From NCBI RefSeq assembly GCF_000515255.1, contig NZ_KI911559.1:3290693-3354692 (forward strand): DNA of 64,000 nt, in the 5' to 3' direction. The notes under the pieces were generated by a model. It worked only from the letters and a program-made list of their open reading frames with translations. It was not told where the DNA came from and ran no database searches. Positions 1 through 64,000 of the stretch are shown one piece after another. The position numbers and the translations under genes were made by a program. Source of the DNA: Rhodovibrio salinarum DSM 9154 (GTDB taxonomy: Bacteria; Pseudomonadota; Alphaproteobacteria; Kiloniellales; Rhodovibrionaceae). The number at the start of each line of letters is the position of its first letter. Positions within the stretch are counted from its first letter, which is position 1.

Positions 1-1
1 G

Positions 2-1063
2 GACGCCGAACGACTGCTCACGGCCGTCTCCGAACTGGTCGAGCAGTGGGACACGCAGGAGCTGCTATCCCCCTCGCCCAGCCCGGGCGCTGAGCAGCCA
101 CGGCCGGAGGGCGCGTTCGCCTTTCCGGGCAAGCTGAAACCGATCCCCGACGGCGACCAGACCTGGGCCTTGGCCGATGCCGGGCATCACCAGATCGTTG
201 TGCTGGACGACCAGGGCCATGAGCTGCGCCGTTTCGGGACCGGACAGCCCGGCTTTGCCGACGGCGACGCGAACCGGGCCGCCTTCAACCTGCCCCAGGG
301 CCTGTGCGCCGACGCGCAGTTCATCTACGTCGCCGATACCGGCAACCATGCGATCCGCCGGATCGAACTGGAGAGCGGCAAAACGATTACCCTCGCCGGC
401 ACGGGCGAGCGGGGCATGGTGGTCGACGACGACGAGCCGTCACTAGCCGCCGCTCTGGCCTCGCCTTGGGACATCGAGGCCGATGGCGACATCCTCTACA
501 TCGCCAACGCCGGCACACATCAGCTGTTGCGCCTGGACGTCGAGGCACGCGTGCTACGGCCACTGGCTGGCAACGGCGGCGAGGACATCGTCGACGGCGA
601 CGCGCTGGACGCCCAACTCGCCCAGCCGAGCGGCCTCGCGCTCGACCGCCGGCAGCAGCTGCTCTACTTCGCGGATTCCGAGACCTCCAGCGTGCGCGTA
701 CTGGCACTCGGCAACCGCGAGGTCGTGACCCTGGTCGGCGAAGGACTGTTCGACTACGGCTGGGACAACGGCCCGTTCACGATGGCCAAGCTGCAGCACC
801 CGATGGGCGTGGCGCTGGCGAGCGGCGAGGTACTGGTCGCCGATAGCTACAACCAGAAGGCGCGCGTCCTCGATCTCGCGGCCAAGCGGGTCACCGATCT
901 GGACGACGGCTTTGACTGCGCCGACGACGCCTGCATCCCACCGGCCGAGCCCGCCGGCATCTGGGCCGATGGCCCGGACCGCGTGCTGCTGTCCGATACC
1001 AACAACCACCGCATCCTGGAATACCTGCGCACCGAACGCCTGTACCGAACCTGGGCGGGATGA
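2..1063 (+). CDS. NHL-repeat protein, 5' end outside window (NHLRC2-like C-terminal part)
   Basis: The frame is open from the first bases of the window, so the start lies upstream; 353 residues are visible. From about residue 40 the protein shows successive beta-propeller blades with NHL-type motifs: a phrase FPGKL, then ADAGHHQI, FNLPQGL, VADTGNHAIR, IANAGTHQL, QPSGLAL, QHPMGVAL, VADSYNQK and SDTNNHRI. The order and spacing resemble the propeller of NHLRC2-type proteins, in which a thioredoxin-like domain precedes the propeller; that domain would be in the missing part, so this is an inference. Substrate and partner are unknown. A TauE/SafE permease follows 84 bases downstream on the same strand. 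The family call is secure for the NHL part, the thioredoxin part is not visible. Confidence 0.8.
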   Translation, partial: DAERLLTAVSELVEQWDTQELLSPSPSPGAEQPRPEGAFAFPGKLKPIPDGDQTWALADAGHHQIVVLDDQGHELRRFGTGQPGFADGDANRAAFNLPQGLCADAQFIYVADTGNHAIRRIELESGKTITLAGTGERGMVVDDDEPSLAAALASPWDIEADGDILYIANAGTHQLLRLDVEARVLRPLAGNGGEDIVDGDALDAQLAQPSGLALDRRQQLLYFADSETSSVRVLALGNREVVTLVGEGLFDYGWDNGPFTMAKLQHPMGVALASGEVLVADSYNQKARVLDLAAKRVTDLDDGFDCADDACIPPAEPAGIWADGPDRVLLSDTNNHRILEYLRTERLYRTWAG

Positions 1064-1147
1064 TCGGCCGGGATAACCGGGCGTAGCCCCGTACCAATCC
1101 CGGAACCGAGCTATCCCCAGGCGCGCGGGCATGCTATCGCGCGCGCC

Positions 1148-1882
1148 ATGTTGAACGGGTTGATCGACTCCGCCTTCCCGATCGCCGCTGCGATGGCGAT
1201 CGTCGCGGGCCTCGTGCGCGGTTTTGCCGGCTTCGGTTCGGCGATGCTGCTGGTGCCCTCGCTCTCGGCGCTGTACGGACCACAGGTGGCGATCCCGATG
1301 CTGGGGGTCATGGAACTGGCGGTCGGCGGGCAGTTGCTACCGAAAGCCGCCAAAAGCGCGGAGCCGCATACCGTCGGCTACCTGTCGGCTGGCGCGCTGC
1401 TGGGCATCCCGCTGGGCGCCGTGCTGCTGGTGCTGGTCCCGGCGGAACCGATGCGCTGGGCGATCTCCACGTTGATCCTGGTCGCGGTGGGGCTGCTGGT
1501 GTTCGGCGTCGGGCGCAAGGGGCCGGCGCGACGCAACGGCACCGTACTGACCGGCGGACTATCGGGCCTAACCGCCGGAGCGACTGGCATGGGTGGGCCG
1601 CCCGTGGTGATCTACTTCCTGGCCGGCACCGATGCCGCCGCGTCGATCCGGGCGACCCTGATCTGTTTCTTCCTGTTCACCACCGTCTGGCAAGGCACGG
1701 TCTATATCGCCAACGACCTGCTGACCTGGGAGATCGCGGCCAGGGGCGCCCTGCTCTATCCCGGCTTCGCGCTCGGCGCGGTGGCCGGATCGCGACTGTT
1801 CACCGGCTCCAAGGAACAGACCTACCGCCGGGTCGCCCTGGTCCTGGTCGCGGCAGTCGCCGTGGTCAGCGTGCTGGTCTAA
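1148..1882 (+). CDS. TauE/SafE family permease (sulfite exporter-like)
   Basis: This 244-residue, strongly hydrophobic protein has about seven to eight predicted membrane segments. The N-terminal segment contains the family signature region AGLVRGFAGFGSAM, and the second half repeats it as GLTAGATGMGGPPVVIY, the paired repeat expected of TauE/SafE (DUF81) permeases. Members are inner-membrane transporters linked to export of sulfite, sulfoacetate or other organic anions, but the substrate cannot be read from the sequence. It stands alone between an NHL-repeat protein and an MFS transporter, with no sulfur-metabolism genes nearby, so a specific role is not supported. The ATG start has no strong Shine-Dalgarno sequence, but length fits the family. 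Confidence 0.85.
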   Translation: MLNGLIDSAFPIAAAMAIVAGLVRGFAGFGSAMLLVPSLSALYGPQVAIPMLGVMELAVGGQLLPKAAKSAEPHTVGYLSAGALLGIPLGAVLLVLVPAEPMRWAISTLILVAVGLLVFGVGRKGPARRNGTVLTGGLSGLTAGATGMGGPPVVIYFLAGTDAAASIRATLICFFLFTTVWQGTVYIANDLLTWEIAARGALLYPGFALGAVAGSRLFTGSKEQTYRRVALVLVAAVAVVSVLV

Positions 1883-1967
1883 CGAGTCCCCCACAGGACG
1901 TGACACCCGGCCGACAGATCGGTTAGAGGGGCGAGCTTGCATCTCACCCGGTCCGTTAGCCAAAGGC

Positions 1968-3254
1968 ATGCACAACAACCCTTACCTGTCCGTCGTAAGC
2001 GTCATCCTGGCCACCGCGCTGACCGCGCTTGGCAACGGCATGATGGCCACTTTCGTGCCGGTGCGCCTGAACGCCGAAGGCGTCGGCCAGGATCAGGTCG
2101 GCATGGTGGTGACGGCCTATGCCGTCGGCATGCTACTGGGCTGCGTCTATTCCGGCCGCTTCATCCGGCGGGTTGGGCACATCCGGGCGTTCACGGCGTT
2201 TGCCGCGATCGGCACGATCACCGCGCTGCTGATGCCGACCTACATTGGCGCGTTCAGTTGGACGCTGTTCCGCGTGGCCAGCGGCTTCTGCACCACCGCG
2301 ATGTTTATGACCGCGCAGTCCTGGCTGAACGAGGTCACCTGGTCGGAGCGGCGCGGGCGGATCATGTCGCTGTTCTACCTCAGCTACACGGTCGCGCTCG
2401 GCCTGGGCGCGCTGATCATGAACCGGGTGGATGCCGGCTCCTCGGTGCCGCTGATGATCCTGGCCGGCCTGTACGCCGCCGCGGTGGTGCCGGTCGCGCT
2501 CACCCGGCTGGAGACGCCGCCCCCGCCCGAGCGGATCTCGGTCAAGCTGGTCGAGGTCTACCGCGTCTCCCCAGTCGGGCTGGTCGGCGCCTACGTCTCC
2601 GGCTCGCTTGGCATGACCATGCTGGGCGTGGGGCCGATGTACGGCAACGCGATCGGCTTGGACGGCCAGGACATCGCGCTCGCCATGGCGGCGCTGCAGC
2701 TCGGCAACCTCGCCATCCAATGGCCGCTCGGCTGGCTGTCCGACCGCACCGACCGGCGTCTGGTGATCGCCGGCGCCACGGCCGCGATCGTGCTGGTCTC
2801 CGCCGTGTTGCTGTCCGCGGGCTCGGCGGTGACGCTGCTCGCCCTGATCGGCCTGTTCGCCGTCTGGGGCGGTCTGGCGGAGAGCATCTACGCCGTCTCC
2901 ACCGCCCACGCCAACGACCGCACGCAGGCCGGCGATTACGTCGTCGTCTCCTCGACCATCCTGGTGACCTGGGCGACCGGCAGCACCGTGGGGCCGATCG
3001 TGGCCACCGCGATGCTGCGTGCCTTCGGGCCGGACGGGCTGTGGCTGTTCTTCGTCGCGGTCGGCGCGGTGTTCGCCTTCTTCGTCGTCTGGCGCGCGCT
3101 TAAGCGCGAGCAGCCGGACGAGAGCCTGCAGGAAAGCTTCCACGCGCTGCCCGCCTCGCCGCGCCCGCCCGAGTGGTCGCCGAGCGAGCGGGCGGAGGTC
3201 GAAGCGGGTTCGGACGCCTACGACGTCATGGAAGGCGCGCAGGATCGAGGGTGA
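1968..3254 (+). CDS. MFS transporter (YcaD-like)
   Basis: This 428-residue protein has about twelve hydrophobic segments in two six-helix halves. Motif A of the major facilitator superfamily is seen after helix 2 (GRFIRRVGHIRAF) and again in the second half (GWLSDRTDRRL). The N-terminus MHNNPYLSVVSVILATALTA and the absence of drug-efflux motif C resemble the YcaD / uncharacterised MFS group. It is an inner-membrane secondary transporter of unknown substrate. After the last helix there is a charged cytoplasmic tail of about 55 residues with no recognised domain. It converges on the 5-oxoprolinase-type gene; a long inverted repeat lies between the two stops. Confidence 0.85.
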   Translation: MHNNPYLSVVSVILATALTALGNGMMATFVPVRLNAEGVGQDQVGMVVTAYAVGMLLGCVYSGRFIRRVGHIRAFTAFAAIGTITALLMPTYIGAFSWTLFRVASGFCTTAMFMTAQSWLNEVTWSERRGRIMSLFYLSYTVALGLGALIMNRVDAGSSVPLMILAGLYAAAVVPVALTRLETPPPPERISVKLVEVYRVSPVGLVGAYVSGSLGMTMLGVGPMYGNAIGLDGQDIALAMAALQLGNLAIQWPLGWLSDRTDRRLVIAGATAAIVLVSAVLLSAGSAVTLLALIGLFAVWGGLAESIYAVSTAHANDRTQAGDYVVVSSTILVTWATGSTVGPIVATAMLRAFGPDGLWLFFVAVGAVFAFFVVWRALKREQPDESLQESFHALPASPRPPEWSPSERAEVEAGSDAYDVMEGAQDRG

Positions 3255-3265
3255 GCCGAAGGATT

Positions 3266-3373
3266 CACCACCAAGACACGAAGGCACCAAGACGACGTGC
3301 CGCCGGATGTCTCTGCGCCTCTGTGGTTCGCCCTTGTTTTGGCCCGCTTGGTGACTTGGTGTCTTGGTGGTGA
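3266..3373. repeat. Imperfect long inverted repeat between convergent genes
   Basis: The left arm (3266-3291) begins CACCACCAAGACAC and the right arm (3348-3373) ends GTGTCTTGGTGGTG; the arms match at 24 of 26 positions when one is reverse-complemented. The 56-base centre holds a second short motif, TCTCTGCGCCTCTGTGGTT. The element fills almost all of the space between the MFS stop (3254) and the opposing stop (3380). Sequences of this look occur as dispersed intergenic repeats in many unrelated genomes. It may fold into a long hairpin and act as a bidirectional transcription barrier, although there is no T-run. Confidence 0.75.
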
Positions 3374-3379
3374 GCTACC

Positions 3380-6300
3380 TCACGTCTTCCCGTAACCGCC
3401 ACCCCCAGGCGTTTCGATCACGAACACGTCGCCTTCGGCCATTTCCACGCGGTCGGTGCCGGACAAGTCCTCGACCGCGCCGTCCTTGCGCTCGACCCAG
3501 TTGCGCCCCAGTGCGCCCGGTTCGCCGCCGTCCAGGCCGAAGGGGGCCACCTTGCGGTGGTTGGACAGGATCGCGGCCGTCATCGCCTCGCGGAACTGTA
3601 GCCGGCGGTGGGTGCCGTCGCCGCCCACGTGCTTGCCCTTGCCGCCGGAGCCACGGCGGATGTGGAAATCTTCCAGCAGCACCGGGAAGCGCCACTCCAG
3701 CACCTCCGGATCGGTCAGGCGGGAGTTGGTCATGTGGGTGTGCACCGCGCTGGTGCCGTCGAAGTCCGGACCGGCGCCGGAACCGCCGCAGATCGTCTCG
3801 TAGTACTGATAGCGATCGTTGCCGAAGGTGAAGTTGTTCATCGTCCCCTGTGCGGCCGCCATCACGCCGGTGGCGCCATAGAGCGTGTCGGTGATGGTCT
3901 GACTGACCTCGACGTTGCCGGCAACGACCGCCCCCGGGTACTTGGGATTCAGCATCGAGCCCTCGGGGATCACGATCTCCAGCGGCTTGAGGCACCCCTC
4001 GTTCATCGGGATGTCGTCGGCGACCAGCGTGCGGAAGACGTAGAGCACGGCCGCGCGCGCCACCGCCTTGGGCGCGTTGAAGTTGTCCGGCCGCTGTGCG
4101 CTGGTCCGCGAAAAGTCGATCTTGGCCGTTCGGGCTTTCTTATCGATCGTGACGTCGACCGAGACTTCGGAGCCGTTGTCGAGCGGATAGGTGAAGGACC
4201 CGTCCTTCAGCGCGTCCAGCACGCGGCGAACCTGCTCCTCGGCGTTGTCCTGCACATGGCCCATGTAGGCGTGCACGACTTCCAGGCCGAAGGTCTCGAC
4301 CATCCGGCCAATCTCGCGCACGCCCTTCTCGTTGGCGGCGATCTGGGCCTGCAGGTCGCCGATATTCTGGGTGACGTTGCGCACGGGATAGTCGCCGCTT
4401 TCCAGCAGCTCACGCAGCGCCTGCTCCCGGAACTCGCCCTGGTCGACCAGCTTGAAGTTGTCGATCAGCACGCCCTCTTCCTCCACGCGGGTGGAGTTAG
4501 GCGGCATCGAGCCCGGCGTGATCCCGCCGACGTCGGCGTGGTGGCCGCGACTGGCGACGTAGAACAGGATCGTCTCGCCGGCCTGGTCGAACACCGGGGT
4601 GATCACCGTGATGTCCGGCAGGTGCGTGCCCCCGTTGTAGGGGTCGTTCAGCATGTAGACGTCGCCCTTGCGCAGCTTACCCGCGTTCTCGCGGATCACG
4701 GTGCGCACGCTCTCCCCCATCGAGCCGAGGTGGACCGGCATGTGCGGGGCATTGGCGACCAGGTTGCCCTCGGGATCGAACACCGCGCAGGAAAAGTCGA
4801 GGCGCTCCTTGATGTTCACCGAATAGGCGGTGTTCTCCAGCGTCGAGCCCATCTGCTCGGCAACCGACATGAAGAGGTTGTTGAACACCTCCAGCATTAC
4901 GGGATCGACTTGCGTGCCCACCGCGTGCTCGCGGCTCTTGGCCTCCACCCGGTTGAGCACGAGGTGGTTGCGCTCGGTCAGTTCGGCGCGCCAGCCGGGC
5001 TCGATCGTGGTGGTCGAATTCGGCTCGATCACGATCGCGGGTCCATCGATCGTCTCGCCCGGCAGCAGGTCGGCGCGGTCATAGACCGGTGTGTCGTGCC
5101 ACTGGCCATGGGTGTAGAGGCGGACCGTCTCGACAGGCGCCAGCGGCTCGACCGACTTGTCAGGCGTCACCACCGGGTCCTCGGCCTGATCGGTATGGCC
5201 GATCACTTCCGTCGAAACAGCCTCCACGATCAAAGGCTTGTCGGGCAGGACGAAGCCGAAGCGCTGCTTGTGCGCGGCCTCGAAGCGCGCGACCAGCTCG
5301 TCGTGACGGCCATAGTCGACCACCAGCGCGCTGTCGGTGCCGTCGTAGCGCAGATGCACCCGGCGCACCGTCTCGACCCGGTTCTCGGCCACGCCCTGGC
5401 GCTGCATTTCCTGCCGCCCGTCGGCGCCGATCTCCTCCAGCGTCGCCTCGACCTCCGGCAGCACGTCGGCGGAAAAGCCTTTCTCTACCGCCTGTTCGCG
5501 CATTACCCGCAGGTCCGCCAGGCCCATGCCATAGGCCGACAGCACGCCGGCAAAGGGGTGCAGGAAAATCCGCGTCATCCCCAGCGTGTCGGCGATATCG
5601 CAGGCATGCTGTCCGCCCGCGCCGCCGAAGCAGTTCAGGGTATAGCCGGTGACGTCGTGGCCCTGTTGAATCGAGATCTTCTTGATCGCGTTGGCCATGT
5701 TTTCCACCGCGATCCGCCGGAAGCCGTCGGCGACCTCCTCCGGCGCGCGCTTGTCGCCGGTTTCGCGCGAGATCCGTTCGGCCAGTTCCCGGAACTGCGT
5801 CTGCACCGCGTCGCCATCCAGCGGCTGGTCGGCGTTCGGGCCGAACACCTTGGGGAAGAAGGCCGGCTGGATGCGCCCCAGCATCAGATTGGCATCCGTC
5901 ACCGTCAGTGGCCCGCCCCGGCGATAGCAGGCCGGGCCAGGGTTGGCGCCCGCGCTGTCCGGGCCAACGCGGTAGCGGGTGCCGTCGAACTGCAGGATCG
6001 AGCCGCCGCCGGCGGCCACCGTGTGGATCTGCATCATCGGCGCGCGCATACGCACGCCCGCGACCTGCGTCTCGAACGCGCGTTCGTAGGCACCGTCGTA
6101 GTGCGCCACGTCGGTCGAAGTGCCGCCCATGTCGAAGGAGATCAGCTTGTCGATCCCCGCCATCGCGGCGGTGCGCGCCGCGCCGACGATGCCGCCGGCC
6201 GGACCGGACAGGATCGCGTCCTTGCCCTGGAAGAAGTGCGCGTCGGTAAGGCCGCCGTTCGACTGCATGAACATCAGCTGCACGTCGCCCAGCTCGCCCG

Positions 6301-7039
6301 CGACCTTGTCGACGTAGCGGCGCAGGATCGGCGACAGGTAGGCGTCGACCACCGTGGTGTCGCCCCGGCTGACCAGCTTCATCAGCGGGCTCACCTGGTG
6401 GGAGGTCGACACCTGGGTAAAGCCGATCTCCCGGGCGATTTCGGCCACGGTGCGCTCGTGCTCGGGGTAGCGGTAGCCGTGCAGGCAGGCGACCGCGAGC
6501 GCCCGGATGCCTTTGTCATAGACCGCCTGCAGGTCGCGCCGGATCGCGTCCGAATCGGGCGCCTTCAGCTCCTCGCCTTCGGCGGTGACGCGCGCGTCAA
6601 TCTCCACGACCTCGCCGTACAGCAGTTCCGGCAAGTCGATCCGCATGGTGAACAGCTGCGGGCGGTTCTGATAGGCGATCCGCAACTGATCGCGGAATCC
6701 CTTGGTGATCGCCAGCGCCGTCGCCTCGCCCTTGCGCTCCAAAAGCGCGTTGGTGGCGACGGTCGTGCCCATCTTGACCGCCTCGATCTGATCGGCGGGG
6801 ATCGCCTCGCCGGCTTTGAGGCCGAGGAAGTCGCGCACGCCCTGTAGCGCGGCATCGTCGTACTGTTCCGGGTTGTCGGACAGCAGCTTGTGGGTCTTCA
6901 GATCGCCGGCGGGCGTGCGCGCCACCACATCGGTGAAGGTGCCGCCGCGATCGACCCAGAACTGCCAGCGGCCCCCGGCCGCACTGCGCTCACTCTCCTG
7001 CCCCGGCAGGGTGCCGGCACGCTCGCTGCGCGAGGCCAT
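3380..7039 (-). CDS. 5-oxoprolinase-type hydantoinase, HyuA-HyuB fusion
   Basis: This 1219-residue protein fuses the two hydantoinase/oxoprolinase halves. The N-terminal part (about residues 20-680) is HyuA-like: [14 protein letters not shown] near the start, a second phosphate-binding-type loop [12 protein letters not shown] and the glycine-rich [14 protein letters not shown]. The second half (about 710-1215) is HyuB-like: [33 protein letters not shown] and [15 protein letters not shown]. Full-length fusions of about 1200-1290 residues are typical of ATP-dependent 5-oxoprolinase, which opens 5-oxo-L-proline to glutamate, but N-methylhydantoinases and acetophenone carboxylases share the fold, so the substrate is inferred. 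ATG at 7039 is chosen because AGGGAGA lies 8 bases upstream; a GTG at 7045 would be only 2 bases from it. A GNAT gene lies upstream on the same strand. Confidence 0.88.
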
Positions 7040-7120
7040 GCGCACGATCTCCCTGGAAAACGCCTGAAAAGGTGGCGCTTAAGGGAGCAAGCTTTGCCGG
7101 CGCGGTCAACGGCGACCGGC

Positions 7121-7684
7121 TCAGCCGGTGCCGATCGGGCGCGCATCGAGCGGGGTCCACTGGTCGAAGGCGGCCCCGAGAAAGCCGCCACCATGGATCG
7201 CGTGCTCCTGGGCCACGGACCAGGCGCTCGGATGCGGCAGGTCGATCGCCAGCTCGGTTTCCTGGCCGTGCGATAGCACGTAGCCGCCCAGCTTCCGGGC
7301 AATCCGCTGCATCGGCACGTTGTCGGCGACGCACATCACGATCACCTGACGCATGTGCCGGTTGGTGGCGATCGTGAACGCCCGACGGGTCAATTCGGTA
7401 CCCAGGCCCTGGCCGCGCCACGACGGCTCGACGGACAAACCGAGTTCGCCGATCTTGCCGGAAGCCCCGGCGGGCACGACCTCCGCCACGCCGCGCACGG
7501 CGCCGCCATCGATCCGCCCGAGCAGGATCGTGTCGGCGAAATCCAAGTGCTCTGCGTGATCCGCAGCGGCCTCGGGCGTGATCGGGTAACCGAAGCGTCG
7601 ACGCCGGGATTCCGGGTCGAGCCGGGCGAGGTGCGCACGGATCGCGGGCCGGTCAGCGGGGGTGAGTTTACGAATGTAGGGCAT
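7121..7684 (-). CDS. GNAT family N-acetyltransferase
   Basis: This 187-residue protein has a GNAT core. After an N-terminal strand IRKLTPADRPAI and the phrase RFGYPI, it shows the strand GELGLSVEPSWRGQGLGTEL, in which the RGQGLG segment is the acetyl-CoA pyrophosphate-binding loop of motif A, followed by the helix TRRAFTIATNRHMRQVIVM and the later NVPMQRIARKLGG segment of motif B. The acceptor substrate is unknown. It is separated by 81 bases from the 5-oxoprolinase-type gene downstream and could be cotranscribed with it. The region upstream is a divergent spacer shared with the DjlA-like gene. Confidence 0.85.
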   Translation of the reverse strand: MPYIRKLTPADRPAIRAHLARLDPESRRRRFGYPITPEAAADHAEHLDFADTILLGRIDGGAVRGVAEVVPAGASGKIGELGLSVEPSWRGQGLGTELTRRAFTIATNRHMRQVIVMCVADNVPMQRIARKLGGYVLSHGQETELAIDLPHPSAWSVAQEHAIHGGGFLGAAFDQWTPLDARPIGTG

Positions 7685-7841
7685 GGTTGAGACGATGCTT
7701 CCGTCAGGGTGTTTGCCGATCGCCGCGTGGCTTACGCGGCCGGCCGCCCCTCACGCACTCAGCGTCCCTCCCCAGGAACGGTGTCGGCGGATGGCGACTC
7801 CAGGCCCATCCGCGTCCGTGTCAGCTTAAATGTAGGACTTA

Positions 7842-7856
7842 TTGTGCGCTGCACAA
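7842..7856. promoter_or_regulatory. Perfect 6-3-6 dyad in divergent spacer (possible operator)
   Basis: TTGTGCGCTGCACAA is a perfect inverted repeat (TTGTGC, 3-base spacer, GCACAA). It sits in the 317-base divergent spacer (7685-8001) between the GNAT gene and the DjlA-like gene, about 145 bases upstream of the latter, in a locally AT-richer patch (CTTAAATGTAGGACTTATTG just before it). The TGC-N3-GCA core resembles sites described for polyhydroxybutyrate regulators of the PhaR/PhbF type, but the flanks do not match fully, so the regulator is unknown. Nothing else was recognised in this spacer. Confidence 0.4.
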
Positions 7857-8001
7857 GTGAGCATCCTGTTAACGTGCCATGCGCGGAGCGGTCAGCGGTC
7901 TTGCCCGCCCTTGTCCGGGCGTGGAATATGGCCGCACAAGGACTTGCGCGCCGGAGTCACCTGGCGGCGCAGTTGAACCTCGACGGCATGGGCATTGCAG
8001 C

Positions 8002-8796
8002 ATGAGTATCTGGGGCAAGATCGTAGGCGGCACCGCAGGCTTCGCGGTGGGCGGGCCGCTGGGCGCCATCCTGGGCGGCCTGGCGGGGCATGCCGTCGAC
8101 CGGATGCGGGACTCCACCCGCGAACTGACCGACCAGGACACAGATCCGCAGCGTCAGGCCGGCGAGCAGCCGGAAGCCGACCAACACGCCGACGACAACA
8201 CCAAGAAGATCGCCTTCACCATTGGTGTAATCGTGCTGGGCGCCAAGATGGCCAAGGCCGACGGCGTGGTCACCAAGGACGAAATCCAGGCCTTCCGGCA
8301 GGTCTTCCAGGTGCCGCCGGAGGAGGTCAACAACGTTGGCAAGGTGTTCAACCAGGCCCGGCGCGACTCCCGCGGGTTCGAGCCGTACGCCAAGCAGCTC
8401 GGGCGGATGTTCAAGGACAACCCGATGGTGCTGGAGGAGGTCCTGGACGGCCTGTTCCACATCGCCCGCGCCGACGGCCAGATCGCCCAGGCGGAACTGG
8501 AGTATCTGGAACAGGTCGCGTTCACCTTCGGGTTGGATCAGGAAAGCTGGGAGCGCATCCGCGCGGCCAACGCCGAGGGCGACGGCCACGATCCCTACGA
8601 GATTCTGGGCGTCTCCCGCGAGGCCAGCGACGACGAGATCAAGAGCGCCTACCGCCGGCTGGTCCGGGAGAACCACCCGGACACCCTGGTCAGCCAGGGC
8701 ATGCCCCAGGAATTCATCGACATGGCGAACGAGAAGGTCGCCGCGATCAACGGCGCCTACGAGCAGATTCGCAAGCAGCGCGGCTTGCGGCGCTAG
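8002..8796 (+). CDS. djlA: DjlA-like co-chaperone (TerB domain plus J domain)
   Basis: This 264-residue protein starts with a glycine/alanine-rich hydrophobic stretch (GKIVGGTAGFAVGGPLGAIL), like the membrane-associated N-terminus of DjlA. A TerB-like helical domain follows (about residues 70-185; acidic residues in AKADGVVTKDEIQAFR and ARADGQIAQAELEYL), then a C-terminal J domain (about 197-264) with the HPD tripeptide at 225-227. HPD stimulates DnaK ATP hydrolysis, so the protein is expected to recruit DnaK. The ATG at 8002 is chosen because the protein then begins with the family's MSIWGKI-type start; the longer frame back to 7879 adds unrelated residues. It lies 137 bases before uup. Confidence 0.85.
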   Translation: MSIWGKIVGGTAGFAVGGPLGAILGGLAGHAVDRMRDSTRELTDQDTDPQRQAGEQPEADQHADDNTKKIAFTIGVIVLGAKMAKADGVVTKDEIQAFRQVFQVPPEEVNNVGKVFNQARRDSRGFEPYAKQLGRMFKDNPMVLEEVLDGLFHIARADGQIAQAELEYLEQVAFTFGLDQESWERIRAANAEGDGHDPYEILGVSREASDDEIKSAYRRLVRENHPDTLVSQGMPQEFIDMANEKVAAINGAYEQIRKQRGLRR

Positions 8797-8933
8797 GCGA
8801 CGGTAGATCGTCCGGAGCACTGTTGGACGCCCCCCGGCCCGATCCGCTATAAGACGCGGCGCTCAATGCCCTCTCCCCCGACATGGAGGAGACGGGGAGC
8901 GTTCGTGCCACTCATCCCCAAGAGCTCCGCTGC

Positions 8934-10804
<1,871 letters not shown>

Positions 10805-10805
<1 letters not shown>

Positions 10806-10830
10806 TCCTAGATCGCCGACGTTCTAGGAC
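10805..10830. other. Short perfect hairpin just after uup
   Basis: GTCCTAGA (10805-10812) and TCTAGGAC (10823-10830) form an 8-bp perfect stem with a 10-base loop, beginning at the last base of the uup stop codon. It is followed by CTTTG and no real T-run. It could be a weak terminator or a 3' mRNA-stabilising hairpin. Confidence 0.35.
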
Positions 10831-10990
10831 CTTTGCGCCCAACGCATCTCAGAATCGCCCGTGTCGGTTTCCGGGTACCCGCCGGTGTGGGTTAGATATC
10901 GACTAGCCCTTCCCGTGTCGCGCGCCCTGCCAGCGGCAATAACGCTAATCCTCGACCACGCGCTACCGTCATTTAACCTCTGGATCCTTC

Positions 10991-11881
10991 ATGCGCCTTG
11001 CCGTCCGCCCGCTCGACCTGTTCGGATTCATCGCGATCATGATCGTCTGGGGCAGCAACTTTGCCGTCTCCAAGGTCGGATTGCAGGAGTTGCCGCCGAT
11101 CCTGCTGGTCGGCCTGCGCTTCATGATCGTCGCCGCCCTCCTGGTGCCGTTTGTGAAGGTGCCGAAGGGCAAGCTGCTCGGTGTCTTTGCCGTTTCGGTC
11201 GTGCTCGGGTTTCTGCACTTCTCGCTGATGTTCACCGGTCTGACCGGGATCGACGCCTCCACCGCGGCGATCTCGATCCAGTTGCAGGTGCCGTTCGCTG
11301 CAATCCTGGCGGCGTTGGCGTTCGGCGAAACGGTGGGCTGGCGCCGCGCGCTCGGCATGGCGATCGCCTTCGCCGGCGTAGCCGTGATCGCAGGGGAACC
11401 ACGGCTGGACGGGGCTTATGGGTCGCTTGCGCTGGTGCTCTCCGCCGCCTTGGTCTGGGCGGTGGCAAACGTGCTGGTCAAACGCCTGGACGATATCAAC
11501 GGCACGCAGCTCAATGCCTATATGGCCGCCTTCGCATTCCCGCAGTTGTTCTTCGCCTCCTTCCTGCTGGAAGGCGGGCAGTGGGATGCGCTGGCCAGCG
11601 CGGACTGGCTGACTGTCGGCTTGGTGCTGGCGTACCAGTCCGTGATCGTGGTCGTCTTGGGCTATGGGCTGTGGTACGCCCTTCTGGGACGCTACGACGT
11701 TAATATCGCGATGCCGTTCACGCTCATGGTCCCCTTCTTCGGCGTGGCGAGCGGCGTAATCGCGCTCGGCGAACCGCTGACCTGGCGGCTGCTCGCCGGA
11801 GGCGCGATGACGGTGATCGGGGTCGGGATCGTCACCATCCGCCGCCCGCGCGTGACCGGCCCAACGCTGGAGCGGACTTAG
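10991..11881 (+). CDS. EamA-family (DMT superfamily) transporter
   Basis: This 296-residue membrane protein has about ten hydrophobic segments arranged as two five-helix EamA repeats. The first begins FIAIMIVWGSNFAVSKVG, with a conserved WG at the start of helix 1, and includes TGLTGIDASTAAISIQLQVPF before helix 4; the second begins near LALVLSAALVWAVANVLVKR and ends VPFFGVASGVIALGEPLTW. Members export metabolites such as amino acids, or have unknown substrates; nothing here fixes the substrate. The gene ends 19 bases before the amidase gene, so they may be cotranscribed. A second EamA transporter is encoded at 43573-44553. Confidence 0.87.
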   Translation: MRLAVRPLDLFGFIAIMIVWGSNFAVSKVGLQELPPILLVGLRFMIVAALLVPFVKVPKGKLLGVFAVSVVLGFLHFSLMFTGLTGIDASTAAISIQLQVPFAAILAALAFGETVGWRRALGMAIAFAGVAVIAGEPRLDGAYGSLALVLSAALVWAVANVLVKRLDDINGTQLNAYMAAFAFPQLFFASFLLEGGQWDALASADWLTVGLVLAYQSVIVVVLGYGLWYALLGRYDVNIAMPFTLMVPFFGVASGVIALGEPLTWRLLAGGAMTVIGVGIVTIRRPRVTGPTLERT

Positions 11882-11900
11882 CCCGGGACGCAAGGCGCAC

Positions 11901-12599
11901 ATGGCTCAGCCGGTCGATCACCCCTCCCCTAACCATGAACCGCGGCCGGACGGCGTGGCCGTCGATATCCTGCTGCTCCACTATACCGGAATGCTGACCG
12001 GCACGGCGGCGCTGGACCGGCTGTGCCAGCCGGAGGCCAAGGTTTCCGCACACTACCTTATCGAGGAAGACGGCCAGATCGTTCGCCTGGTGCCGGAAGA
12101 CCGGCGCGCCTGGCACGCGGGCGTCGCCTGCTGGGCCGGCCAGACGAACATCAATGACCGATCCATCGGGATCGAGTTGGTCAATCCCGGTCACGAGTTC
12201 GGCTATCGTGCCTTCCCGGAGGCGCAGATGGCCGCGCTGATAGAGCTGTCCCAAGCCATCCGCACGCGCCATCCCATCCCGTCCCACAGAGTCCTGGGCC
12301 ATAGCGACGTGGCGCCCGCCCGCAAGCAGGATCCGGGCGAGCTGTTCGACTGGCCGCGCCTCGCCGATTATGGCCTTGGGGTTTGGCCACAAGAGGTGGT
12401 GGAACCGTCCAGGCTCCCCGACCTCGAGTGGTTCTTGGCGTGCCTGGAGCGCGTCGGCTACTGCCCCAGTGCCGATCCCGCCATCCTGCTGACCGCCTTT
12501 CAGCGCCACTTCCGCCCTGAAGCGGTCACGGGCGCGCCCGACACCGCCACGGCCGCCCGCCTGACCGGCTTGCTGCAGGTTCTGGACCACGCAGGCTAG
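11901..12599 (+). CDS. N-acetylmuramoyl-L-alanine amidase (Amidase_2, AmpD/AmiD type)
   Basis: This 232-residue protein has the Amidase_2 zinc fold: LLLHYTGM near residue 26 (first zinc histidine), SAHYLIEEDGQIVRLVPE, AWHAG, SIGIELVNPG, then GHSDVAPARKQDPGELFDW carrying the second histidine and the last zinc ligand (Asp) followed by DPG. These enzymes cut the amide bond between N-acetylmuramic acid and L-alanine of the stem peptide. No signal peptide or lipobox is visible, which points to a cytoplasmic, AmpD-like role in muropeptide recycling. The last about 70 residues look like a peptidoglycan-binding-type helical segment. It lies next to the cell-wall cluster, with only rnpB between. Confidence 0.88.
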   Translation: MAQPVDHPSPNHEPRPDGVAVDILLLHYTGMLTGTAALDRLCQPEAKVSAHYLIEEDGQIVRLVPEDRRAWHAGVACWAGQTNINDRSIGIELVNPGHEFGYRAFPEAQMAALIELSQAIRTRHPIPSHRVLGHSDVAPARKQDPGELFDWPRLADYGLGVWPQEVVEPSRLPDLEWFLACLERVGYCPSADPAILLTAFQRHFRPEAVTGAPDTATAARLTGLLQVLDHAG

Positions 12600-12621
12600 C
12601 CCGATCCGACCTGTCGTACCG

Positions 12622-12676
12622 TCCCATGCCATCCCATGGGACACCATGGGACGCCCCGACATGGGATTTCATGGGA
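12622..12676. promoter_or_regulatory. Cluster of six TGGGA/TCCCA repeats upstream of rnpB (MraZ-box-like)
   Basis: Six copies of a 5-base word occur within 55 bases as three pairs, each pair with 10-bp period: TCCCA at 12622 and 12632, TGGGA at 12637 and 12647, and TGGGA at 12662 and 12672. The middle copies form the palindrome CCCATGGG. TGGGN-N5-TGGGN is the repeat bound by the MraZ repressor in Escherichia coli, and the same word is repeated at the mraZ promoter 0.8 kb away. The cluster ends 16 bases before the proposed rnpB -35 element. That the site binds MraZ is inference. Confidence 0.55.
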
Positions 12677-12692
12677 CGGCGTCCAAGTCCGC

Positions 12693-12721
12693 TTGCGCGA
12701 AGCCTCAGACTTGCTTACCTC
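12693..12721 (+). promoter_or_regulatory. Candidate rnpB promoter
   Basis: TTGCGC (12693-12698) and TACCTC (12716-12721) are separated by 17 bases. Transcription from here would begin near 12728, which coincides with the first base of RNase P helix P1 at 12729. The -10 box is a weak match, so the call rests mainly on position. Confidence 0.45.
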
Positions 12722-12728
12722 CGGGGTC

Positions 12729-13148
<420 letters not shown>

Positions 13149-13443
13149 GCTTTATTAGCGTCAATATTGATCGATTGTATTGCCCCTATTTGCGACGGAT
13201 AGGGGTGGCGCGCGTCATATCCACAACTTGCGGGACCACAAGTCGTCTACGGCCGCCCCAGGGCGCTGTGGAAGCAATCTTCTATGAGAACATAAGAGGA
13301 ACACCGTTCATGTGTCACATGAACTCGGCTGTGACCAGGTTGTGAAAGTCGCCGCCGGTCACTTGCGTCGAGTCGACCGAAAGGCATCGCAGCAAAGACC
13401 GGAAAATCCTTGATTTTAAGCTCTCCTTTACTTGGGCGGTGCA
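13149..13443 (+). other. Non-coding spacer between rnpB and the mraZ promoter
   Basis: No convincing gene lies in these 295 bases. It is locally AT-richer than its surroundings, especially 13155-13190 and 13270-13320. It contains one perfect 8-bp dyad, GTTCATGT (13306-13313) and ACATGAAC (13317-13324) with a 3-base centre, about 120 bases upstream of the mraZ -35 box, which looks like an operator rather than a terminator because no T-run follows. Short frames on either strand here lack ribosome binding sites and family resemblance. Confidence 0.5.
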
Positions 13444-13472
13444 TTGACACCCATATAGGCCCATGCTATCCC
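13444..13472 (+). promoter_or_regulatory. Candidate promoter of the dcw (mraZ) operon
   Basis: A perfect TTGACA (13444-13449) is followed after 17 bases by TATCCC (13467-13472), a 3 of 6 match to the -10 box. Transcription would start near 13479, giving a leader of about 80 bases to the GTG of mraZ. The spacer and -10 are themselves part of the CCCA repeat series, as expected for an autorepressed promoter. Confidence 0.6.
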
Positions 13473-13514
13473 ATGAAATCCCATGCAGGGCCATGGCAAC
13501 CCAATTAAAACCCA
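13450..13514. promoter_or_regulatory. MraZ-box array: CCCA repeats at 10-bp steps over the mraZ promoter
   Basis: CCCA (TGGG on the other strand) starts at 13450, 13460, 13470, 13480, 13500 and 13511, with a degenerate GCCA at 13490 keeping the phase; another CCCAT follows at 13531. Spacing of one helical turn between TGGGN words separated by 5 bases is the known MraZ operator layout (three copies in E. coli). Here there are six to eight copies, beginning directly after the -35 box and covering the -10 and the leader, which suits strong autorepression of the whole division and cell-wall operon. Confidence 0.75.
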
Positions 13515-13559
13515 GACCACGACGGCTGGGCCCATGGGACGCCACAAGGGGGTCGCCCG

Positions 13560-14033
13560 GTGCCGCAGGCATTCATTGGTTCCGCCAAGGCAAACAAAGT
13601 CGACCGGAAGGGACGCGTGTCCGTTCCGGCGGCTTTTCGTAAGGCCGTGGCGGGTCAGGAATTCCACGGCATCTACGTCTACGCCCACTACCTGCGTCCG
13701 GCACTGGTGGCGTTTGGTGAGGAGCGTATGGCGAAGTACATGAACGACCTGGAGGAACTGGACGAGTTCTCGGAGGAGTACGAGGAGCTCGCACAGGTCG
13801 TGTTCTCCGATGCCGAGCCGCTGTCGTTCGACGGCGAGGGTCGGATCATGCTGCCCAAGCACCAGATGGAACACGCCGGCATCGACGAGGCGGCGGCGTT
13901 CGTCGGCCGTGGCCTGACTTTCGAGATCTGGAACCCCGAAACCTATGCCGAGCAGCGCGAGGCCGCCCGCGAGCGCGCCGCGAAGAAGGGAATCGGGCCG
14001 AAGAAGAAGCAGAAGGTGGAGGCGGAAGCATGA
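13560..14033 (+). CDS. mraZ: MraZ transcriptional regulator
   Basis: This 157-residue protein has two SpoVT/AbrB-like MraZ domains: FIGSAKANKVDRKGRVSVPA at the N-terminus (the family DxKGRxxxP motif) and LSFDGEGRIMLPKHQMEHAG near residue 90 (second copy, DGEGRIMLP). MraZ forms rings that bind TGGG repeats and represses the dcw operon, and its own promoter carries such repeats. The start is GTG at 13560, preceded by AAGGGGG about 10 bases upstream; no ATG fits. The C-terminal 20 residues are lysine-rich. The stop overlaps the rsmH start by 4 bases (ATGA), so the regulator is the first gene of the operon it controls. Confidence 0.95.
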   Translation: MPQAFIGSAKANKVDRKGRVSVPAAFRKAVAGQEFHGIYVYAHYLRPALVAFGEERMAKYMNDLEELDEFSEEYEELAQVVFSDAEPLSFDGEGRIMLPKHQMEHAGIDEAAAFVGRGLTFEIWNPETYAEQREAARERAAKKGIGPKKKQKVEAEA

Positions 14034-15064
14034 TGGCGCGCGCCCCCGCCGACTCTCACCTTACGCCGCAGGCGACCCAGCCGGGCGGCCATGTCCCCGT
14101 CATGCTGGCGGAGGTGCTGGACGCGCTGCAGCCAGCCGACGGCGGCATCTACCTCGACGCCACCTTCGGCCTGGGCGGCTATGCCAAGGGTATCCTGGAT
14201 TCTGCCGCCTGCACCGTCTGGGGTCTCGATCGCGACCCGCAGGCGATCGCGCGCGGTCAGGCCATGACGGAGGCGGAAGACGGTCGCCTGCATCTCGCCG
14301 AAGGGCGCTTCGGCGCGCTGGACCGGGTTCTGGAAGAGCGCGGCGTGGCCCCGGTGGACGGCATCGCGTTCGACTTGGGGGTGTCCTCTCCGCAGTTGGA
14401 CGTTGCCGAGCGCGGCTTCTCTTTCCGCTTCGACGGCCCGCTCGACATGCGCATGGGATCGGATGGGCCGACCGCCGCCGATGTCGTCAACGAGCTGGCG
14501 GAAGGCGATCTGGCCCGGATCGTGCGCGACTACGGCGAAGAGAAGAAGGCCCGACGAGTCGCCCGCGCGATCACCCAGGCCCGCGGCGACAAACCGATTC
14601 AACGCACCGGCGAGCTGGCCGAAATCGTGCGCGGCGCCGTCGGCCACGCCAGGGGCAAGGCGAAGGCGCACGAGATCGATCCGGCCACCCGCACCTTCCA
14701 GGCGATCCGGATTTACGTGAACGACGAGCTGGGCGAGCTAGAGCGCGGCCTTGCCGCGGCCGAACGCGCGCTTAAGCCGGGCGGCCGGCTGGCGGTAGTC
14801 TCCTTCCACTCGCTGGAGGACCGCGCGGTCAAACAGTTCCTACGCACCCGCAGCGGCGACGTCCCACGGGCATCCCGGCACAGCCCCGACCCGGACCCGG
14901 CGGACCGGCTGCCGGAGCCGACCTTTCGCGTTCTGTTCCGCCAGGCCAAGAAGCCGCGAGCAGACGAAGCCGAGACCAATCCCCGGGCACGTTCCGCCCG
15001 GCTGCGCGCCGCCGAGCGCACGGCCGCGCCGGCCTGGGCCAACTTCGAAGAGGGCCGGGCATGA
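14030..15064 (+). CDS. rsmH: 16S rRNA (cytosine-1402-N4)-methyltransferase RsmH
   Basis: This 344-residue SAM-dependent methyltransferase (formerly MraW) N4-methylates C1402 in the ribosomal P site. Diagnostic features: GGHVPVMLAEVLDAL near the start, YLDATFGLGGYAKGIL (SAM-binding motif I), VWGLDRDPQAIA (motif II acidic residue), GIAFDLGVSSPQLD, RGFSFRFDGPLDMRM, and LKPGGRLAVVSFHSLEDRAV near residue 250. Length is slightly above the usual 310 because of a proline-rich tail. The start overlaps the mraZ stop and the stop overlaps the ftsL start, both by ATGA, implying translational coupling. Confidence 0.96.
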   Translation: MMARAPADSHLTPQATQPGGHVPVMLAEVLDALQPADGGIYLDATFGLGGYAKGILDSAACTVWGLDRDPQAIARGQAMTEAEDGRLHLAEGRFGALDRVLEERGVAPVDGIAFDLGVSSPQLDVAERGFSFRFDGPLDMRMGSDGPTAADVVNELAEGDLARIVRDYGEEKKARRVARAITQARGDKPIQRTGELAEIVRGAVGHARGKAKAHEIDPATRTFQAIRIYVNDELGELERGLAAAERALKPGGRLAVVSFHSLEDRAVKQFLRTRSGDVPRASRHSPDPDPADRLPEPTFRVLFRQAKKPRADEAETNPRARSARLRAAERTAAPAWANFEEGRA

Positions 15065-15723
15065 GCGTCGTGCGCGTGTCACTGGTAATTTGGCTGATCG
15101 TCGCGGGCGCGGTCGCGCTCGGGCTGTATCAGGTGAAGTATGAGGTGCAGCGCCTGGAGGAGGAGTTGCATCAGGTGCGCAACGACATCCGTCAGGACCG
15201 TATGGCCCTGCATGTGCTGGAAGCGGAGTGGGCCTACCTGAACCGGCCGGAACGCCTGGAACGCCTGGCGTCGAAGCACCTCGACATGGGTCCGGGTAAC
15301 GCCAAGCAGGTCGCCGCCGTGTCCGCCCTGCCCCCACGGATCACCGAGTCCGAGGAGCGCGTGCGCTATGCCGCCGCCAGCAGCGACAACGGCGAAGATG
15401 CCATGCCGTTGCCCCAGGCCAAGCCCTGGTCGCTGGAACAGCCGATCTATGCGCGTGCCGAACAACGCCAGCCACGCCGCGGCGTGAACACCCCGCTGGT
15501 GCAGGCCACCGCACAGGTCGCCGCGCGCCAGACGACCACGCCTCGCAAGAACGCCGGGAACCAAAACAACACCCGGAGCCATAACAACACGGCCGGTCAG
15601 GTCGGACAGTCGGACGAGTCCCAGCGACTCACCTCCAAGGCGTCGCCGCCGCGCTCCAGCCCACCTGTACAACGGGCCATCGCGGTCGGCGACGTTCTGA
15701 TCAAGGTGGGGGTCCGCCAATGA
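15061..15723 (+). CDS. ftsL: Cell division protein FtsL, with long C-terminal extension
   Basis: This 220-residue bitopic membrane protein has a short N-terminus, one transmembrane helix (about 5-22, VSLVIWLIVAGAVALGLYQV) and a coiled-coil heptad region (about 24-60, VQRLEEELHQVRNDIRQDRM) ending in LEAEWAYLNRPERLERLASKHL, the FtsL hallmark. FtsL with FtsB and FtsQ activates the FtsWI septal synthase. The roughly 120 residues after the coiled coil are low-complexity, rich in Gln, Asn, Thr and Ala, and are not part of the usual 90-120 residue protein. No gene for FtsB occurs in this cluster. It overlaps both neighbours by 4 bases. Confidence 0.88.
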   Translation: MSVVRVSLVIWLIVAGAVALGLYQVKYEVQRLEEELHQVRNDIRQDRMALHVLEAEWAYLNRPERLERLASKHLDMGPGNAKQVAAVSALPPRITESEERVRYAAASSDNGEDAMPLPQAKPWSLEQPIYARAEQRQPRRGVNTPLVQATAQVAARQTTTPRKNAGNQNNTRSHNNTAGQVGQSDESQRLTSKASPPRSSPPVQRAIAVGDVLIKVGVRQ

Positions 15724-17471
15724 GCCGTCGGCGCCATGCGCCCTGTGCCCCACATGACTACAGCCAACGACCGGCGGGCCCTGTCCGCCGGGCGTTGCGT
15801 TTGGATGGCACCCGCAAGGAGGTGCTGGAGACCGGGCGTACCCGACTCTTGGTCGCGGGTATCGTGTTCGCTGTTGCCTTTTCGGCGATCAGCGTCCGCG
15901 TGCTCGAACTCGCGGTCCTGAGCGGTGGCGCCGCGCGCGACCTGGCGACCCGCGCGGACGGCGCGCCCCCGGCACAGACCCGCGCGGATATCGTGGACCG
16001 CAACGGCCATGTGCTGGCGACCACCCTGCCGGTGGCCTCGCTCTATGCCGACCCGCGGGAAGTCAACGATCCGGCAAAGGTCGCCAACCTTCTGGCACCG
16101 ATCCTGACCGAGTCCACCGCAGCCGAGCTGCAGGCGCTGCTCGACAGCACCAAGCATTTCGTCTGGCTGGAGCGCAAGCTGACCCCGCGCCAGCAGTACA
16201 AGATCAACCGCCTTGGTATTCCGGCGTTGCGGTTCCAGGAGAGCGAGCAGCGCTTCTACCCCTACGGCGAGCTGACCGCGCACGCGGTCGGCTACACCAA
16301 CGTCGACGGCAAGGGCATTGCGGGGATCGAACAGTCGTTCAATCAGTTGCTCAAGGATTCCAACCAGCCCCTGCAACTGTCCCTCGACGTGCGCGTGCAG
16401 CACATCCTGATGGAGGAGCTGCGCGCCAAGATGGAGGAGTTTGAAGGCATCGGCGCGGCCGGTCTGGTGATGGACGTGCGCACCGGCGAGCTGCTGGCGA
16501 TGGGGTCCCTGCCCACCTTCGATCCGCACGAACCTGGCCGGGCAAGCGACGACGCGACCTTCAACCGCGCCACGCTCGGCATCTACGAGATGGGCTCGAC
16601 CTTCAAGATCTTCTCCATCGCCGCGGCGCTGGAAGCCCACTCGGTCAAGCTGTTCGACAAGTTCGACGTCTCCGAACCGCTGCACAAGGCCGGCTTCACG
16701 ATCCGCGACTACAAGCAGAAGGATGGCAAGCTCACCGTTCCGCAGATCTTCATGTACTCGTCCAACATCGGGACGGCGAAGATCGCGATGCAAATGGGCA
16801 AGGAAGTCCAGCAGACCACGCTGCGCGACCTCGGCCTGACCCGTCCGGTCAACCTGGAACTGCCGGAGATCGGCACGCCCATGGTGCCCCATCCCTGGCG
16901 CGACATCAGCACCGTCACGGTCTCCTACGGCCATGGCATCGCGGTCAACGCGGTGCAGCTGGCCAGTGCCGTCAGCGCCACGGTAAATGGCGGCCACCGC
17001 CACTCCCCGACCCTGCTTCGGCGCGATCCCGAGGACGTCGGCGCGGGGAAGACGGTATTCTCGGCCAAGACCAGCGAGCAGATGCGCCAACTGATGCGCC
17101 TGGTGGTCGAATACGGTACCGGCAAGAACGCCGATGCCTACGGCTACCGCGTGGGCGGCAAGACCGGCACCGCCGACAAGCAGAAAAACGGCCGTTACAG
17201 CAACGCGAAGATCTCCTCCTTCGTCGGCGCCTTTCCGATGGACGATCCGCGCTATGTCGTCTTCGCCATGGTCGACGAGCCTAAAGGGCAGGAACACACC
17301 TTCGGCTATGCCACGGGCGGCTGGGTGGCCGCGCCGGTGGTCAAGAACGTGATCGAGCGCATGGGCCCGATGCTGGGCATCCAACCGCATCCGGCCAATA
17401 TGCCGAAAAAGGAGAACCACCCGCTTCTGGTCAACGCAGAGGGCGAGGACGAGCGGGTTGCATCTAACTGA
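15720..17471 (+). CDS. ftsI: Septal peptidoglycan transpeptidase FtsI (PBP3)
   Basis: This 583-residue class B penicillin-binding protein forms cross-links in septal peptidoglycan. One N-terminal transmembrane helix (about 40-62) follows an arginine-rich cytoplasmic tail, then the dimerisation domain with ADIVDRNGHVLATTL, then the transpeptidase domain. The catalytic serine is in GSTFK (Ser293, Lys296), the SxN motif is SSN (347-349), and the KTG motif is at 481-483 (GGKTGTADK). It partners with FtsW, encoded six genes downstream. The start overlaps ftsL by 4 bases, and its end overlaps the TTG start of murE by 14 bases. Confidence 0.96.
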   Translation: MSRRRHAPCAPHDYSQRPAGPVRRALRLDGTRKEVLETGRTRLLVAGIVFAVAFSAISVRVLELAVLSGGAARDLATRADGAPPAQTRADIVDRNGHVLATTLPVASLYADPREVNDPAKVANLLAPILTESTAAELQALLDSTKHFVWLERKLTPRQQYKINRLGIPALRFQESEQRFYPYGELTAHAVGYTNVDGKGIAGIEQSFNQLLKDSNQPLQLSLDVRVQHILMEELRAKMEEFEGIGAAGLVMDVRTGELLAMGSLPTFDPHEPGRASDDATFNRATLGIYEMGSTFKIFSIAAALEAHSVKLFDKFDVSEPLHKAGFTIRDYKQKDGKLTVPQIFMYSSNIGTAKIAMQMGKEVQQTTLRDLGLTRPVNLELPEIGTPMVPHPWRDISTVTVSYGHGIAVNAVQLASAVSATVNGGHRHSPTLLRRDPEDVGAGKTVFSAKTSEQMRQLMRLVVEYGTGKNADAYGYRVGGKTGTADKQKNGRYSNAKISSFVGAFPMDDPRYVVFAMVDEPKGQEHTFGYATGGWVAAPVVKNVIERMGPMLGIQPHPANMPKKENHPLLVNAEGEDERVASN

Positions 17472-18936
17472 TCTGATCGACCGCACGGCAGGTACGCACA
17501 TGGCGTCCGGGACGACGCGACAGATCGATATTACCGGCCTGACCGCGGACAGTCGCGCGGTCCGGGAGGGGTATCTGTTCGCGGCAATCCCCGGCACGCG
17601 CGCCGACGGCCGGCAATTCATCGCCGATGCCGTCGCGAACGGTGCGCGTGCCGTGCTCGCGCCCGAGGACACGCAGCTCGATGCGGGCGTGAACGCCACG
17701 CTGGTCGAGGCGACGGACGTGCGCAGCGCCTTCGCCCGCATGGCCGCCGCCTTCTACGGCCGGCAACCCGCCTTCATCGCGGCCGTCACCGGAACCAACG
17801 GCAAGACCAGCGTCGCCACCTTCGCCCGGCAGCTATGGACGCGCGCCGGCGAACAGGCGGCCAGCGTCGGCACGCTGGGACTCGTTCCGGAAATCGCCGA
17901 CAGTCCGGGCAAACTGACCACACCGGATCCGGAGGCCCTGCACCGCTGCCTTGCGCAGCTGGCCGACCAGGGCGTTCACCGCTTGGCGATCGAGGCGTCC
18001 AGCCATGGCCTGGATCAGGCGCGCCTCGACGGACTCCAGGTCTCCGCCGCGGCGTTCACCAACCTGACCCAGGATCATCTGGACTACCACGGCACGCTGG
18101 ACGCCTATCTCGCGGCCAAGCTGCGGCTGTTCAGCCATCTGCTGCAGGACGGTGGCACGGCCGTGGTCAACGCCGATTCCCAGCACGCCGGCGCCGTGCT
18201 GGAAGCGTGCCGGACGCGCAACCTAACGGTGTGGACCTACGGCGAGGCCAAGACGAGCGACATCCGCCTGGCGGCCCGACAGCCGACCCTGGCGGGCCAG
18301 CACCTCGAGCTGGACCTGTTCGGCGATAGTGCGCGCGTGCAGCTGCCGCTGGTCGGCAAGTTCCAGGCGATGAACGCGCTCGCGGCCCTGGGGCTGGTGT
18401 TGGCAAGCGGCCTGGACCGTGACGCCGCGCTCGCCGGGATGGCGGCGCTGGAAGGCGTCCCGGGGCGCCTGCAGCGGGTCGCGGAAACACCGTCAGGCGG
18501 ACAGGTGTTCGTCGACTATGCCCACACCCCGGACGCGCTGGAGACGGTGCTGCAGGCGCTGCGCCCGCACGTCGGCCGGCGGCTGATCTGCATCTTCGGC
18601 TGCGGCGGCGACCGCGACCGCGGCAAACGCCCGATCATGGGCGAGATCGCCGCCCGCCTTGCCGAGGAAGCGATCGTCACCGACGACAACCCGCGCAGCG
18701 AGGATCCGGCTGCGATTCGCCAGGAGATCCTGGCCGCCGCACCGGACTCGCGAGAGGTCGACGACCGCGCCCGCGCGATCCGCGAGGCGATCGCCGAGAT
18801 GGACGACGGCGATCTCCTTTTGATTGCCGGAAAGGGTCATGAAACCGGCCAAATCGTTGGCGATCAAACCCTGCCGTTCGACGACGCGGAGGTCGCGCGA
18901 GCGGCCATCGCGCAACTGAAGGCAGGACACCCATGA
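17458..18936 (+). CDS. murE: UDP-MurNAc-tripeptide synthetase MurE
   Basis: This 492-residue Mur ligase adds meso-diaminopimelate to UDP-MurNAc-L-Ala-D-Glu in the cytoplasm. The ATP-binding loop is VTGTNGKTSVA (about 107-117), followed by LTTPDP and EASSHGLDQARLDG. The DNPR motif at 410-413 is the signature of meso-DAP selectivity, as opposed to lysine-type enzymes. The chosen start is TTG at 17458, giving MHLTDLI, the usual MurE N-terminus; an ATG at 17500 would cut off conserved sequence. It overlaps ftsI by 14 bases and murF by 4. Confidence 0.95.
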   Translation: MHLTDLIDRTAGTHMASGTTRQIDITGLTADSRAVREGYLFAAIPGTRADGRQFIADAVANGARAVLAPEDTQLDAGVNATLVEATDVRSAFARMAAAFYGRQPAFIAAVTGTNGKTSVATFARQLWTRAGEQAASVGTLGLVPEIADSPGKLTTPDPEALHRCLAQLADQGVHRLAIEASSHGLDQARLDGLQVSAAAFTNLTQDHLDYHGTLDAYLAAKLRLFSHLLQDGGTAVVNADSQHAGAVLEACRTRNLTVWTYGEAKTSDIRLAARQPTLAGQHLELDLFGDSARVQLPLVGKFQAMNALAALGLVLASGLDRDAALAGMAALEGVPGRLQRVAETPSGGQVFVDYAHTPDALETVLQALRPHVGRRLICIFGCGGDRDRGKRPIMGEIAARLAEEAIVTDDNPRSEDPAAIRQEILAAAPDSREVDDRARAIREAIAEMDDGDLLLIAGKGHETGQIVGDQTLPFDDAEVARAAIAQLKAGHP

Positions 18937-20363
18937 CCGAACCGCTCTGGACGGCCCAGAACGCCGCCAAAGCCACCCGCGGCACCGCGACCGGCGACTG
19001 GCACGCCACCGGCATGTCAATCGACACCCGCACGATTCAGCCAGGCGATCTGTTCGTCGCGCTCCGCGGTCCGTCGTTCGACGGCCACCGCTTCGCCGCC
19101 GACGCGCTGTCGAAGGGCGCGGCTGCGGTGATGATCGACCACGTCCCGGACAACCTGCCGGCCGATGCCAAGACATTGCGGGTGACGGACACGCAAGCCG
19201 GGCTGGAAGCCCTGGGTGCCGCCGGCCGGGCTCGGGCACGCGCCAAAGTGCTGGCGATCACCGGCAGCGTCGGCAAGACCGGCACGAAGGAAGCGCTACG
19301 CCACGCGCTGAGCACACAAGGCAAGACGCACGCATCGTCCGCCAGCTTCAACAACCACTGGGGCGTGCCGCTGTCGCTGGCGCGCCTGCCGCAGGACGCC
19401 GCCTATGCCGTGTTCGAACTGGGCATGAACCATCCAGGCGAGATCGGCGCACTGGTCCGTCAGGTCCGTCCACACGCCGCGCTGATCACCACGGTCGTCG
19501 CCGCCCACCTCGGCAACTTCGATTCCGAAGAAGCGATCGCCGACGCCAAGGCGGAGATTCTGGAGGGCCTGCTCAACGGCGGCACCGCCGTGCTGAACCG
19601 CGACAACGTACATTTCGCGCGGCTCGAACGGGCGGCACGGGAGCAGCAGATCAGCCACGTCGCCACCTTCGGCGAAGCTGGCGAGGCGGACGTCCGGCTG
19701 CTGAGTGCGGACTGCCACGCCAACGCGAGCGATGTCCACGCGGTGGTGCACGGTTTGGAACTGCACTTCCGGGTTGCCCTGCCCGGCCGTCATTGGGTGA
19801 CCAACACGCTCGGCGTGCTCGCCATGGTGCACGCGGTGGACGGGGACGTCCGCCAGGCAGCCGACAGTTTCGCCACCTTGACCTCGGCCACCGGTCGCGG
19901 CGCCCGCCGGCACATCCAGCTGGCCGCCGGGACATTCGAGCTGATCGACGACAGCTACAACGCCAACCCAACCTCGATGGCCGCGGCGTTCGACGTTCTG
20001 GGGCGCGCGGAGTTGGGACCGGACGGCCGGCGGATCGCCGCGCTGGGCGACATGCTGGAACTGGGCCTGCACAGCGCGGAGCTGCACGCCGGTCTCGCCG
20101 CGCCGATCGAGCAGGCGGGCATCCACCTCGTCTTCACCTGCGGGGCCGAAATGGCCGCGCTCGAAGCCGCGCTGCCGGCGCCGCTGTGCGGCGGGCACGC
20201 CGAGGACTCCGAAGCTTTGGGCGCGCTTGTCGCCGCCAACGTGCGCGCGGGCGATGTCGTGCTGGTGAAGGGATCGGCCGGGGCGAAAATGGGCCGGGTC
20301 ATACGCGCGCTCGACGCGCTGGACCAGACGAACGGCAGCCAGGAGGGCAGCCATGCTTCATAA
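18933..20363 (+). CDS. murF: UDP-MurNAc-pentapeptide synthetase MurF (D-Ala-D-Ala adding)
   Basis: This 476-residue Mur ligase attaches D-Ala-D-Ala to UDP-MurNAc-tripeptide, completing the pentapeptide. An N-terminal domain with [18 protein letters not shown] precedes the ATP-binding loop [13 protein letters not shown] (about 108-120), then [15 protein letters not shown] and [15 protein letters not shown], then [15 protein letters not shown] in the C-terminal domain, all diagnostic of MurF. Its D-Ala-D-Ala substrate is made by Ddl, encoded further along the same operon. The start is 4 bases inside murE and the stop is 11 bases inside mraY. Confidence 0.95.
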
Positions 20364-21441
20364 CCTTCTGACCCCGCTGTCGGACGAGTTCATCTTCTTC
20401 AACCTGTTCCGCTACCTGACCTTCCGGTCGGGCGCGGCGGTGCTGACGGCGCTGGTCGTCTCGTTCGTGCTGGGTCCGGCGGTGATCCGCTGGTTGAAGA
20501 AGAAGCAGCGCGAGGGTCAGCCAATCCGCGACGACGGCCCCGAGAGCCACCTCGTCACCAAACAGGGCACGCCGACCATGGGCGGCGTCTTGATCCTACT
20601 GGCGGTGGCGATCTCGACCCTGCTGTGGGCAGACCTGAGGAACGGCTACGTCTGGGTGATCCTGTTCATCACCACCGGTTTCGGGCTGGTCGGCTTCGCC
20701 GACGACTACCTGAAGCTCACCCGGCGCAGCCACAAGGGCGTCTCGAGCCGAATCCGCCTGGCCGTGGAAATCGCGATCAGCCTGATCGCGGCCGTCTGGG
20801 TGATCCACCTGACCGGCGCGCAGCTCGATACCGCGCTCGCGGTTCCGCTGTTCAAGGACGTGCTGTTCGATTTGGGCTGGTTCTTCGTCGCCCTGATGGT
20901 GTTCGTCGTCGTCGGGGCCTCAAACGCGGTCAACCTGACCGACGGCTTGGACGGCTTGGCGATCGTGCCGGTGATGATCGCCGCCGGCTGCTTCGCCCTG
21001 ATCAGCTATCTGGTCGGCAATGCCGTGTTCGCCGACTATCTGCAGCTACACTTTGTCGAGGGCACGGGCGAGCTGGCGGTCTTCTGCGCTGCGCTGGTCG
21101 GCGCCAGCCTTGGGTTCCTGTGGTTCAACGCCCCGCCGGCGATGGTGTTCATGGGCGACACCGGCTCGCTGTCGGTCGGCAGTGCGCTGGGCGGCATCGC
21201 AGTGATCACCAAGCACGAACTGGTGCTGGCGGTCATCGGCGGACTGTTCGTTCTGGAGACCGTGTCGGTGATCGTGCAGGTCGCCAGCTACAAGCTGTTC
21301 GGCAAGCGCGTCTTCCGGATGGCTCCGCTGCATCACCACTTCGAGAAGAAGGGGTGGCGCGAGGAGACCATCGTCGTCCGCTTCTGGATCATCGCCGCGA
21401 TCCTGGCGCTGATCGGCCTGTCCACACTGAAGCTGCGGTAG
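20353..21441 (+). CDS. mraY: Phospho-MurNAc-pentapeptide transferase MraY
   Basis: This 362-residue inner-membrane enzyme transfers phospho-MurNAc-pentapeptide to undecaprenyl phosphate, forming lipid I. About ten transmembrane helices are seen. Conserved loops are [23 protein letters not shown] (the Mg2+-associated DD motif), [23 protein letters not shown] and the C-terminal [14 protein letters not shown] with the HHH motif. Length matches E. coli MraY (360). The start overlaps murF by 11 bases, and murD follows after 13 bases with a GGGAGG ribosome binding site. Confidence 0.96.
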
Positions 21442-21454
21442 GGAGGCGCTTGGT

Positions 21455-22885
21455 ATGATTCCCCTTCCCTACATGGCCGGCTTCCCCGTCGCGGTGCTCG
21501 GGCTCGGGCGCTCCGGCCTGCAGGCCGCCAAGGCTTTGCAGCGCTCGGATGCCGAGGTCTGGGCCTGGGACGACAATGCGAGCACGCGTGCCCGCGCCGA
21601 AGCGGAAGGCGTCAACCTCAAGAACCTGTACGAGATCGACTGGCGCGAGCCGGTCACGCTGGTCCTGTCCCCCGGCATCCCGGACCGCCTGCCGCAACCA
21701 CACCCGCTCGCGGCCAAGGCGCACGCGGCCGGCTGCGAGATCGTCTCCGACATCGAGCTGTTGGGTCGGGCGGTGCCGGACGCGAGCTACATCGGCATCA
21801 CCGGCACCAACGGCAAGTCGACCACCACGGCGTTGATCGGCCACGTGCTGAACACCAGCGGCAAGGATGCGCAGGTCGGCGGCAACCTGGGCCCCTCGGT
21901 GCTCGACTTCGCGCCGGTGGAGCCGGGGGGCTACTACGTGCTGGAGATGTCCAGCTACCAGCTGGAACGCACCGCCTCGATCACCTTCGACGTTGCGGTG
22001 TGGCTCAACATCTCCGCCGACCATCTGGACCGGCACGGCGATATGGCGGGCTACATCGCCGCGAAGAAGAACATCTTCCGCCGGCAGACAAGCCCGCGCG
22101 CGGCCGTCGTCGGTGTCGACGACGACGCCAGCCGCGAGGTCTACGCGGGGCTGCAGGCGGCTGGCGACCAGGTTTTGATTCCGATCTCCGGCACGCAAGC
22201 GGTGGCCGGCGGCGTCGGGGTCGCGGAGGGCGCGCTGGTCGATGACATCGACGGCCAGCAGGCGCACGTCCTGGACCTAGCGCAGATGGCCAGCCTGCCC
22301 GGCCAGCACAACTGGCAGAACGCGGCCGCCGCCTACGCCGCCTGCCGGCAGATCGGCGTGCAGAGCCACGTGATCGCCGCGTGCCTGCAATCGTTCCCCG
22401 GCCTGCCTCACCGGCAGGAACCGGCGGCGACGATCGATGGCGTCGCCTTCGTCAACGACAGCAAGGCCACCAATGCCGACGCCGCCAGCCGCGCGCTGGC
22501 CTGCTACCGCGCGATCTACTGGATCGCCGGCGGCCGAGCGAAAGAAGGCGGGCTTGCCGGCACGGAAAGCTACTGGCCGCGCGTACGCCGCGCCTACCTG
22601 ATCGGGGAAGCGGAAAACGACTTCGCTCAGACCCTGCAGGGCAAGGTGACCGCGCAGGTCTGCGGCACGCTGGACACCGCCGTGGCGCGCGCCTTCGCCG
22701 ACGCCAAGGCGGACGGCGAGACCGGCGCGGTCGTGCTGTTGTCGCCGGCGTGCGCCAGCTTCGATCAGTTCCAGAGCTTCGAGGCGCGCGGCGACCACTT
22801 CAAGGATCTGGTCGGCCAGTTGAACGGCACGCGCGAAGAGATCGATCGGCGCCATCTGAGCGCGGATGCGGGAGGGTCGGCATGA
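21455..22885 (+). CDS. murD: UDP-MurNAc-L-alanine:D-glutamate ligase MurD
   Basis: This 476-residue cytoplasmic Mur ligase adds D-glutamate to UDP-MurNAc-L-alanine. It has the N-terminal Rossmann-like GLGRSGLQAAKAL, the boundary LSPGIPD, the ATP loop GITGTNGKSTTTALIG (about 111-126), EMSSYQLE, NISADHLDRHG and, in the C-terminal domain, HRQEP, FVNDSKATN and SPACASFDQF. These are all MurD signatures. The preceding GGGAGGCGC is a good ribosome binding site. Its stop overlaps the ftsW start. Confidence 0.95.
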   Translation: MIPLPYMAGFPVAVLGLGRSGLQAAKALQRSDAEVWAWDDNASTRARAEAEGVNLKNLYEIDWREPVTLVLSPGIPDRLPQPHPLAAKAHAAGCEIVSDIELLGRAVPDASYIGITGTNGKSTTTALIGHVLNTSGKDAQVGGNLGPSVLDFAPVEPGGYYVLEMSSYQLERTASITFDVAVWLNISADHLDRHGDMAGYIAAKKNIFRRQTSPRAAVVGVDDDASREVYAGLQAAGDQVLIPISGTQAVAGGVGVAEGALVDDIDGQQAHVLDLAQMASLPGQHNWQNAAAAYAACRQIGVQSHVIAACLQSFPGLPHRQEPAATIDGVAFVNDSKATNADAASRALACYRAIYWIAGGRAKEGGLAGTESYWPRVRRAYLIGEAENDFAQTLQGKVTAQVCGTLDTAVARAFADAKADGETGAVVLLSPACASFDQFQSFEARGDHFKDLVGQLNGTREEIDRRHLSADAGGSA

Positions 22886-24006
22886 TCACCGTATCCCGCA
22901 CCGACACAAGCACGCTGGGCGCCTGGTGGTGGACCGTCGACCGCTGGTCGCTGGTCGCCCTGGGGCTGATCATGGGCTTCGGCGCGGTTTTGATCCTGGC
23001 CGCCTCCCCGGCTGCCGGGGAGCGGATCGGTCTGGGCGGCTTCTATTTCGCCACCCGCCAGATGGTCTATCTGACCATGGCCGCAGGCGTGACCGTCGGG
23101 GTCTCGCTGTTGAGCCCGCTGTGGATCCGGCGGCTGGGCGTGGTTGGCTTCTTGGGCAGCCTGTTCCTGCTGATCTTAACCCTGCTGATCGGTCCGGAGA
23201 TCAACGGCGCCCACCGCTGGATTCAGCTCCCCGGCATCTCGATCCAGCCAAGCGAGTTCGTGAAGCCCTGCTTCGCCGTCACGATTGCCTGGATGTTCGC
23301 CGCCCAGCGCGAGCGCACCGGCATTCCGGGCGACGCCATAGCGGTGGCGCTGCTGGTCGTCGTCGCCAGCCTGTTGCTGCTGCAGCCGGACCTGGGACAG
23401 ACGTTCGTGGTAGCGGCGATCTGGGGCGTGCAGTTCTTCGTCGCCGGTCTGCCGATGATCTGGGTGATCGTACTCGCTGTCGGCGCGGTGATGCTGGTGG
23501 TCGGCGCGTATTTCACGATGCCGCACGTCTCCGAGCGGATCGATGGCTTCCTCAGCCCACAAAACGGCAACCCCTATCAGGTTGAACGCTCGCTCGAGGC
23601 CTTCGAGCGCGGCGGTCTGCTGGGCCAGGGCCCGGGCGAAGGGACCGTCAAGCAGACGCTGCCGGACGCGCACTCCGACTTCATCTTCGCCGTCGCGGGC
23701 GAGGAGTTGGGCGCGATCGCCTGCCTGATCATCATTGCCCTGTTCGCCTTCATCGTGCTGCGCGGTTTCTCCCGCGTGTTGCAGGAGGACAGCCTGTTTG
23801 TCCTGCTGGCGGCGACCGGCCTGCTCACGCAGTTCGGGCTGCAAGCGATGATCAACATGGCCTCCAGCCTGCACCTGATCCCGACCAAGGGCATGACGCT
23901 GCCGTTCATCAGCTACGGCGGCTCCTCGCTGCTCGCGCTCGCCCTTGGCATGGGCATGGTGCTGGCGCTCACGCGCCGGCGGGTAAACCGGGGAGACGCG
24001 GTATGA
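22882..24006 (+). CDS. ftsW: Septal peptidoglycan glycosyltransferase FtsW (SEDS)
   Basis: This 374-residue SEDS membrane protein polymerises glycan strands from lipid II at the septum together with FtsI. About ten transmembrane helices are seen. Conserved segments include INGAHRWIQLPGISIQPSEF, LLLLQPDLGQTFVV and NPYQVERSLEAFERGGLLGQGPGEG, HSDFIFAVAGEELG (with the catalytic-type Asp region) and LTLPFISYGGSSLLA, the SEDS family C-terminal signature. The reading frame is open back to 22381 within murD, but the ATG at 22882 has GGAGGG 7 bases upstream and gives the family length. It overlaps murD and murG by 4 bases each. Confidence 0.95.
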   Translation: MITVSRTDTSTLGAWWWTVDRWSLVALGLIMGFGAVLILAASPAAGERIGLGGFYFATRQMVYLTMAAGVTVGVSLLSPLWIRRLGVVGFLGSLFLLILTLLIGPEINGAHRWIQLPGISIQPSEFVKPCFAVTIAWMFAAQRERTGIPGDAIAVALLVVVASLLLLQPDLGQTFVVAAIWGVQFFVAGLPMIWVIVLAVGAVMLVVGAYFTMPHVSERIDGFLSPQNGNPYQVERSLEAFERGGLLGQGPGEGTVKQTLPDAHSDFIFAVAGEELGAIACLIIIALFAFIVLRGFSRVLQEDSLFVLLAATGLLTQFGLQAMINMASSLHLIPTKGMTLPFISYGGSSLLALALGMGMVLALTRRRVNRGDAV

Positions 24007-25157
24007 CCAAGCGCACGCCGACCCGAGTCCTGCTGGCCGCCGGCGGCACCGGCGGGCACATGTTCCCCGCCGCGGCGCTGGCGCGCGAGTTGCTGTCGCG
24101 GGGCCTCCAACCGGTGCTGGTCACCGACCAGCGCGCCGGCGGCTTCGGTCCGGAGCTAGCCGAGCAGGTGGAGACCCATCATATCAAGGCGGCTGGCTTT
24201 GCGGGGGGCGACCTGTTCGCCAAGCTGCGCAGCATCGCCCAACTCGCCATCGGCTACCTGCAGGCGCGCCGGATCGTGGCACGGACCAATCCGGCCGTGA
24301 CCGTGGCCTTCGGTGGCTACGCCGCCCTGCCGACCGGGCTGGCGGCCGGACACAAGGGCGTGCGACTGGTGCTGCACGAGCAGAATGCCGTGCTCGGCCG
24401 CGCCAACCGCATGCTGGCCTCCCGGGCCGACGCGATCGCCACCTCCTTCCCCGAGGTGCAGGGGATCGGCGAAGAGGTGCAGAGCCGCGTCGTCCTGACC
24501 GGCAATCCGGTGCGTGAGACGATCCAGGCGATCGGCCGCAAGCCTGCCGTGGTGGCCGACGACAACGGCCCGCTGCGCCTGCTCGTCACCGGCGGCAGCC
24601 AGGGCGCGCGGGTGTTCAACGAGCTGGTGCCCGACGCCGTCGCCCGCCTGCCGGAGAGCACCCGCAAACGCCTGCGGATCACCCAGCAGGTCCGCGGCAG
24701 CGACACCAGCGACGTGCGCGCGGCTTATGAGGCCGCAGGGGTGACGGCGGAGCTCAAAACCTTCTTCGACGACCTGCCCGAGCGGCTGGCGAAGGCGCAT
24801 CTGCTGATCTGCCGATCCGGCGCGTCGACCACGACCGAACTGGCGGCCGCCGGCCGTCCGGCGATCCTGGTGCCCTACCCGTTCGCCGCCGACGACCACC
24901 AGACCGCCAACGCCCAGGCGCTGGCGCAGGCCGGCGGTGGCTGGCTGATGCCGCAGAACACCCTGACCCCGGAAGCGCTGGCCGAGCGGTTGCAGTCGCT
25001 GTTCGAGACGCCGGCGCTGCTGACCCGCGCGGCTGCCGGCGCGCTCTCGTTCGCACAGACGGATTCCGCCAAGCGCCTGGCCGACCTCGCGCTCGACGGC
25101 CGCAGCGACGACGCGACCGGGCCGACGACCACCGGCAAGAAGGAGGCCGCCGCATGA
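24003..25157 (+). CDS. murG: UDP-GlcNAc:lipid I GlcNAc transferase MurG
   Basis: This 384-residue GT28 family enzyme adds GlcNAc to lipid I at the inner face of the membrane, giving lipid II. The glycine-rich loop [14 protein letters not shown] near residue 10 and the second loop [13 protein letters not shown] (about 197) are the two G-loops of the family, followed by [20 protein letters not shown] and [14 protein letters not shown], which bind UDP-GlcNAc. The C-terminus is a short low-complexity Thr/Lys tail. It overlaps ftsW and murC by 4 bases each. Confidence 0.96.
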
Positions 25158-26578
25158 GGGCCATGCCACTCGATATCGGCCTCATCCACTTCGTCGGAAT
25201 CGGCGGGATCGGCATGTCCGGAATCGCCGAGATCCTGCATAACCTGGGCTACCAGGTGCAGGGCTCCGATATCGCCGAGAGCGCCAACGTCAAGCGCCTG
25301 CGCGAGCTTGGGATCGAGGTGCACATCGGCCACGCCGCAGAGAACGTGGCGCACGCCAAGGTCGTGGTGATCTCCTCCGCCGTGAAAGCCGACAACCCAG
25401 AGGTTCGCGCCGCGCGCGAGCGGTTCGTGCCGGTCGTCCGACGGGCGGAGATGCTGGGCGAGTTGATGCGGCTCAAGTGGTCGATCGCGGTCGGCGGCAC
25501 CCACGGCAAGACGACCACGACCTCGATGATGGCCTCCTTCCTGGAAGCTGCGGACCAGGACCCGACCGTCATCAACGGCGGCATCATCAACGCCTATGGC
25601 ACCAACGCGCGCCTGGGCGGCGGCGAGTGGATGGTGGTCGAGGCGGACGAGAGCGACGGCACCTTCACCAAGCTGCCCTCGACAATCGCCATCGTCACCA
25701 ACATCGACCCCGAACACCTGGACTTCTACGGAGACGTCGAGACGCTGCACGCCGCCTTCGAGACGTTCGTCGAGAACATCCCCTTCTACGGCTTCGCCGT
25801 GCTGTGCATCGACCACCCGGCGGTGCAGACCCTGATCGGACGGATCCGCGACCGGCGGATCGTCACCTATGGCGTCAGCCCCCAGGCCGACGTGCGCCTG
25901 AGCGACCTGTCGCAAGCGCCGGACGGCGCGACCTTCACGGTCGAGGTCGACGGCCGCGGCGAACGTCCTTCCGTGCGGATGGAAGACCTGCACCTGCCGA
26001 TGGTGGGTCAGCACAACGTGCTCAACGCCCTGGCCGCGATCGCGGTGTCGCAGGAAATGGGCATGACGGAAGCCCAGGTCCGCCAGGCCCTGTCTTCCTT
26101 CGCCGGGGTCAAGCGCCGCTTCACCAAGACCGGCGAGGTCGACGGGGTCACGATCATCGACGACTACGGCCACCACCCGGTCGAAATCGCGGCGGTGCTG
26201 AAGGCCGCGCGCTGGGCCAGCCGGGGCAAGGTGATCGCGGTCGTGCAACCGCACCGCTATTCCCGCCTCGCCAAGCTGTTCGAGGATTTCTGCACCTGCT
26301 TCAACGACGCCGATCAGGTGGTCGTCGCCGATGTCTACCCTGCCGGCGAGGACCCGATCGACGGCGTGAACCGGGACGCTCTGGCCGAAGGCTTGCGCGC
26401 CCACGGCCACCGGCAGGTGCTGACGCTCGAGGGGCCGGAACAGCTGGCCCGTATGGTGCGCGAGAACGCGGAATCCGGCGATCTCGTTGTCTGCCTCGGG
26501 GCCGGCAGCATCACCAACTGGGCCCAGGCACTGCCGCAACAGCTGGAAGACCTGAAGTCGGATGGAGGCACGGCATGA
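25154..26578 (+). CDS. murC: UDP-N-acetylmuramate:L-alanine ligase MurC
   Basis: This 474-residue Mur ligase catalyses the first amino-acid addition, L-alanine to UDP-MurNAc. It begins with the Rossmann motif [17 protein letters not shown], has the ATP loop [13 protein letters not shown] (about 114-126), [12 protein letters not shown], and [30 protein letters not shown] in the C-terminal domain. All are specific to MurC. It overlaps murG and murB by 4 bases each. Confidence 0.96.
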
Positions 26579-27534
26579 TGGCGGCCGAGCGCATCCAGCC
26601 CACGTCCGTGTTCCAGCCCGGCCTGATCGACCGCCTGCCAGCCGTGCGCGGCCGCCTTCGCGCTAACGCGCCCCTCAAGGACGTTACCTGGTTCCGCGTG
26701 GGTGGCCCGGCGGAGGTGCTGTTCCGTCCGGCCGACCGCGACGACCTGATCGATTTCCTGAAGGCCCGACCGGCCGACGTGCCGGTCACCGTGCTGGGCG
26801 TGGCCTCCAACCTGCTGGTGCGCGATGGCGGCGTTCCGGGCGTGGTAATCCGCCTGTTGCGCGGCTTCGTCGACATGCAGGCCGATGGCAACGATGTGCT
26901 GGCGGGGGCTGGTGCGCTCGACCTCAACGTCGCGAAGACGGCGCAGCAGGCCGGCGTCGCCGGTCTGGAGTTCCTGTGCGGCGTGCCGGGCGCAATCGGC
27001 GGCGCCTTGCGAATGAACGCCGGCGCCTACGGCACCGAGATCAAGGACGTCCTGGTCGAGGCGGAGGCGGTGCATGCCGAAACCGGCGAGATCCGGACCT
27101 TCGGCGTCGACGAGCTGGGCTATAGCTACCGCCAGTCCAGCCTGCCCGCCGAGTGGATCTTCTTGTCCGCCCGCCTACGCGGCCACGCCGGCGATCCCGA
27201 GGCGATCGGCCAGCGCATGTTGGAGATCCAGGGCCAACGCGGCGACAGCCAGCCGATCAAGACGGCAACCAGCGGCTCCACCTTCAAGAACCCCGAAGGC
27301 CACAAAGCCTGGCAATTGATCGACCAGGCCGGCTGTCGCGGCCTAACCATGGGCGGCGCCCAGGTCTCGGAAAAGCACACCAATTTCCTGATCAACACCG
27401 GCGCGGCGACCGCCGCCGACCTGGAAGCGCTGGGCGAGGAAGTCCGCCGGCGGGTCTTTGAGACCAGCGGCATCCAGCTCGACTGGGAAATCCGCCGGAT
27501 CGGCATCGCCGCAGGCGAAGGAGGTGCGGCATGA
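26575..27534 (+). CDS. murB: UDP-N-acetylenolpyruvoylglucosamine reductase MurB
   Basis: This 319-residue FAD enzyme reduces UDP-GlcNAc-enolpyruvate to UDP-MurNAc. It shows [19 protein letters not shown] near the start, the FAD-binding [38 protein letters not shown], the tyrosine/arginine segment [10 protein letters not shown] and [10 protein letters not shown], which carries the catalytic serine, then [20 protein letters not shown]. The frame is open far upstream within murC (to 25477), but ATG at 26575 follows GGAGGCACGGC and gives the family length. Both ends overlap neighbours by 4 bases. Confidence 0.95.
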
Positions 27535-28451
27535 CGCGGGTCGCGGTGCTCTACGGCGGCGTTTCGGCCGAGCGCGAGGTGTCGCTCAATTCCGGCAAGG
27601 GGGTCGCCGCGGCACTCTACGAGCGCGGTTTCGAGGTGCGCCTGATCGACGTCAGCCGCGACGTCGGCCAGCTGGTCAGCGACCTGACGCCGCCGCCGGA
27701 AGTCGTGTTCAACGCGCTGCACGGCCAGTTCGGCGAGGACGGCCGGGTGCAGGGCGTGCTCGACCTGATGGGCATCAAATACACCCATTCGGGCGTCCTC
27801 GCGTCGGCCCTGGCGATGGACAAGGCGATGGCGCGCAAGACCTTTGCCGCCGCCGGTCTGCCTGTATGCGAAGGCATGACGGTGAGCCGCGAGGCGATGC
27901 TCGCCAACGTCGACCCGATGCCCCGCCCCTACGTCGTCAAGCCGGTCGCCGAAGGCTCCAGCGTCGGCGTGCACATCGTCCAAGAAGGTGACAACAAGGC
28001 GCCGTTCGACGCCGAAGGGTGGACGTTCGGCGACCACGTCCTGGTCGAGCGCTTCATCCCGGGCCGCGAGCTGACCGTCACGGTGATGGGCGAGCGCGCG
28101 CTGGCGGTGACCGAGATCCGCATCAAGCAGGGCTTCTACGACTACCGCAACAAGTACACCGCCGGGCAGAGCGAGCACGTCCTGCCGGCGCCGGTTCCGG
28201 ACGACGTCTACCAGCGCTGCCTGGACCTGTCGGTGCAAGCGCACGCGGCACTCGGCTGCCGCGGGGTCAGCCGGGCGGACTTCCGCTATGACGACACGCC
28301 CGGCGGCACCGGCGAACTGATCCTGCTGGAGGTCAACACCCAGCCGGGCATGACCGAGCTGTCGCTGGTTCCCGAGCAGGCGCAGTACGTCGGTATCTCG
28401 TTCGGCGAACTGGTCGAATGGTGCGTGGAGGAGGCGGCATGCGACGGCTGA
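27531..28451 (+). CDS. ddl: D-alanine-D-alanine ligase
   Basis: This 306-residue ATP-grasp enzyme makes the D-Ala-D-Ala dipeptide used by MurF. The N-terminus VAVLYGGVSAEREVSLNSG is the Ddl signature, followed by NALHGQFGEDGRVQGVLDLMG, the ATP-grasp segment YVVKPVAEGSSVGVHIV, ERFIPGRELTVTVMGERAL, and LLEVNTQPGMTELSLVPEQA at the metal site. Length equals E. coli DdlB. The start overlaps murB by 4 bases, and its last 13 bases overlap the ftsQ start. Confidence 0.96.
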   Translation: MTRVAVLYGGVSAEREVSLNSGKGVAAALYERGFEVRLIDVSRDVGQLVSDLTPPPEVVFNALHGQFGEDGRVQGVLDLMGIKYTHSGVLASALAMDKAMARKTFAAAGLPVCEGMTVSREAMLANVDPMPRPYVVKPVAEGSSVGVHIVQEGDNKAPFDAEGWTFGDHVLVERFIPGRELTVTVMGERALAVTEIRIKQGFYDYRNKYTAGQSEHVLPAPVPDDVYQRCLDLSVQAHAALGCRGVSRADFRYDDTPGGTGELILLEVNTQPGMTELSLVPEQAQYVGISFGELVEWCVEEAACDG

Positions 28452-29326
28452 CCCTGCCCCTTCCCGGCCTGTCCAACCGGTCCGGCAAGGCCGCCGACGC
28501 CCGCGCCGAACGTAAGCGGCGCGCCCGGCGCAAGGCATTGCTGCGGTTCGGCGCCCGCGCGGGCATTCCCGCGGCGGTGATCGCGGCGATCGTGGGCAGC
28601 GGCGTCTGGGCCTGGCAGACCGGCTGGCTCGCCCGCCAAGGGCAGCAGTTCGCCCACGCCGCCGTGGGCGCTGCGGCCAACGCCGGCCTAACCCTGGATC
28701 AAGTGATCGTCACCGGGCGTGAGCGCACCCAACCGGACTCAATCCTGGCCGCGCTCGGCATCCGGCAAGGCGGCCCGATCCTGGGCTTCGACCCGGCCCA
28801 GGCGAAGCGTCGGCTGGAAAACCTGCCCTGGGTGAAGGCGGCGACGGTCGAACGCCGGCTGCCCGGCACCGTGCGCATCGCGCTCACCGAACGCACGCCG
28901 CTCGCGCTGTGGCAGTTGGACGGCCGGCTGTCGGTGATCGACCACGAAGGCCACCGGATCGACCGCACCGCCCCGGAAGCCCACACGAACCTGCCGCTCG
29001 TGGTCGGTCCCGGGGCCCCGGAGCATGCGGAAAAGCTGCTCGCCCTGCTGGCCAGCGAGCCGGAGATGAACGCCCGCGTGCAGGCCGCCGTGCGGGTCCG
29101 CGATCGGCGCTGGAACATCGTCCTGCGCAACGGCGTGGAGGTGCAGCTGCCGGCGCAGACACCGGCACGCGCCTGGTCCCGCCTGGCCGCGGTCGAGCGC
29201 AAGCACGGCGTGCTGCAGCGCGACGTACGCATGATCGACCTGCGCCTGCCCGACCGGATGGTCGTGCGCATGTCGCCCGGCTCCAAGCCGATGAGCGAAC
29301 CGCCCGGGATGGGTGAAAGCACCTGA
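28439..29326 (+). CDS. ftsQ: Cell division protein FtsQ
   Basis: This 295-residue bitopic protein links early and late division proteins. A basic cytoplasmic tail (about residues 1-40, with RAERKRRARRKALLRF) precedes one transmembrane helix (about 41-60, AGIPAAVIAAIVGSGVWAW), then a periplasmic POTRA domain (LTLDQVIVTGRERT to LPWVKAATVERRLPGTVRIALTER) and the FtsQ beta domain. ATG at 28439 follows GGAGGAGGC and is preferred over the GTG at 28418. It overlaps ddl by 13 bases. Its end approaches ftsA; see that entry for the start question. Confidence 0.92.
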   Translation: MRRLTLPLPGLSNRSGKAADARAERKRRARRKALLRFGARAGIPAAVIAAIVGSGVWAWQTGWLARQGQQFAHAAVGAAANAGLTLDQVIVTGRERTQPDSILAALGIRQGGPILGFDPAQAKRRLENLPWVKAATVERRLPGTVRIALTERTPLALWQLDGRLSVIDHEGHRIDRTAPEAHTNLPLVVGPGAPEHAEKLLALLASEPEMNARVQAAVRVRDRRWNIVLRNGVEVQLPAQTPARAWSRLAAVERKHGVLQRDVRMIDLRLPDRMVVRMSPGSKPMSEPPGMGEST

Positions 29327-29393
29327 CCCGCCAACCGCCACCACCGACCCAACGCAACCACCACACTTCTCGCGACACGGATCGCCAGCCACG

Positions 29394-30665
29394 ATGAGAC
29401 GGGTTCTCGCCAGCGCCAAAACCGGCACGATCGCCGCCCTCGACATCGGATCGAGCAAGATCTGCTGCTTCATCGCCCGCGTGGACGAACACAACCGTCC
29501 ACGCATCGTCGGCATCGGCCAGCAGGCCAGCCGCGGCGTTAAGGCAGGGGCCGTGGTCGACATGGAAGCCGCGGAAATGGCGATCCGCAGCGCGGTCGAC
29601 GCCGCCGAGCGGATGGCCGGGGAGACGCTGGAACAGGTCGTGGTCAACCTGTCGGGCGGCAATCCGGCCTCGAACACCGTCGGCATCGAGGTGTCGATCA
29701 ACGGCCACGCCATCCACGACGCGGACCTGCAGCGCGCACTGGAGCCGCACCGCCTGACCCACGCGCTGAACGGCCACGCCGGCCACGGGCGCGAAATCGT
29801 GCATTCGATCGCCACCGGCTACGCCGTCGACGGCACCCGCGGCATTCAGGACCCGCGCGGCATGTACGGCGAGCAGCTAGGGGTCAACATGCACGTCGTC
29901 ACCGCCGCCAGCGGGCCGATGAAGAACCTGATGCACTGCATCGAGCGCTGCCACCTGGACGTCGCCGCAGTGGTGGTCAGCCCCTATGCCGCCGGCCTCG
30001 CCGCGCTGGTCGAGGACGAGACCGACCTGGGCGTCACGCTGATCGACATGGGCGGCGGCACCACCACGATCGCCGTCTTCGGCGAGGGCGAGGTGCTGCA
30101 CACCGACGTCGTTCCGGTCGGCGGCCAGCACGTCACCAACGACATCGCGCGCGGCCTGTCGACCAGCCGCGTGCACGCCGAACGCATGAAAACCCTATAC
30201 GGCCACGCCGTCGCCGCCGCAGCGGACGAGCGCGAGACCATCGAGGTCCCCCAGGTCGGCGAGGAGGACAGCGGCGCCACCCAACAGGTGCCGCGCTCGC
30301 TCCTGACCGGGATCATCCAGCCCCGGCTGGAAGAGACCTTCGAACTGGTGCGCTCGCGCCTGGAGGCGAGCGGGGCCGAACGAATCGCCGGCAGGCGCGT
30401 GGTCCTGACCGGCGGTGCCAGCCAGCTTCCCGGGATCCGCGATCTCGCGTCCCTGGTGCTGGACAAGCAGGTCCGTGTCGGCCGGCCGATCCGCGTCAGC
30501 GGTCTGGCCGAGGCGACGGGCGGGCCGGCGTATGCCACCTGCGCCGGTCTGCTGACCTACGCAATCGAGGCGGAAACGGCCGCACCGCGACCTTCGCGGC
30601 CGGAAGCAAGGGAGCCGGGCAACGTCCTCGGACGGCTCGGTCATTGGTTACGTGAGCACTTCTGA
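29394..30665 (+). CDS. ftsA: Cell division protein FtsA (actin-like membrane tether of FtsZ)
   Basis: This 423-residue actin-fold ATPase anchors FtsZ to the membrane. It begins [20 protein letters not shown] (phosphate 1 loop), has the SHS2/1C subdomain (about 85-165), then [15 protein letters not shown] (phosphate 2) and [15 protein letters not shown] (adenosine motif). The last residues, [14 protein letters not shown], form an amphipathic membrane-targeting helix. ATG at 29394 gives the usual family length; a GTG at 29313, overlapping ftsQ by 14 bases, would add 27 low-complexity residues and cannot be excluded because other junctions in the operon overlap similarly. Confidence 0.94.
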
Positions 30666-30924
30666 CCCGAACGACCGCAACAACACCACCCGGGCGGACG
30701 CCGGGTCGGGGCACGACCACCCGCGCCGGCCACACCAGCCGCCCGAAACCACCCCAGAGGCGCACCAACAACACGTCCCCCCGGAATACGCGACAGGGCC
30801 GCAAGCGATGCAGCCGTCGCACGACACGCAGCAACCGCAGCAGCACGAAATGGATCGACCGGACCAGGACGGCCCGGCCCCCACGGAAACGGCGCCAACT
30901 ACGCAAGGCCCAACGGAGGCGAAG

Positions 30925-32691
30925 ATGACCTTGAACCTGCACGCTCCGACGACCGAGGAGCAGCTTCAGCCGCGGATCACCGTCGTCGGCACCGGTGGTG
31001 CCGGCGGCAACGCCGTCAACAACATGATCACCTCCAACCTCGAAGGGGTGGAGTTCCTGGTCTGCAACACCGACGCCCAGGCGCTCGCCGGCTCGCAGTG
31101 CCCGCAGCGCCTGCAGCTCGGCCGCAACATCACTCAAGGCCTGGGCGCAGGCTCCCGCCCCGACGTCGGCCGCGCGGCCGCCGAGGAAGCGATCGACGAC
31201 CTGATGGCTCACCTCGACGGCTCCAACATGGTGTTCATCACCGCCGGCATGGGCGGCGGCACCGGTACCGGCGCGGCGCCGGTGATCGCGCGCGCGGCGC
31301 GTGAGAAAGGCATCCTGACGGTCGGCGTGGTGACCAAGCCCTTCCACTTCGAGGGCGTGCACCGCATGCGCCTGGCCGAGCAGGGCATCCAGGAACTGCA
31401 GGAGTACGTCGATACCCTGATCATCATCCCGAACCAGAACCTGTTCCGGGTGGCCAACGAGAAGACGACCTTCGCGGACGCCTTCAAGATGGCCGACGAC
31501 GTCCTCTACTCCGGTGTCCGCGGGGTCACCGACCTGATGGTGATGCCCGGCCTGATCAACTTGGACTTCGCCGACATCCGCTCGGTGATGACCGAGATGG
31601 GCAAGGCGATGATGGGTACCGGCGAGGCCGACGACGAGAACCGGGCGATCTCCGCCGCCGAAGCCGCGATTTCCAACCCGCTGCTCGACGACGTGTCGAT
31701 GAAGGGCGCACGCGGCGTGCTGATCAACATCACCGGCGGCTCCGACATGACCCTGTTCGAGGTCGACGAGGCGGCCAACCGGATCCGCGACGAAGTCGAT
31801 CCGGACGCGAACATCATCTTCGGTTCCACCTTCGACCAGTCGATGGACGGCACCATGCGCGTCAGCGTGGTCGCCACCGGCATCGACGCCGAAGAGGCCG
31901 AACGGCCGAAGCCGGTCACCTTGTCGGTGGTATCCGGCAGCGACAAGCAGCAGGCCGCACAGCCGCGCCAGGAAACCCGCCAGGCGCCCCAGCACGCCGC
32001 CCAGGCGGTGGCCGAGGACCCCCGTCCACAGCCGGCCAGCACCATGGCCAGCGGCCAGCAGGCCACTGAGATGCCGGCGATGGCCGCCACCGGCACCGAC
32101 GGCGGCTACGCCGAGGCCCGCGAGGCCCCGCAGCAAACCGCAACGGCGGCCGCGCAACCGGCGTATGCCCCGGCGGAAGAGCCAGCGGAGCCCGAAGCCG
32201 CCCGCGAGGACGCCTTCATCGCCCCGGCGCCCGCGCAGGCCCCGCGGCAACCCAAGGCCCGGCAGGCCGATTATCCTGCTGATCAGCGGGCCCAGCCGGC
32301 GGACGAGCGCGCCAGCGACGCCGGCATCAAGCGCAAGGGCCGCAGCCTGTTCGCCCGCGTCACCGGTGCCGCGCGCTCGGCGGGCCAGGGTCCGGAGCGC
32401 GAGCAGCCGGCCGCCCCGCGCCGTGCGGAAGAGCCGACGCTGGCAACCGGCCGGCCGGCCGAGCCGCAGGGTCGCCCGAGCGAGCCAGCCCGCCAGCCGG
32501 AACCAGCAGCCGCCGGCGAGACGCGTGCGCAGGCCCGTCCGCAGCAAGCCGACCCCCAGCGGGCCCAGCAGCCGCACCGCGAGACCAGTCAGCCGCGCCT
32601 GTCCGGTCTCGATCCGGCGGACCGTCACGAACCCGCGCAGGAAGACGACCAATTGGACATTCCAGCCTTCCTGCGCCGGCAGGCTAACTAG
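30925..32691 (+). CDS. ftsZ: Cell division GTPase FtsZ with long disordered linker
   Basis: This 588-residue tubulin homologue forms the division ring. The GTPase core (about 15-325) has [18 protein letters not shown], the tubulin signature [10 protein letters not shown] (about 109), NFADIRSVM-type T7 region [20 protein letters not shown], and [10 protein letters not shown] Pro/Gln/Ala/Glu-rich linker of about 245 residues follows, far longer than the roughly 50 of E. coli, ending in the conserved peptide [12 protein letters not shown] that binds FtsA. ATG at 30925 has CGGAGGCGAAG directly upstream and gives the standard N-terminus; the same frame is open for 91 more codons back to a GTG at 30652. 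Confidence 0.95.
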
Positions 32692-32704
32692 ACGCCCCTA
32701 GAGA

Positions 32705-32735
32705 CCCGGGCCGTGGCGCGCCGTCACGGCCCGGG
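32705..32735 (+). terminator. Perfect 11-bp hairpin after ftsZ (terminator-like, no T-run)
   Basis: CCCGGGCCGTG (32705-32715) pairs perfectly with CACGGCCCGGG (32725-32735) around a 9-base loop, 13 bases after the ftsZ stop. The following bases are C-rich rather than T-rich, so it may be a 3' stabilising hairpin or a factor-assisted end of the dcw transcript. Confidence 0.55.
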
Positions 32736-33255
32736 CCCCAGCCCCGATCCAAGCACACGATGGTGGGGCTCTCTCGCATGGCTCGAAGGCACCTGTTGCA
32801 AAGCTGGCGCCATTGTTCACGTGTGTCTTATAAGATATTGATTTTAAAACCTTTTTTCTGAAACACGCTGTAACAAAGAGTGATTTGAGGCGACTTACGC
32901 CGACGCCTACATTCATACGCAAGATTTATCCTAAATCGGGACGTACAATCCCGAAAGCGAGGCGGCCTCGCGTAACGACGACCGATACGGCTCAGGTCAA
33001 ACGACCCGAGTGGCCCGCGAGGCGGCCCAGAGCGCACACGAGCAACCGCACGAGACGCAACGCCGACCAACGCCGAAGACCAAAAAGCCGCCGCCGGGCC
33101 AACGGGGCCCAGTCAGAACGACCTGACACGCAAGCGGCGGATACAAAGAATGACGACGACGGGGGAGCGCGGCACCGCGAAAGCAGATCGAAGATCGCTT
33201 CGGCGGACCGTTGAACGGCAATCGGACGAGACCTGTTACTGTTGGGGGATCCCTT
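32736..33255 (+). other. Long non-coding leader region of lpxC
   Basis: About 520 bases hold no convincing gene. The part 32811-32880 is AT-rich and promoter-like: TATAAG at 32829-32834 matches the -10 box in 5 of 6 positions, without a good -35. Next come two overlapping perfect dyads: GATTTA-TCC-TAAATC (32923-32937) and TCGGGA-N7-TCCCGA (32936-32954), possible operator sites or a leader structure. From 32955 to 33210 the + strand is A/G/C-rich and T-poor. An open frame at 32885-33214 encodes only Arg/Thr-rich low-complexity sequence and is not called. Confidence 0.4.
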
Positions 33256-34266
33256 ATGGGGACACTTCGCGGACTACATTCACTGGACACCGAGAGCGCG
33301 CGCCGCGCCTCCACCGCGCGCGTCAGCGACCCGGTGATCGGCGGTGACAGCGGCTACCAGCACACGATCAAAAACGAGATTCACTGCTCGGGCGTCGGCC
33401 TGCACTCCGGTGCCAAGATCGCCATGACCCTGAAACCGGGTGCCCCGGACAGTGGGATCGTTTTCCGGCGCAAGGACTTGGCCGGCGCGCCCAGTGTGCG
33501 CGCGCTGCATAAGTACGGCCAGGAAACGCCGCTGTGCACGACGGTCGCAAACAACGAGGCCAAGGTTGCGACGATCGAGCATCTGATGAGTGCGCTTGCC
33601 GCCTGTGGCATCGACAACGCCGAAATCGACCTGGATGGCGCCGAGGTGCCGATCATGGACGGCAGCGCGGCCCCGTTCGTGTTCCTGGTCGAATGTGCCG
33701 GCATCCTGGTTCAGGAGGCCCCGCGCAAGGCGATCCGAATTCTCAAGACCGTCGAGATCGACGACGGCGACCGGCACGCCAGCCTGGCGCCGGCGCGCAG
33801 CTTCTGGATCGACTTCGAGATCGACTTCAACAGCGACGTGGTATCCCGCCAGACCTGGTCGGGCGGCATCAACCGCCAGCAGTTCAAATCCGACCTCGCC
33901 CGCGCGCGCACCTTCGGCTTCCTGCAGGAAGTCGACCAATTGCGCCAACACGGCCTGGCCCGCGGCGGCTCGCTCGACAACGCTGTGGTGATCGACGGCA
34001 ACGGCGTGATGAACGAGGGCGGCCTGCGCTTCGAGGATGAATTCGTGCGCCACAAGGTGCTCGACTCGATCGGCGATCTCTATCTGGCCGGCGCGCCGAT
34101 TCTGGGCCGGTTCACCGGAAAAAAGACCGGGCACGCCATGAACCTGCGCCTGCTGCGCGCGCTGTTCGCCGACGACAGTGCCTGGTGCTGGGTCGACATG
34201 GCGCGCGCGGACTTGGCGCCGGGCGCCAGCGTCCCGCCAGCCCGCGCCGTGGCGGCACGCGCATAG
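33256..34266 (+). CDS. lpxC: UDP-3-O-acyl-N-acetylglucosamine deacetylase LpxC
   Basis: This 336-residue zinc enzyme performs the committed step of lipid A synthesis in the cytoplasm. HTIKNEIHCSGVGLHSGAKI near residue 35 is the LpxC N-terminal signature. The zinc ligands are His109 (EHLMSAL), His266 and Asp270 (RHKVLDSIGD), and the catalytic His293 lies in KTGHAMNL; these spacings match E. coli H79, H238, D242 and H265. ATG at 33256 follows GGGGGAT; a TTG at 33211 would add 15 residues. The protein has about 30 extra N-terminal residues compared with E. coli. A strong terminator follows, isolating it from bamD. Confidence 0.94.
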   Translation: MGTLRGLHSLDTESARRASTARVSDPVIGGDSGYQHTIKNEIHCSGVGLHSGAKIAMTLKPGAPDSGIVFRRKDLAGAPSVRALHKYGQETPLCTTVANNEAKVATIEHLMSALAACGIDNAEIDLDGAEVPIMDGSAAPFVFLVECAGILVQEAPRKAIRILKTVEIDDGDRHASLAPARSFWIDFEIDFNSDVVSRQTWSGGINRQQFKSDLARARTFGFLQEVDQLRQHGLARGGSLDNAVVIDGNGVMNEGGLRFEDEFVRHKVLDSIGDLYLAGAPILGRFTGKKTGHAMNLRLLRALFADDSAWCWVDMARADLAPGASVPPARAVAARA

Positions 34267-34344
34267 CGGAATCTGCCGGTTCGGGCGTGGTCTGCCCCGC
34301 GCGCACACCTGCGGCGGCGACCGCCCAAGATCGGGGGGAGTGGG

Positions 34345-34390
34345 GAAGCCCCGTGCGCCGCTTGAGGCGCGCGGGGCTTCTTCTTATAGT
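34345..34390 (+). terminator. Rho-independent terminator of lpxC
   Basis: GAAGCCCCGTGCGCC (34345-34359) pairs with GGCGCGCGGGGCTTC (34366-34380), a 15-bp stem with a single G-T pair and a 6-base loop. It is followed by TTCTTAT, giving a T-rich tract. It lies 79 bases after the lpxC stop, and is the clearest factor-independent terminator on the + strand of the window. Confidence 0.88.
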
Positions 34391-34481
34391 CCTGCCGCGT
34401 GGCGCCCGCTGACCAGGGCCGCTTCGTGTCCGTGTGTGCTGCGCGCGGGCCGTTCCACGACAGCAAGGCGATAGTTACCCC

Positions 34482-35381
34482 GTGTTCCAACGTTTTCGGT
34501 TCAGCGCCTCCGACAGCCGCTTCGCACAGCCTACGCGTCGCCGCCCGTCCAACCAGCGCCGGACTGCGGTCGTCGTGCGCGGCCTCGTTCTCACCTTGGC
34601 AGTCGCCCTGCCCGTCGGACTCGCCGGGTGTGCCAGCGATGAGCAGCCGGAATACGTCGAGCGACCGGTCGGCGAGCTGTACAATCAGGCAATGGACCAA
34701 CTGCTCGACGAACAGTACGACACCGCCGCCGAGACCTTCGATGAGGTGGAACGTCAGCACCCCTACTCCACCTGGGCGTCGAAGGCACAGCTGATGGCGG
34801 CCTACGCCCACTACCTGAACGACAACTACACCGAGGCGGTGAACGCCCTGGACCGCTTCATCGAGCTGCACCCGGGCAACCGCGACATCGCCTACGCCTA
34901 TTATCTCAAGGCGCTCAGCTACTACGAGCAGATTGCCGACGTCCGCCGCGATCAGAAGATGACCCGACAGGCGCGCAACGTGCTGCAGGAGGTCGTCGAC
35001 CGTTTTCCGGGCACGAAGTATGCGCGCGATGCACGCCTGAAACTCGATCTGACGGAAGATCACCTTGCCGGCGCGGAGATGGTGGTCGGTCGCTATTATC
35101 TGGAGAAGGGCCACTATCTGGCGGCGATCAAGCGCTTCCGCCGCGTCGTGGAGGACTATCAGACAACCACGCACGTCCCCGAAGCCCTGCACCGTCTGGT
35201 AGAGGCCTATATGGCGCTCGGCGTGGTCGACGAGGCGAAGGCGACGGCCGCCGTTCTCGGGCACAACTATCCAAGCAGCGACTGGTACGCCGACAGCTAC
35301 CAGCTTCTCACCGGCCGCGACATGAACCCGGAACGCGACGAGGATTCCTGGATCTCGCGCGTCTGGGGCACGGTCAGTTAA
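34482..35381 (+). CDS. bamD: Outer membrane assembly lipoprotein BamD
   Basis: This is a TPR-type lipoprotein of the BAM complex that inserts beta-barrel proteins in the outer membrane. A hydrophobic signal segment ends in the lipobox GLAGC, and about 240 residues of TPR-like helices follow (ELYNQAMDQLLDEQYDTAAETF, VERQHPYSTWASKAQLM, AYYLKALSYYEQI), typical of BamD. With GTG at 34482 the protein has 299 residues but an unusually long, arginine-rich region of about 30 residues before the signal; GTG at 34575 would give a normal short lipoprotein signal (MRGLVLTLAVALPVGLAGC), so the start is uncertain. It is followed 10 bases later by recN. Confidence 0.88.
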   Translation: MFQRFRFSASDSRFAQPTRRRPSNQRRTAVVVRGLVLTLAVALPVGLAGCASDEQPEYVERPVGELYNQAMDQLLDEQYDTAAETFDEVERQHPYSTWASKAQLMAAYAHYLNDNYTEAVNALDRFIELHPGNRDIAYAYYLKALSYYEQIADVRRDQKMTRQARNVLQEVVDRFPGTKYARDARLKLDLTEDHLAGAEMVVGRYYLEKGHYLAAIKRFRRVVEDYQTTTHVPEALHRLVEAYMALGVVDEAKATAAVLGHNYPSSDWYADSYQLLTGRDMNPERDEDSWISRVWGTVS

Positions 35382-35391
35382 ACGCACGCGC

Positions 35392-39283
<3,892 letters not shown>

Positions 39284-39287
39284 TCCC

Positions 39288-39617
39288 ATGAGCGGCGACA
39301 CGGAAGACAAGGAAGCCCCAGGCGTCTACCTGCTCGACCCCGAGGACCGCTGGCGCCTGATCCACGAGGACCGCGGCGGCGACTATCACCTGCACGACAT
39401 CAAGGAAGCCTTTGCACTCGGCACCCGGGCGCAGGGGGAAGACGGCCTGCCCCTGCTCGCCCTGTCGCGCGCGGAGGCCCGCCAGCTCAAGGCGCTGGCG
39501 GATGCGCAGGCCTTCGACCACGAGGAAGGCCTCGTGGCGCTCGCCGCCGATATCGCCCAGATCGCCCGTGAACTGCCCAGAACGATGACGCAGTTGCAGC
39601 TTCGGCAGGTGTTTTAG
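39288..39617 (+). CDS. Small acidic protein of unknown function
   Basis: This 109-residue protein is not recognised. It begins 4 bases after ligA in the same direction, with a GGGGAGT ribosome binding site inside the end of ligA, so it is probably translated with it. It is acidic, has no membrane segment or signal peptide, and is predicted mostly helical (ALSRAEARQLKALADAQAF, LAADIAQIARELPRTM). Its stop lies 12 bases before the convergent end of cobT. Codon use looks like that of its neighbours, which supports a real gene. No domain or function can be assigned. Confidence 0.6.
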   Translation: MSGDTEDKEAPGVYLLDPEDRWRLIHEDRGGDYHLHDIKEAFALGTRAQGEDGLPLLALSRAEARQLKALADAQAFDHEEGLVALAADIAQIARELPRTMTQLQLRQVF

Positions 39618-39629
39618 GAGCTTGCCGGG

Positions 39630-41522
39630 CTACTGCCGGCCCCCGGCGGCGCGCTGCTGGCCACGGCCCTTGTTGGCGGGCACGAGGGATTCCTCGTCGA
39701 ACAGGTCGGCCAGCCGTTCCAGCATGGTGCCGCCCAGTTGCTCGGCATCGACGATCGTCACCGCGCGGCGGTAGTAGCGGGTGACGTCGTGGCCGATGCC
39801 GATCGCGGTCAGCTCGACCGGGCTCTTGCGCTCGATGAAATCGATCACCTCGCGCAGGTGCTTTTCCAGGTAGTTGCCCGGGTTCACCGACAGGGTGGAA
39901 TCATCCACCGGCGCGCCGTCGGAGATCACCATCAGGATACGGCGCTGCTCGGGGCGGCCGACCAGGCGGTTGTGCGCCCACATCAGCGCCTCGCCGTCGA
40001 TGTTCTCCTTCAGGATGCCCTCGCGCAGCATCAGGCCCAGCTTGCGCCGCGCCCGGCGCCAGGGCGTATCGGCGGCCTTGTAGATGATGTGGCGCAGGTC
40101 GTTCAGACGCCCCGGGTTGGCGGGCTTACCGTTGGCGATCCAGCGCTCGCGCGACTGGCCACCCTTCCACATCCGGGTGGTGAAGCCCAGGATCTCGACC
40201 TTCACGCCGCAGCGTTCCAGTGTGCGCGCCAGGATGTCGGCGCTCATCGCCGCCACGGTAATCGGCCGGCCGCGCATCGACCCGGAGTTGTCGATCAACA
40301 GCGTCACCACCGTGTCGCGGAACCGGCTGTCGCTTTCCTGCTTGTAAGACAGCGGGAATTCCGGATTGGCGATGATCCGGGCCAGCCGCGCGGTGTCGAG
40401 GTAGCCTTCCTCCAGGTTGAACTGCCAGGCACGCGTCTGCTTGGCGAGCAGGCGGCGCTGCAGACGGTTCGCCAGGCGCGAGACCACCGACTGCATGTGC
40501 GCCAGCTGCTGGTCCAGCATCTGCCGCAACCGGGCCAGCTCGTCCGGATCGCACAGCTCGCTGGCGTCGGTGATCTCGTCGAATTCCTGGGTATAAGGCG
40601 CGTAAGGCAGGTCTTCGGTCGAGTTGCGCCGGTCCTGGTGGCGCGGCTGCGTGCCCGGACGGCCCGGCTCCTCCGAACTGGCGCCGGAGGTCATCTGGCC
40701 TTCGCTGTCGCTTTCCTGCTCCTCGACGCCGGAGCCCTCGCCGTCATCGGCAGTATCGCCATCCATCGAACTGCCGGAGTCGGCGTTGTCCTGCTCGCCG
40801 CCTTGCGCCTCACCGTCACCGCTATCGTCCTCGGACTGCTCGGCGTCGGCCTGCTCGTCCTCGTCACTGGAGGCCTCCTCCTCGTCCGAGGCGGTATCCA
40901 GATCGAGATGGCGCAACAGCTTGCGCACCTGCCGGGCATAGTCGTCCTGATGCGTGACGTGCTGGCCCAGTTGCTCCAGCTCGCGCAAGACCTCCGCGTC
41001 CAGCGTCGGGCGCCAGGCGTCGATCATCGCCTTGGCCGCGGGCGGCGGCGCCTGCCCGGTCATCGACTCGCGCGCCATGACGCGCATGACCTCGGACAGC
41101 GGCACATCCTCGCGGTGCTCGATGTTGGTGTAGCCCCGCGCCTTGTAGCGCTCGTTCATCGCGGCATCGAGGTTGCTTGCGACCCCGGCCATGCCCTGGG
41201 CGCCAAGCGCCTCGCAGCGCGCCTGTTCGACCGCGTCGAACACCTCGCGCGCGACCTGGTTCTGCGGCCGGTTCTGGGTGTGCACCTTGCTGTCGTGGTA
41301 GCGCAGGCGCAGCGCCTCCGCGTCCGCCTCGCCGCGCACCCGGCTGGCCTCTTCATGCGTCAGGTCGCGGCCAGGCTGGGACAGGCGCATCTCGCTGCCC
41401 GACAGGCCCTGCGCGTTGGAGGAGAAGGTCACGTGCAGGTCGTCCCGCCGGGCCATGGCGCGCATGGTCGCGCCCTGTGTGCGCCGGAAGCGCTCCAACG
41501 GGCTCTCGTTGTCGTCCTTCAT
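39630..41522 (-). CDS. cobT: Cobaltochelatase subunit CobT
   Basis: This 630-residue subunit of the aerobic cobaltochelatase works with CobS and CobN to insert cobalt into hydrogenobyrinic acid a,c-diamide for vitamin B12. An N-terminal helical region (about 1-205) precedes a strongly acidic stretch (about 213-300, runs of Glu, Asp and Ser) and then a von Willebrand A domain with the metal-binding motif DNSGS (Asp411). This layout is that of CobT. It lies 61 bases downstream of cobS on the same strand. No cobN is present in the window, so the complex must be completed elsewhere; a non-B12 role of the pair cannot be excluded. Confidence 0.92.
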
Positions 41523-41583
41523 CCTCTCAGACCCACTTCTGTACCAAGCTCGCAGACGGCCAGCATGCCGCGCGCGTCAGGCG

Positions 41584-42585
41584 TTACACCAGCGTTGCCT
41601 GCACCCCCGTCTCCGGCAGCTCGGTGCCGAAGCAGCGCTGGTAGTATTCCGCCACCACCGGCCGCTCGAGCTCGTCGCACTTGTTCAGGAAGCTCAGGCG
41701 GAAGGCGAATCCCACGTCGTTGAAGATCGCCGCGTTCTCCGCCCAGGTGAGCACCGTCCGCGGGCTCATCACGGTGGAGATGTCGCCGTTGACGAAGCCG
41801 CTGCGGGTCAGATCCGCGCAGTGCACCATCGCGGAGACCTGCTCACGGCCTTCCTGGGTGTCGAACTGCGGCATTTTCTGTAGGACGATGTTGGTTTCCT
41901 CGTCATGCGGCAGATAGTTCAGGGTCGCCACGATGTTCCAGCGATCCATCTGGCCCTGGTTGATCTGCTGGGTGCCGTGATAGAGCCCGGTGGTATCGCC
42001 CAGGCCAACCGTGTTCGCGGTCGCGAACAGACGGAAGGCGTTGTGCGGGTGAATCACCTTGTTCTGGTCGAGCAGGGTCAGCTTACCCTCGACCTCCAGA
42101 ACGCGCTGGATCACGAACATCACGTCCGGCCGGCCGGCGTCGTACTCGTCAAACACCAGCGCGGTCGGGTTCTGCAGCGCCCAAGGCAGCAGGCCCTCTC
42201 GGAACTCGGTCACCTGCTGGCCATCACGCAGGACGATCGCATCCTTGCCGATCAGGTCGATCCGCGAGATGTGGCTGTCCAGGTTGATCCGGATGCACGG
42301 CCAATTCAGCCGCGCGGCGACCTGCTCGATGTGCGTCGACTTCCCGGTACCGTGATAGCCCTGCACCATGACCCGGCGGTTGTAGGCAAAGCCGGCCAGG
42401 ATGGCGAGCGTGGTGTCCCGGTCGAAGCGATAGGTATCGTCCTGCTCCGGAACGTACTCGCTGGGCTCGGAGAAGGCCGGCACCTGCATGTCGACGTCCA
42501 GACCGAACGTCTGGGCAACCGAGATTTTCATATCCGGGCCCGACGCGGGCAGTTGAGTGTCGGCGTTCGCGGTCTGACTAGCCAT
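41584..42585 (-). CDS. cobS: Cobaltochelatase AAA+ subunit CobS
   Basis: This 333-residue AAA+ ATPase powers cobalt insertion with CobT and CobN. Walker A is [10 protein letters not shown] (about 76-84), Walker B is [10 protein letters not shown], and the sensor-type segment [11 protein letters not shown] follows, with the CobS-specific [17 protein letters not shown]. The frame stays open to 42783, but ATG at 42585 has AAAGGAC 7 bases upstream and gives the usual MASQ-type start and length. It is separated by 257 bases from the upstream J-domain gene. No cobalamin riboswitch is visible in that spacer on the coding strand. Confidence 0.93.
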
Positions 42586-42842
42586 CGATGTCCTTTCCGT
42601 CCGTTGTGACCCATACGGCGCCCCCAAGTCCGGCCGGAGCCGGCGTGGCGCTAGCGGATCGGGACGTGGTCTTGCGCGGGTATTGGTGGGTCTGTCCGGC
42701 CTCTCATTTAAGGCCTTTGGCGCGCTTTGGGTACCCCCGCAACGCAGTCTGTCGCAGGCCGGGGTGCAGAAGCCCTTGGCCAATCAACGTCTTGCGCGCG
42801 TCAAAGTTTTCGCGCTGCGGGAGGTTTCGGCGGGGCGAGCGC

Positions 42843-43478
42843 CTAGCGGTAGGCCTTGCGCAGGGTGGCATAGGCCTGGTTGACCATCTTCAGCCGGTCC
42901 TCGTTGGTCCGGTCGCCGCCGTTGGCGTCGGGGTGGAAACGCTTCACCAGCTCCTTGTAGCGCACCTTGATCGCCGCGAACGTGACCGGTGGGTCCAGGC
43001 CCAGCTCGGCAAGCGCGCGGTCGGTCTCGCCGGCATGGGTGGTGCCGGCGCCCTTCCCGGTGCCGTCGTGAGCGTTCTGCCAAGACCGGTGGCGGTTCTC
43101 CTCCCACTGCCGGCGGGCGCCTTCCTGGTCCTGCTGCTCCTCGTGGAAGAAGCCGAAGTCGTCACGCCAGCGCGGGCCGTGCCCAATCGAGCCGAACGGC
43201 CAGCTGGGCCGATGCCAGCAGCTGTCGCGCCGGCGCTCCTGCTCGATCTGCGCCTCCGACATACCGGCGTAGTAGTTCCAGGCGCGATTGTACTCCCGTA
43301 CGTGCTCCAGGCAGAAGTAGTAGTACTCGTTCAGCCGATCGCGGCTGCGCGGCGCCCGGTAGTGGCCGGTTTCGCGACAGCCCGGGCGGTCACAGGTGCG
43401 CACCTCCGTCTCCTGACGGAAGAAGCGCCGCATGCGCTCGAACGGTTTCTGCAGGGCCTCGGAATCGGTGCGCGCCAT
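42843..43478 (-). CDS. J-domain protein with N-terminal Cys motif, upstream of cobST
   Basis: This 211-residue protein has a C-terminal J domain (about 150-211) with HPD at 182-184 in KRFHPDANGGD, so it should stimulate a DnaK-type chaperone. The N-terminal part (about 28-65) contains CDRPGC and FCLEH, a C-x4-C and C-x2-H arrangement that looks metal-binding. The middle is rich in Trp, Arg, Glu and His, with no known fold. Placement upstream of cobS-cobT on the same strand is frequent in alphaproteobacteria, suggesting a linked role, which is an inference. The gene before it on this strand, an EamA transporter, ends 94 bases upstream. Confidence 0.85.
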   Translation of the reverse strand: MARTDSEALQKPFERMRRFFRQETEVRTCDRPGCRETGHYRAPRSRDRLNEYYYFCLEHVREYNRAWNYYAGMSEAQIEQERRRDSCWHRPSWPFGSIGHGPRWRDDFGFFHEEQQDQEGARRQWEENRHRSWQNAHDGTGKGAGTTHAGETDRALAELGLDPPVTFAAIKVRYKELVKRFHPDANGGDRTNEDRLKMVNQAYATLRKAYR

Positions 43479-43572
43479 GATACCTGAAGTATGGGCGGCG
43501 CTCCGGGGTGAGGCAAGCTGTCCACCGGACTACCTCGCACCAGCCCGTCGCGTTCTGGCTCAGCGACCTGGC

Positions 43573-44553
43573 TCAGCGACGCCGTCGTGCCCGCAGGTCC
43601 GCCAGGTTGACGAGCGCCATGCCGCCCACGATCAGCGCCAGGCCGCCCAGGCGGGTAGCCGACAGCGTCTCGCCCAGGAACAGCGTGCTCATGATCACGC
43701 CGGCCGTCGGCACGCCGAGCAGGCCGAGCGAGGTGGAGATCGCCGGCAAGCTGCGTTGCACCGTCACGACCGCCCAGAACCCAAACGCGGTGGCGAGCGG
43801 CCCGTTGAAGACCAGGATCGCGATCAGTTCGCTTGACCAGGTGACCTGCGCATCCCCCTCGAAAACGAAGGCGAACGCCAGAAGCACCGGCAAGGCGGTC
43901 AGCATCTGCCAGGGCGCCAGCTGCAGCGGGCTGGAGGTCCAGGTGTGGCGTCGGGTGTGCAGGATGGCGATGGCCCAACCGAGCGCGGCCAACATCAGGA
44001 AGGCGTTGCCCGCCACCACATCCGGGTTCGACCAATCGAATCCCAGCGGGTTGAACAGGACCGCCACGCCGGTCAGCCCCAGGATCAGACCGGCCCCTTT
44101 GCGCGCGCTCAGCCGTTCGCCCAGCAGAAAGACGGCCACCGGCGTGACCCACAGCGGCGTGGTGTAGGCCAGAATCGCCGAACGGCCGGCATCGACGGTC
44201 AGCAGCGCCAGGTTCACCAGCGACAGGAAGCTCGCCATCTGCAACAGCGCGACCGTGATCACGATCGGCATGTCGGCACGCCTCGGCAGGCGCAAGCGGC
44301 CGGTCGCCGCGAGGACGCCGAACAGCGTCACAGCCCCCATCGCCATGCGCGCCGCAGCGAACCAGAACGGCGTGATCGACTGCAGGCCGAGCTTCATCAC
44401 CGGCCAGTTGGCGCCCCACAGCAGGATCACCGCCGCCAGCAGCAGATAGGCGCCCTTGGTCCCCGGATGGTGACCGCTGCCCGCGCTTGCGCGAGAGGGG
44501 GCGGTGTTCTGGACGGAATCGGCAGCCGGTTCGCTGTCGGCGCGCGCGCTCAT
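43573..44553 (-). CDS. EamA-family (DMT superfamily) transporter
   Basis: This 326-residue membrane protein has about ten hydrophobic segments in two EamA repeats. The first helix is LLLAAVILLWGANWPVMKLG, with the conserved WGxN; SAILAYTTPLWVTPVAVFLLGE lies at the end of the first repeat and GVIMSTLFLGETLSATRLGG at the end of the second. The cytoplasmic N-terminal 34 residues are low-complexity. Substrate is unknown. ATG at 44553 is chosen because the longer frame to 44865 would add an Arg/Trp-rich, non-family segment and run into the divergent bolA gene. It is related in family but not closely similar to the transporter at 10991-11881. Confidence 0.87.
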   Translation of the reverse strand: MSARADSEPAADSVQNTAPSRASAGSGHHPGTKGAYLLLAAVILLWGANWPVMKLGLQSITPFWFAAARMAMGAVTLFGVLAATGRLRLPRRADMPIVITVALLQMASFLSLVNLALLTVDAGRSAILAYTTPLWVTPVAVFLLGERLSARKGAGLILGLTGVAVLFNPLGFDWSNPDVVAGNAFLMLAALGWAIAILHTRRHTWTSSPLQLAPWQMLTALPVLLAFAFVFEGDAQVTWSSELIAILVFNGPLATAFGFWAVVTVQRSLPAISTSLGLLGVPTAGVIMSTLFLGETLSATRLGGLALIVGGMALVNLADLRARRRR

Positions 44554-44703
44554 CAGACCTCTGGCAACGGTTGGGATAAGAAACCTCGGATCGCGCCGCG
44601 AACGCGACGGCACCATACACGCTATCACCCACCTACCACGCTGCAAGCGCGGGCGGTCGGGATGCTGCGTCCCGCCCAACGCACGGCTGCCCTGTCCACC
44701 TGC

Positions 44704-44731
44704 TTGACAGCGCCCCCACCCCCGCGATGCT
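44704..44731 (+). promoter_or_regulatory. Candidate bolA promoter
   Basis: A perfect TTGACA (44704-44709) is followed after 16 bases by GATGCT (44726-44731), a 3 of 6 match to the -10 box. It lies about 50 bases before the bolA ATG, in the 229-base divergent spacer with the EamA gene. Confidence 0.4.
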
Positions 44732-44782
44732 GTCGCGCGCGTCGGCCACCACCCACCCCGTTCAACACAGGACAACCTTGCC

Positions 44783-45067
44783 ATGCAGTTCGCCCAACGG
44801 ATCGACCACCAGCTGCGCCAGACCTTCGAGATCGAGCGCCTGGAGATCATCGACGATTCGGCCAAGCACGCTGGCCACGCCGGCGCCCATCCCGAGGGCG
44901 AGACACACTTCCGGGTGGTCGTCGTCTCGCTCGACTTCGATGGCGTCAGCCGGGTTGCGCGTCAGCGCATGGTCTACGACGCGCTCAAAGCCGAAATGGG
45001 CGAACGCGTACATGCCCTGCAACTGTCCTGCCGCACGCCGGACGAGGACGCCAAGCTGACGAGCTGA
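44783..45067 (+). CDS. bolA: BolA family protein
   Basis: This 94-residue protein has the BolA fold: an N-terminal helix (QRIDHQLRQTFEIERLEIID), the loop with conserved histidine HAGHAGAHPEGETHFRVVVVS, and the helix-turn DFDGVSRVARQRMVYDALKAEMGERVHALQL with the RxRxVYxxL-type signature. BolA proteins work with monothiol glutaredoxins in iron-sulfur cluster trafficking and in morphology or stress regulation. Upstream TTGACA suggests its own promoter. In many alphaproteobacteria bolA lies beside the J-domain/cobS/cobT block; here an EamA gene intervenes, with bolA on the opposite strand. Confidence 0.93.
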   Translation: MQFAQRIDHQLRQTFEIERLEIIDDSAKHAGHAGAHPEGETHFRVVVVSLDFDGVSRVARQRMVYDALKAEMGERVHALQLSCRTPDEDAKLTS

Positions 45068-45207
45068 CTTCGCCCATCGTCCGGATACACGCTTTCGTTA
45101 GAACAGTCGGAATATACAAAATCTATAGTTGCATTTCTGGTGCGCTGGCATACGCTCGCCTGACACCCTTATTCCGTGCAATTCTCCGAGGGGCGGGCAA
45201 CGGATAG

Positions 45208-45522
45208 ATGAGTGCGAACGGGGCGGACAGTGAACTGGTGGCATCGGGGTTGATCAACCGCAATGTCACGGTAAACGGGCGGCGGACCAGCCTACGCCTG
45301 GAACCGGAAATGTGGGATGCGCTGGAAGAGATCGCCAAACGCGAAGGCGTGCGTGTGGGCGATGTGGTCTCCCGGATCGACCGCAGTCCGCGCGGCCGCG
45401 GCGCCGGCCTGACCGCACGGGTGCGGGTCTTCGCGATGGGTTACTTCCGCGCCGCCGCGACGGAGAGCGGCCACATGAACGCCGGCCACGGTCTGTTTTA
45501 TGGCCGGGCGGCGCGCCGCTGA
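45208..45522 (+). CDS. Ribbon-helix-helix domain protein (RHH_4 type)
   Basis: This 104-residue protein has a ribbon-helix-helix-like core: a basic strand NRNVTVNGRRTSLRLEP, then MWDALEEIAKREGVRVGDVVSRID and a second helix AGLTARVRVFAMGYFRAA, matching the RHH_4 group common in alphaproteobacteria. Such proteins are presumed DNA-binding regulators, but no target is known. The 140-base upstream spacer is unusually AT-rich and includes GGAATATACAAAATCTATAG (45110-45129), a plausible promoter zone; the ribosome binding site is the CGAGGGGCGGG region. It converges on the DUF2889 gene, with only 16 bases between stops. Confidence 0.8.
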   Translation: MSANGADSELVASGLINRNVTVNGRRTSLRLEPEMWDALEEIAKREGVRVGDVVSRIDRSPRGRGAGLTARVRVFAMGYFRAAATESGHMNAGHGLFYGRAARR

Positions 45523-45538
45523 AAGTGGGCGTCCCGTC

Positions 45539-46099
45539 TCAGTCGCCGGTGTAGTGTTCGGGCCATTCGCGCTTGGCCACCGACCCATCGCTGCGGAAGG
45601 CATGACAGCTGTCGAGCAGCGGCGGCCGGCTGCCCTGGATCGACCGGATTTTTCCCTCCTTCTGCAAGACCGGATAAATCGTCTGGAAGGCGGGTGTGGC
45701 CATCGCGCCCAGGAGCTCGGTGATGTGGGTGCACCCTTCGGTACCGGCGAACAGCTCCTTTAACGTCTTGCGCCAGCCGGTCGCGATCCGCTTGCCCACC
45801 AGCTTCTCATAGTTTGCCGCGATCGCCGGGCAGATGCCGAACGGCCCGGCGTTGGTGCAGACCTCCACATCGCGGACGATGAAGCGGTCGTCCACTGTGA
45901 GGCGCACCTCCATGTCGTGCAGTGGCTCGCCCGGCTGGATCTCGCCGCGTTCGGTGTTGGTGAAGGGATAGCCCTTGGTGTCGACGATCCGGCCCTCGAT
46001 GTCCCACAGGCCATCCGACCGGCGGAAGCCATCGAACGCGTAGGTGCGGGTGTGCAGATGTGCACGCTCGGCGGGGGCGGAGAGAGGCATCGGGGCCAT
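45539..46099 (-). CDS. DUF2889 domain-containing protein
   Basis: This 186-residue soluble protein matches DUF2889: AERAHLHTRTYAFDGFRRSDG, LWDIEGRIVDTKGYPF, a conserved acidic strand MEVRLTVDDRFIVRDVEV, CPAIAANYEKLVGKRI, then GWRKTLKELFAGTEGCTHITELL. The conserved Cys and His in GCTH suggest a functional site. No biochemical function is established for the family to my knowledge. It lies on the same strand as, and just downstream of, the ribosomal cluster terminator, so it probably has its own transcription. Confidence 0.82.
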   Translation of the reverse strand: MAPMPLSAPAERAHLHTRTYAFDGFRRSDGLWDIEGRIVDTKGYPFTNTERGEIQPGEPLHDMEVRLTVDDRFIVRDVEVCTNAGPFGICPAIAANYEKLVGKRIATGWRKTLKELFAGTEGCTHITELLGAMATPAFQTIYPVLQKEGKIRSIQGSRPPLLDSCHAFRSDGSVAKREWPEHYTGD

Positions 46100-46144
46100 C
46101 CTTCGTCTGTAACGGACGGTATCCTAGCGGCCGGGGCTAGATAC

Positions 46145-46182
46145 GAAAACGGCCGCCTCGCGGATTAACGCGCGGCGGCCGT
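46145..46182 (-). terminator. Rho-independent terminator of the ribosomal protein cluster
   Basis: On the - strand ACGGCCGCC (46182-46174) pairs with GGCGGCCGT (46157-46149), and inside it CGCG pairs with CGCG around a 6-base loop. TTTTCG follows on the - strand (last stem base plus 46148-46145). It lies 54 bases beyond the rplQ stop and closes the alpha operon before the DUF2889 gene. Confidence 0.88.
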
Positions 46183-46235
46183 CTCGGGCGCCCGTGCGAA
46201 AAAGCACAGCGCCTATCCTGGAGAGCGGGCGAGGC

Positions 46236-46661
46236 TTACTCCTCGTCCTCCATCTCGTACTCCTGCTCGGCCGTCGGGCCGGAGTCCGCGCCCTTCCAGT
46301 TGGGGTCGCGGTCGACCAGCTCGATCACCGCCATGGGCGCGCAGTCGCCCTGCCGGAAGCCGGCCTTGAGCACGCGGGTGTAGCCGCCCGGACGGTCCTT
46401 GTAGCGCGGGCCGAGTTCGTCGAAGAGCTTCTTCGTCATGCGCTCGTCGCGCAGCTGAGACGCGGCGCGGCGACGGGAATGCAGGTCGCCCTTCTTGCCC
46501 ATCGTAATCAGCTTGTCGGTCACGCGCCGCAGCTCCTTGGCCTTCGGCAGCGTGGTCACGATCTGCTCGTGCTTGATCAGCGAGGTCGCCATGTTGGCGA
46601 ACAGCGCCTTGCGGTGGCTTTGCGTGCGGTTGAGCTTCCGCCCGCTCTTCATGTGGCGCAT
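46236..46661 (-). CDS. rplQ: 50S ribosomal protein L17
   Basis: This 141-residue large-subunit protein has the L17 signature at its start: [28 protein letters not shown], then [24 protein letters not shown]. The last about 20 residues are acidic ([10 protein letters not shown]), longer than in E. coli L17 (127). The frame is open upstream to 46829, but ATG at 46661 has AGGAGAGATCTCC just before it and begins the conserved sequence. It is the last gene of the alpha operon, 255 bases after rpoA with a hairpin between. Confidence 0.96.
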
Positions 46662-46848
46662 GGAGATCTCTCCTAGACTCGTGCCCGGGCGCGGCGTATC
46701 CGCCCGGTCGGGTGTTCCCGCATCCTCCGTGAACTCGCCGGATCTCGCGGTACGAGACCGATTGCGTGACTCCGACGCCGCGGCGACTGTCGTTTCAACC
46801 GCCGGGTACGCCGGCTGCGCCCTCGCCATCTCCCCCGGGCGCCCAGGG

Positions 46849-46880
46849 AAAGCCCGCCGCAGGCCAAGCCCGCGGCGGGC
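46849..46880 (-). terminator. Terminator-like hairpin between rpoA and rplQ
   Basis: On the - strand GCCCGCCGC (46880-46872) pairs with GCGGCGGGC (46860-46852) around an 11-base loop and is followed by TTTCCC. It begins 37 bases after the rpoA stop in the 255-base spacer before rplQ. The short T-run suggests a weak attenuator rather than a full stop. Confidence 0.55.
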
Positions 46881-46916
46881 AGTCTCTCAGCAGGCCTGCA
46901 ACGTCGCTGGCAGCCG

Positions 46917-47933
46917 TTAGTACGGCTCCTCCAGCTTACGGGCCAGCTCCTCGATATTCTCCGGCGGCCAGCCCGGCACATCCATGCCGAGCGCCAAGCC
47001 CATCTGCTGCAGCACTTCCTTGATCTCGTTCAGCGACTTGCGGCCGAAGTTCGGCGTCCGGAGCATCTCCGCCTCGGTCTTCTGGACGAGGTCGCCGATG
47101 TAGACGATGTTGTCGTTCTTCAGGCAATTCGCCGAGCGGACCGACAGCTCCAGCTCGTCGACCTTGCGCAGCAGGTTCGGGTTGAACGGCAGTTCGCTGG
47201 AACTCTCCTGCTCGCCACGCTGGCTCGGCTCCTCGAAGTTGATGAAGAGCTGCAGCTGGTCCTGCAGGATGCGCGCCGCGAGCGCCACCGCGTCTTCCGG
47301 GCTGACCGCGCCGTTCGTCTCGACGTCCATGGTCAGCTTGTCGTAGTCGGTCACCTGGCCGACACGGGTGTTCTCGACCCGGTAAGCCACCTTGACCACC
47401 GGCGAGTAGACCGCGTCCACCGGGATCAAGCCGATCGGCGCGTCTTCCGGGCGGTTCTGGGTCGACGGCACGTAGCCCTTCCCGGACTCGACCGTCATTT
47501 CCATGTCGATCCGCGCGCCGTCGTCCAGCGTGCAGATCACGAGGTTCGGGTTCATCACGTCGATGTCGTGGCCGGTCTCGATCTGACCCGCCTTGACCTC
47601 ACCCGGGCCCTCGCCGCGCAGGCGAATGCGCTTCGGCCCCTCGCCGTGCATCTTCAGGCCAAGCGCCTTGACGTTCAGGACGACGTCGGTGACGTCCTCA
47701 CGCACGCCGGCGATCGACGAGAACTCGTGCAGCACACCATCGATCTGGATCGAGGTGACGGCCGCACCCTGGAGCGAGGACAGCAGGATCCGACGCAGGG
47801 CGTTGCCCAGCGTCAGCCCGAAGCCGCGCTCCAACGGCTCCGCGACAACCTGGGCGAAGCACTTGGGATCGCTCCCGCCCTGGATGTCGAGCTTGTTCGG
47901 CTTGATAAGTTCAGTCCAGTTCTTCTGCAGCAC
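46917..47933 (-). CDS. rpoA: RNA polymerase alpha subunit
   Basis: This 338-residue subunit dimerises to start assembly of RNA polymerase. The N-terminal domain includes [28 protein letters not shown], the RpoA hallmark for dimerisation. The C-terminal domain (about 250-330) has [30 protein letters not shown] and the helix-hairpin-helix [14 protein letters not shown] that contacts DNA UP-elements and activators. Length equals that of typical alphaproteobacterial RpoA. It lies 173 bases after rpsK, with a strong hairpin between. Confidence 0.97.
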
Positions 47934-48020
47934 GGCTGGTGCCCCATGCTCGTTCGAAAGTGTCGCTTATCGGGCCGGTATCGAGCGCGTCTGCGGTCGA
48001 TGGCCCTGAAACGCACGGAT

Positions 48021-48046
48021 GCCGGCCGGGCATAAACCCGGCCGGC
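48021..48046 (-). other. Perfect 10-bp hairpin between rpsK and rpoA
   Basis: GCCGGCCGGG (48021-48030) and CCCGGCCGGC (48037-48046) form a 10-bp perfect GC stem with a 6-base loop (TTTATG on the transcribed strand). No T-run follows. It lies in the 173-base spacer ahead of rpoA and may be a processing or pausing site. Confidence 0.55.
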
Positions 48047-48106
48047 GGTCCGGAGTTCCGTGATCGGCGTCGATCCGCGGCCGGTTCAAGACCACGGCAG
48101 ACGCCG

Positions 48107-48499
48107 TTAGACGCGCCGGCGCTTCGGCGGCCGGCAGCCGTTATGCGGGATCGGCGTCACGTCGCGGATCGCGGTGATCGTGAAGCCACAGGCCTGCAGC
48201 GCACGCAGCGCCGACTCGCGCCCCGAGCCTGGGCCCTTCACGTTCACGTCCAGCGTCTTCATCCCGTGTTCCTGCGCCTTGCGGCCGGCTGTGTCGGCGG
48301 CAAGCTGGGCGGCGTAGGGCGTCGACTTACGCGAGCCCTTGAAGCCCATTTGGCCGGCGCTGGCCCAGGAAATCGCGTTGCCCTGGACATCCGAGATGGT
48401 GATCGTGGTGTTGTTGAAGGTCGCCGTCACATGCGCGATGCCCGAGGTAATATTCTTTTTCTCGCGCTTGCGCAGGCGCCCCTGGGTAGCCTTTGCCAT
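48107..48499 (-). CDS. rpsK: 30S ribosomal protein S11
   Basis: This 130-residue platform protein of the small subunit has the S11 sequence: [48 protein letters not shown], then [20 protein letters not shown] and the C-terminal [15 protein letters not shown]. Length matches E. coli (129). It follows rpsM after 110 bases, a spacer that includes the palindrome TCGACGCGTCGA at 48540-48551. Confidence 0.97.
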
Positions 48500-48609
48500 G
48501 CCGTTTCGCCGTCCTTGACTGGTCTATCGCGCTCGGTGCTCGACGCGTCGAACGATCTGCGCCGGCAGCGCACCGGCCGAACCTTCCGACCGGGCACCGC
48601 CCACGGGTG

Positions 48610-48984
48610 TTACTTGCGGCCCTTCTTGCCGGCGATCGCCTTCGCCGGCCCCTTGCGGGTACGGGCGTTGGTGTGGGTACGCTGACCACGCACCGGCAGC
48701 CCCTTGCGGTGCCGCAGGCCGCGGTAGCAGCCCAGGTCCATCAGGCGCTTGATGTTCACCGCCGTCTCGCGGCGCAGATCGCCCTCGACCGTGTAGTTGT
48801 TGTCGATGGTTTCGCGCACGCGGACCAACTCATCCTCGGTCAGGTCGTTGACCCGCCGCTCTTCCGGAATGCCGACCGACTCGCAGATCTTGTGCGCCTG
48901 CGTGTGGCCGATCCCGTGGATGTAGGTCAGCGCGATGTGGACCTTCTTCTGCGTCGGAATGTTGACGCCAGCAATGCGTGCCAC
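48610..48984 (-). CDS. rpsM: 30S ribosomal protein S13
   Basis: This 124-residue head protein of the small subunit shows [20 protein letters not shown], the H2TH region THIHGIG-type [19 protein letters not shown], and the basic tail [26 protein letters not shown] that reaches the P-site tRNA. It is the first gene of the alpha operon, 353 bases from adk, preceded by AAGGAGACGGCCAC. An own promoter is proposed at 49247-49275. S4 (rpsD), the usual autoregulator in E. coli, is not in this cluster. Confidence 0.97.
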
Positions 48985-49246
48985 GTGGCCGTCTCCTTAG
49001 AACTCCGCCGTCTCGTTGCCCGCGTCCGGCCCGAATGCCGCCGGCTTCAAAGCCGGGCCGACCCGCTTGGCACGGGCCGGGACGCGCGTGTCTCTACTCT
49101 CGTTTCCACGCGGGGTGCGCGGCGTTGGCGTCTGGCCCTGCCCCGCTGCGCCCGCGATCGCTCGGTAAGCGTGGTCGCGGACCGTCCGGGTATACGGGCA
49201 CGGGACGAGCATCGTCGTCCGCATACGCGTCGGCGCCGGGACGGTC
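48985..49246 (-). other. Long 5' leader of the alpha operon (rpsM-rpsK-rpoA-rplQ)
   Basis: About 260 bases lie between the proposed promoter and rpsM without a convincing gene. The leader has strong secondary structure potential, including the perfect self-complementary CCGGCTTTGAAGCCGG (49041-49056, as read on the transcribed strand). In E. coli a leader before rpsM is the S4 translational control site, but no sequence equivalence can be claimed. A frame at 48997-49275 begins inside the promoter and is not called. Confidence 0.45.
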
Positions 49247-49275
49247 CGTATATAAACCGCTTCCCCGCTTGTCAA
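49247..49275 (-). promoter_or_regulatory. Promoter of the alpha operon
   Basis: On the - strand a perfect TTGACA (49275-49270) is followed after exactly 17 bases by TATACG (49252-49247), a 4 of 6 match to the -10 box within GTTTATATACGG. This is the best sigma-70-type promoter seen in the ribosomal region and allows rpsM-rpsK-rpoA-rplQ expression apart from the spc block. Confidence 0.72.
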
Positions 49276-49337
49276 CCAAGACCCGCAGGCCAGGAGCCTT
49301 TCGCCCCCGGTCCCGAGTCGCGGTTCCGGTCTAACCT

Positions 49338-49991
49338 CTAAGCCTTGCCGTCCAGGATCCGCTTGATCTGGCCGGTGACCTCGTCGATGTCAGCCATGCC
49401 GTCGACCTGCTTCAGCTTCCCCTGTTCGTGGTAGTAGGGAAGGATCGGCGCGGTCTGATCCCGATAGGCTTGCATGCGCGAGCGGACGGTCTCTTCGTTG
49501 TCGTCCTCGCGCCGCTTGAATTCCGTGCTGCCGCAGTAGTCGCAGACGCCCTCGACCTTCGGTGCCTGGTAACGGTCGTGGTAGCCGGCCCCGCACTTGG
49601 CGCAGGAGTAGCGCCCGGTGATCCGGTCGACCAGCGATTCCTCCTCGACCTTCAGCTCGATCACGTGGTCGAGCGACGCGCCACGCTTGCGCAGCATCTG
49701 GTCGAGCGCCTCCGCTTGCGCGGTCGTACGCGGGAAGCCGTCCAGGATGAAGCCGTTCTGACAATCGGGCTGACTGATCCGATCCTCGATCATCCGGACC
49801 ATCAAATCGTCCGGCATCAGCTCGCCCGCGTCCATCACCTTCTTGGCCTGCTGGCCCAGTTCGCTGCCAGAGGCAACAGCCGCGCGCAGCATATCGCCGG
49901 TGGCGAGCTGCGGGATGCCGTAATCCCGCTCCAGGCGCTTAGCCTGGGTGCCCTTGCCGGCGCCTGGCGGCCCCAGAAGGATGATGTTCAT
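49338..49991 (-). CDS. adk: Adenylate kinase
   Basis: This 217-residue enzyme interconverts ATP plus AMP and two ADP. It begins with the P-loop MNIILLGPPGAGKGTQAKRL, has FILDGFPRTTAQAEALD, and a long-form LID domain with four cysteines (CAKCG then CDYCGS, about 130-155) expected to bind zinc, a feature of many but not all Gram-negative enzymes. ARG-type residues follow in DDNEETVRSRMQAYRDQTAP. The ATG overlaps the end of secY by 4 bases, so the two are translationally coupled, the usual secY-adk arrangement. Confidence 0.97.
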   Translation of the reverse strand: MNIILLGPPGAGKGTQAKRLERDYGIPQLATGDMLRAAVASGSELGQQAKKVMDAGELMPDDLMVRMIEDRISQPDCQNGFILDGFPRTTAQAEALDQMLRKRGASLDHVIELKVEEESLVDRITGRYSCAKCGAGYHDRYQAPKVEGVCDYCGSTEFKRREDDNEETVRSRMQAYRDQTAPILPYYHEQGKLKQVDGMADIDEVTGQIKRILDGKA

Positions 49992-51334
49992 GAACGCCTC
50001 CCCTTAAGCTTCGATTTCCGGATCAGCCCCTCGTACTGGTGGGCCAGCAGATAGGACTGAACCTGTTGCACCGTGTCCATGGTGACCGACACCACGATCA
50101 GCAGGCTGGTTCCGCCGAAGTAGAAGGGCACATTGTACTGCGCCACAAGGATTTCCGGCAGCACCGCCACCAGCGCGAGATAGATCGCACCGACCGCAGT
50201 CAGGCGCATCAGGACATAGTGGATATAGTTCGACGTGTTCCGCCCCGGGCGGATGCCCGGAATGAAGCCGCCGTTCTTCTTCAGGTTCTCCGCCGTGTCG
50301 TCCGGGTTGAACACGATCGAGGTATAGAAGAACGCGAAGAAGACAATCAGGGAAACGTACAGCGCCAGATACAGCGGTTGCCCACGGCCTAGCAGCGCGG
50401 TCACGGTGGTCAGCCAATCCGGTCCCCCCTGGCCGGAAAAGCCAGCGACCGTCAACGGCATCAGCAGCAGCGAGGACGCGAAGATCAGCGGGATCACGCC
50501 GGAGCTGTTCAGCTTGATCGGCAGGTGCGAACTCTCGCCGCCGAACATCTTATTGCCGACCTGACGTTTGGGGTACTGCACGATCAGTCGACGCTGCGCG
50601 CGCTCGATGAACACGATGAAGGCGATCACCGCGACCGCCATCACCAGCACACCGATGATCACCCCGCTCGACAGCGCGCCCGTTCGGCCAAGTTCCATCG
50701 TACTGGCGAAGGCGCTCGGGAGGTTCGCCACGATGCCCGAGAAGATGATCAGCGAGATGCCGTTGCCCACGCCGCGCTGAGTGATCTGCTCGCCCAGCCA
50801 CATCAGGAAGATCGTACCGCCGGTCAGCGTGATCACGGTGACAAAGCGGAAAAACAGCCCGGGATCGATCACCGCGGAGCCGCCGCCAGGGGCGTTCATC
50901 CCCTCCAGGCCGACGGCGATGCCATACGCCTGGACCGCCGCCAGGCCAACCGTGCCGTAGCGGGTGTACTGATTGATCTTCTTCCGGCCGGTCTCGCCTT
51001 CCTTCTTGAGCTGCTCGAGGCTCGGCGACACGGCCGTCAGCAGCTGCATGATAATGGCAGCCGAGATGTAGGGCATGATCGACAGGGCGAAGATCGTCAT
51101 GCGGCTCAGCGAGCCACCGGTGAACATGTCGAACATGCCCAGCATGCCCTGCGACTGCTGCTGGAAGATCCGGTCCAGCGCGATCGGGTCGATCCCCGGC
51201 ACCGGGATATACGTTCCCAGGCGGTAGACCACCAATGCGGCCAGGGTGAACCAGATCCGCTTCTTCAGCTCGGTCGCTTTGGCGAAACTGCGGAAATTGA
51301 TGTTTTGAGCCAGTTGCTCGGCGGCGGATGCCAT
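49988..51334 (-). CDS. secY: Preprotein translocase subunit SecY
   Basis: This 448-residue protein is the channel of the Sec translocon in the inner membrane, with about ten transmembrane helices. Conserved segments include RIWFTLAALVVYRLGTYIPVPGID in the first helix, GGSLSRMTIFALSIMPYISAAIIMQ, FIVFIERAQRRLIVQYPKRQ (cytoplasmic loop C4 region) and GFIPGIRPGRNT before helix 8. Length matches E. coli SecY (443). It overlaps adk and is separated from rplO by 194 bases that include a strong hairpin. Confidence 0.97.
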   Translation of the reverse strand: MASAAEQLAQNINFRSFAKATELKKRIWFTLAALVVYRLGTYIPVPGIDPIALDRIFQQQSQGMLGMFDMFTGGSLSRMTIFALSIMPYISAAIIMQLLTAVSPSLEQLKKEGETGRKKINQYTRYGTVGLAAVQAYGIAVGLEGMNAPGGGSAVIDPGLFFRFVTVITLTGGTIFLMWLGEQITQRGVGNGISLIIFSGIVANLPSAFASTMELGRTGALSSGVIIGVLVMAVAVIAFIVFIERAQRRLIVQYPKRQVGNKMFGGESSHLPIKLNSSGVIPLIFASSLLLMPLTVAGFSGQGGPDWLTTVTALLGRGQPLYLALYVSLIVFFAFFYTSIVFNPDDTAENLKKNGGFIPGIRPGRNTSNYIHYVLMRLTAVGAIYLALVAVLPEILVAQYNVPFYFGGTSLLIVVSVTMDTVQQVQSYLLAHQYEGLIRKSKLKGRRS

Positions 51335-51413
51335 GGGTCCGGTGTCCTTAAGATCCTCACGTCGCGCACGGACGGCAGGCTTTGGGTCTTAGCAGACCCG
51401 GCCCCCGAACGGC

Positions 51414-51447
51414 AAAGGCCGCCGCGACCGGTCGAGTCGCGGCGGCC
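51414..51447 (-). terminator. Perfect 12-bp hairpin between rplO and secY (attenuator-like)
   Basis: GGCCGCCGCGAC (51417-51428) pairs perfectly with GTCGCGGCGGCC (51436-51447) around a 7-base loop; on the transcribed - strand it is followed by TTTGCC. It occupies the 194-base spacer between rplO and secY. The stem is strong but the T-run is short, so partial termination reducing secY-adk transcription relative to the r-proteins is plausible. Confidence 0.6.
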
Positions 51448-51528
51448 TGCCGCGTCGGTCGCGGCGCCTGGCCAGCCAGGGGCGGCACGCGGGGTGCGCG
51501 CCCATTTCCTGGCGTGCGCGCCGCGCCG

Positions 51529-52047
51529 TTAGCCTTGCTGCTTCTTACCGCGCTTGGTCTTCGCGGCCTCGCGCTGCGCGGCCTTCTCGGCCCCGACGAT
51601 CGTCACCGAGCCGCCGACCTTTTCGACGGCCGCCTGCGCGGATTTCGACGCGCCAGCAACCTGCAGGTCCAGCTTCGCCTTCAACTCGCCACGCCCGAGC
51701 ACGCGCACGCCGTCGTGGGTCTGCTTGAGCAAGCCGGCGTTGCGAATGGCTTCGGCGTCGACCGGCTTCGCGCTGTCCAGCTTGCCGGCATCGACGGCCT
51801 GCTGCAGCTTGTCGAGGTTCACCTCGGAATAGGTCTTCGCGAAGATGTTGTTGAAACCGCGCTTCGGCAAGCGGCGGTGCAGCGGCATCTGGCCGCCTTC
51901 GAAGGCGTGCAGGGACACGCCCGCGCGGGCCTTCTGGCCCTTGTGGCCCTTGCCCGACGTCTTGCCGAGGCCCGAACCGATACCGCGGCCCAGCCGCTTC
52001 TCGTAGTGGCGCGAACCGGGGTTGTCCCGGACTTCGTTGAGCTTCAT
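51529..52047 (-). CDS. rplO: 50S ribosomal protein L15
   Basis: This 172-residue large-subunit protein begins [22 protein letters not shown] and has the glycine-rich [21 protein letters not shown] and [17 protein letters not shown] that define L15. It is about 28 residues longer than the E. coli protein because of an Ala/Lys-rich C-terminal tail. The frame is open to 52179, but ATG at 52047 is the conserved start. The 181-base spacer to rpmD is unusually long. Confidence 0.96.
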
Positions 52048-52140
52048 CGCCTCGCCATCCTTGCGTTTCGCCACCGCCCTCGCCCGCTTGATTCGGCGGG
52101 CGCCTTCAAACTGTTGGCGGTGTGCTGTTGCTTTGACTCT

Positions 52141-52167
52141 GCGCCGGGGTCTTTCAGACTCCGGCGC
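52141..52167 (-). other. 12-bp hairpin between rpmD and rplO
   Basis: GCGCCGG (52141-52147) with CCGGCGC (52161-52167), continued by GTCT (52149-52152) with AGAC (52156-52159), forms a stem interrupted by one non-canonical pair on the transcribed strand and capped by a 3-base loop. It lies in the 181-base spacer ahead of rplO and has no T-run. Confidence 0.5.
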
Positions 52168-52228
52168 TGCGGCGGTCATCTATAGAGGTCGCAAGCGCGC
52201 CTGGGGCACGCCACAGCCGGCGGTCAGC

Positions 52229-52429
52229 CTAGCTGCTGGCCTCCTCGACCTTCACCAGATGCGCGACCTTGGCAATCATGCCGCGCACCGCGGGTGTATC
52301 CTCAAGCTCGCGGGTGCGCCCGCGATGGGTCAGGCCCAGGCCCAGCAGCGTCTCGCGCTGGGCACGCTTGCGGTGGTTGCCGCCGCGCACCTGCGTGACC
52401 CGAACGGTCTTCTTCTTCGACGTCGCCAT
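52229..52429 (-). CDS. rpmD: 50S ribosomal protein L30
   Basis: This 66-residue protein has the L30 fold sequence: [56 protein letters not shown], matching the family pattern of a basic N-terminal strand, the RxTLxGLGL motif and the final hydrophobic strand. It follows rpsE after 6 bases. Confidence 0.95.
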
Positions 52430-52435
52430 GGACGG

Positions 52436-52987
52436 TTACTCCCCGCTGGTATGCGCTTCGTCGCGGCGGCCGACGATGTCGGACACCTTCTTGCCACGGC
52501 GCTGGGCGACCTGGCGCGGGCTGTAGCTGCTGGTCAGGCCGTCGACGGTCGCCTTGATCATGTTGTGCGGGTTCTGCGTCCCGTTTGACTTGGCGACCAC
52601 GTCCTGCACGCCGAGCGCCTCGAAGATCGCGCGCATCGGGCCGCCGGCGATGATCCCGGTGCCTGGAGGCGCCGCACGCAGCGTAACCCGGCCGGCGCCG
52701 AAGTGACCCTTGACGTCGTGGTGCAGCGTCCGGCCCTCGCGCAGCGGCACGCGGACCATGTTCCGCTTGGCCTGGTCGGTGCCCTTGCGGATCGCCTCGG
52801 GAACCTCGCGCGCCTTGCCGTTGCCGTAGCCGACCCGGCCCTTGCCGTCGCCGACGACGACCAGCGCGGCGAAGCCGAAGCGACGGCCACCGGCCACAAC
52901 CTTGGCGACGCGGTTGATGTGTACGAGCTTTTCGATCAGCTCGCTGTCTTCGCCTCGGCGATCTTGCTGCCTGTTGTCGCGTGCCAT
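52436..52987 (-). CDS. rpsE: 30S ribosomal protein S5
   Basis: This 183-residue small-subunit protein has the N-terminal double-stranded RNA-binding domain ([21 protein letters not shown] then [20 protein letters not shown]) and the C-terminal domain with [19 protein letters not shown] and [13 protein letters not shown]. These regions form part of the ribosomal accuracy centre with S4. It follows rplR after 14 bases. Confidence 0.97.
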
Positions 52988-53001
52988 CGAATTCCCAATC
53001 C

Positions 53002-53364
53002 CTAGAACGTAAGGCCGCCTTCACGCGCGGCGTCGGCGAGCGCCTGAACGCGCCCGTGATAGGCGTAGCCGCTGCGGTCGAACACGACCTTGTCGACGCC
53101 GGCCTTGCTGGCGCGCTGCGCGACCAGCTTGCCGACCTCGATCGCCGCGTTCTTGTCGTTGCGGCTGGACAGCTTGTCGCGCAATTCCGGGTCCATCGAC
53201 GAAGCGAACGCAACCGTGTTGCCGGCGGCGTCGTCGATCACCTGCGCGTAGATGTACTTGTTCGAACGGAACACCGACAGGCGCGGCCGGTTGCCGCCCT
53301 TGCGCCGGATCGCCAGACGCTGACGGAACTTCCGCCGCTGGCGCAGTTTGCGTGCGTCGAGCAT
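53002..53364 (-). CDS. rplR: 50S ribosomal protein L18
   Basis: This 120-residue 5S rRNA-binding protein has a basic N-terminus ([20 protein letters not shown]) followed by [20 protein letters not shown], and the C-terminal [26 protein letters not shown], which defines L18. It follows rplF after 2 bases. The length is close to that of E. coli (117). Confidence 0.97.
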
Positions 53365-53366
53365 GG

Positions 53367-53903
53367 TTACTTCTTCTTGCCTTCCTTACGCAGGATCGTC
53401 TCGTCGACGTACTTGATACCCTTGCCCTTATACGGCTCGGGTGGACGCATCGCGCGGATCTCTGCGGCAAACTGGCCGACGCTCTGCTTGTTCGCGCCGG
53501 ACACCTTGATCGAGGTCGGCTTCGGACATTCCACCGTCAGATCCGACGGGATCGGGTAGTGGATGTCGTGACTGAAGCCGAGCTGCAGGAACAGATTGCT
53601 GCCCTGGACCTGGGCGCGGAACCCCACGCCGTTGATCTCCAGTTCGCGGGAGAAGCCGGTCGTCACGCCGGTCACCATGTTGGCCACGATCGCGCGCGTC
53701 GTGCCCCACATGGCGCGGGCTTTCGGATTCTCCTCATCAACCGGGCGCACGGTGAACTGTCCGTCCTTCTGCTCGGTGCGCACAAGGTCGTTCACCGGCG
53801 CGGACAGCTCGCCCTTCTGACCCTTCACGCGGATCTCCGTTTCGCGCACGTCGATCTCGACGCCGCTGGGGATCGCTACCGGGTTCTTGCCTACGCGGGA
53901 CAT
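53367..53903 (-). CDS. rplF: 50S ribosomal protein L6
   Basis: This 178-residue protein near the factor-binding site has the two-fold L6 repeat, beginning [19 protein letters not shown] and [11 protein letters not shown], and ends with the signature [24 protein letters not shown]. It follows rpsH after 16 bases. Confidence 0.97.
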
Positions 53904-53919
53904 TTCGACGCCTCTCGTT

Positions 53920-54318
53920 CTAGAACACGCGGCAGAGCACTTCGCCGCCGACGTTCGCCTGGCGGGCCTCGGCGTCCGAGAGCACGCCCTGCGGCGTCGA
54001 CAGGATGGTGATGCCGAGACCGTTGTAGACGCGCGGCAGCTCCTTGATCTTGGAGTAGACGCGCCGCCCGGGTCGGCTGATCCGGCTGATCTCCTGGATC
54101 ACCGGCTCGCCTTCGTTGTACTTCAACTCGATCTCGACCTCGCGCACACCGGGGCGCACATCGCGCACCCCGTAGCCGCGGATGAAGCCCTCGCGCTGCA
54201 GCACCTCAAGCACGTTTTGGTGCAGCCGCGAGCCGGGCGCCGAGATCGTCCGCTTGTTGGCCATCTGGCCATTGCGGATCCGTGTCAGCAGGTCCCCGAG
54301 GGGATCGCTCAGTGCCAT
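53920..54318 (-). CDS. rpsH: 30S ribosomal protein S8
   Basis: This 132-residue small-subunit protein starts [20 protein letters not shown] and includes [36 protein letters not shown] and the C-terminal [20 protein letters not shown] motif with [10 protein letters not shown]8 binds 16S rRNA and in E. coli regulates the spc operon at rplE; whether this happens here cannot be read. It follows rpsN after 17 bases. Confidence 0.97.
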
Positions 54319-54335
54319 TGCCGGCGCTCCCTTGC

Positions 54336-54641
54336 TTACCAGCTGGACTTGACCATGCCCGGAATCTCCCCGGACAGGGCCAGCTCACGCAGCGCGATAC
54401 GCGACACCCGGAACTTGCGGTAGTACCCGCGGGCCCGGCCGGTGATCTCGCAGCGGTTGTTGACGCGCGTGCGCGAAGAGTTGCGGGGCAGCTTCGCCAG
54501 ATCCAGGTGGGCCTGGAACCGCTCCTCCGGCGACAGCGACATGTCGCGCCCGCGCTGCTTCAGCTCGGCGCGCTTCGCGGCGTACTTATCCGCCATCTGC
54601 CGCCGGCGCTTGTTGGTCTCGAAGTCGCTCTTCTTAGCCAT
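54336..54641 (-). CDS. rpsN: 30S ribosomal protein S14 (cysteine-free type)
   Basis: This 101-residue protein begins [20 protein letters not shown] and ends [40 protein letters not shown]. It is the long form without the CxxC zinc motif, as usual in proteobacteria. ATG at 54641 is chosen over the frame end at 54707 because the conserved sequence starts there, after a GGAGAGCAAGACG ribosome binding region. It follows rplE after 25 bases. Confidence 0.97.
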
Positions 54642-54666
54642 CTCGTCTTGCTCTCCTTGCCGCCGC

Positions 54667-55209
54667 TCAGGACTGGAACGGCATGTCGAAGGCCTTGAGG
54701 AGCGCACGGGCTTCCTCGTCGGTCGTCGCCGTGGTGCAAATCGCGATGTCCAGCCCCCGGATCATGTCGACATCGTCGTAGTTGATCTCAGGGAAGACGA
54801 TCTGCTCCTTCAGGCCCATCGAGAAGTTCCCGCGGCCGTCGAAGGACTTCGGCGGCACGCCGCGGAAGTCGCGCACGCGCGGCAGCGCAATCGTGACCAG
54901 CCGGTCCAGGAACTCGTACATCCGGTCGCGACGCAGCGTGACCTTGCAGCCAAGCGGCATGTTCTCACGCACGCGGAAGCCGGCGATCGACTTCTTCGCG
55001 CGGGTCACCACCGCCTTCTGGCCGGCCAGCTTGCCCAGATCGTTGACCGCGTTCTGGACCCGCTTGGTGTCCTGGGTCGCCTCACCGACGCCCATATTGA
55101 TCACGATCTTCTGCAGGCGCGGGACCTGCATCGGGTTGGTGTACGCAAACTGCTCGTGAAGCTGCTTGCGCACCTCGGTGTCGTAGTGCTCTTTCAGTCG
55201 GGCCGCCAT
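54667..55209 (-). CDS. rplE: 50S ribosomal protein L5
   Basis: This 180-residue protein binds 5S rRNA and contacts P-site tRNA. It begins with the usual [13 protein letters not shown] and has [41 protein letters not shown], and [23 protein letters not shown] near the C-terminus. It follows rplX after 28 bases. Confidence 0.97.
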
Positions 55210-55237
55210 GGCTCGTGTCTCCAGTGCTCGGGCGTTC

Positions 55238-55555
55238 TTAGCGGTCGATGGTCTCGCCGGAGCGCCGCGCCACGCGCACCTTGCGGCCGTCGTCGAGCGT
55301 GCGGAAGCCGACGCGGGTCGGCTTGCCGTCCTTGGGGTCGGACACCGCGATATTGGAGACGTGGATCGACGCCTCCTTCTCTTCGATGCCGCCCTGGGAC
55401 TGCATGCTCTGGCGCTGGTGGCGCTTGACCACGTTCACGCCCTGCACGACTGCGCGCTGCTCGCGCGGGTCCAAACGCAGGACCTCGCCGCTCTTGCCCT
55501 TGTCTTTGCCGCTCAGGACGACAACCGTGTCGCCCTTCTTGATCTTGTTCGCCAT
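55238..55555 (-). CDS. rplX: 50S ribosomal protein L24
   Basis: This 105-residue assembly-initiator protein starts [21 protein letters not shown], the KOW motif of L24, and has [32 protein letters not shown] downstream. The ATG overlaps the stop of rplN by one base (TGATG), so it is coupled. The frame extends to 55864 inside rplN without family resemblance, so the internal ATG is used. Confidence 0.97.
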
Positions 55556-55923
55556 CACAGCACCTCGGGGGCGAGCGAGATGATCTTCATGAACTTGCGC
55601 GCACGCAGCTCGCGGGTCACCGGGCCAAAGATACGCGTGCCGATCGGCTCGTTCTGCCGGTTCAGCAACACGGCGGCGTTCCGGTCGAAGCGGATGCCGG
55701 TGCCGTCCTGCCGGTGAATCTCCTTCGCGGTGCGCACGACGACGGCCTTGTGGACATCGCCCTTCTTCACGCGGCCGCGGGGGATCGCTTCCTTCACCGA
55801 GACCACGATCACGTCGCCAACACTGGCGAACTTGCGCTTCGACCCGCCCAGCACCTTGATGCACTGGACCCGGCGCGCGCCGGAGTTGTCGGCGACGTCC
55901 AGCTGGGTTTGCATCTGGATCAT
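55555..55923 (-). CDS. rplN: 50S ribosomal protein L14
   Basis: This 122-residue protein begins [20 protein letters not shown], the L14 signature, followed by [41 protein letters not shown] and [26 protein letters not shown]. Length is identical to that of E. coli L14 (123 with start). It lies 38 bases after rpsQ. Confidence 0.98.
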
Positions 55924-55961
55924 CGGTTTCTACCCTTCTGTTCTATCCGGCCGGCAGGCAG

Positions 55962-56207
55962 CTAGCCCGCGGCCTGCTCGTCGCCGACCACTTCCCAGCG
56001 CTTCGTCTTGGAATGCGGGGCGCATTCCCGGATCCGGACGAAGTCGCCGACCTTCGCGGCGTTCGCCTCATCGTGGGCGGAGTACCGCTTGGAGCGCTTG
56101 ATAAACTTCTTGTACAGCGGGTGCTTGACCCGGCGCTCGACGCTGACCTGAACGGTCTTCTCGCCCTTGTCCGAGACCACGTACCCCTGCAGGATTCGCC
56201 GCGGCAT
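55962..56207 (-). CDS. rpsQ: 30S ribosomal protein S17
   Basis: This 81-residue OB-fold protein binds 16S rRNA. It has [28 protein letters not shown] and [41 protein letters not shown], the S17 core. It follows rpmC after 3 bases. Confidence 0.97.
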
Positions 56208-56210
56208 AGC

Positions 56211-56420
56211 TTACGTCTCCTTGCCCGGGAGGTTCTTGTTCTTCTCGGTGAGCAGGGTCTTGATGCGCGCGATATCGCGGCGCACTTCCTTGACCCGCCC
56301 GGTGTTTTCGAGCTGCCCGCTTGCCTTCTGGAAGCGCAGGTTAAACTGCTCCTTACGCAGCTGGAGCAGCTGTTCCTTCAGCTGATCGGCGGTCTTGGCG
56401 CGCCCTTCTTCGGCCTTCAT
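56211..56420 (-). CDS. rpmC: 50S ribosomal protein L29
   Basis: This 69-residue helical protein near the peptide exit has [51 protein letters not shown], the L29 pattern of two helices. It follows rplP after 6 bases. Confidence 0.96.
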
Positions 56421-56426
56421 CGCGTC

Positions 56427-56846
56427 TTAGCCCTCCAAGCGCGTCACGAATTTGGTCTCCACCGGCAGCTTGGCCGACGCCAGGCGGAACGCCTCCTCGG
56501 CGACCTCCTGCGGCACGCCGTCCAGCTCGAAGATCACGCGGCCCGGGCGAACGCGGGCGCACCACCACTCAACGGTGCCCTTGCCCTTGCCCATACGGAC
56601 CTCAGCCGGCTTGTCGGTGATCGGGACATCCGGGAAGATCCGGATCCACAGCTTACCGACGCGGCGCATGTGGCGGGTAATCGACCGGCGGGCCGCCTCG
56701 ATCTGCCGCGCGGAGATGCGCGCGCTCGAGGTCGCCTTGAGGCCGTACCGGCCGAAGTTCAGCTGCGTGCCGCCCTTGGCGACACCGCGGAGCTTCGATT
56801 TGCCTTTCTGAACCTTGCGGTACTTGGTTCGATTCGGCTGTAGCAT
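56427..56846 (-). CDS. rplP: 50S ribosomal protein L16
   Basis: This 139-residue protein positions tRNA in the A and P sites. It starts [18 protein letters not shown] and has [73 protein letters not shown], which is L16. A 122-base spacer with a hairpin separates it from rpsC, longer than usual. Confidence 0.97.
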
Positions 56847-56884
56847 CTTGGCCGATCCTCAAACGTCTAGCGTGGTTTCCCCTG

Positions 56885-56912
56885 GACCGCCGGTCCCTCG
56901 GGCCCGGCGGTC
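56885..56912 (-). other. Perfect 9-bp hairpin between rpsC and rplP
   Basis: GACCGCCGG (56885-56893) and CCGGCGGTC (56904-56912) form a perfect 9-bp stem around a 10-base loop in the 122-base rpsC-rplP spacer. No T-run follows on the transcribed strand, so a role in processing or translation is more likely than termination. Confidence 0.5.
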
Positions 56913-56968
56913 GGTTCGGAGACCTAGCGCCGGCCGGTCGGCCGGAAGCGGCCTCACGGGCCCACTGG

Positions 56969-57649
56969 TTACTGGTTGCGCCCGGTGGTTTCCTGGCGCT
57001 TGTCCTGTGCGTGCGGGTCGTGGGCCAGGATCTCGCCCTTGAACACCCAGACCTTCACGCCGCATGTGCCATAGGCCGTCTTCGCCGTGGCGTCGCCGTA
57101 GTCGATGTCCGCGCGCAGCGTGTGCAGCGGCACCCGACCCTCGTGGTACCACTCGGTCCGGGCGATCTCGCTGCCGCCCAGACGGCCGGAGCAGGTGATG
57201 CGGATGCCCTGGGCCCCCAGGCGCATGGCCGACTGCACCGACCGCTTCATGGCGCGGCGGAAGGCCACCCGGCGCTCCAGCTGATTGGCGATGTTCTCCG
57301 CCACCAGCTTGGCCTCGATCTCCGGCTTGCGGACCTCGAGGATGTTCAGGTGGACCTCGCTCTCGGTCATCTTCTGCAGGTCCTGGCGCAGGCGCTCGAT
57401 ATCCGCGCCCTTCTTGCCGATCACCACGCCCGGACGGGCGGTGTGGATCGTGATCCGCGCCTTCTTCGCCGGCCGCTCGATGATGATCCGCGAGACACCG
57501 GCCTGGTGCAGATGCTTCTTCAGGTAGCGACGCAGCCGCAGGTCCTCGTGCAGCAGATCGCCGTACTGCTGGCGCGCGGCGAACCAACGCGAGTCCCAGG
57601 TCCGGTTGATACCGAGCCGCAGGCCGGTCGGATTGATTTTGTTACCCAT
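56969..57649 (-). CDS. rpsC: 30S ribosomal protein S3
   Basis: This 226-residue protein forms part of the mRNA entry tunnel. It begins [24 protein letters not shown], has the KH domain with [18 protein letters not shown] (GxxG loop GKKG), and the C-terminal [38 protein letters not shown]. Length is near that of E. coli (233). It follows rplV after 1 base. Confidence 0.97.
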
Positions 57650-57650
57650 C

Positions 57651-58031
57651 TCAGGCGCTCTCCTCGCGCTCGCGGACCACCACGGTCAGGCGGCTGAACG
57701 GCTTGTCGATCCGGCCGACGCTGCCCCGGGCCCGCGGCCGGAAGCGTTTCATCACCAACGACTTGCCCACCGACGCCTCGGAGACGTACAGCCGATCGAC
57801 GTCGAGCTGGTGGTTGTTCTCCGCGTTGGCGATCGCCGACTGGAGGACCTTGCGAACGTCTTCCGCCACCTTGCGCTTGCAGAAGCTGAGCTCCGCCAAC
57901 GCCGTCTCGGCGCCACGCCCCCGGATCAGACCGCACACCTCGTTGAGCTTGCGCGGGCTTGTCCGGATTGAGCGCGCCATCGCGTACGCCTCGTTCTCAG
58001 CGACGGGGCGGGCGCTTTTTGCCTTACCCAT
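57651..58031 (-). CDS. rplV: 50S ribosomal protein L22
   Basis: This 126-residue protein lines the exit tunnel with an extended hairpin. It has [41 protein letters not shown] and the hairpin region [32 protein letters not shown], as in L22. The frame extends to 58166 in rpsS, but ATG at 58031 gives the family start, 4 bases after rpsS. Confidence 0.97.
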
Positions 58032-58035
58032 CGCG

Positions 58036-58314
58036 CTATCTCCTCTTCGCCTTCTTGTCGGCGGCGTGGCCGGTGAACGTGCGGGTCGGGGCGAACTCGC
58101 CGAGCTTGTGGCCAACCATATGCTCGGTGACCAGTACCGGCAGGAACTTCTTGCCGTTGTAGACACCGAAGGTCAGGCCGACGAACTGCGGCATGATGGT
58201 CGAACGCCGCGACCAGGTCTTGATGATCTCTTTACGGCCCTTCTCGCGGGCGTTCTCTGCCTTCTCCAGCAGAAACCCGTCGACGAACGGACCTTTCCAA
58301 ACCGAGCGCGCCAA
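58036..58314 (-). CDS. rpsS: 30S ribosomal protein S19
   Basis: This 92-residue head protein starts [20 protein letters not shown] and has [49 protein letters not shown], the S19 signature region. It follows rplB after 13 bases. Confidence 0.98.
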
Positions 58315-58327
58315 GATCGGTCCTCCG

Positions 58328-59164
58328 TTAGCTGCGCTGCTTATTCCGACGGCGGACGATCAGCCGGTCGGTCTTCTTGTTCTTCCGGGTCTTCGCACCC
58401 TTCGTGGGCTTGCCCCACGGGTTCACCGGATGGCGGCCACCGCTGGTGCGGCCCTCGCCACCGCCGTGTGGGTGGTCGATCGGGTTCATGGCCACGCCGC
58501 GGACGCTCGGGCGCTTGCCCAGCCAACGGTTGCGGCCGGCCTTGCCCTTGTTGATGTTGGCGTGGTCCTGATTGGACACCGCGCCGATCGTGGCCATGCA
58601 CTCACCGCGCACCATCCGGACCTCACCGGAGCCCATGCGCAGCAGGGCGTACCCCTGATCACGCCCGACCAGCTGAACGTACGAGCCGGCGGCGCGGGCG
58701 ATCTGGCCCCCCTTGCCGGCCTTCATCTCGACGTTGTGGATGATCGAGCCGATCGGCACCGATTTCAGCGGCATCGCGTTGCCGGGCTTCACGTCGGTCT
58801 TCTCATCCGCAATCACCCGGTCGCCTGCCTTCAGACGCTGCGGCGCCAGGATGTAGGCCTGATCGCCGTCCTCGTAGGTGAGCAGCGCGATGTAGGCCGT
58901 GCGGTTCGGATCGTACTCGATGCGCTCGACCGTCGCCGGCACACCGAACTTCTCGCGGCGCTTGAAGTCGACGATCCGGTACGTGCGCTTCGCCCCGCCG
59001 CCGCGACGGCGCGCGGTGATACGGCCCTGGTTGTTACGGCCGCCGGACTTGGACAAACCGTCGGTCAGCTTCTTGACGGGCTGGCCGCGATACAGGTCCT
59101 TGCGGTCGACCGTGACCAGCTGGCGCTGCGTCGGGGTGCGCGGATTATAGGTCTTCAGCGCCAT
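58328..59164 (-). CDS. rplB: 50S ribosomal protein L2
   Basis: This 278-residue protein is essential for subunit joining and the peptidyl transferase region. It starts [21 protein letters not shown], has [24 protein letters not shown], an OB/SH3 core, and [20 protein letters not shown], the conserved loop with the key histidine. Length matches E. coli (273). It follows rplW after 3 bases. Confidence 0.98.
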
Positions 59165-59167
59165 CTT

Positions 59168-59506
59168 TTAAATCCCCGTCGTCACGTCGATGGAGTGACC
59201 CTCGGCGAGGGACACGTAGGCCTTCTTGGAATCCGACCGACGGCCCCGGATGCCACGGAAGCGCTTCACCTTGCCCTTCTGGCGCAGGGTGTTCACGTCC
59301 GTGACCTTGACCGAGAACAAGCTCTCCACCGCCGCCTTGATCTCCGGCTTGGTGGCATCCAGCGGCACCTCGAAGGTGACCTGGTTGTGTTCCTGGTTCA
59401 GGGTCGACTTCTCGGTGATCACCGGACGCTTCACCAGGGTGTACATCCGCTCCTGGCTCGGCTTCGGCCGGGTCTTGCCTTTGATCGCCTGGGCTTCGCG
59501 CCTCAT
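59168..59506 (-). CDS. rplW: 50S ribosomal protein L23
   Basis: This 112-residue exit-tunnel protein binds trigger factor and SRP. The core begins [21 protein letters not shown], then [27 protein letters not shown] and [24 protein letters not shown]. The start at 59506 overlaps rplD by 4 bases (ATGA) and has GGAGG upstream, which gives an N-terminal addition of about 20 basic residues ([19 protein letters not shown]) compared with most L23 proteins; the ATG at 59446 is an alternative. Confidence 0.95.
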
Positions 59507-60123
59507 GTCAGTCGCGCCTCCAGCGCCTGGACGGCTTCCTTGGTCAGCACGAGCGTATCGTGCCGCAGGATGTCGTGGACATTCGCACCGACCTGCGGCA
59601 GCACGTCGATTCCGACGATGTTGCGCGCGGCCAGCGAGAAGTTCTGATCGAGCTGCGCGCCGCCGATCACCAGGGCGTTCGCAACCCCCATCGAATCGAG
59701 CTTCTTCTGCAGCTCCTTTGTGCGCGGGCTTTCCGCCGTGGCCTGCTCCAGCACCACCAGCTTGCCCTCGGCGGCCTTCGCCGACAGCGCGGTCTTCAGT
59801 CCCAGACGACGCACCTTCTTCGGCAGGTCGTGGGCGAAGTCGCGCGGACGCGGGCCGTGTGCGACACCGCCGCCGCGGAAGATGTTGGCGTTGCGCGAGC
59901 CGTGACGGGCGCGGCCGGTGCCCTTCTGCCGGTAGATCTTGGTCTTCGAGGTCGTGACCTCGCCCCGGGTCTGGGTCGACGCGCTACCGACGCGGCGCTT
60001 GGCCAGCTGCCAGTTGACCACGCGCGCCAGGATGTCCTTGCGCACCGGCTGGGCGAACACGCTGTCGCTCAGCTCGATCTCGCCGGCCTGCTTATTGTCC
60101 AGCGTGGTGACCGGGCACTTCAT
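59503..60123 (-). CDS. rplD: 50S ribosomal protein L4
   Basis: This 206-residue protein reaches into the exit tunnel through a long loop. It has [20 protein letters not shown], the conserved [46 protein letters not shown] loop, and [26 protein letters not shown]. In E. coli L4 represses the S10 operon; no such leader can be confirmed here. It follows rplC after 2 bases. Confidence 0.97.
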
Positions 60124-60125
60124 GG

Positions 60126-60935
60126 CTATTCGTCCTTCTTCTCTTCACCACCGGCCTCGGCGCCGCTCTCGTCGCCGACCGTGGCGCCCTGATCGCCCTC
60201 GAGCTCCTCGGCCGTCTCGGCGAGCGGATCCTGCTCGGCGCTGACCTCGGACTCGGCCGTGCCGCGCAGCCCAGCCGGGAACGGCACGTTCTCGGGCAGC
60301 GTGCGCTTGATCGCATCGGCCACCCGCACCCAGGAGCCATCGGCGCCGGGGATGTTGCCGCGTACCAGGATCAGGTTGCGCTCACCATCGACGGAGACGA
60401 CCTGCAGGCTCTGCGTGGTGACCTTCCGCTGGCCCATGTGGCCGTGCATCTTCTTGCCCTTGAAGACCTTACCCGGGTCCTGCATCTGACCCGTCGAGCC
60501 CTGCGAGCGGTGCACAGCCGACACGCCGTGGGTGGCGCGCAGACCGGCGAAGTTATGGCGCTTCATGACGCCGGCGAAACCACGACCGATCGTGATGCCC
60601 GAGGCATCCACGTACTGGCCGGGCACGAAGTGCGTCGCGGACAGCTCCTGACCGGGCTGGAGCAGCGCATCCTCGCTGACCCGGAATTCGCCCAGCTTCT
60701 GCTTCGGCGGCACCTTGGCCTTACCGAAGTGACCGCGCTGCGCCTTGCTTACATTCTTGGCCTTGGCCTTGCCCGCACCCAGCTGCACGGCGGTGTAGCC
60801 GTCCTTGTCCTGGGTCCGGACCGCGGTGACCTGGCAATTGTCCACCTGCAGCACCGTCACCGGCACGTGCCGGCCGGCTTCGGTGAACACGCGGGTCATG
60901 CCGACCTTCTTGGCGAGTACGCCGGTACGCATCAC
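60126..60935 (-). CDS. rplC: 50S ribosomal protein L3 with acidic C-terminal tail
   Basis: This 269-residue protein has the L3 core: [36 protein letters not shown]-type [57 protein letters not shown] and [23 protein letters not shown]. After about residue 215 there is a roughly 50-residue tail rich in Glu, Asp, Gly and Ala, ending GGEEKKDE, which E. coli L3 (209 residues) lacks. It is encoded 3 bases after rpsJ. Confidence 0.96.
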
Positions 60936-60938
60936 GGC

Positions 60939-61253
60939 TTACCCCTTCAGCTTGATCTCGACGTCGACGCCCGCGGCCAGGTCCAGCTTCATCAGCGCGT
61001 CCACTGTCTGCGGCGTCGGGTCGACGATGTCCAAGAGACGCTTGTGCGTCCGCACCTCGAACTGCTCGCGGCTCTTCTTATCGATGTGCGGGCCGCGCAG
61101 CACCGTGTACTTGTCGATGTGCGTCGGCAGCGGGATCGGGCCCCGCACCCGCGCGCCGGTCCGCTTGGCCGTGTTCACGATCTCCGAGGTCGACTGGTCG
61201 AGGACCCGGTGCTCGAAGGCCTTCAAGCGGATACGGATATTCTGGCTTTCCAT
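60939..61253 (-). CDS. rpsJ: 30S ribosomal protein S10
   Basis: This 104-residue protein, also the transcription antitermination factor NusE, begins [26 protein letters not shown] and has [63 protein letters not shown] at 61253 is preferred because AAGGTGG lies just upstream and length then matches E. coli (103); the GTG at 61262 lies inside that ribosome binding site. It opens the S10 block, 89 bases after tuf. Confidence 0.97.
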
Positions 61254-61342
61254 CGTCGCCACCTTGTCTGGGCCGGCCGGCCCGCTCCTGCTGTCCGGGT
61301 GTACCGGAGTGGAGCGGACCCGGCCGATCCGCGTCTATCGTG

Positions 61343-62533
<1,191 letters not shown>

Positions 62534-62634
62534 CGCTGTCTGTCTCCGTTACCCGGTATCTGTCTGCCGCCCCGCGGGGTGCGCCGCCGGGCGTTCGTGT
62601 TCTTGTGCGTTTGTGACGTCCGACCACCGCGCCC

Positions 62635-62668
62635 GGCGCGCGCCCCGACCGAAGCCAGGGCGCGCGCC
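62635..62668 (-). other. Perfect 11-bp hairpin between fusA and tuf
   Basis: GGCGCGCGCCC (62635-62645) and GGGCGCGCGCC (62658-62668) form an 11-bp perfect GC stem with a 12-base loop, 8 bases after the fusA stop. There is no T-run, so it may be a 3' protective or processing structure in the fusA-tuf transcript. Confidence 0.55.
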
Positions 62669-62676
62669 AGCGGCGT

Positions 62677-63999
62677 TTAGGCCATCTTCGATACGACCTC
62701 GTCAGCCACCGCTTGCGGCACGCGGTCGTAGTGGCTGAAGTGCATCGTGAACTGGGCCCGGCCCTGGCTCATCGAGCGCAGCGTCTTGACGTAGCCGAAC
62801 ATGTTGGCCAGCGGCACCTCGGCGTTGATCACGCGGGCGTTGCCCCGGTGATCCATCGCGCCGACGCTGCCACGCCGGGAGTTCAGGTCGCCGATGATGT
62901 CGCCCATGTACTCGTCCGGGGTCACCACCTCGACCTTCATAACCGGCTCCAGCAGAACCGGCTTGGCCTTCTTGATGCCATCGCGGAACGCCTGACGCGT
63001 CGCGACCTCGAAAGCCATGATGCTGGAGTCGACGTCGTGGCTGGCACCGTCGACCAGCGTTGCCTTGAAGTCGATCACCGGGAAGCCGGCGATAACACCG
63101 CCCTCGCGGGCGTTTTCCAGGCCGCGCTCGACGCCCGGAATATAATCCTTAGGCACCGACCCGCCAACAACCGCGTTCTCGAACTTGAAGCCCTCGCCGG
63201 CTTCCAGCGGCTCGAACACGAGCTTGACGCGGGCGAACTGGCCGGCACCGCCGGTCTGCTTCTTGTGCGTGTGGTCGATCTCGGCACGCTGCGCGATGGT
63301 CTCGCGATAGGCGACCTGCGGGGCGCCAACGTTGGCATCGACCTTGAACTCACGCCGCAGCCGATCAACCAGGATGTCGAGGTGCAGCTCGCCCATGCCC
63401 TTGATGACGGTCTGACCACTCTCGACGTCGGTCTGAACCTGGAAGGACGGGTCTTCCTGCGCCAGACGGCCCAGCGCCTGCCCCATCTTCTCCTGGTCCG
63501 CCTTGGACTTCGGCTCGACCGCGACCTCGATTACCGGATCCGGGAACTCCATGCGCTCCAGGACGATCGGCGACTTCGGGTCGCACAGCGTCTCACCGGT
63601 CGTGACATCCTTCAGACCCGCGATCGCGACGATGTCGCCAGCCAGCGCTTCCTCGATCTCCTCGCGGTGGTTGGCGTGCATCAGCAGCATGCGGCCAACG
63701 CGCTCGCGCTTGTCCTTGACGGAGTTGAGGATCTGCGCGCCCTTCGTCACCTTACCCGAATAGACGCGCACGAAGGTCAGCGTGCCGACGAACGGGTCGG
63801 TCATGATCTTGAACGCCAGCGCGCTCATCGGCTCGTCGTCACCGGCCTTGCGGAAGTCCTCTTCCTCGGTGCCCGGCTTGACGCCGCGAATCGCCTCGAC
63901 GTCCATCGGCGACGGCAGATAGTCGACGACGCCGTCGAGCAGCGGCTGCACGCCCTTGTTCTTGAAAGCCGACCCGCAGAACACCGGCACGAACGAGAG
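62677..63999 (-). CDS. fusA: Elongation factor G, N-terminal part outside window
   Basis: The frame is open at the right edge of the window, so only the C-terminal about 440 residues are seen; they start within [31 protein letters not shown], the end of the EF-G G domain. Domain II ([24 protein letters not shown]), domain III ([18 protein letters not shown]), domain IV ([16 protein letters not shown] and [15 protein letters not shown]) and domain V ([53 protein letters not shown]) follow in order. EF-G drives translocation. The gene order fusA-tuf-rpsJ is the standard str-S10 junction; rpsG and rpsL would be expected further right. Confidence 0.97.
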
Positions 64000-64000
64000 G

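Follow-up and report, generated by a model that had tools for sequence, protein, structure and literature searches.

The CATGGGA boxes clustered directly upstream of the RNase P RNA gene (rnpB) of Rhodovibrio salinarum DSM 9154 are probably, at odds of about two in three judging from sequence comparison, a second MraZ operator that was recruited to the rnpB promoter in the genus Rhodovibrio. We infer from the boxes that MraZ is the binder, and likewise that it would regulate rnpB and with which sign. If true, this reading connects tRNA maturation with division and wall synthesis and shows a regulator gaining a new target beside its own gene; the inverted box layout would also test how a ring-shaped MraZ recognizes DNA. 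Arrays of MraZ boxes are already known, and what is new, in the literature searched, is the inverted array at rnpB. Such an array was not found in the open-licence literature, a body outside which most subscription journals lie, and the listings of the same literature gave no study of MraZ binding at rnpB.

Layout of the array and its surroundings

The stretch analysed, hereafter the window, comprises 64,000 nucleotides of contig NZ_KI911559.1. The array lies between an ampD-like N-acetylmuramoyl-L-alanine amidase gene (11901-12599, plus strand, Pfam PF01510), which is upstream of it and reads in the same direction, and rnpB (12732-13149, plus strand, class A RNase P RNA, Rfam RF00010, 287.9 bits), followed on the same strand by mraZ (13560-14033, Pfam PF02381) and mraW (14030-15064, Pfam PF01795). 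The predicted rnpB promoter (12693-12721, plus strand) is composed of TTGCGC (12693-12698), 17 nt and TACCTC (12716-12721), with hexamers and spacing identical in Rhodovibrio sodomensis. Among the relatives, the best-scoring rnpB -35 starts with TTG in 50 of 51, under a scoring that favours TTG. The weak -35 (TTGCGC) was considered as a sign of activation, an argument weakened by one relative (G002) that has TTGCGC and no array at rnpB.

The initial annotation had described six TGGGA/TCCCA words arranged as three pairs of exact 10-bp period, and the sequence bears this out: TCCCA stands at 12622 and 12632 and TGGGA at 12637, 12647, 12662 and 12672, giving the pairs 12622/12632, 12637/12647 and 12662/12672. 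Equally accurate were the 16-bp gap between the end of the array (12676) and the start of the proposed rnpB -35 (12693), the recurrence of the word and its 10-bp period at the mraZ promoter 0.8 kb downstream, and the orientation of the pairs, which run both ways at rnpB and one way at mraZ. The shared word is longer than had been noted, namely the 7-mer CATGGGA, with six copies in 55 bp, and each pair has a 3-nt internal spacer, which is the 7+3 spacing of the mraZ operator.

The first two pairs build one dyad-symmetric unit, the core operator (12622-12651, no strand assigned), which reads TCCCATG-N3-TCCCATGGGA-N3-CATGGGA, has its dyad centre at 12636.5 and is conserved in R. sodomensis. It contains four boxes, two per direction: CATGGGA-TGG-CATGGGA on the minus strand (12622-12638) and CATGGGA-CAC-CATGGGA on the plus strand (12635-12651), overlapping at the central palindrome. 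An additional direct pair, CATGGGA-TTT-CATGGGA, follows at 12660-12676 on the plus strand. Their scores with the weight matrix described below are 16.6, 17.2 and 25.5, respectively, the last being the second-best in the window. At mraZ, the promoter/operator (13444-13485, plus strand) combines TTGACA (13444-13449) and TATCCC (13467-13472) with CCCAT boxes at 13450, 13460, 13470 and 13480, all in one orientation and extending from the -35 across the -10.

Frequency of the boxes in the window and the genome

The rnpB-side cluster is beyond chance. Forty first-order Markov simulations of 64 kb yielded at most three TGGGA and two CATGGGA per 60 bp, versus six observed in each case. Nine of the 11 CATGGGA copies of the window fall within 12622-13539, six of them on the rnpB side, two in the mraZ array and one at 13533. 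Across the 4.18-Mb genome the exact pattern TGGGA-N5-TGGGA occurs six times (three at rnpB, one at mraZ, one inside ampD at 12272 and one at a small ORF elsewhere), and its reversed control once. The longer pattern, CATGGGA-N3-CATGGGA, is found without mismatch four times in the 4,176,524 bases, three at rnpB and one at mraZ. Allowing up to two mismatches gives 17 matches and two for the reversed control; eight of the 17 are in the rnpB and mraZ arrays, and just one of the nine lying elsewhere has a single mismatch. By this criterion the genome has two arrays of the CATGGGA-pair type, one on each side of rnpB.

The ampD pair at 12272 was considered as a member of the array and rejected, since it is within coding sequence and missing from R. 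sodomensis, and it is treated as chance. The sole exact TGGGA pair outside the window (G000:C1:1455950, L031:1501 in our labelling of genomes and loci) covers the start codon of the small ORF.

Relation to the mraZ operators of the order

Concerning the relatives, a mraZ match was obtained in 54, of which one (G049) was left out because its contig offers 49 nt ahead of the match, leaving 53. In the 400 bp before mraZ, 48 of these 53 carry a CCCA-N6-CCCA pair and 47 have three in a row, all in one orientation except for one pair in G027; the operator of the order is mostly TTGACACCCAT-N4-TCCCATGATATCCCA or close to it. The five relatives with no such pair in these 400 bp (G008, G009, G016, G021 and G029) include four of one family (f8), and MraZ control may have changed in them.

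A weight matrix was derived from 144 pair sites in the mraZ upstream regions of the 53 relatives (48 with sites), Rhodovibrio being excluded; as the training sites were picked by CCCA-N6-CCCA, a match to the matrix in the period and in the TGGG core follows from their selection, which is not so for a match in the neighbouring bases. The six best of the 127,962 window positions on both strands are three at mraZ and three at rnpB, with scores of 30.6, 25.5, 23.4, 19.6, 17.2 and 16.6, followed by a coding site with 12.9. The latter, at 14450 in mraW, was discarded: it is coding (M-G-S-D-G-P here), and its recurrence in R. sodomensis (L139:3897, score 12.2) is likely due to coding constraint.

The rnpB array has the CATGGGA word and the 7+3 spacing in common with the mraZ operator of the order, but the latter consists of at least three boxes in one orientation, from the -35 across the -10, whereas rnpB has inverted pairs upstream of its -35. 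The genome encodes MraZ, with one match in a protein search, and the four PDB sequences matched by this protein are MraZ proteins (1n0e and others).

Conservation in Rhodovibrio sodomensis

The closest record in the genome collection is R. sodomensis DSM 9895 (L139), whose MraZ is 92% identical over 150 residues. In the alignment of the core operator all 24 box bases are kept, as against one of six spacer bases, the other five being changed, and four flanking bases per side (ACCG and CGCC) are common to both species. The ampD-rnpB spacer around it has diverged and altered in length, and aligning the two spacers without gaps gives at best 25 matching bases in 30, compared with a maximum of 21 in 300 shuffles that preserve base composition only. 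The retention of 24 of 24 box bases next to the change of five of six spacer bases points to the footprint of a selected site, so that selection on the boxes is indicated by one sister species. The mraZ operator behaves alike: its first 60 bp differ by five substitutions, all of them outside the four CCCAT boxes. The two Rhodovibrio species thus combine invariant box bases with variable spacers at the core and at the mraZ operator alike.

The R. sodomensis ampD-rnpB spacer (L139:1816-2079) is about 220 bp longer than that of the window and shows, by eye, an inverted repeat near L139:1891-1943, so that the operator was retained through a remodelling of the DNA around it. The third pair (12660-12676) is within a 22-bp stretch that is absent from R. 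sodomensis. Between the dyad and the -35 lie 56.5 bp in the window and 34.5 bp in R. sodomensis; the difference, 22 bp, is near two helical turns, which is suggestive, phasing not being informative with two species.

Distribution among relatives

The survey covered 58 genomes including R. salinarum itself, and rnpB was found in 55, with no match in G010, G032 and G043. The region upstream of rnpB could be counted in 51 of the 57 relatives, G036 and G056 (fragments only) and G017 (4 nt upstream) also falling outside the count. The initial annotation had named a lack of conservation upstream of rnpB in close relatives, with the mraZ array conserved, as one result that would refute it, and the outcome is divided: the core is kept in R. 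sodomensis and the third pair is missing there, while none of the 51 relatives of the order, two from other genera of the same family included, has a TGGGA pair in the 250 bp upstream of rnpB, yet most keep the mraZ array. The best score in these 250 bp among the 51 is 9.9, from a single TGGG-N6-TGGG pair in G029, and the next is 3.1; the G029 score is far below those of the window sites, and this genome lacks a pair at mraZ.

The inverted composite CCCA-N6-CCCATGGG-N6-TGGG is present in one of 385 genomes of the class and one of 61 of the order (overlapping samples), the sole genome being that of the window, where it occurs at rnpB and a second time within an ORF in another part of the genome. 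This second match (G000:C1:2929977, L177:1501) lies in a minus-strand ORF of 642 aa (969-2897), whose product resembles, on inspection by eye, a membrane subunit of NADH dehydrogenase, and was taken as chance.

The proximity of rnpB and mraZ is old: the two genes are at most 700 bp apart in 44 of the 49 relatives that have both on one contig and strand. Judged from these sequences, the rnpB-side operator looks like a Rhodovibrio innovation in an old neighbourhood; the alternative, loss elsewhere, would need many events.

Proposed mode of action

The proposal that the cluster is an MraZ-type operator thus stands as far as the 7-mer and its period, the matrix match and the sister-species footprint are concerned, and is weakened by the third pair and by the 51 relatives. 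The array has the box of about 7 nt with a GTG/TGGG core at a 10-bp period that characterizes MraZ boxes. It departs from the three- or four-box series in one orientation, with two tandem boxes per unit in both orientations, and from the location at the mraZ/dcw promoter, being upstream of rnpB and 0.8 kb before the mraZ promoter. On these two counts it is a variant, which probably works like an MraZ operator. The working unit would be the 30-bp inverted core, where one tandem pair per strand shares the central palindrome, and the third tandem pair, nearer the promoter, would be an addition in this species. MraZ would bind just upstream of the rnpB -35, roughly from -107 to -53 with a transcription start taken to lie about 8 nt downstream of the predicted -10, and once bound may adjust rnpB initiation, which would place RNase P RNA and the division and wall operon under the same regulator.

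With 16 bp between the last box and the -35, MraZ would sit off the promoter, unlike at mraZ. A regulator bound upstream is expected to activate, or to repress via bending or looping. Because the boxes are outside the promoter core, activation or modulation of rnpB by MraZ is slightly favoured over simple occlusion. In Mycoplasma gallisepticum, MraZ has an activating role. Outside dcw, ftsEX of Corynebacterium glutamicum is a target of MraZ, which resembles the present case in that MraZ acts at a second promoter and differs in that ftsEX is a division gene, while rnpB encodes a ribozyme for tRNA processing.

MraZ is very widespread among bacteria, and the targets described in the text consulted are within the dcw cluster (PMC7761207, PMC8475190). 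The B. cenocepacia protein binds a fragment with four 7-nt repeats lying 3 nt apart (PMC7761207); its site, like that of the E. coli protein, is found downstream of the -10 (PMC7761207, PMC8475190). According to PMC8475190, MraZ acts as a repressor both in E. coli and in M. genitalium, and its overexpression leads to more FtsZ in M. gallisepticum. With the mraZ/dcw operators of E. coli, B. cenocepacia and Mollicutes (PMC7761207, PMC8475190), the rnpB array shares short repeats with a GTG core, and with that of B. cenocepacia in particular the 7-nt repeats and 3-nt gaps, presumably read by the same kind of binder; it is unlike them in its position upstream of the rnpB -35, its two orientations and its overlapping central palindrome.

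Several points speak against an MraZ operator at rnpB. The MraZ sites described in these papers are longer direct series than two tandem boxes per strand, and MraZ is called a repressor in the cases described there. In addition, conservation of the core rests on one sister species while none of the 51 relatives shares it, and the RNA strand of the rnpB-side array could fold as a hairpin.

Alternative explanations

Unlikely, though still credible, is that MraZ bound at this site mainly tightens the control of mraZ, acting as an auxiliary dcw operator either through a DNA loop that joins the two arrays and encloses rnpB, or through an effect on transcripts that arise at rnpB or further upstream and run into mraZ. 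This would agree with the only two arrays of the type found in the genome flanking rnpB, and with a crude scan of the plus strand (12550-13600) in which no terminator-like site appeared. In PMC8475190, complementation by mraZ in M. genitalium is reported to succeed only in cis, which would fit an operator very near mraZ. From the dyad to the mraZ -35 there are 807.5 bp in the window and 790.5 bp in R. sodomensis, distances whose 17-bp difference does not correspond to whole helical turns. Moreover, among the 44 relatives with mraZ within 700 bp of rnpB, 43 are readable upstream and none of them has a TGGGA pair, although they share this proximity. A more elaborate form of the bridging suggested in the initial annotation, where a ring-shaped MraZ oligomer joins the arrays and encloses rnpB in a 0.8-kb loop as one switch for RNase P RNA and the division and wall operon, we regard as improbable, even if upstream boxes facing both ways would suit the docking of an MraZ ring.

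Dyad symmetry is typical of the sites of dimeric regulators, and the symmetry of the core would fit a different protein that reads the inverted CATGGGA, a protein that sequence alone cannot name. Such an operator is quite improbable, since the word, the period and the flanking preferences match the mraZ operators of the order and the genome has no other such array; the protein would need to read the code of the mraZ operators.

Very improbable is an RNA or terminator element, in which the inverted repeat would give the ampD transcript a 3'-terminal hairpin. The folding calculations are in its favour: the stretch 12615-12690, which includes the third pair, gives a z of -2.82 with two of 200 shuffles as good, and the R. 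sodomensis stretch a z of -3.28 with one of 200. However, the plus strand shows no terminator-like site, the G+C-rich hairpin with a T-run behind it that would make an intrinsic terminator for ampD. By eye, the spacers that face each other in the symmetric fold of the core are unpaired save for one A-T in R. sodomensis, and they have changed without compensation, with no stem-like co-variation; the third direct pair and the one-orientation mraZ array with the same word also go unpredicted. Finally, while the unconserved coding pair in ampD illustrates that single pairs can arise randomly, a chance or low-complexity accident is a negligible explanation for the array in view of the simulations, the genome-wide counts and the R. 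sodomensis footprint.

Other elements upstream of mraZ

Three further elements concern the region upstream of mraZ, two of them surveyed in 55 genomes (the 53 relatives, R. salinarum and R. sodomensis). A direct repeat, GAAC-N7-GAAC, is at 13288-13302 of the window and occurs 208-397 bp before the mraZ match in 45 of the 55, versus 0.4 expected by shuffling, the reverse orientation GTTC-N7-GTTC being found in none. It resembles the alphaproteobacterial LexA (SOS) box, and such a box would place the division operon under DNA-damage control. TTAA-N7-TTAA, a CtrA-type site, is carried within 400 bp ahead of mraZ by 34 of the 55 genomes versus 0.5 expected by shuffling, and is missing there from both Rhodovibrio species. 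A perfect palindrome, GTTCATGTG-T-CACATGAAC, spans 13306-13324 between rnpB and mraZ; it is a possible site for another regulator and is kept in R. sodomensis, where the central base alone has changed.
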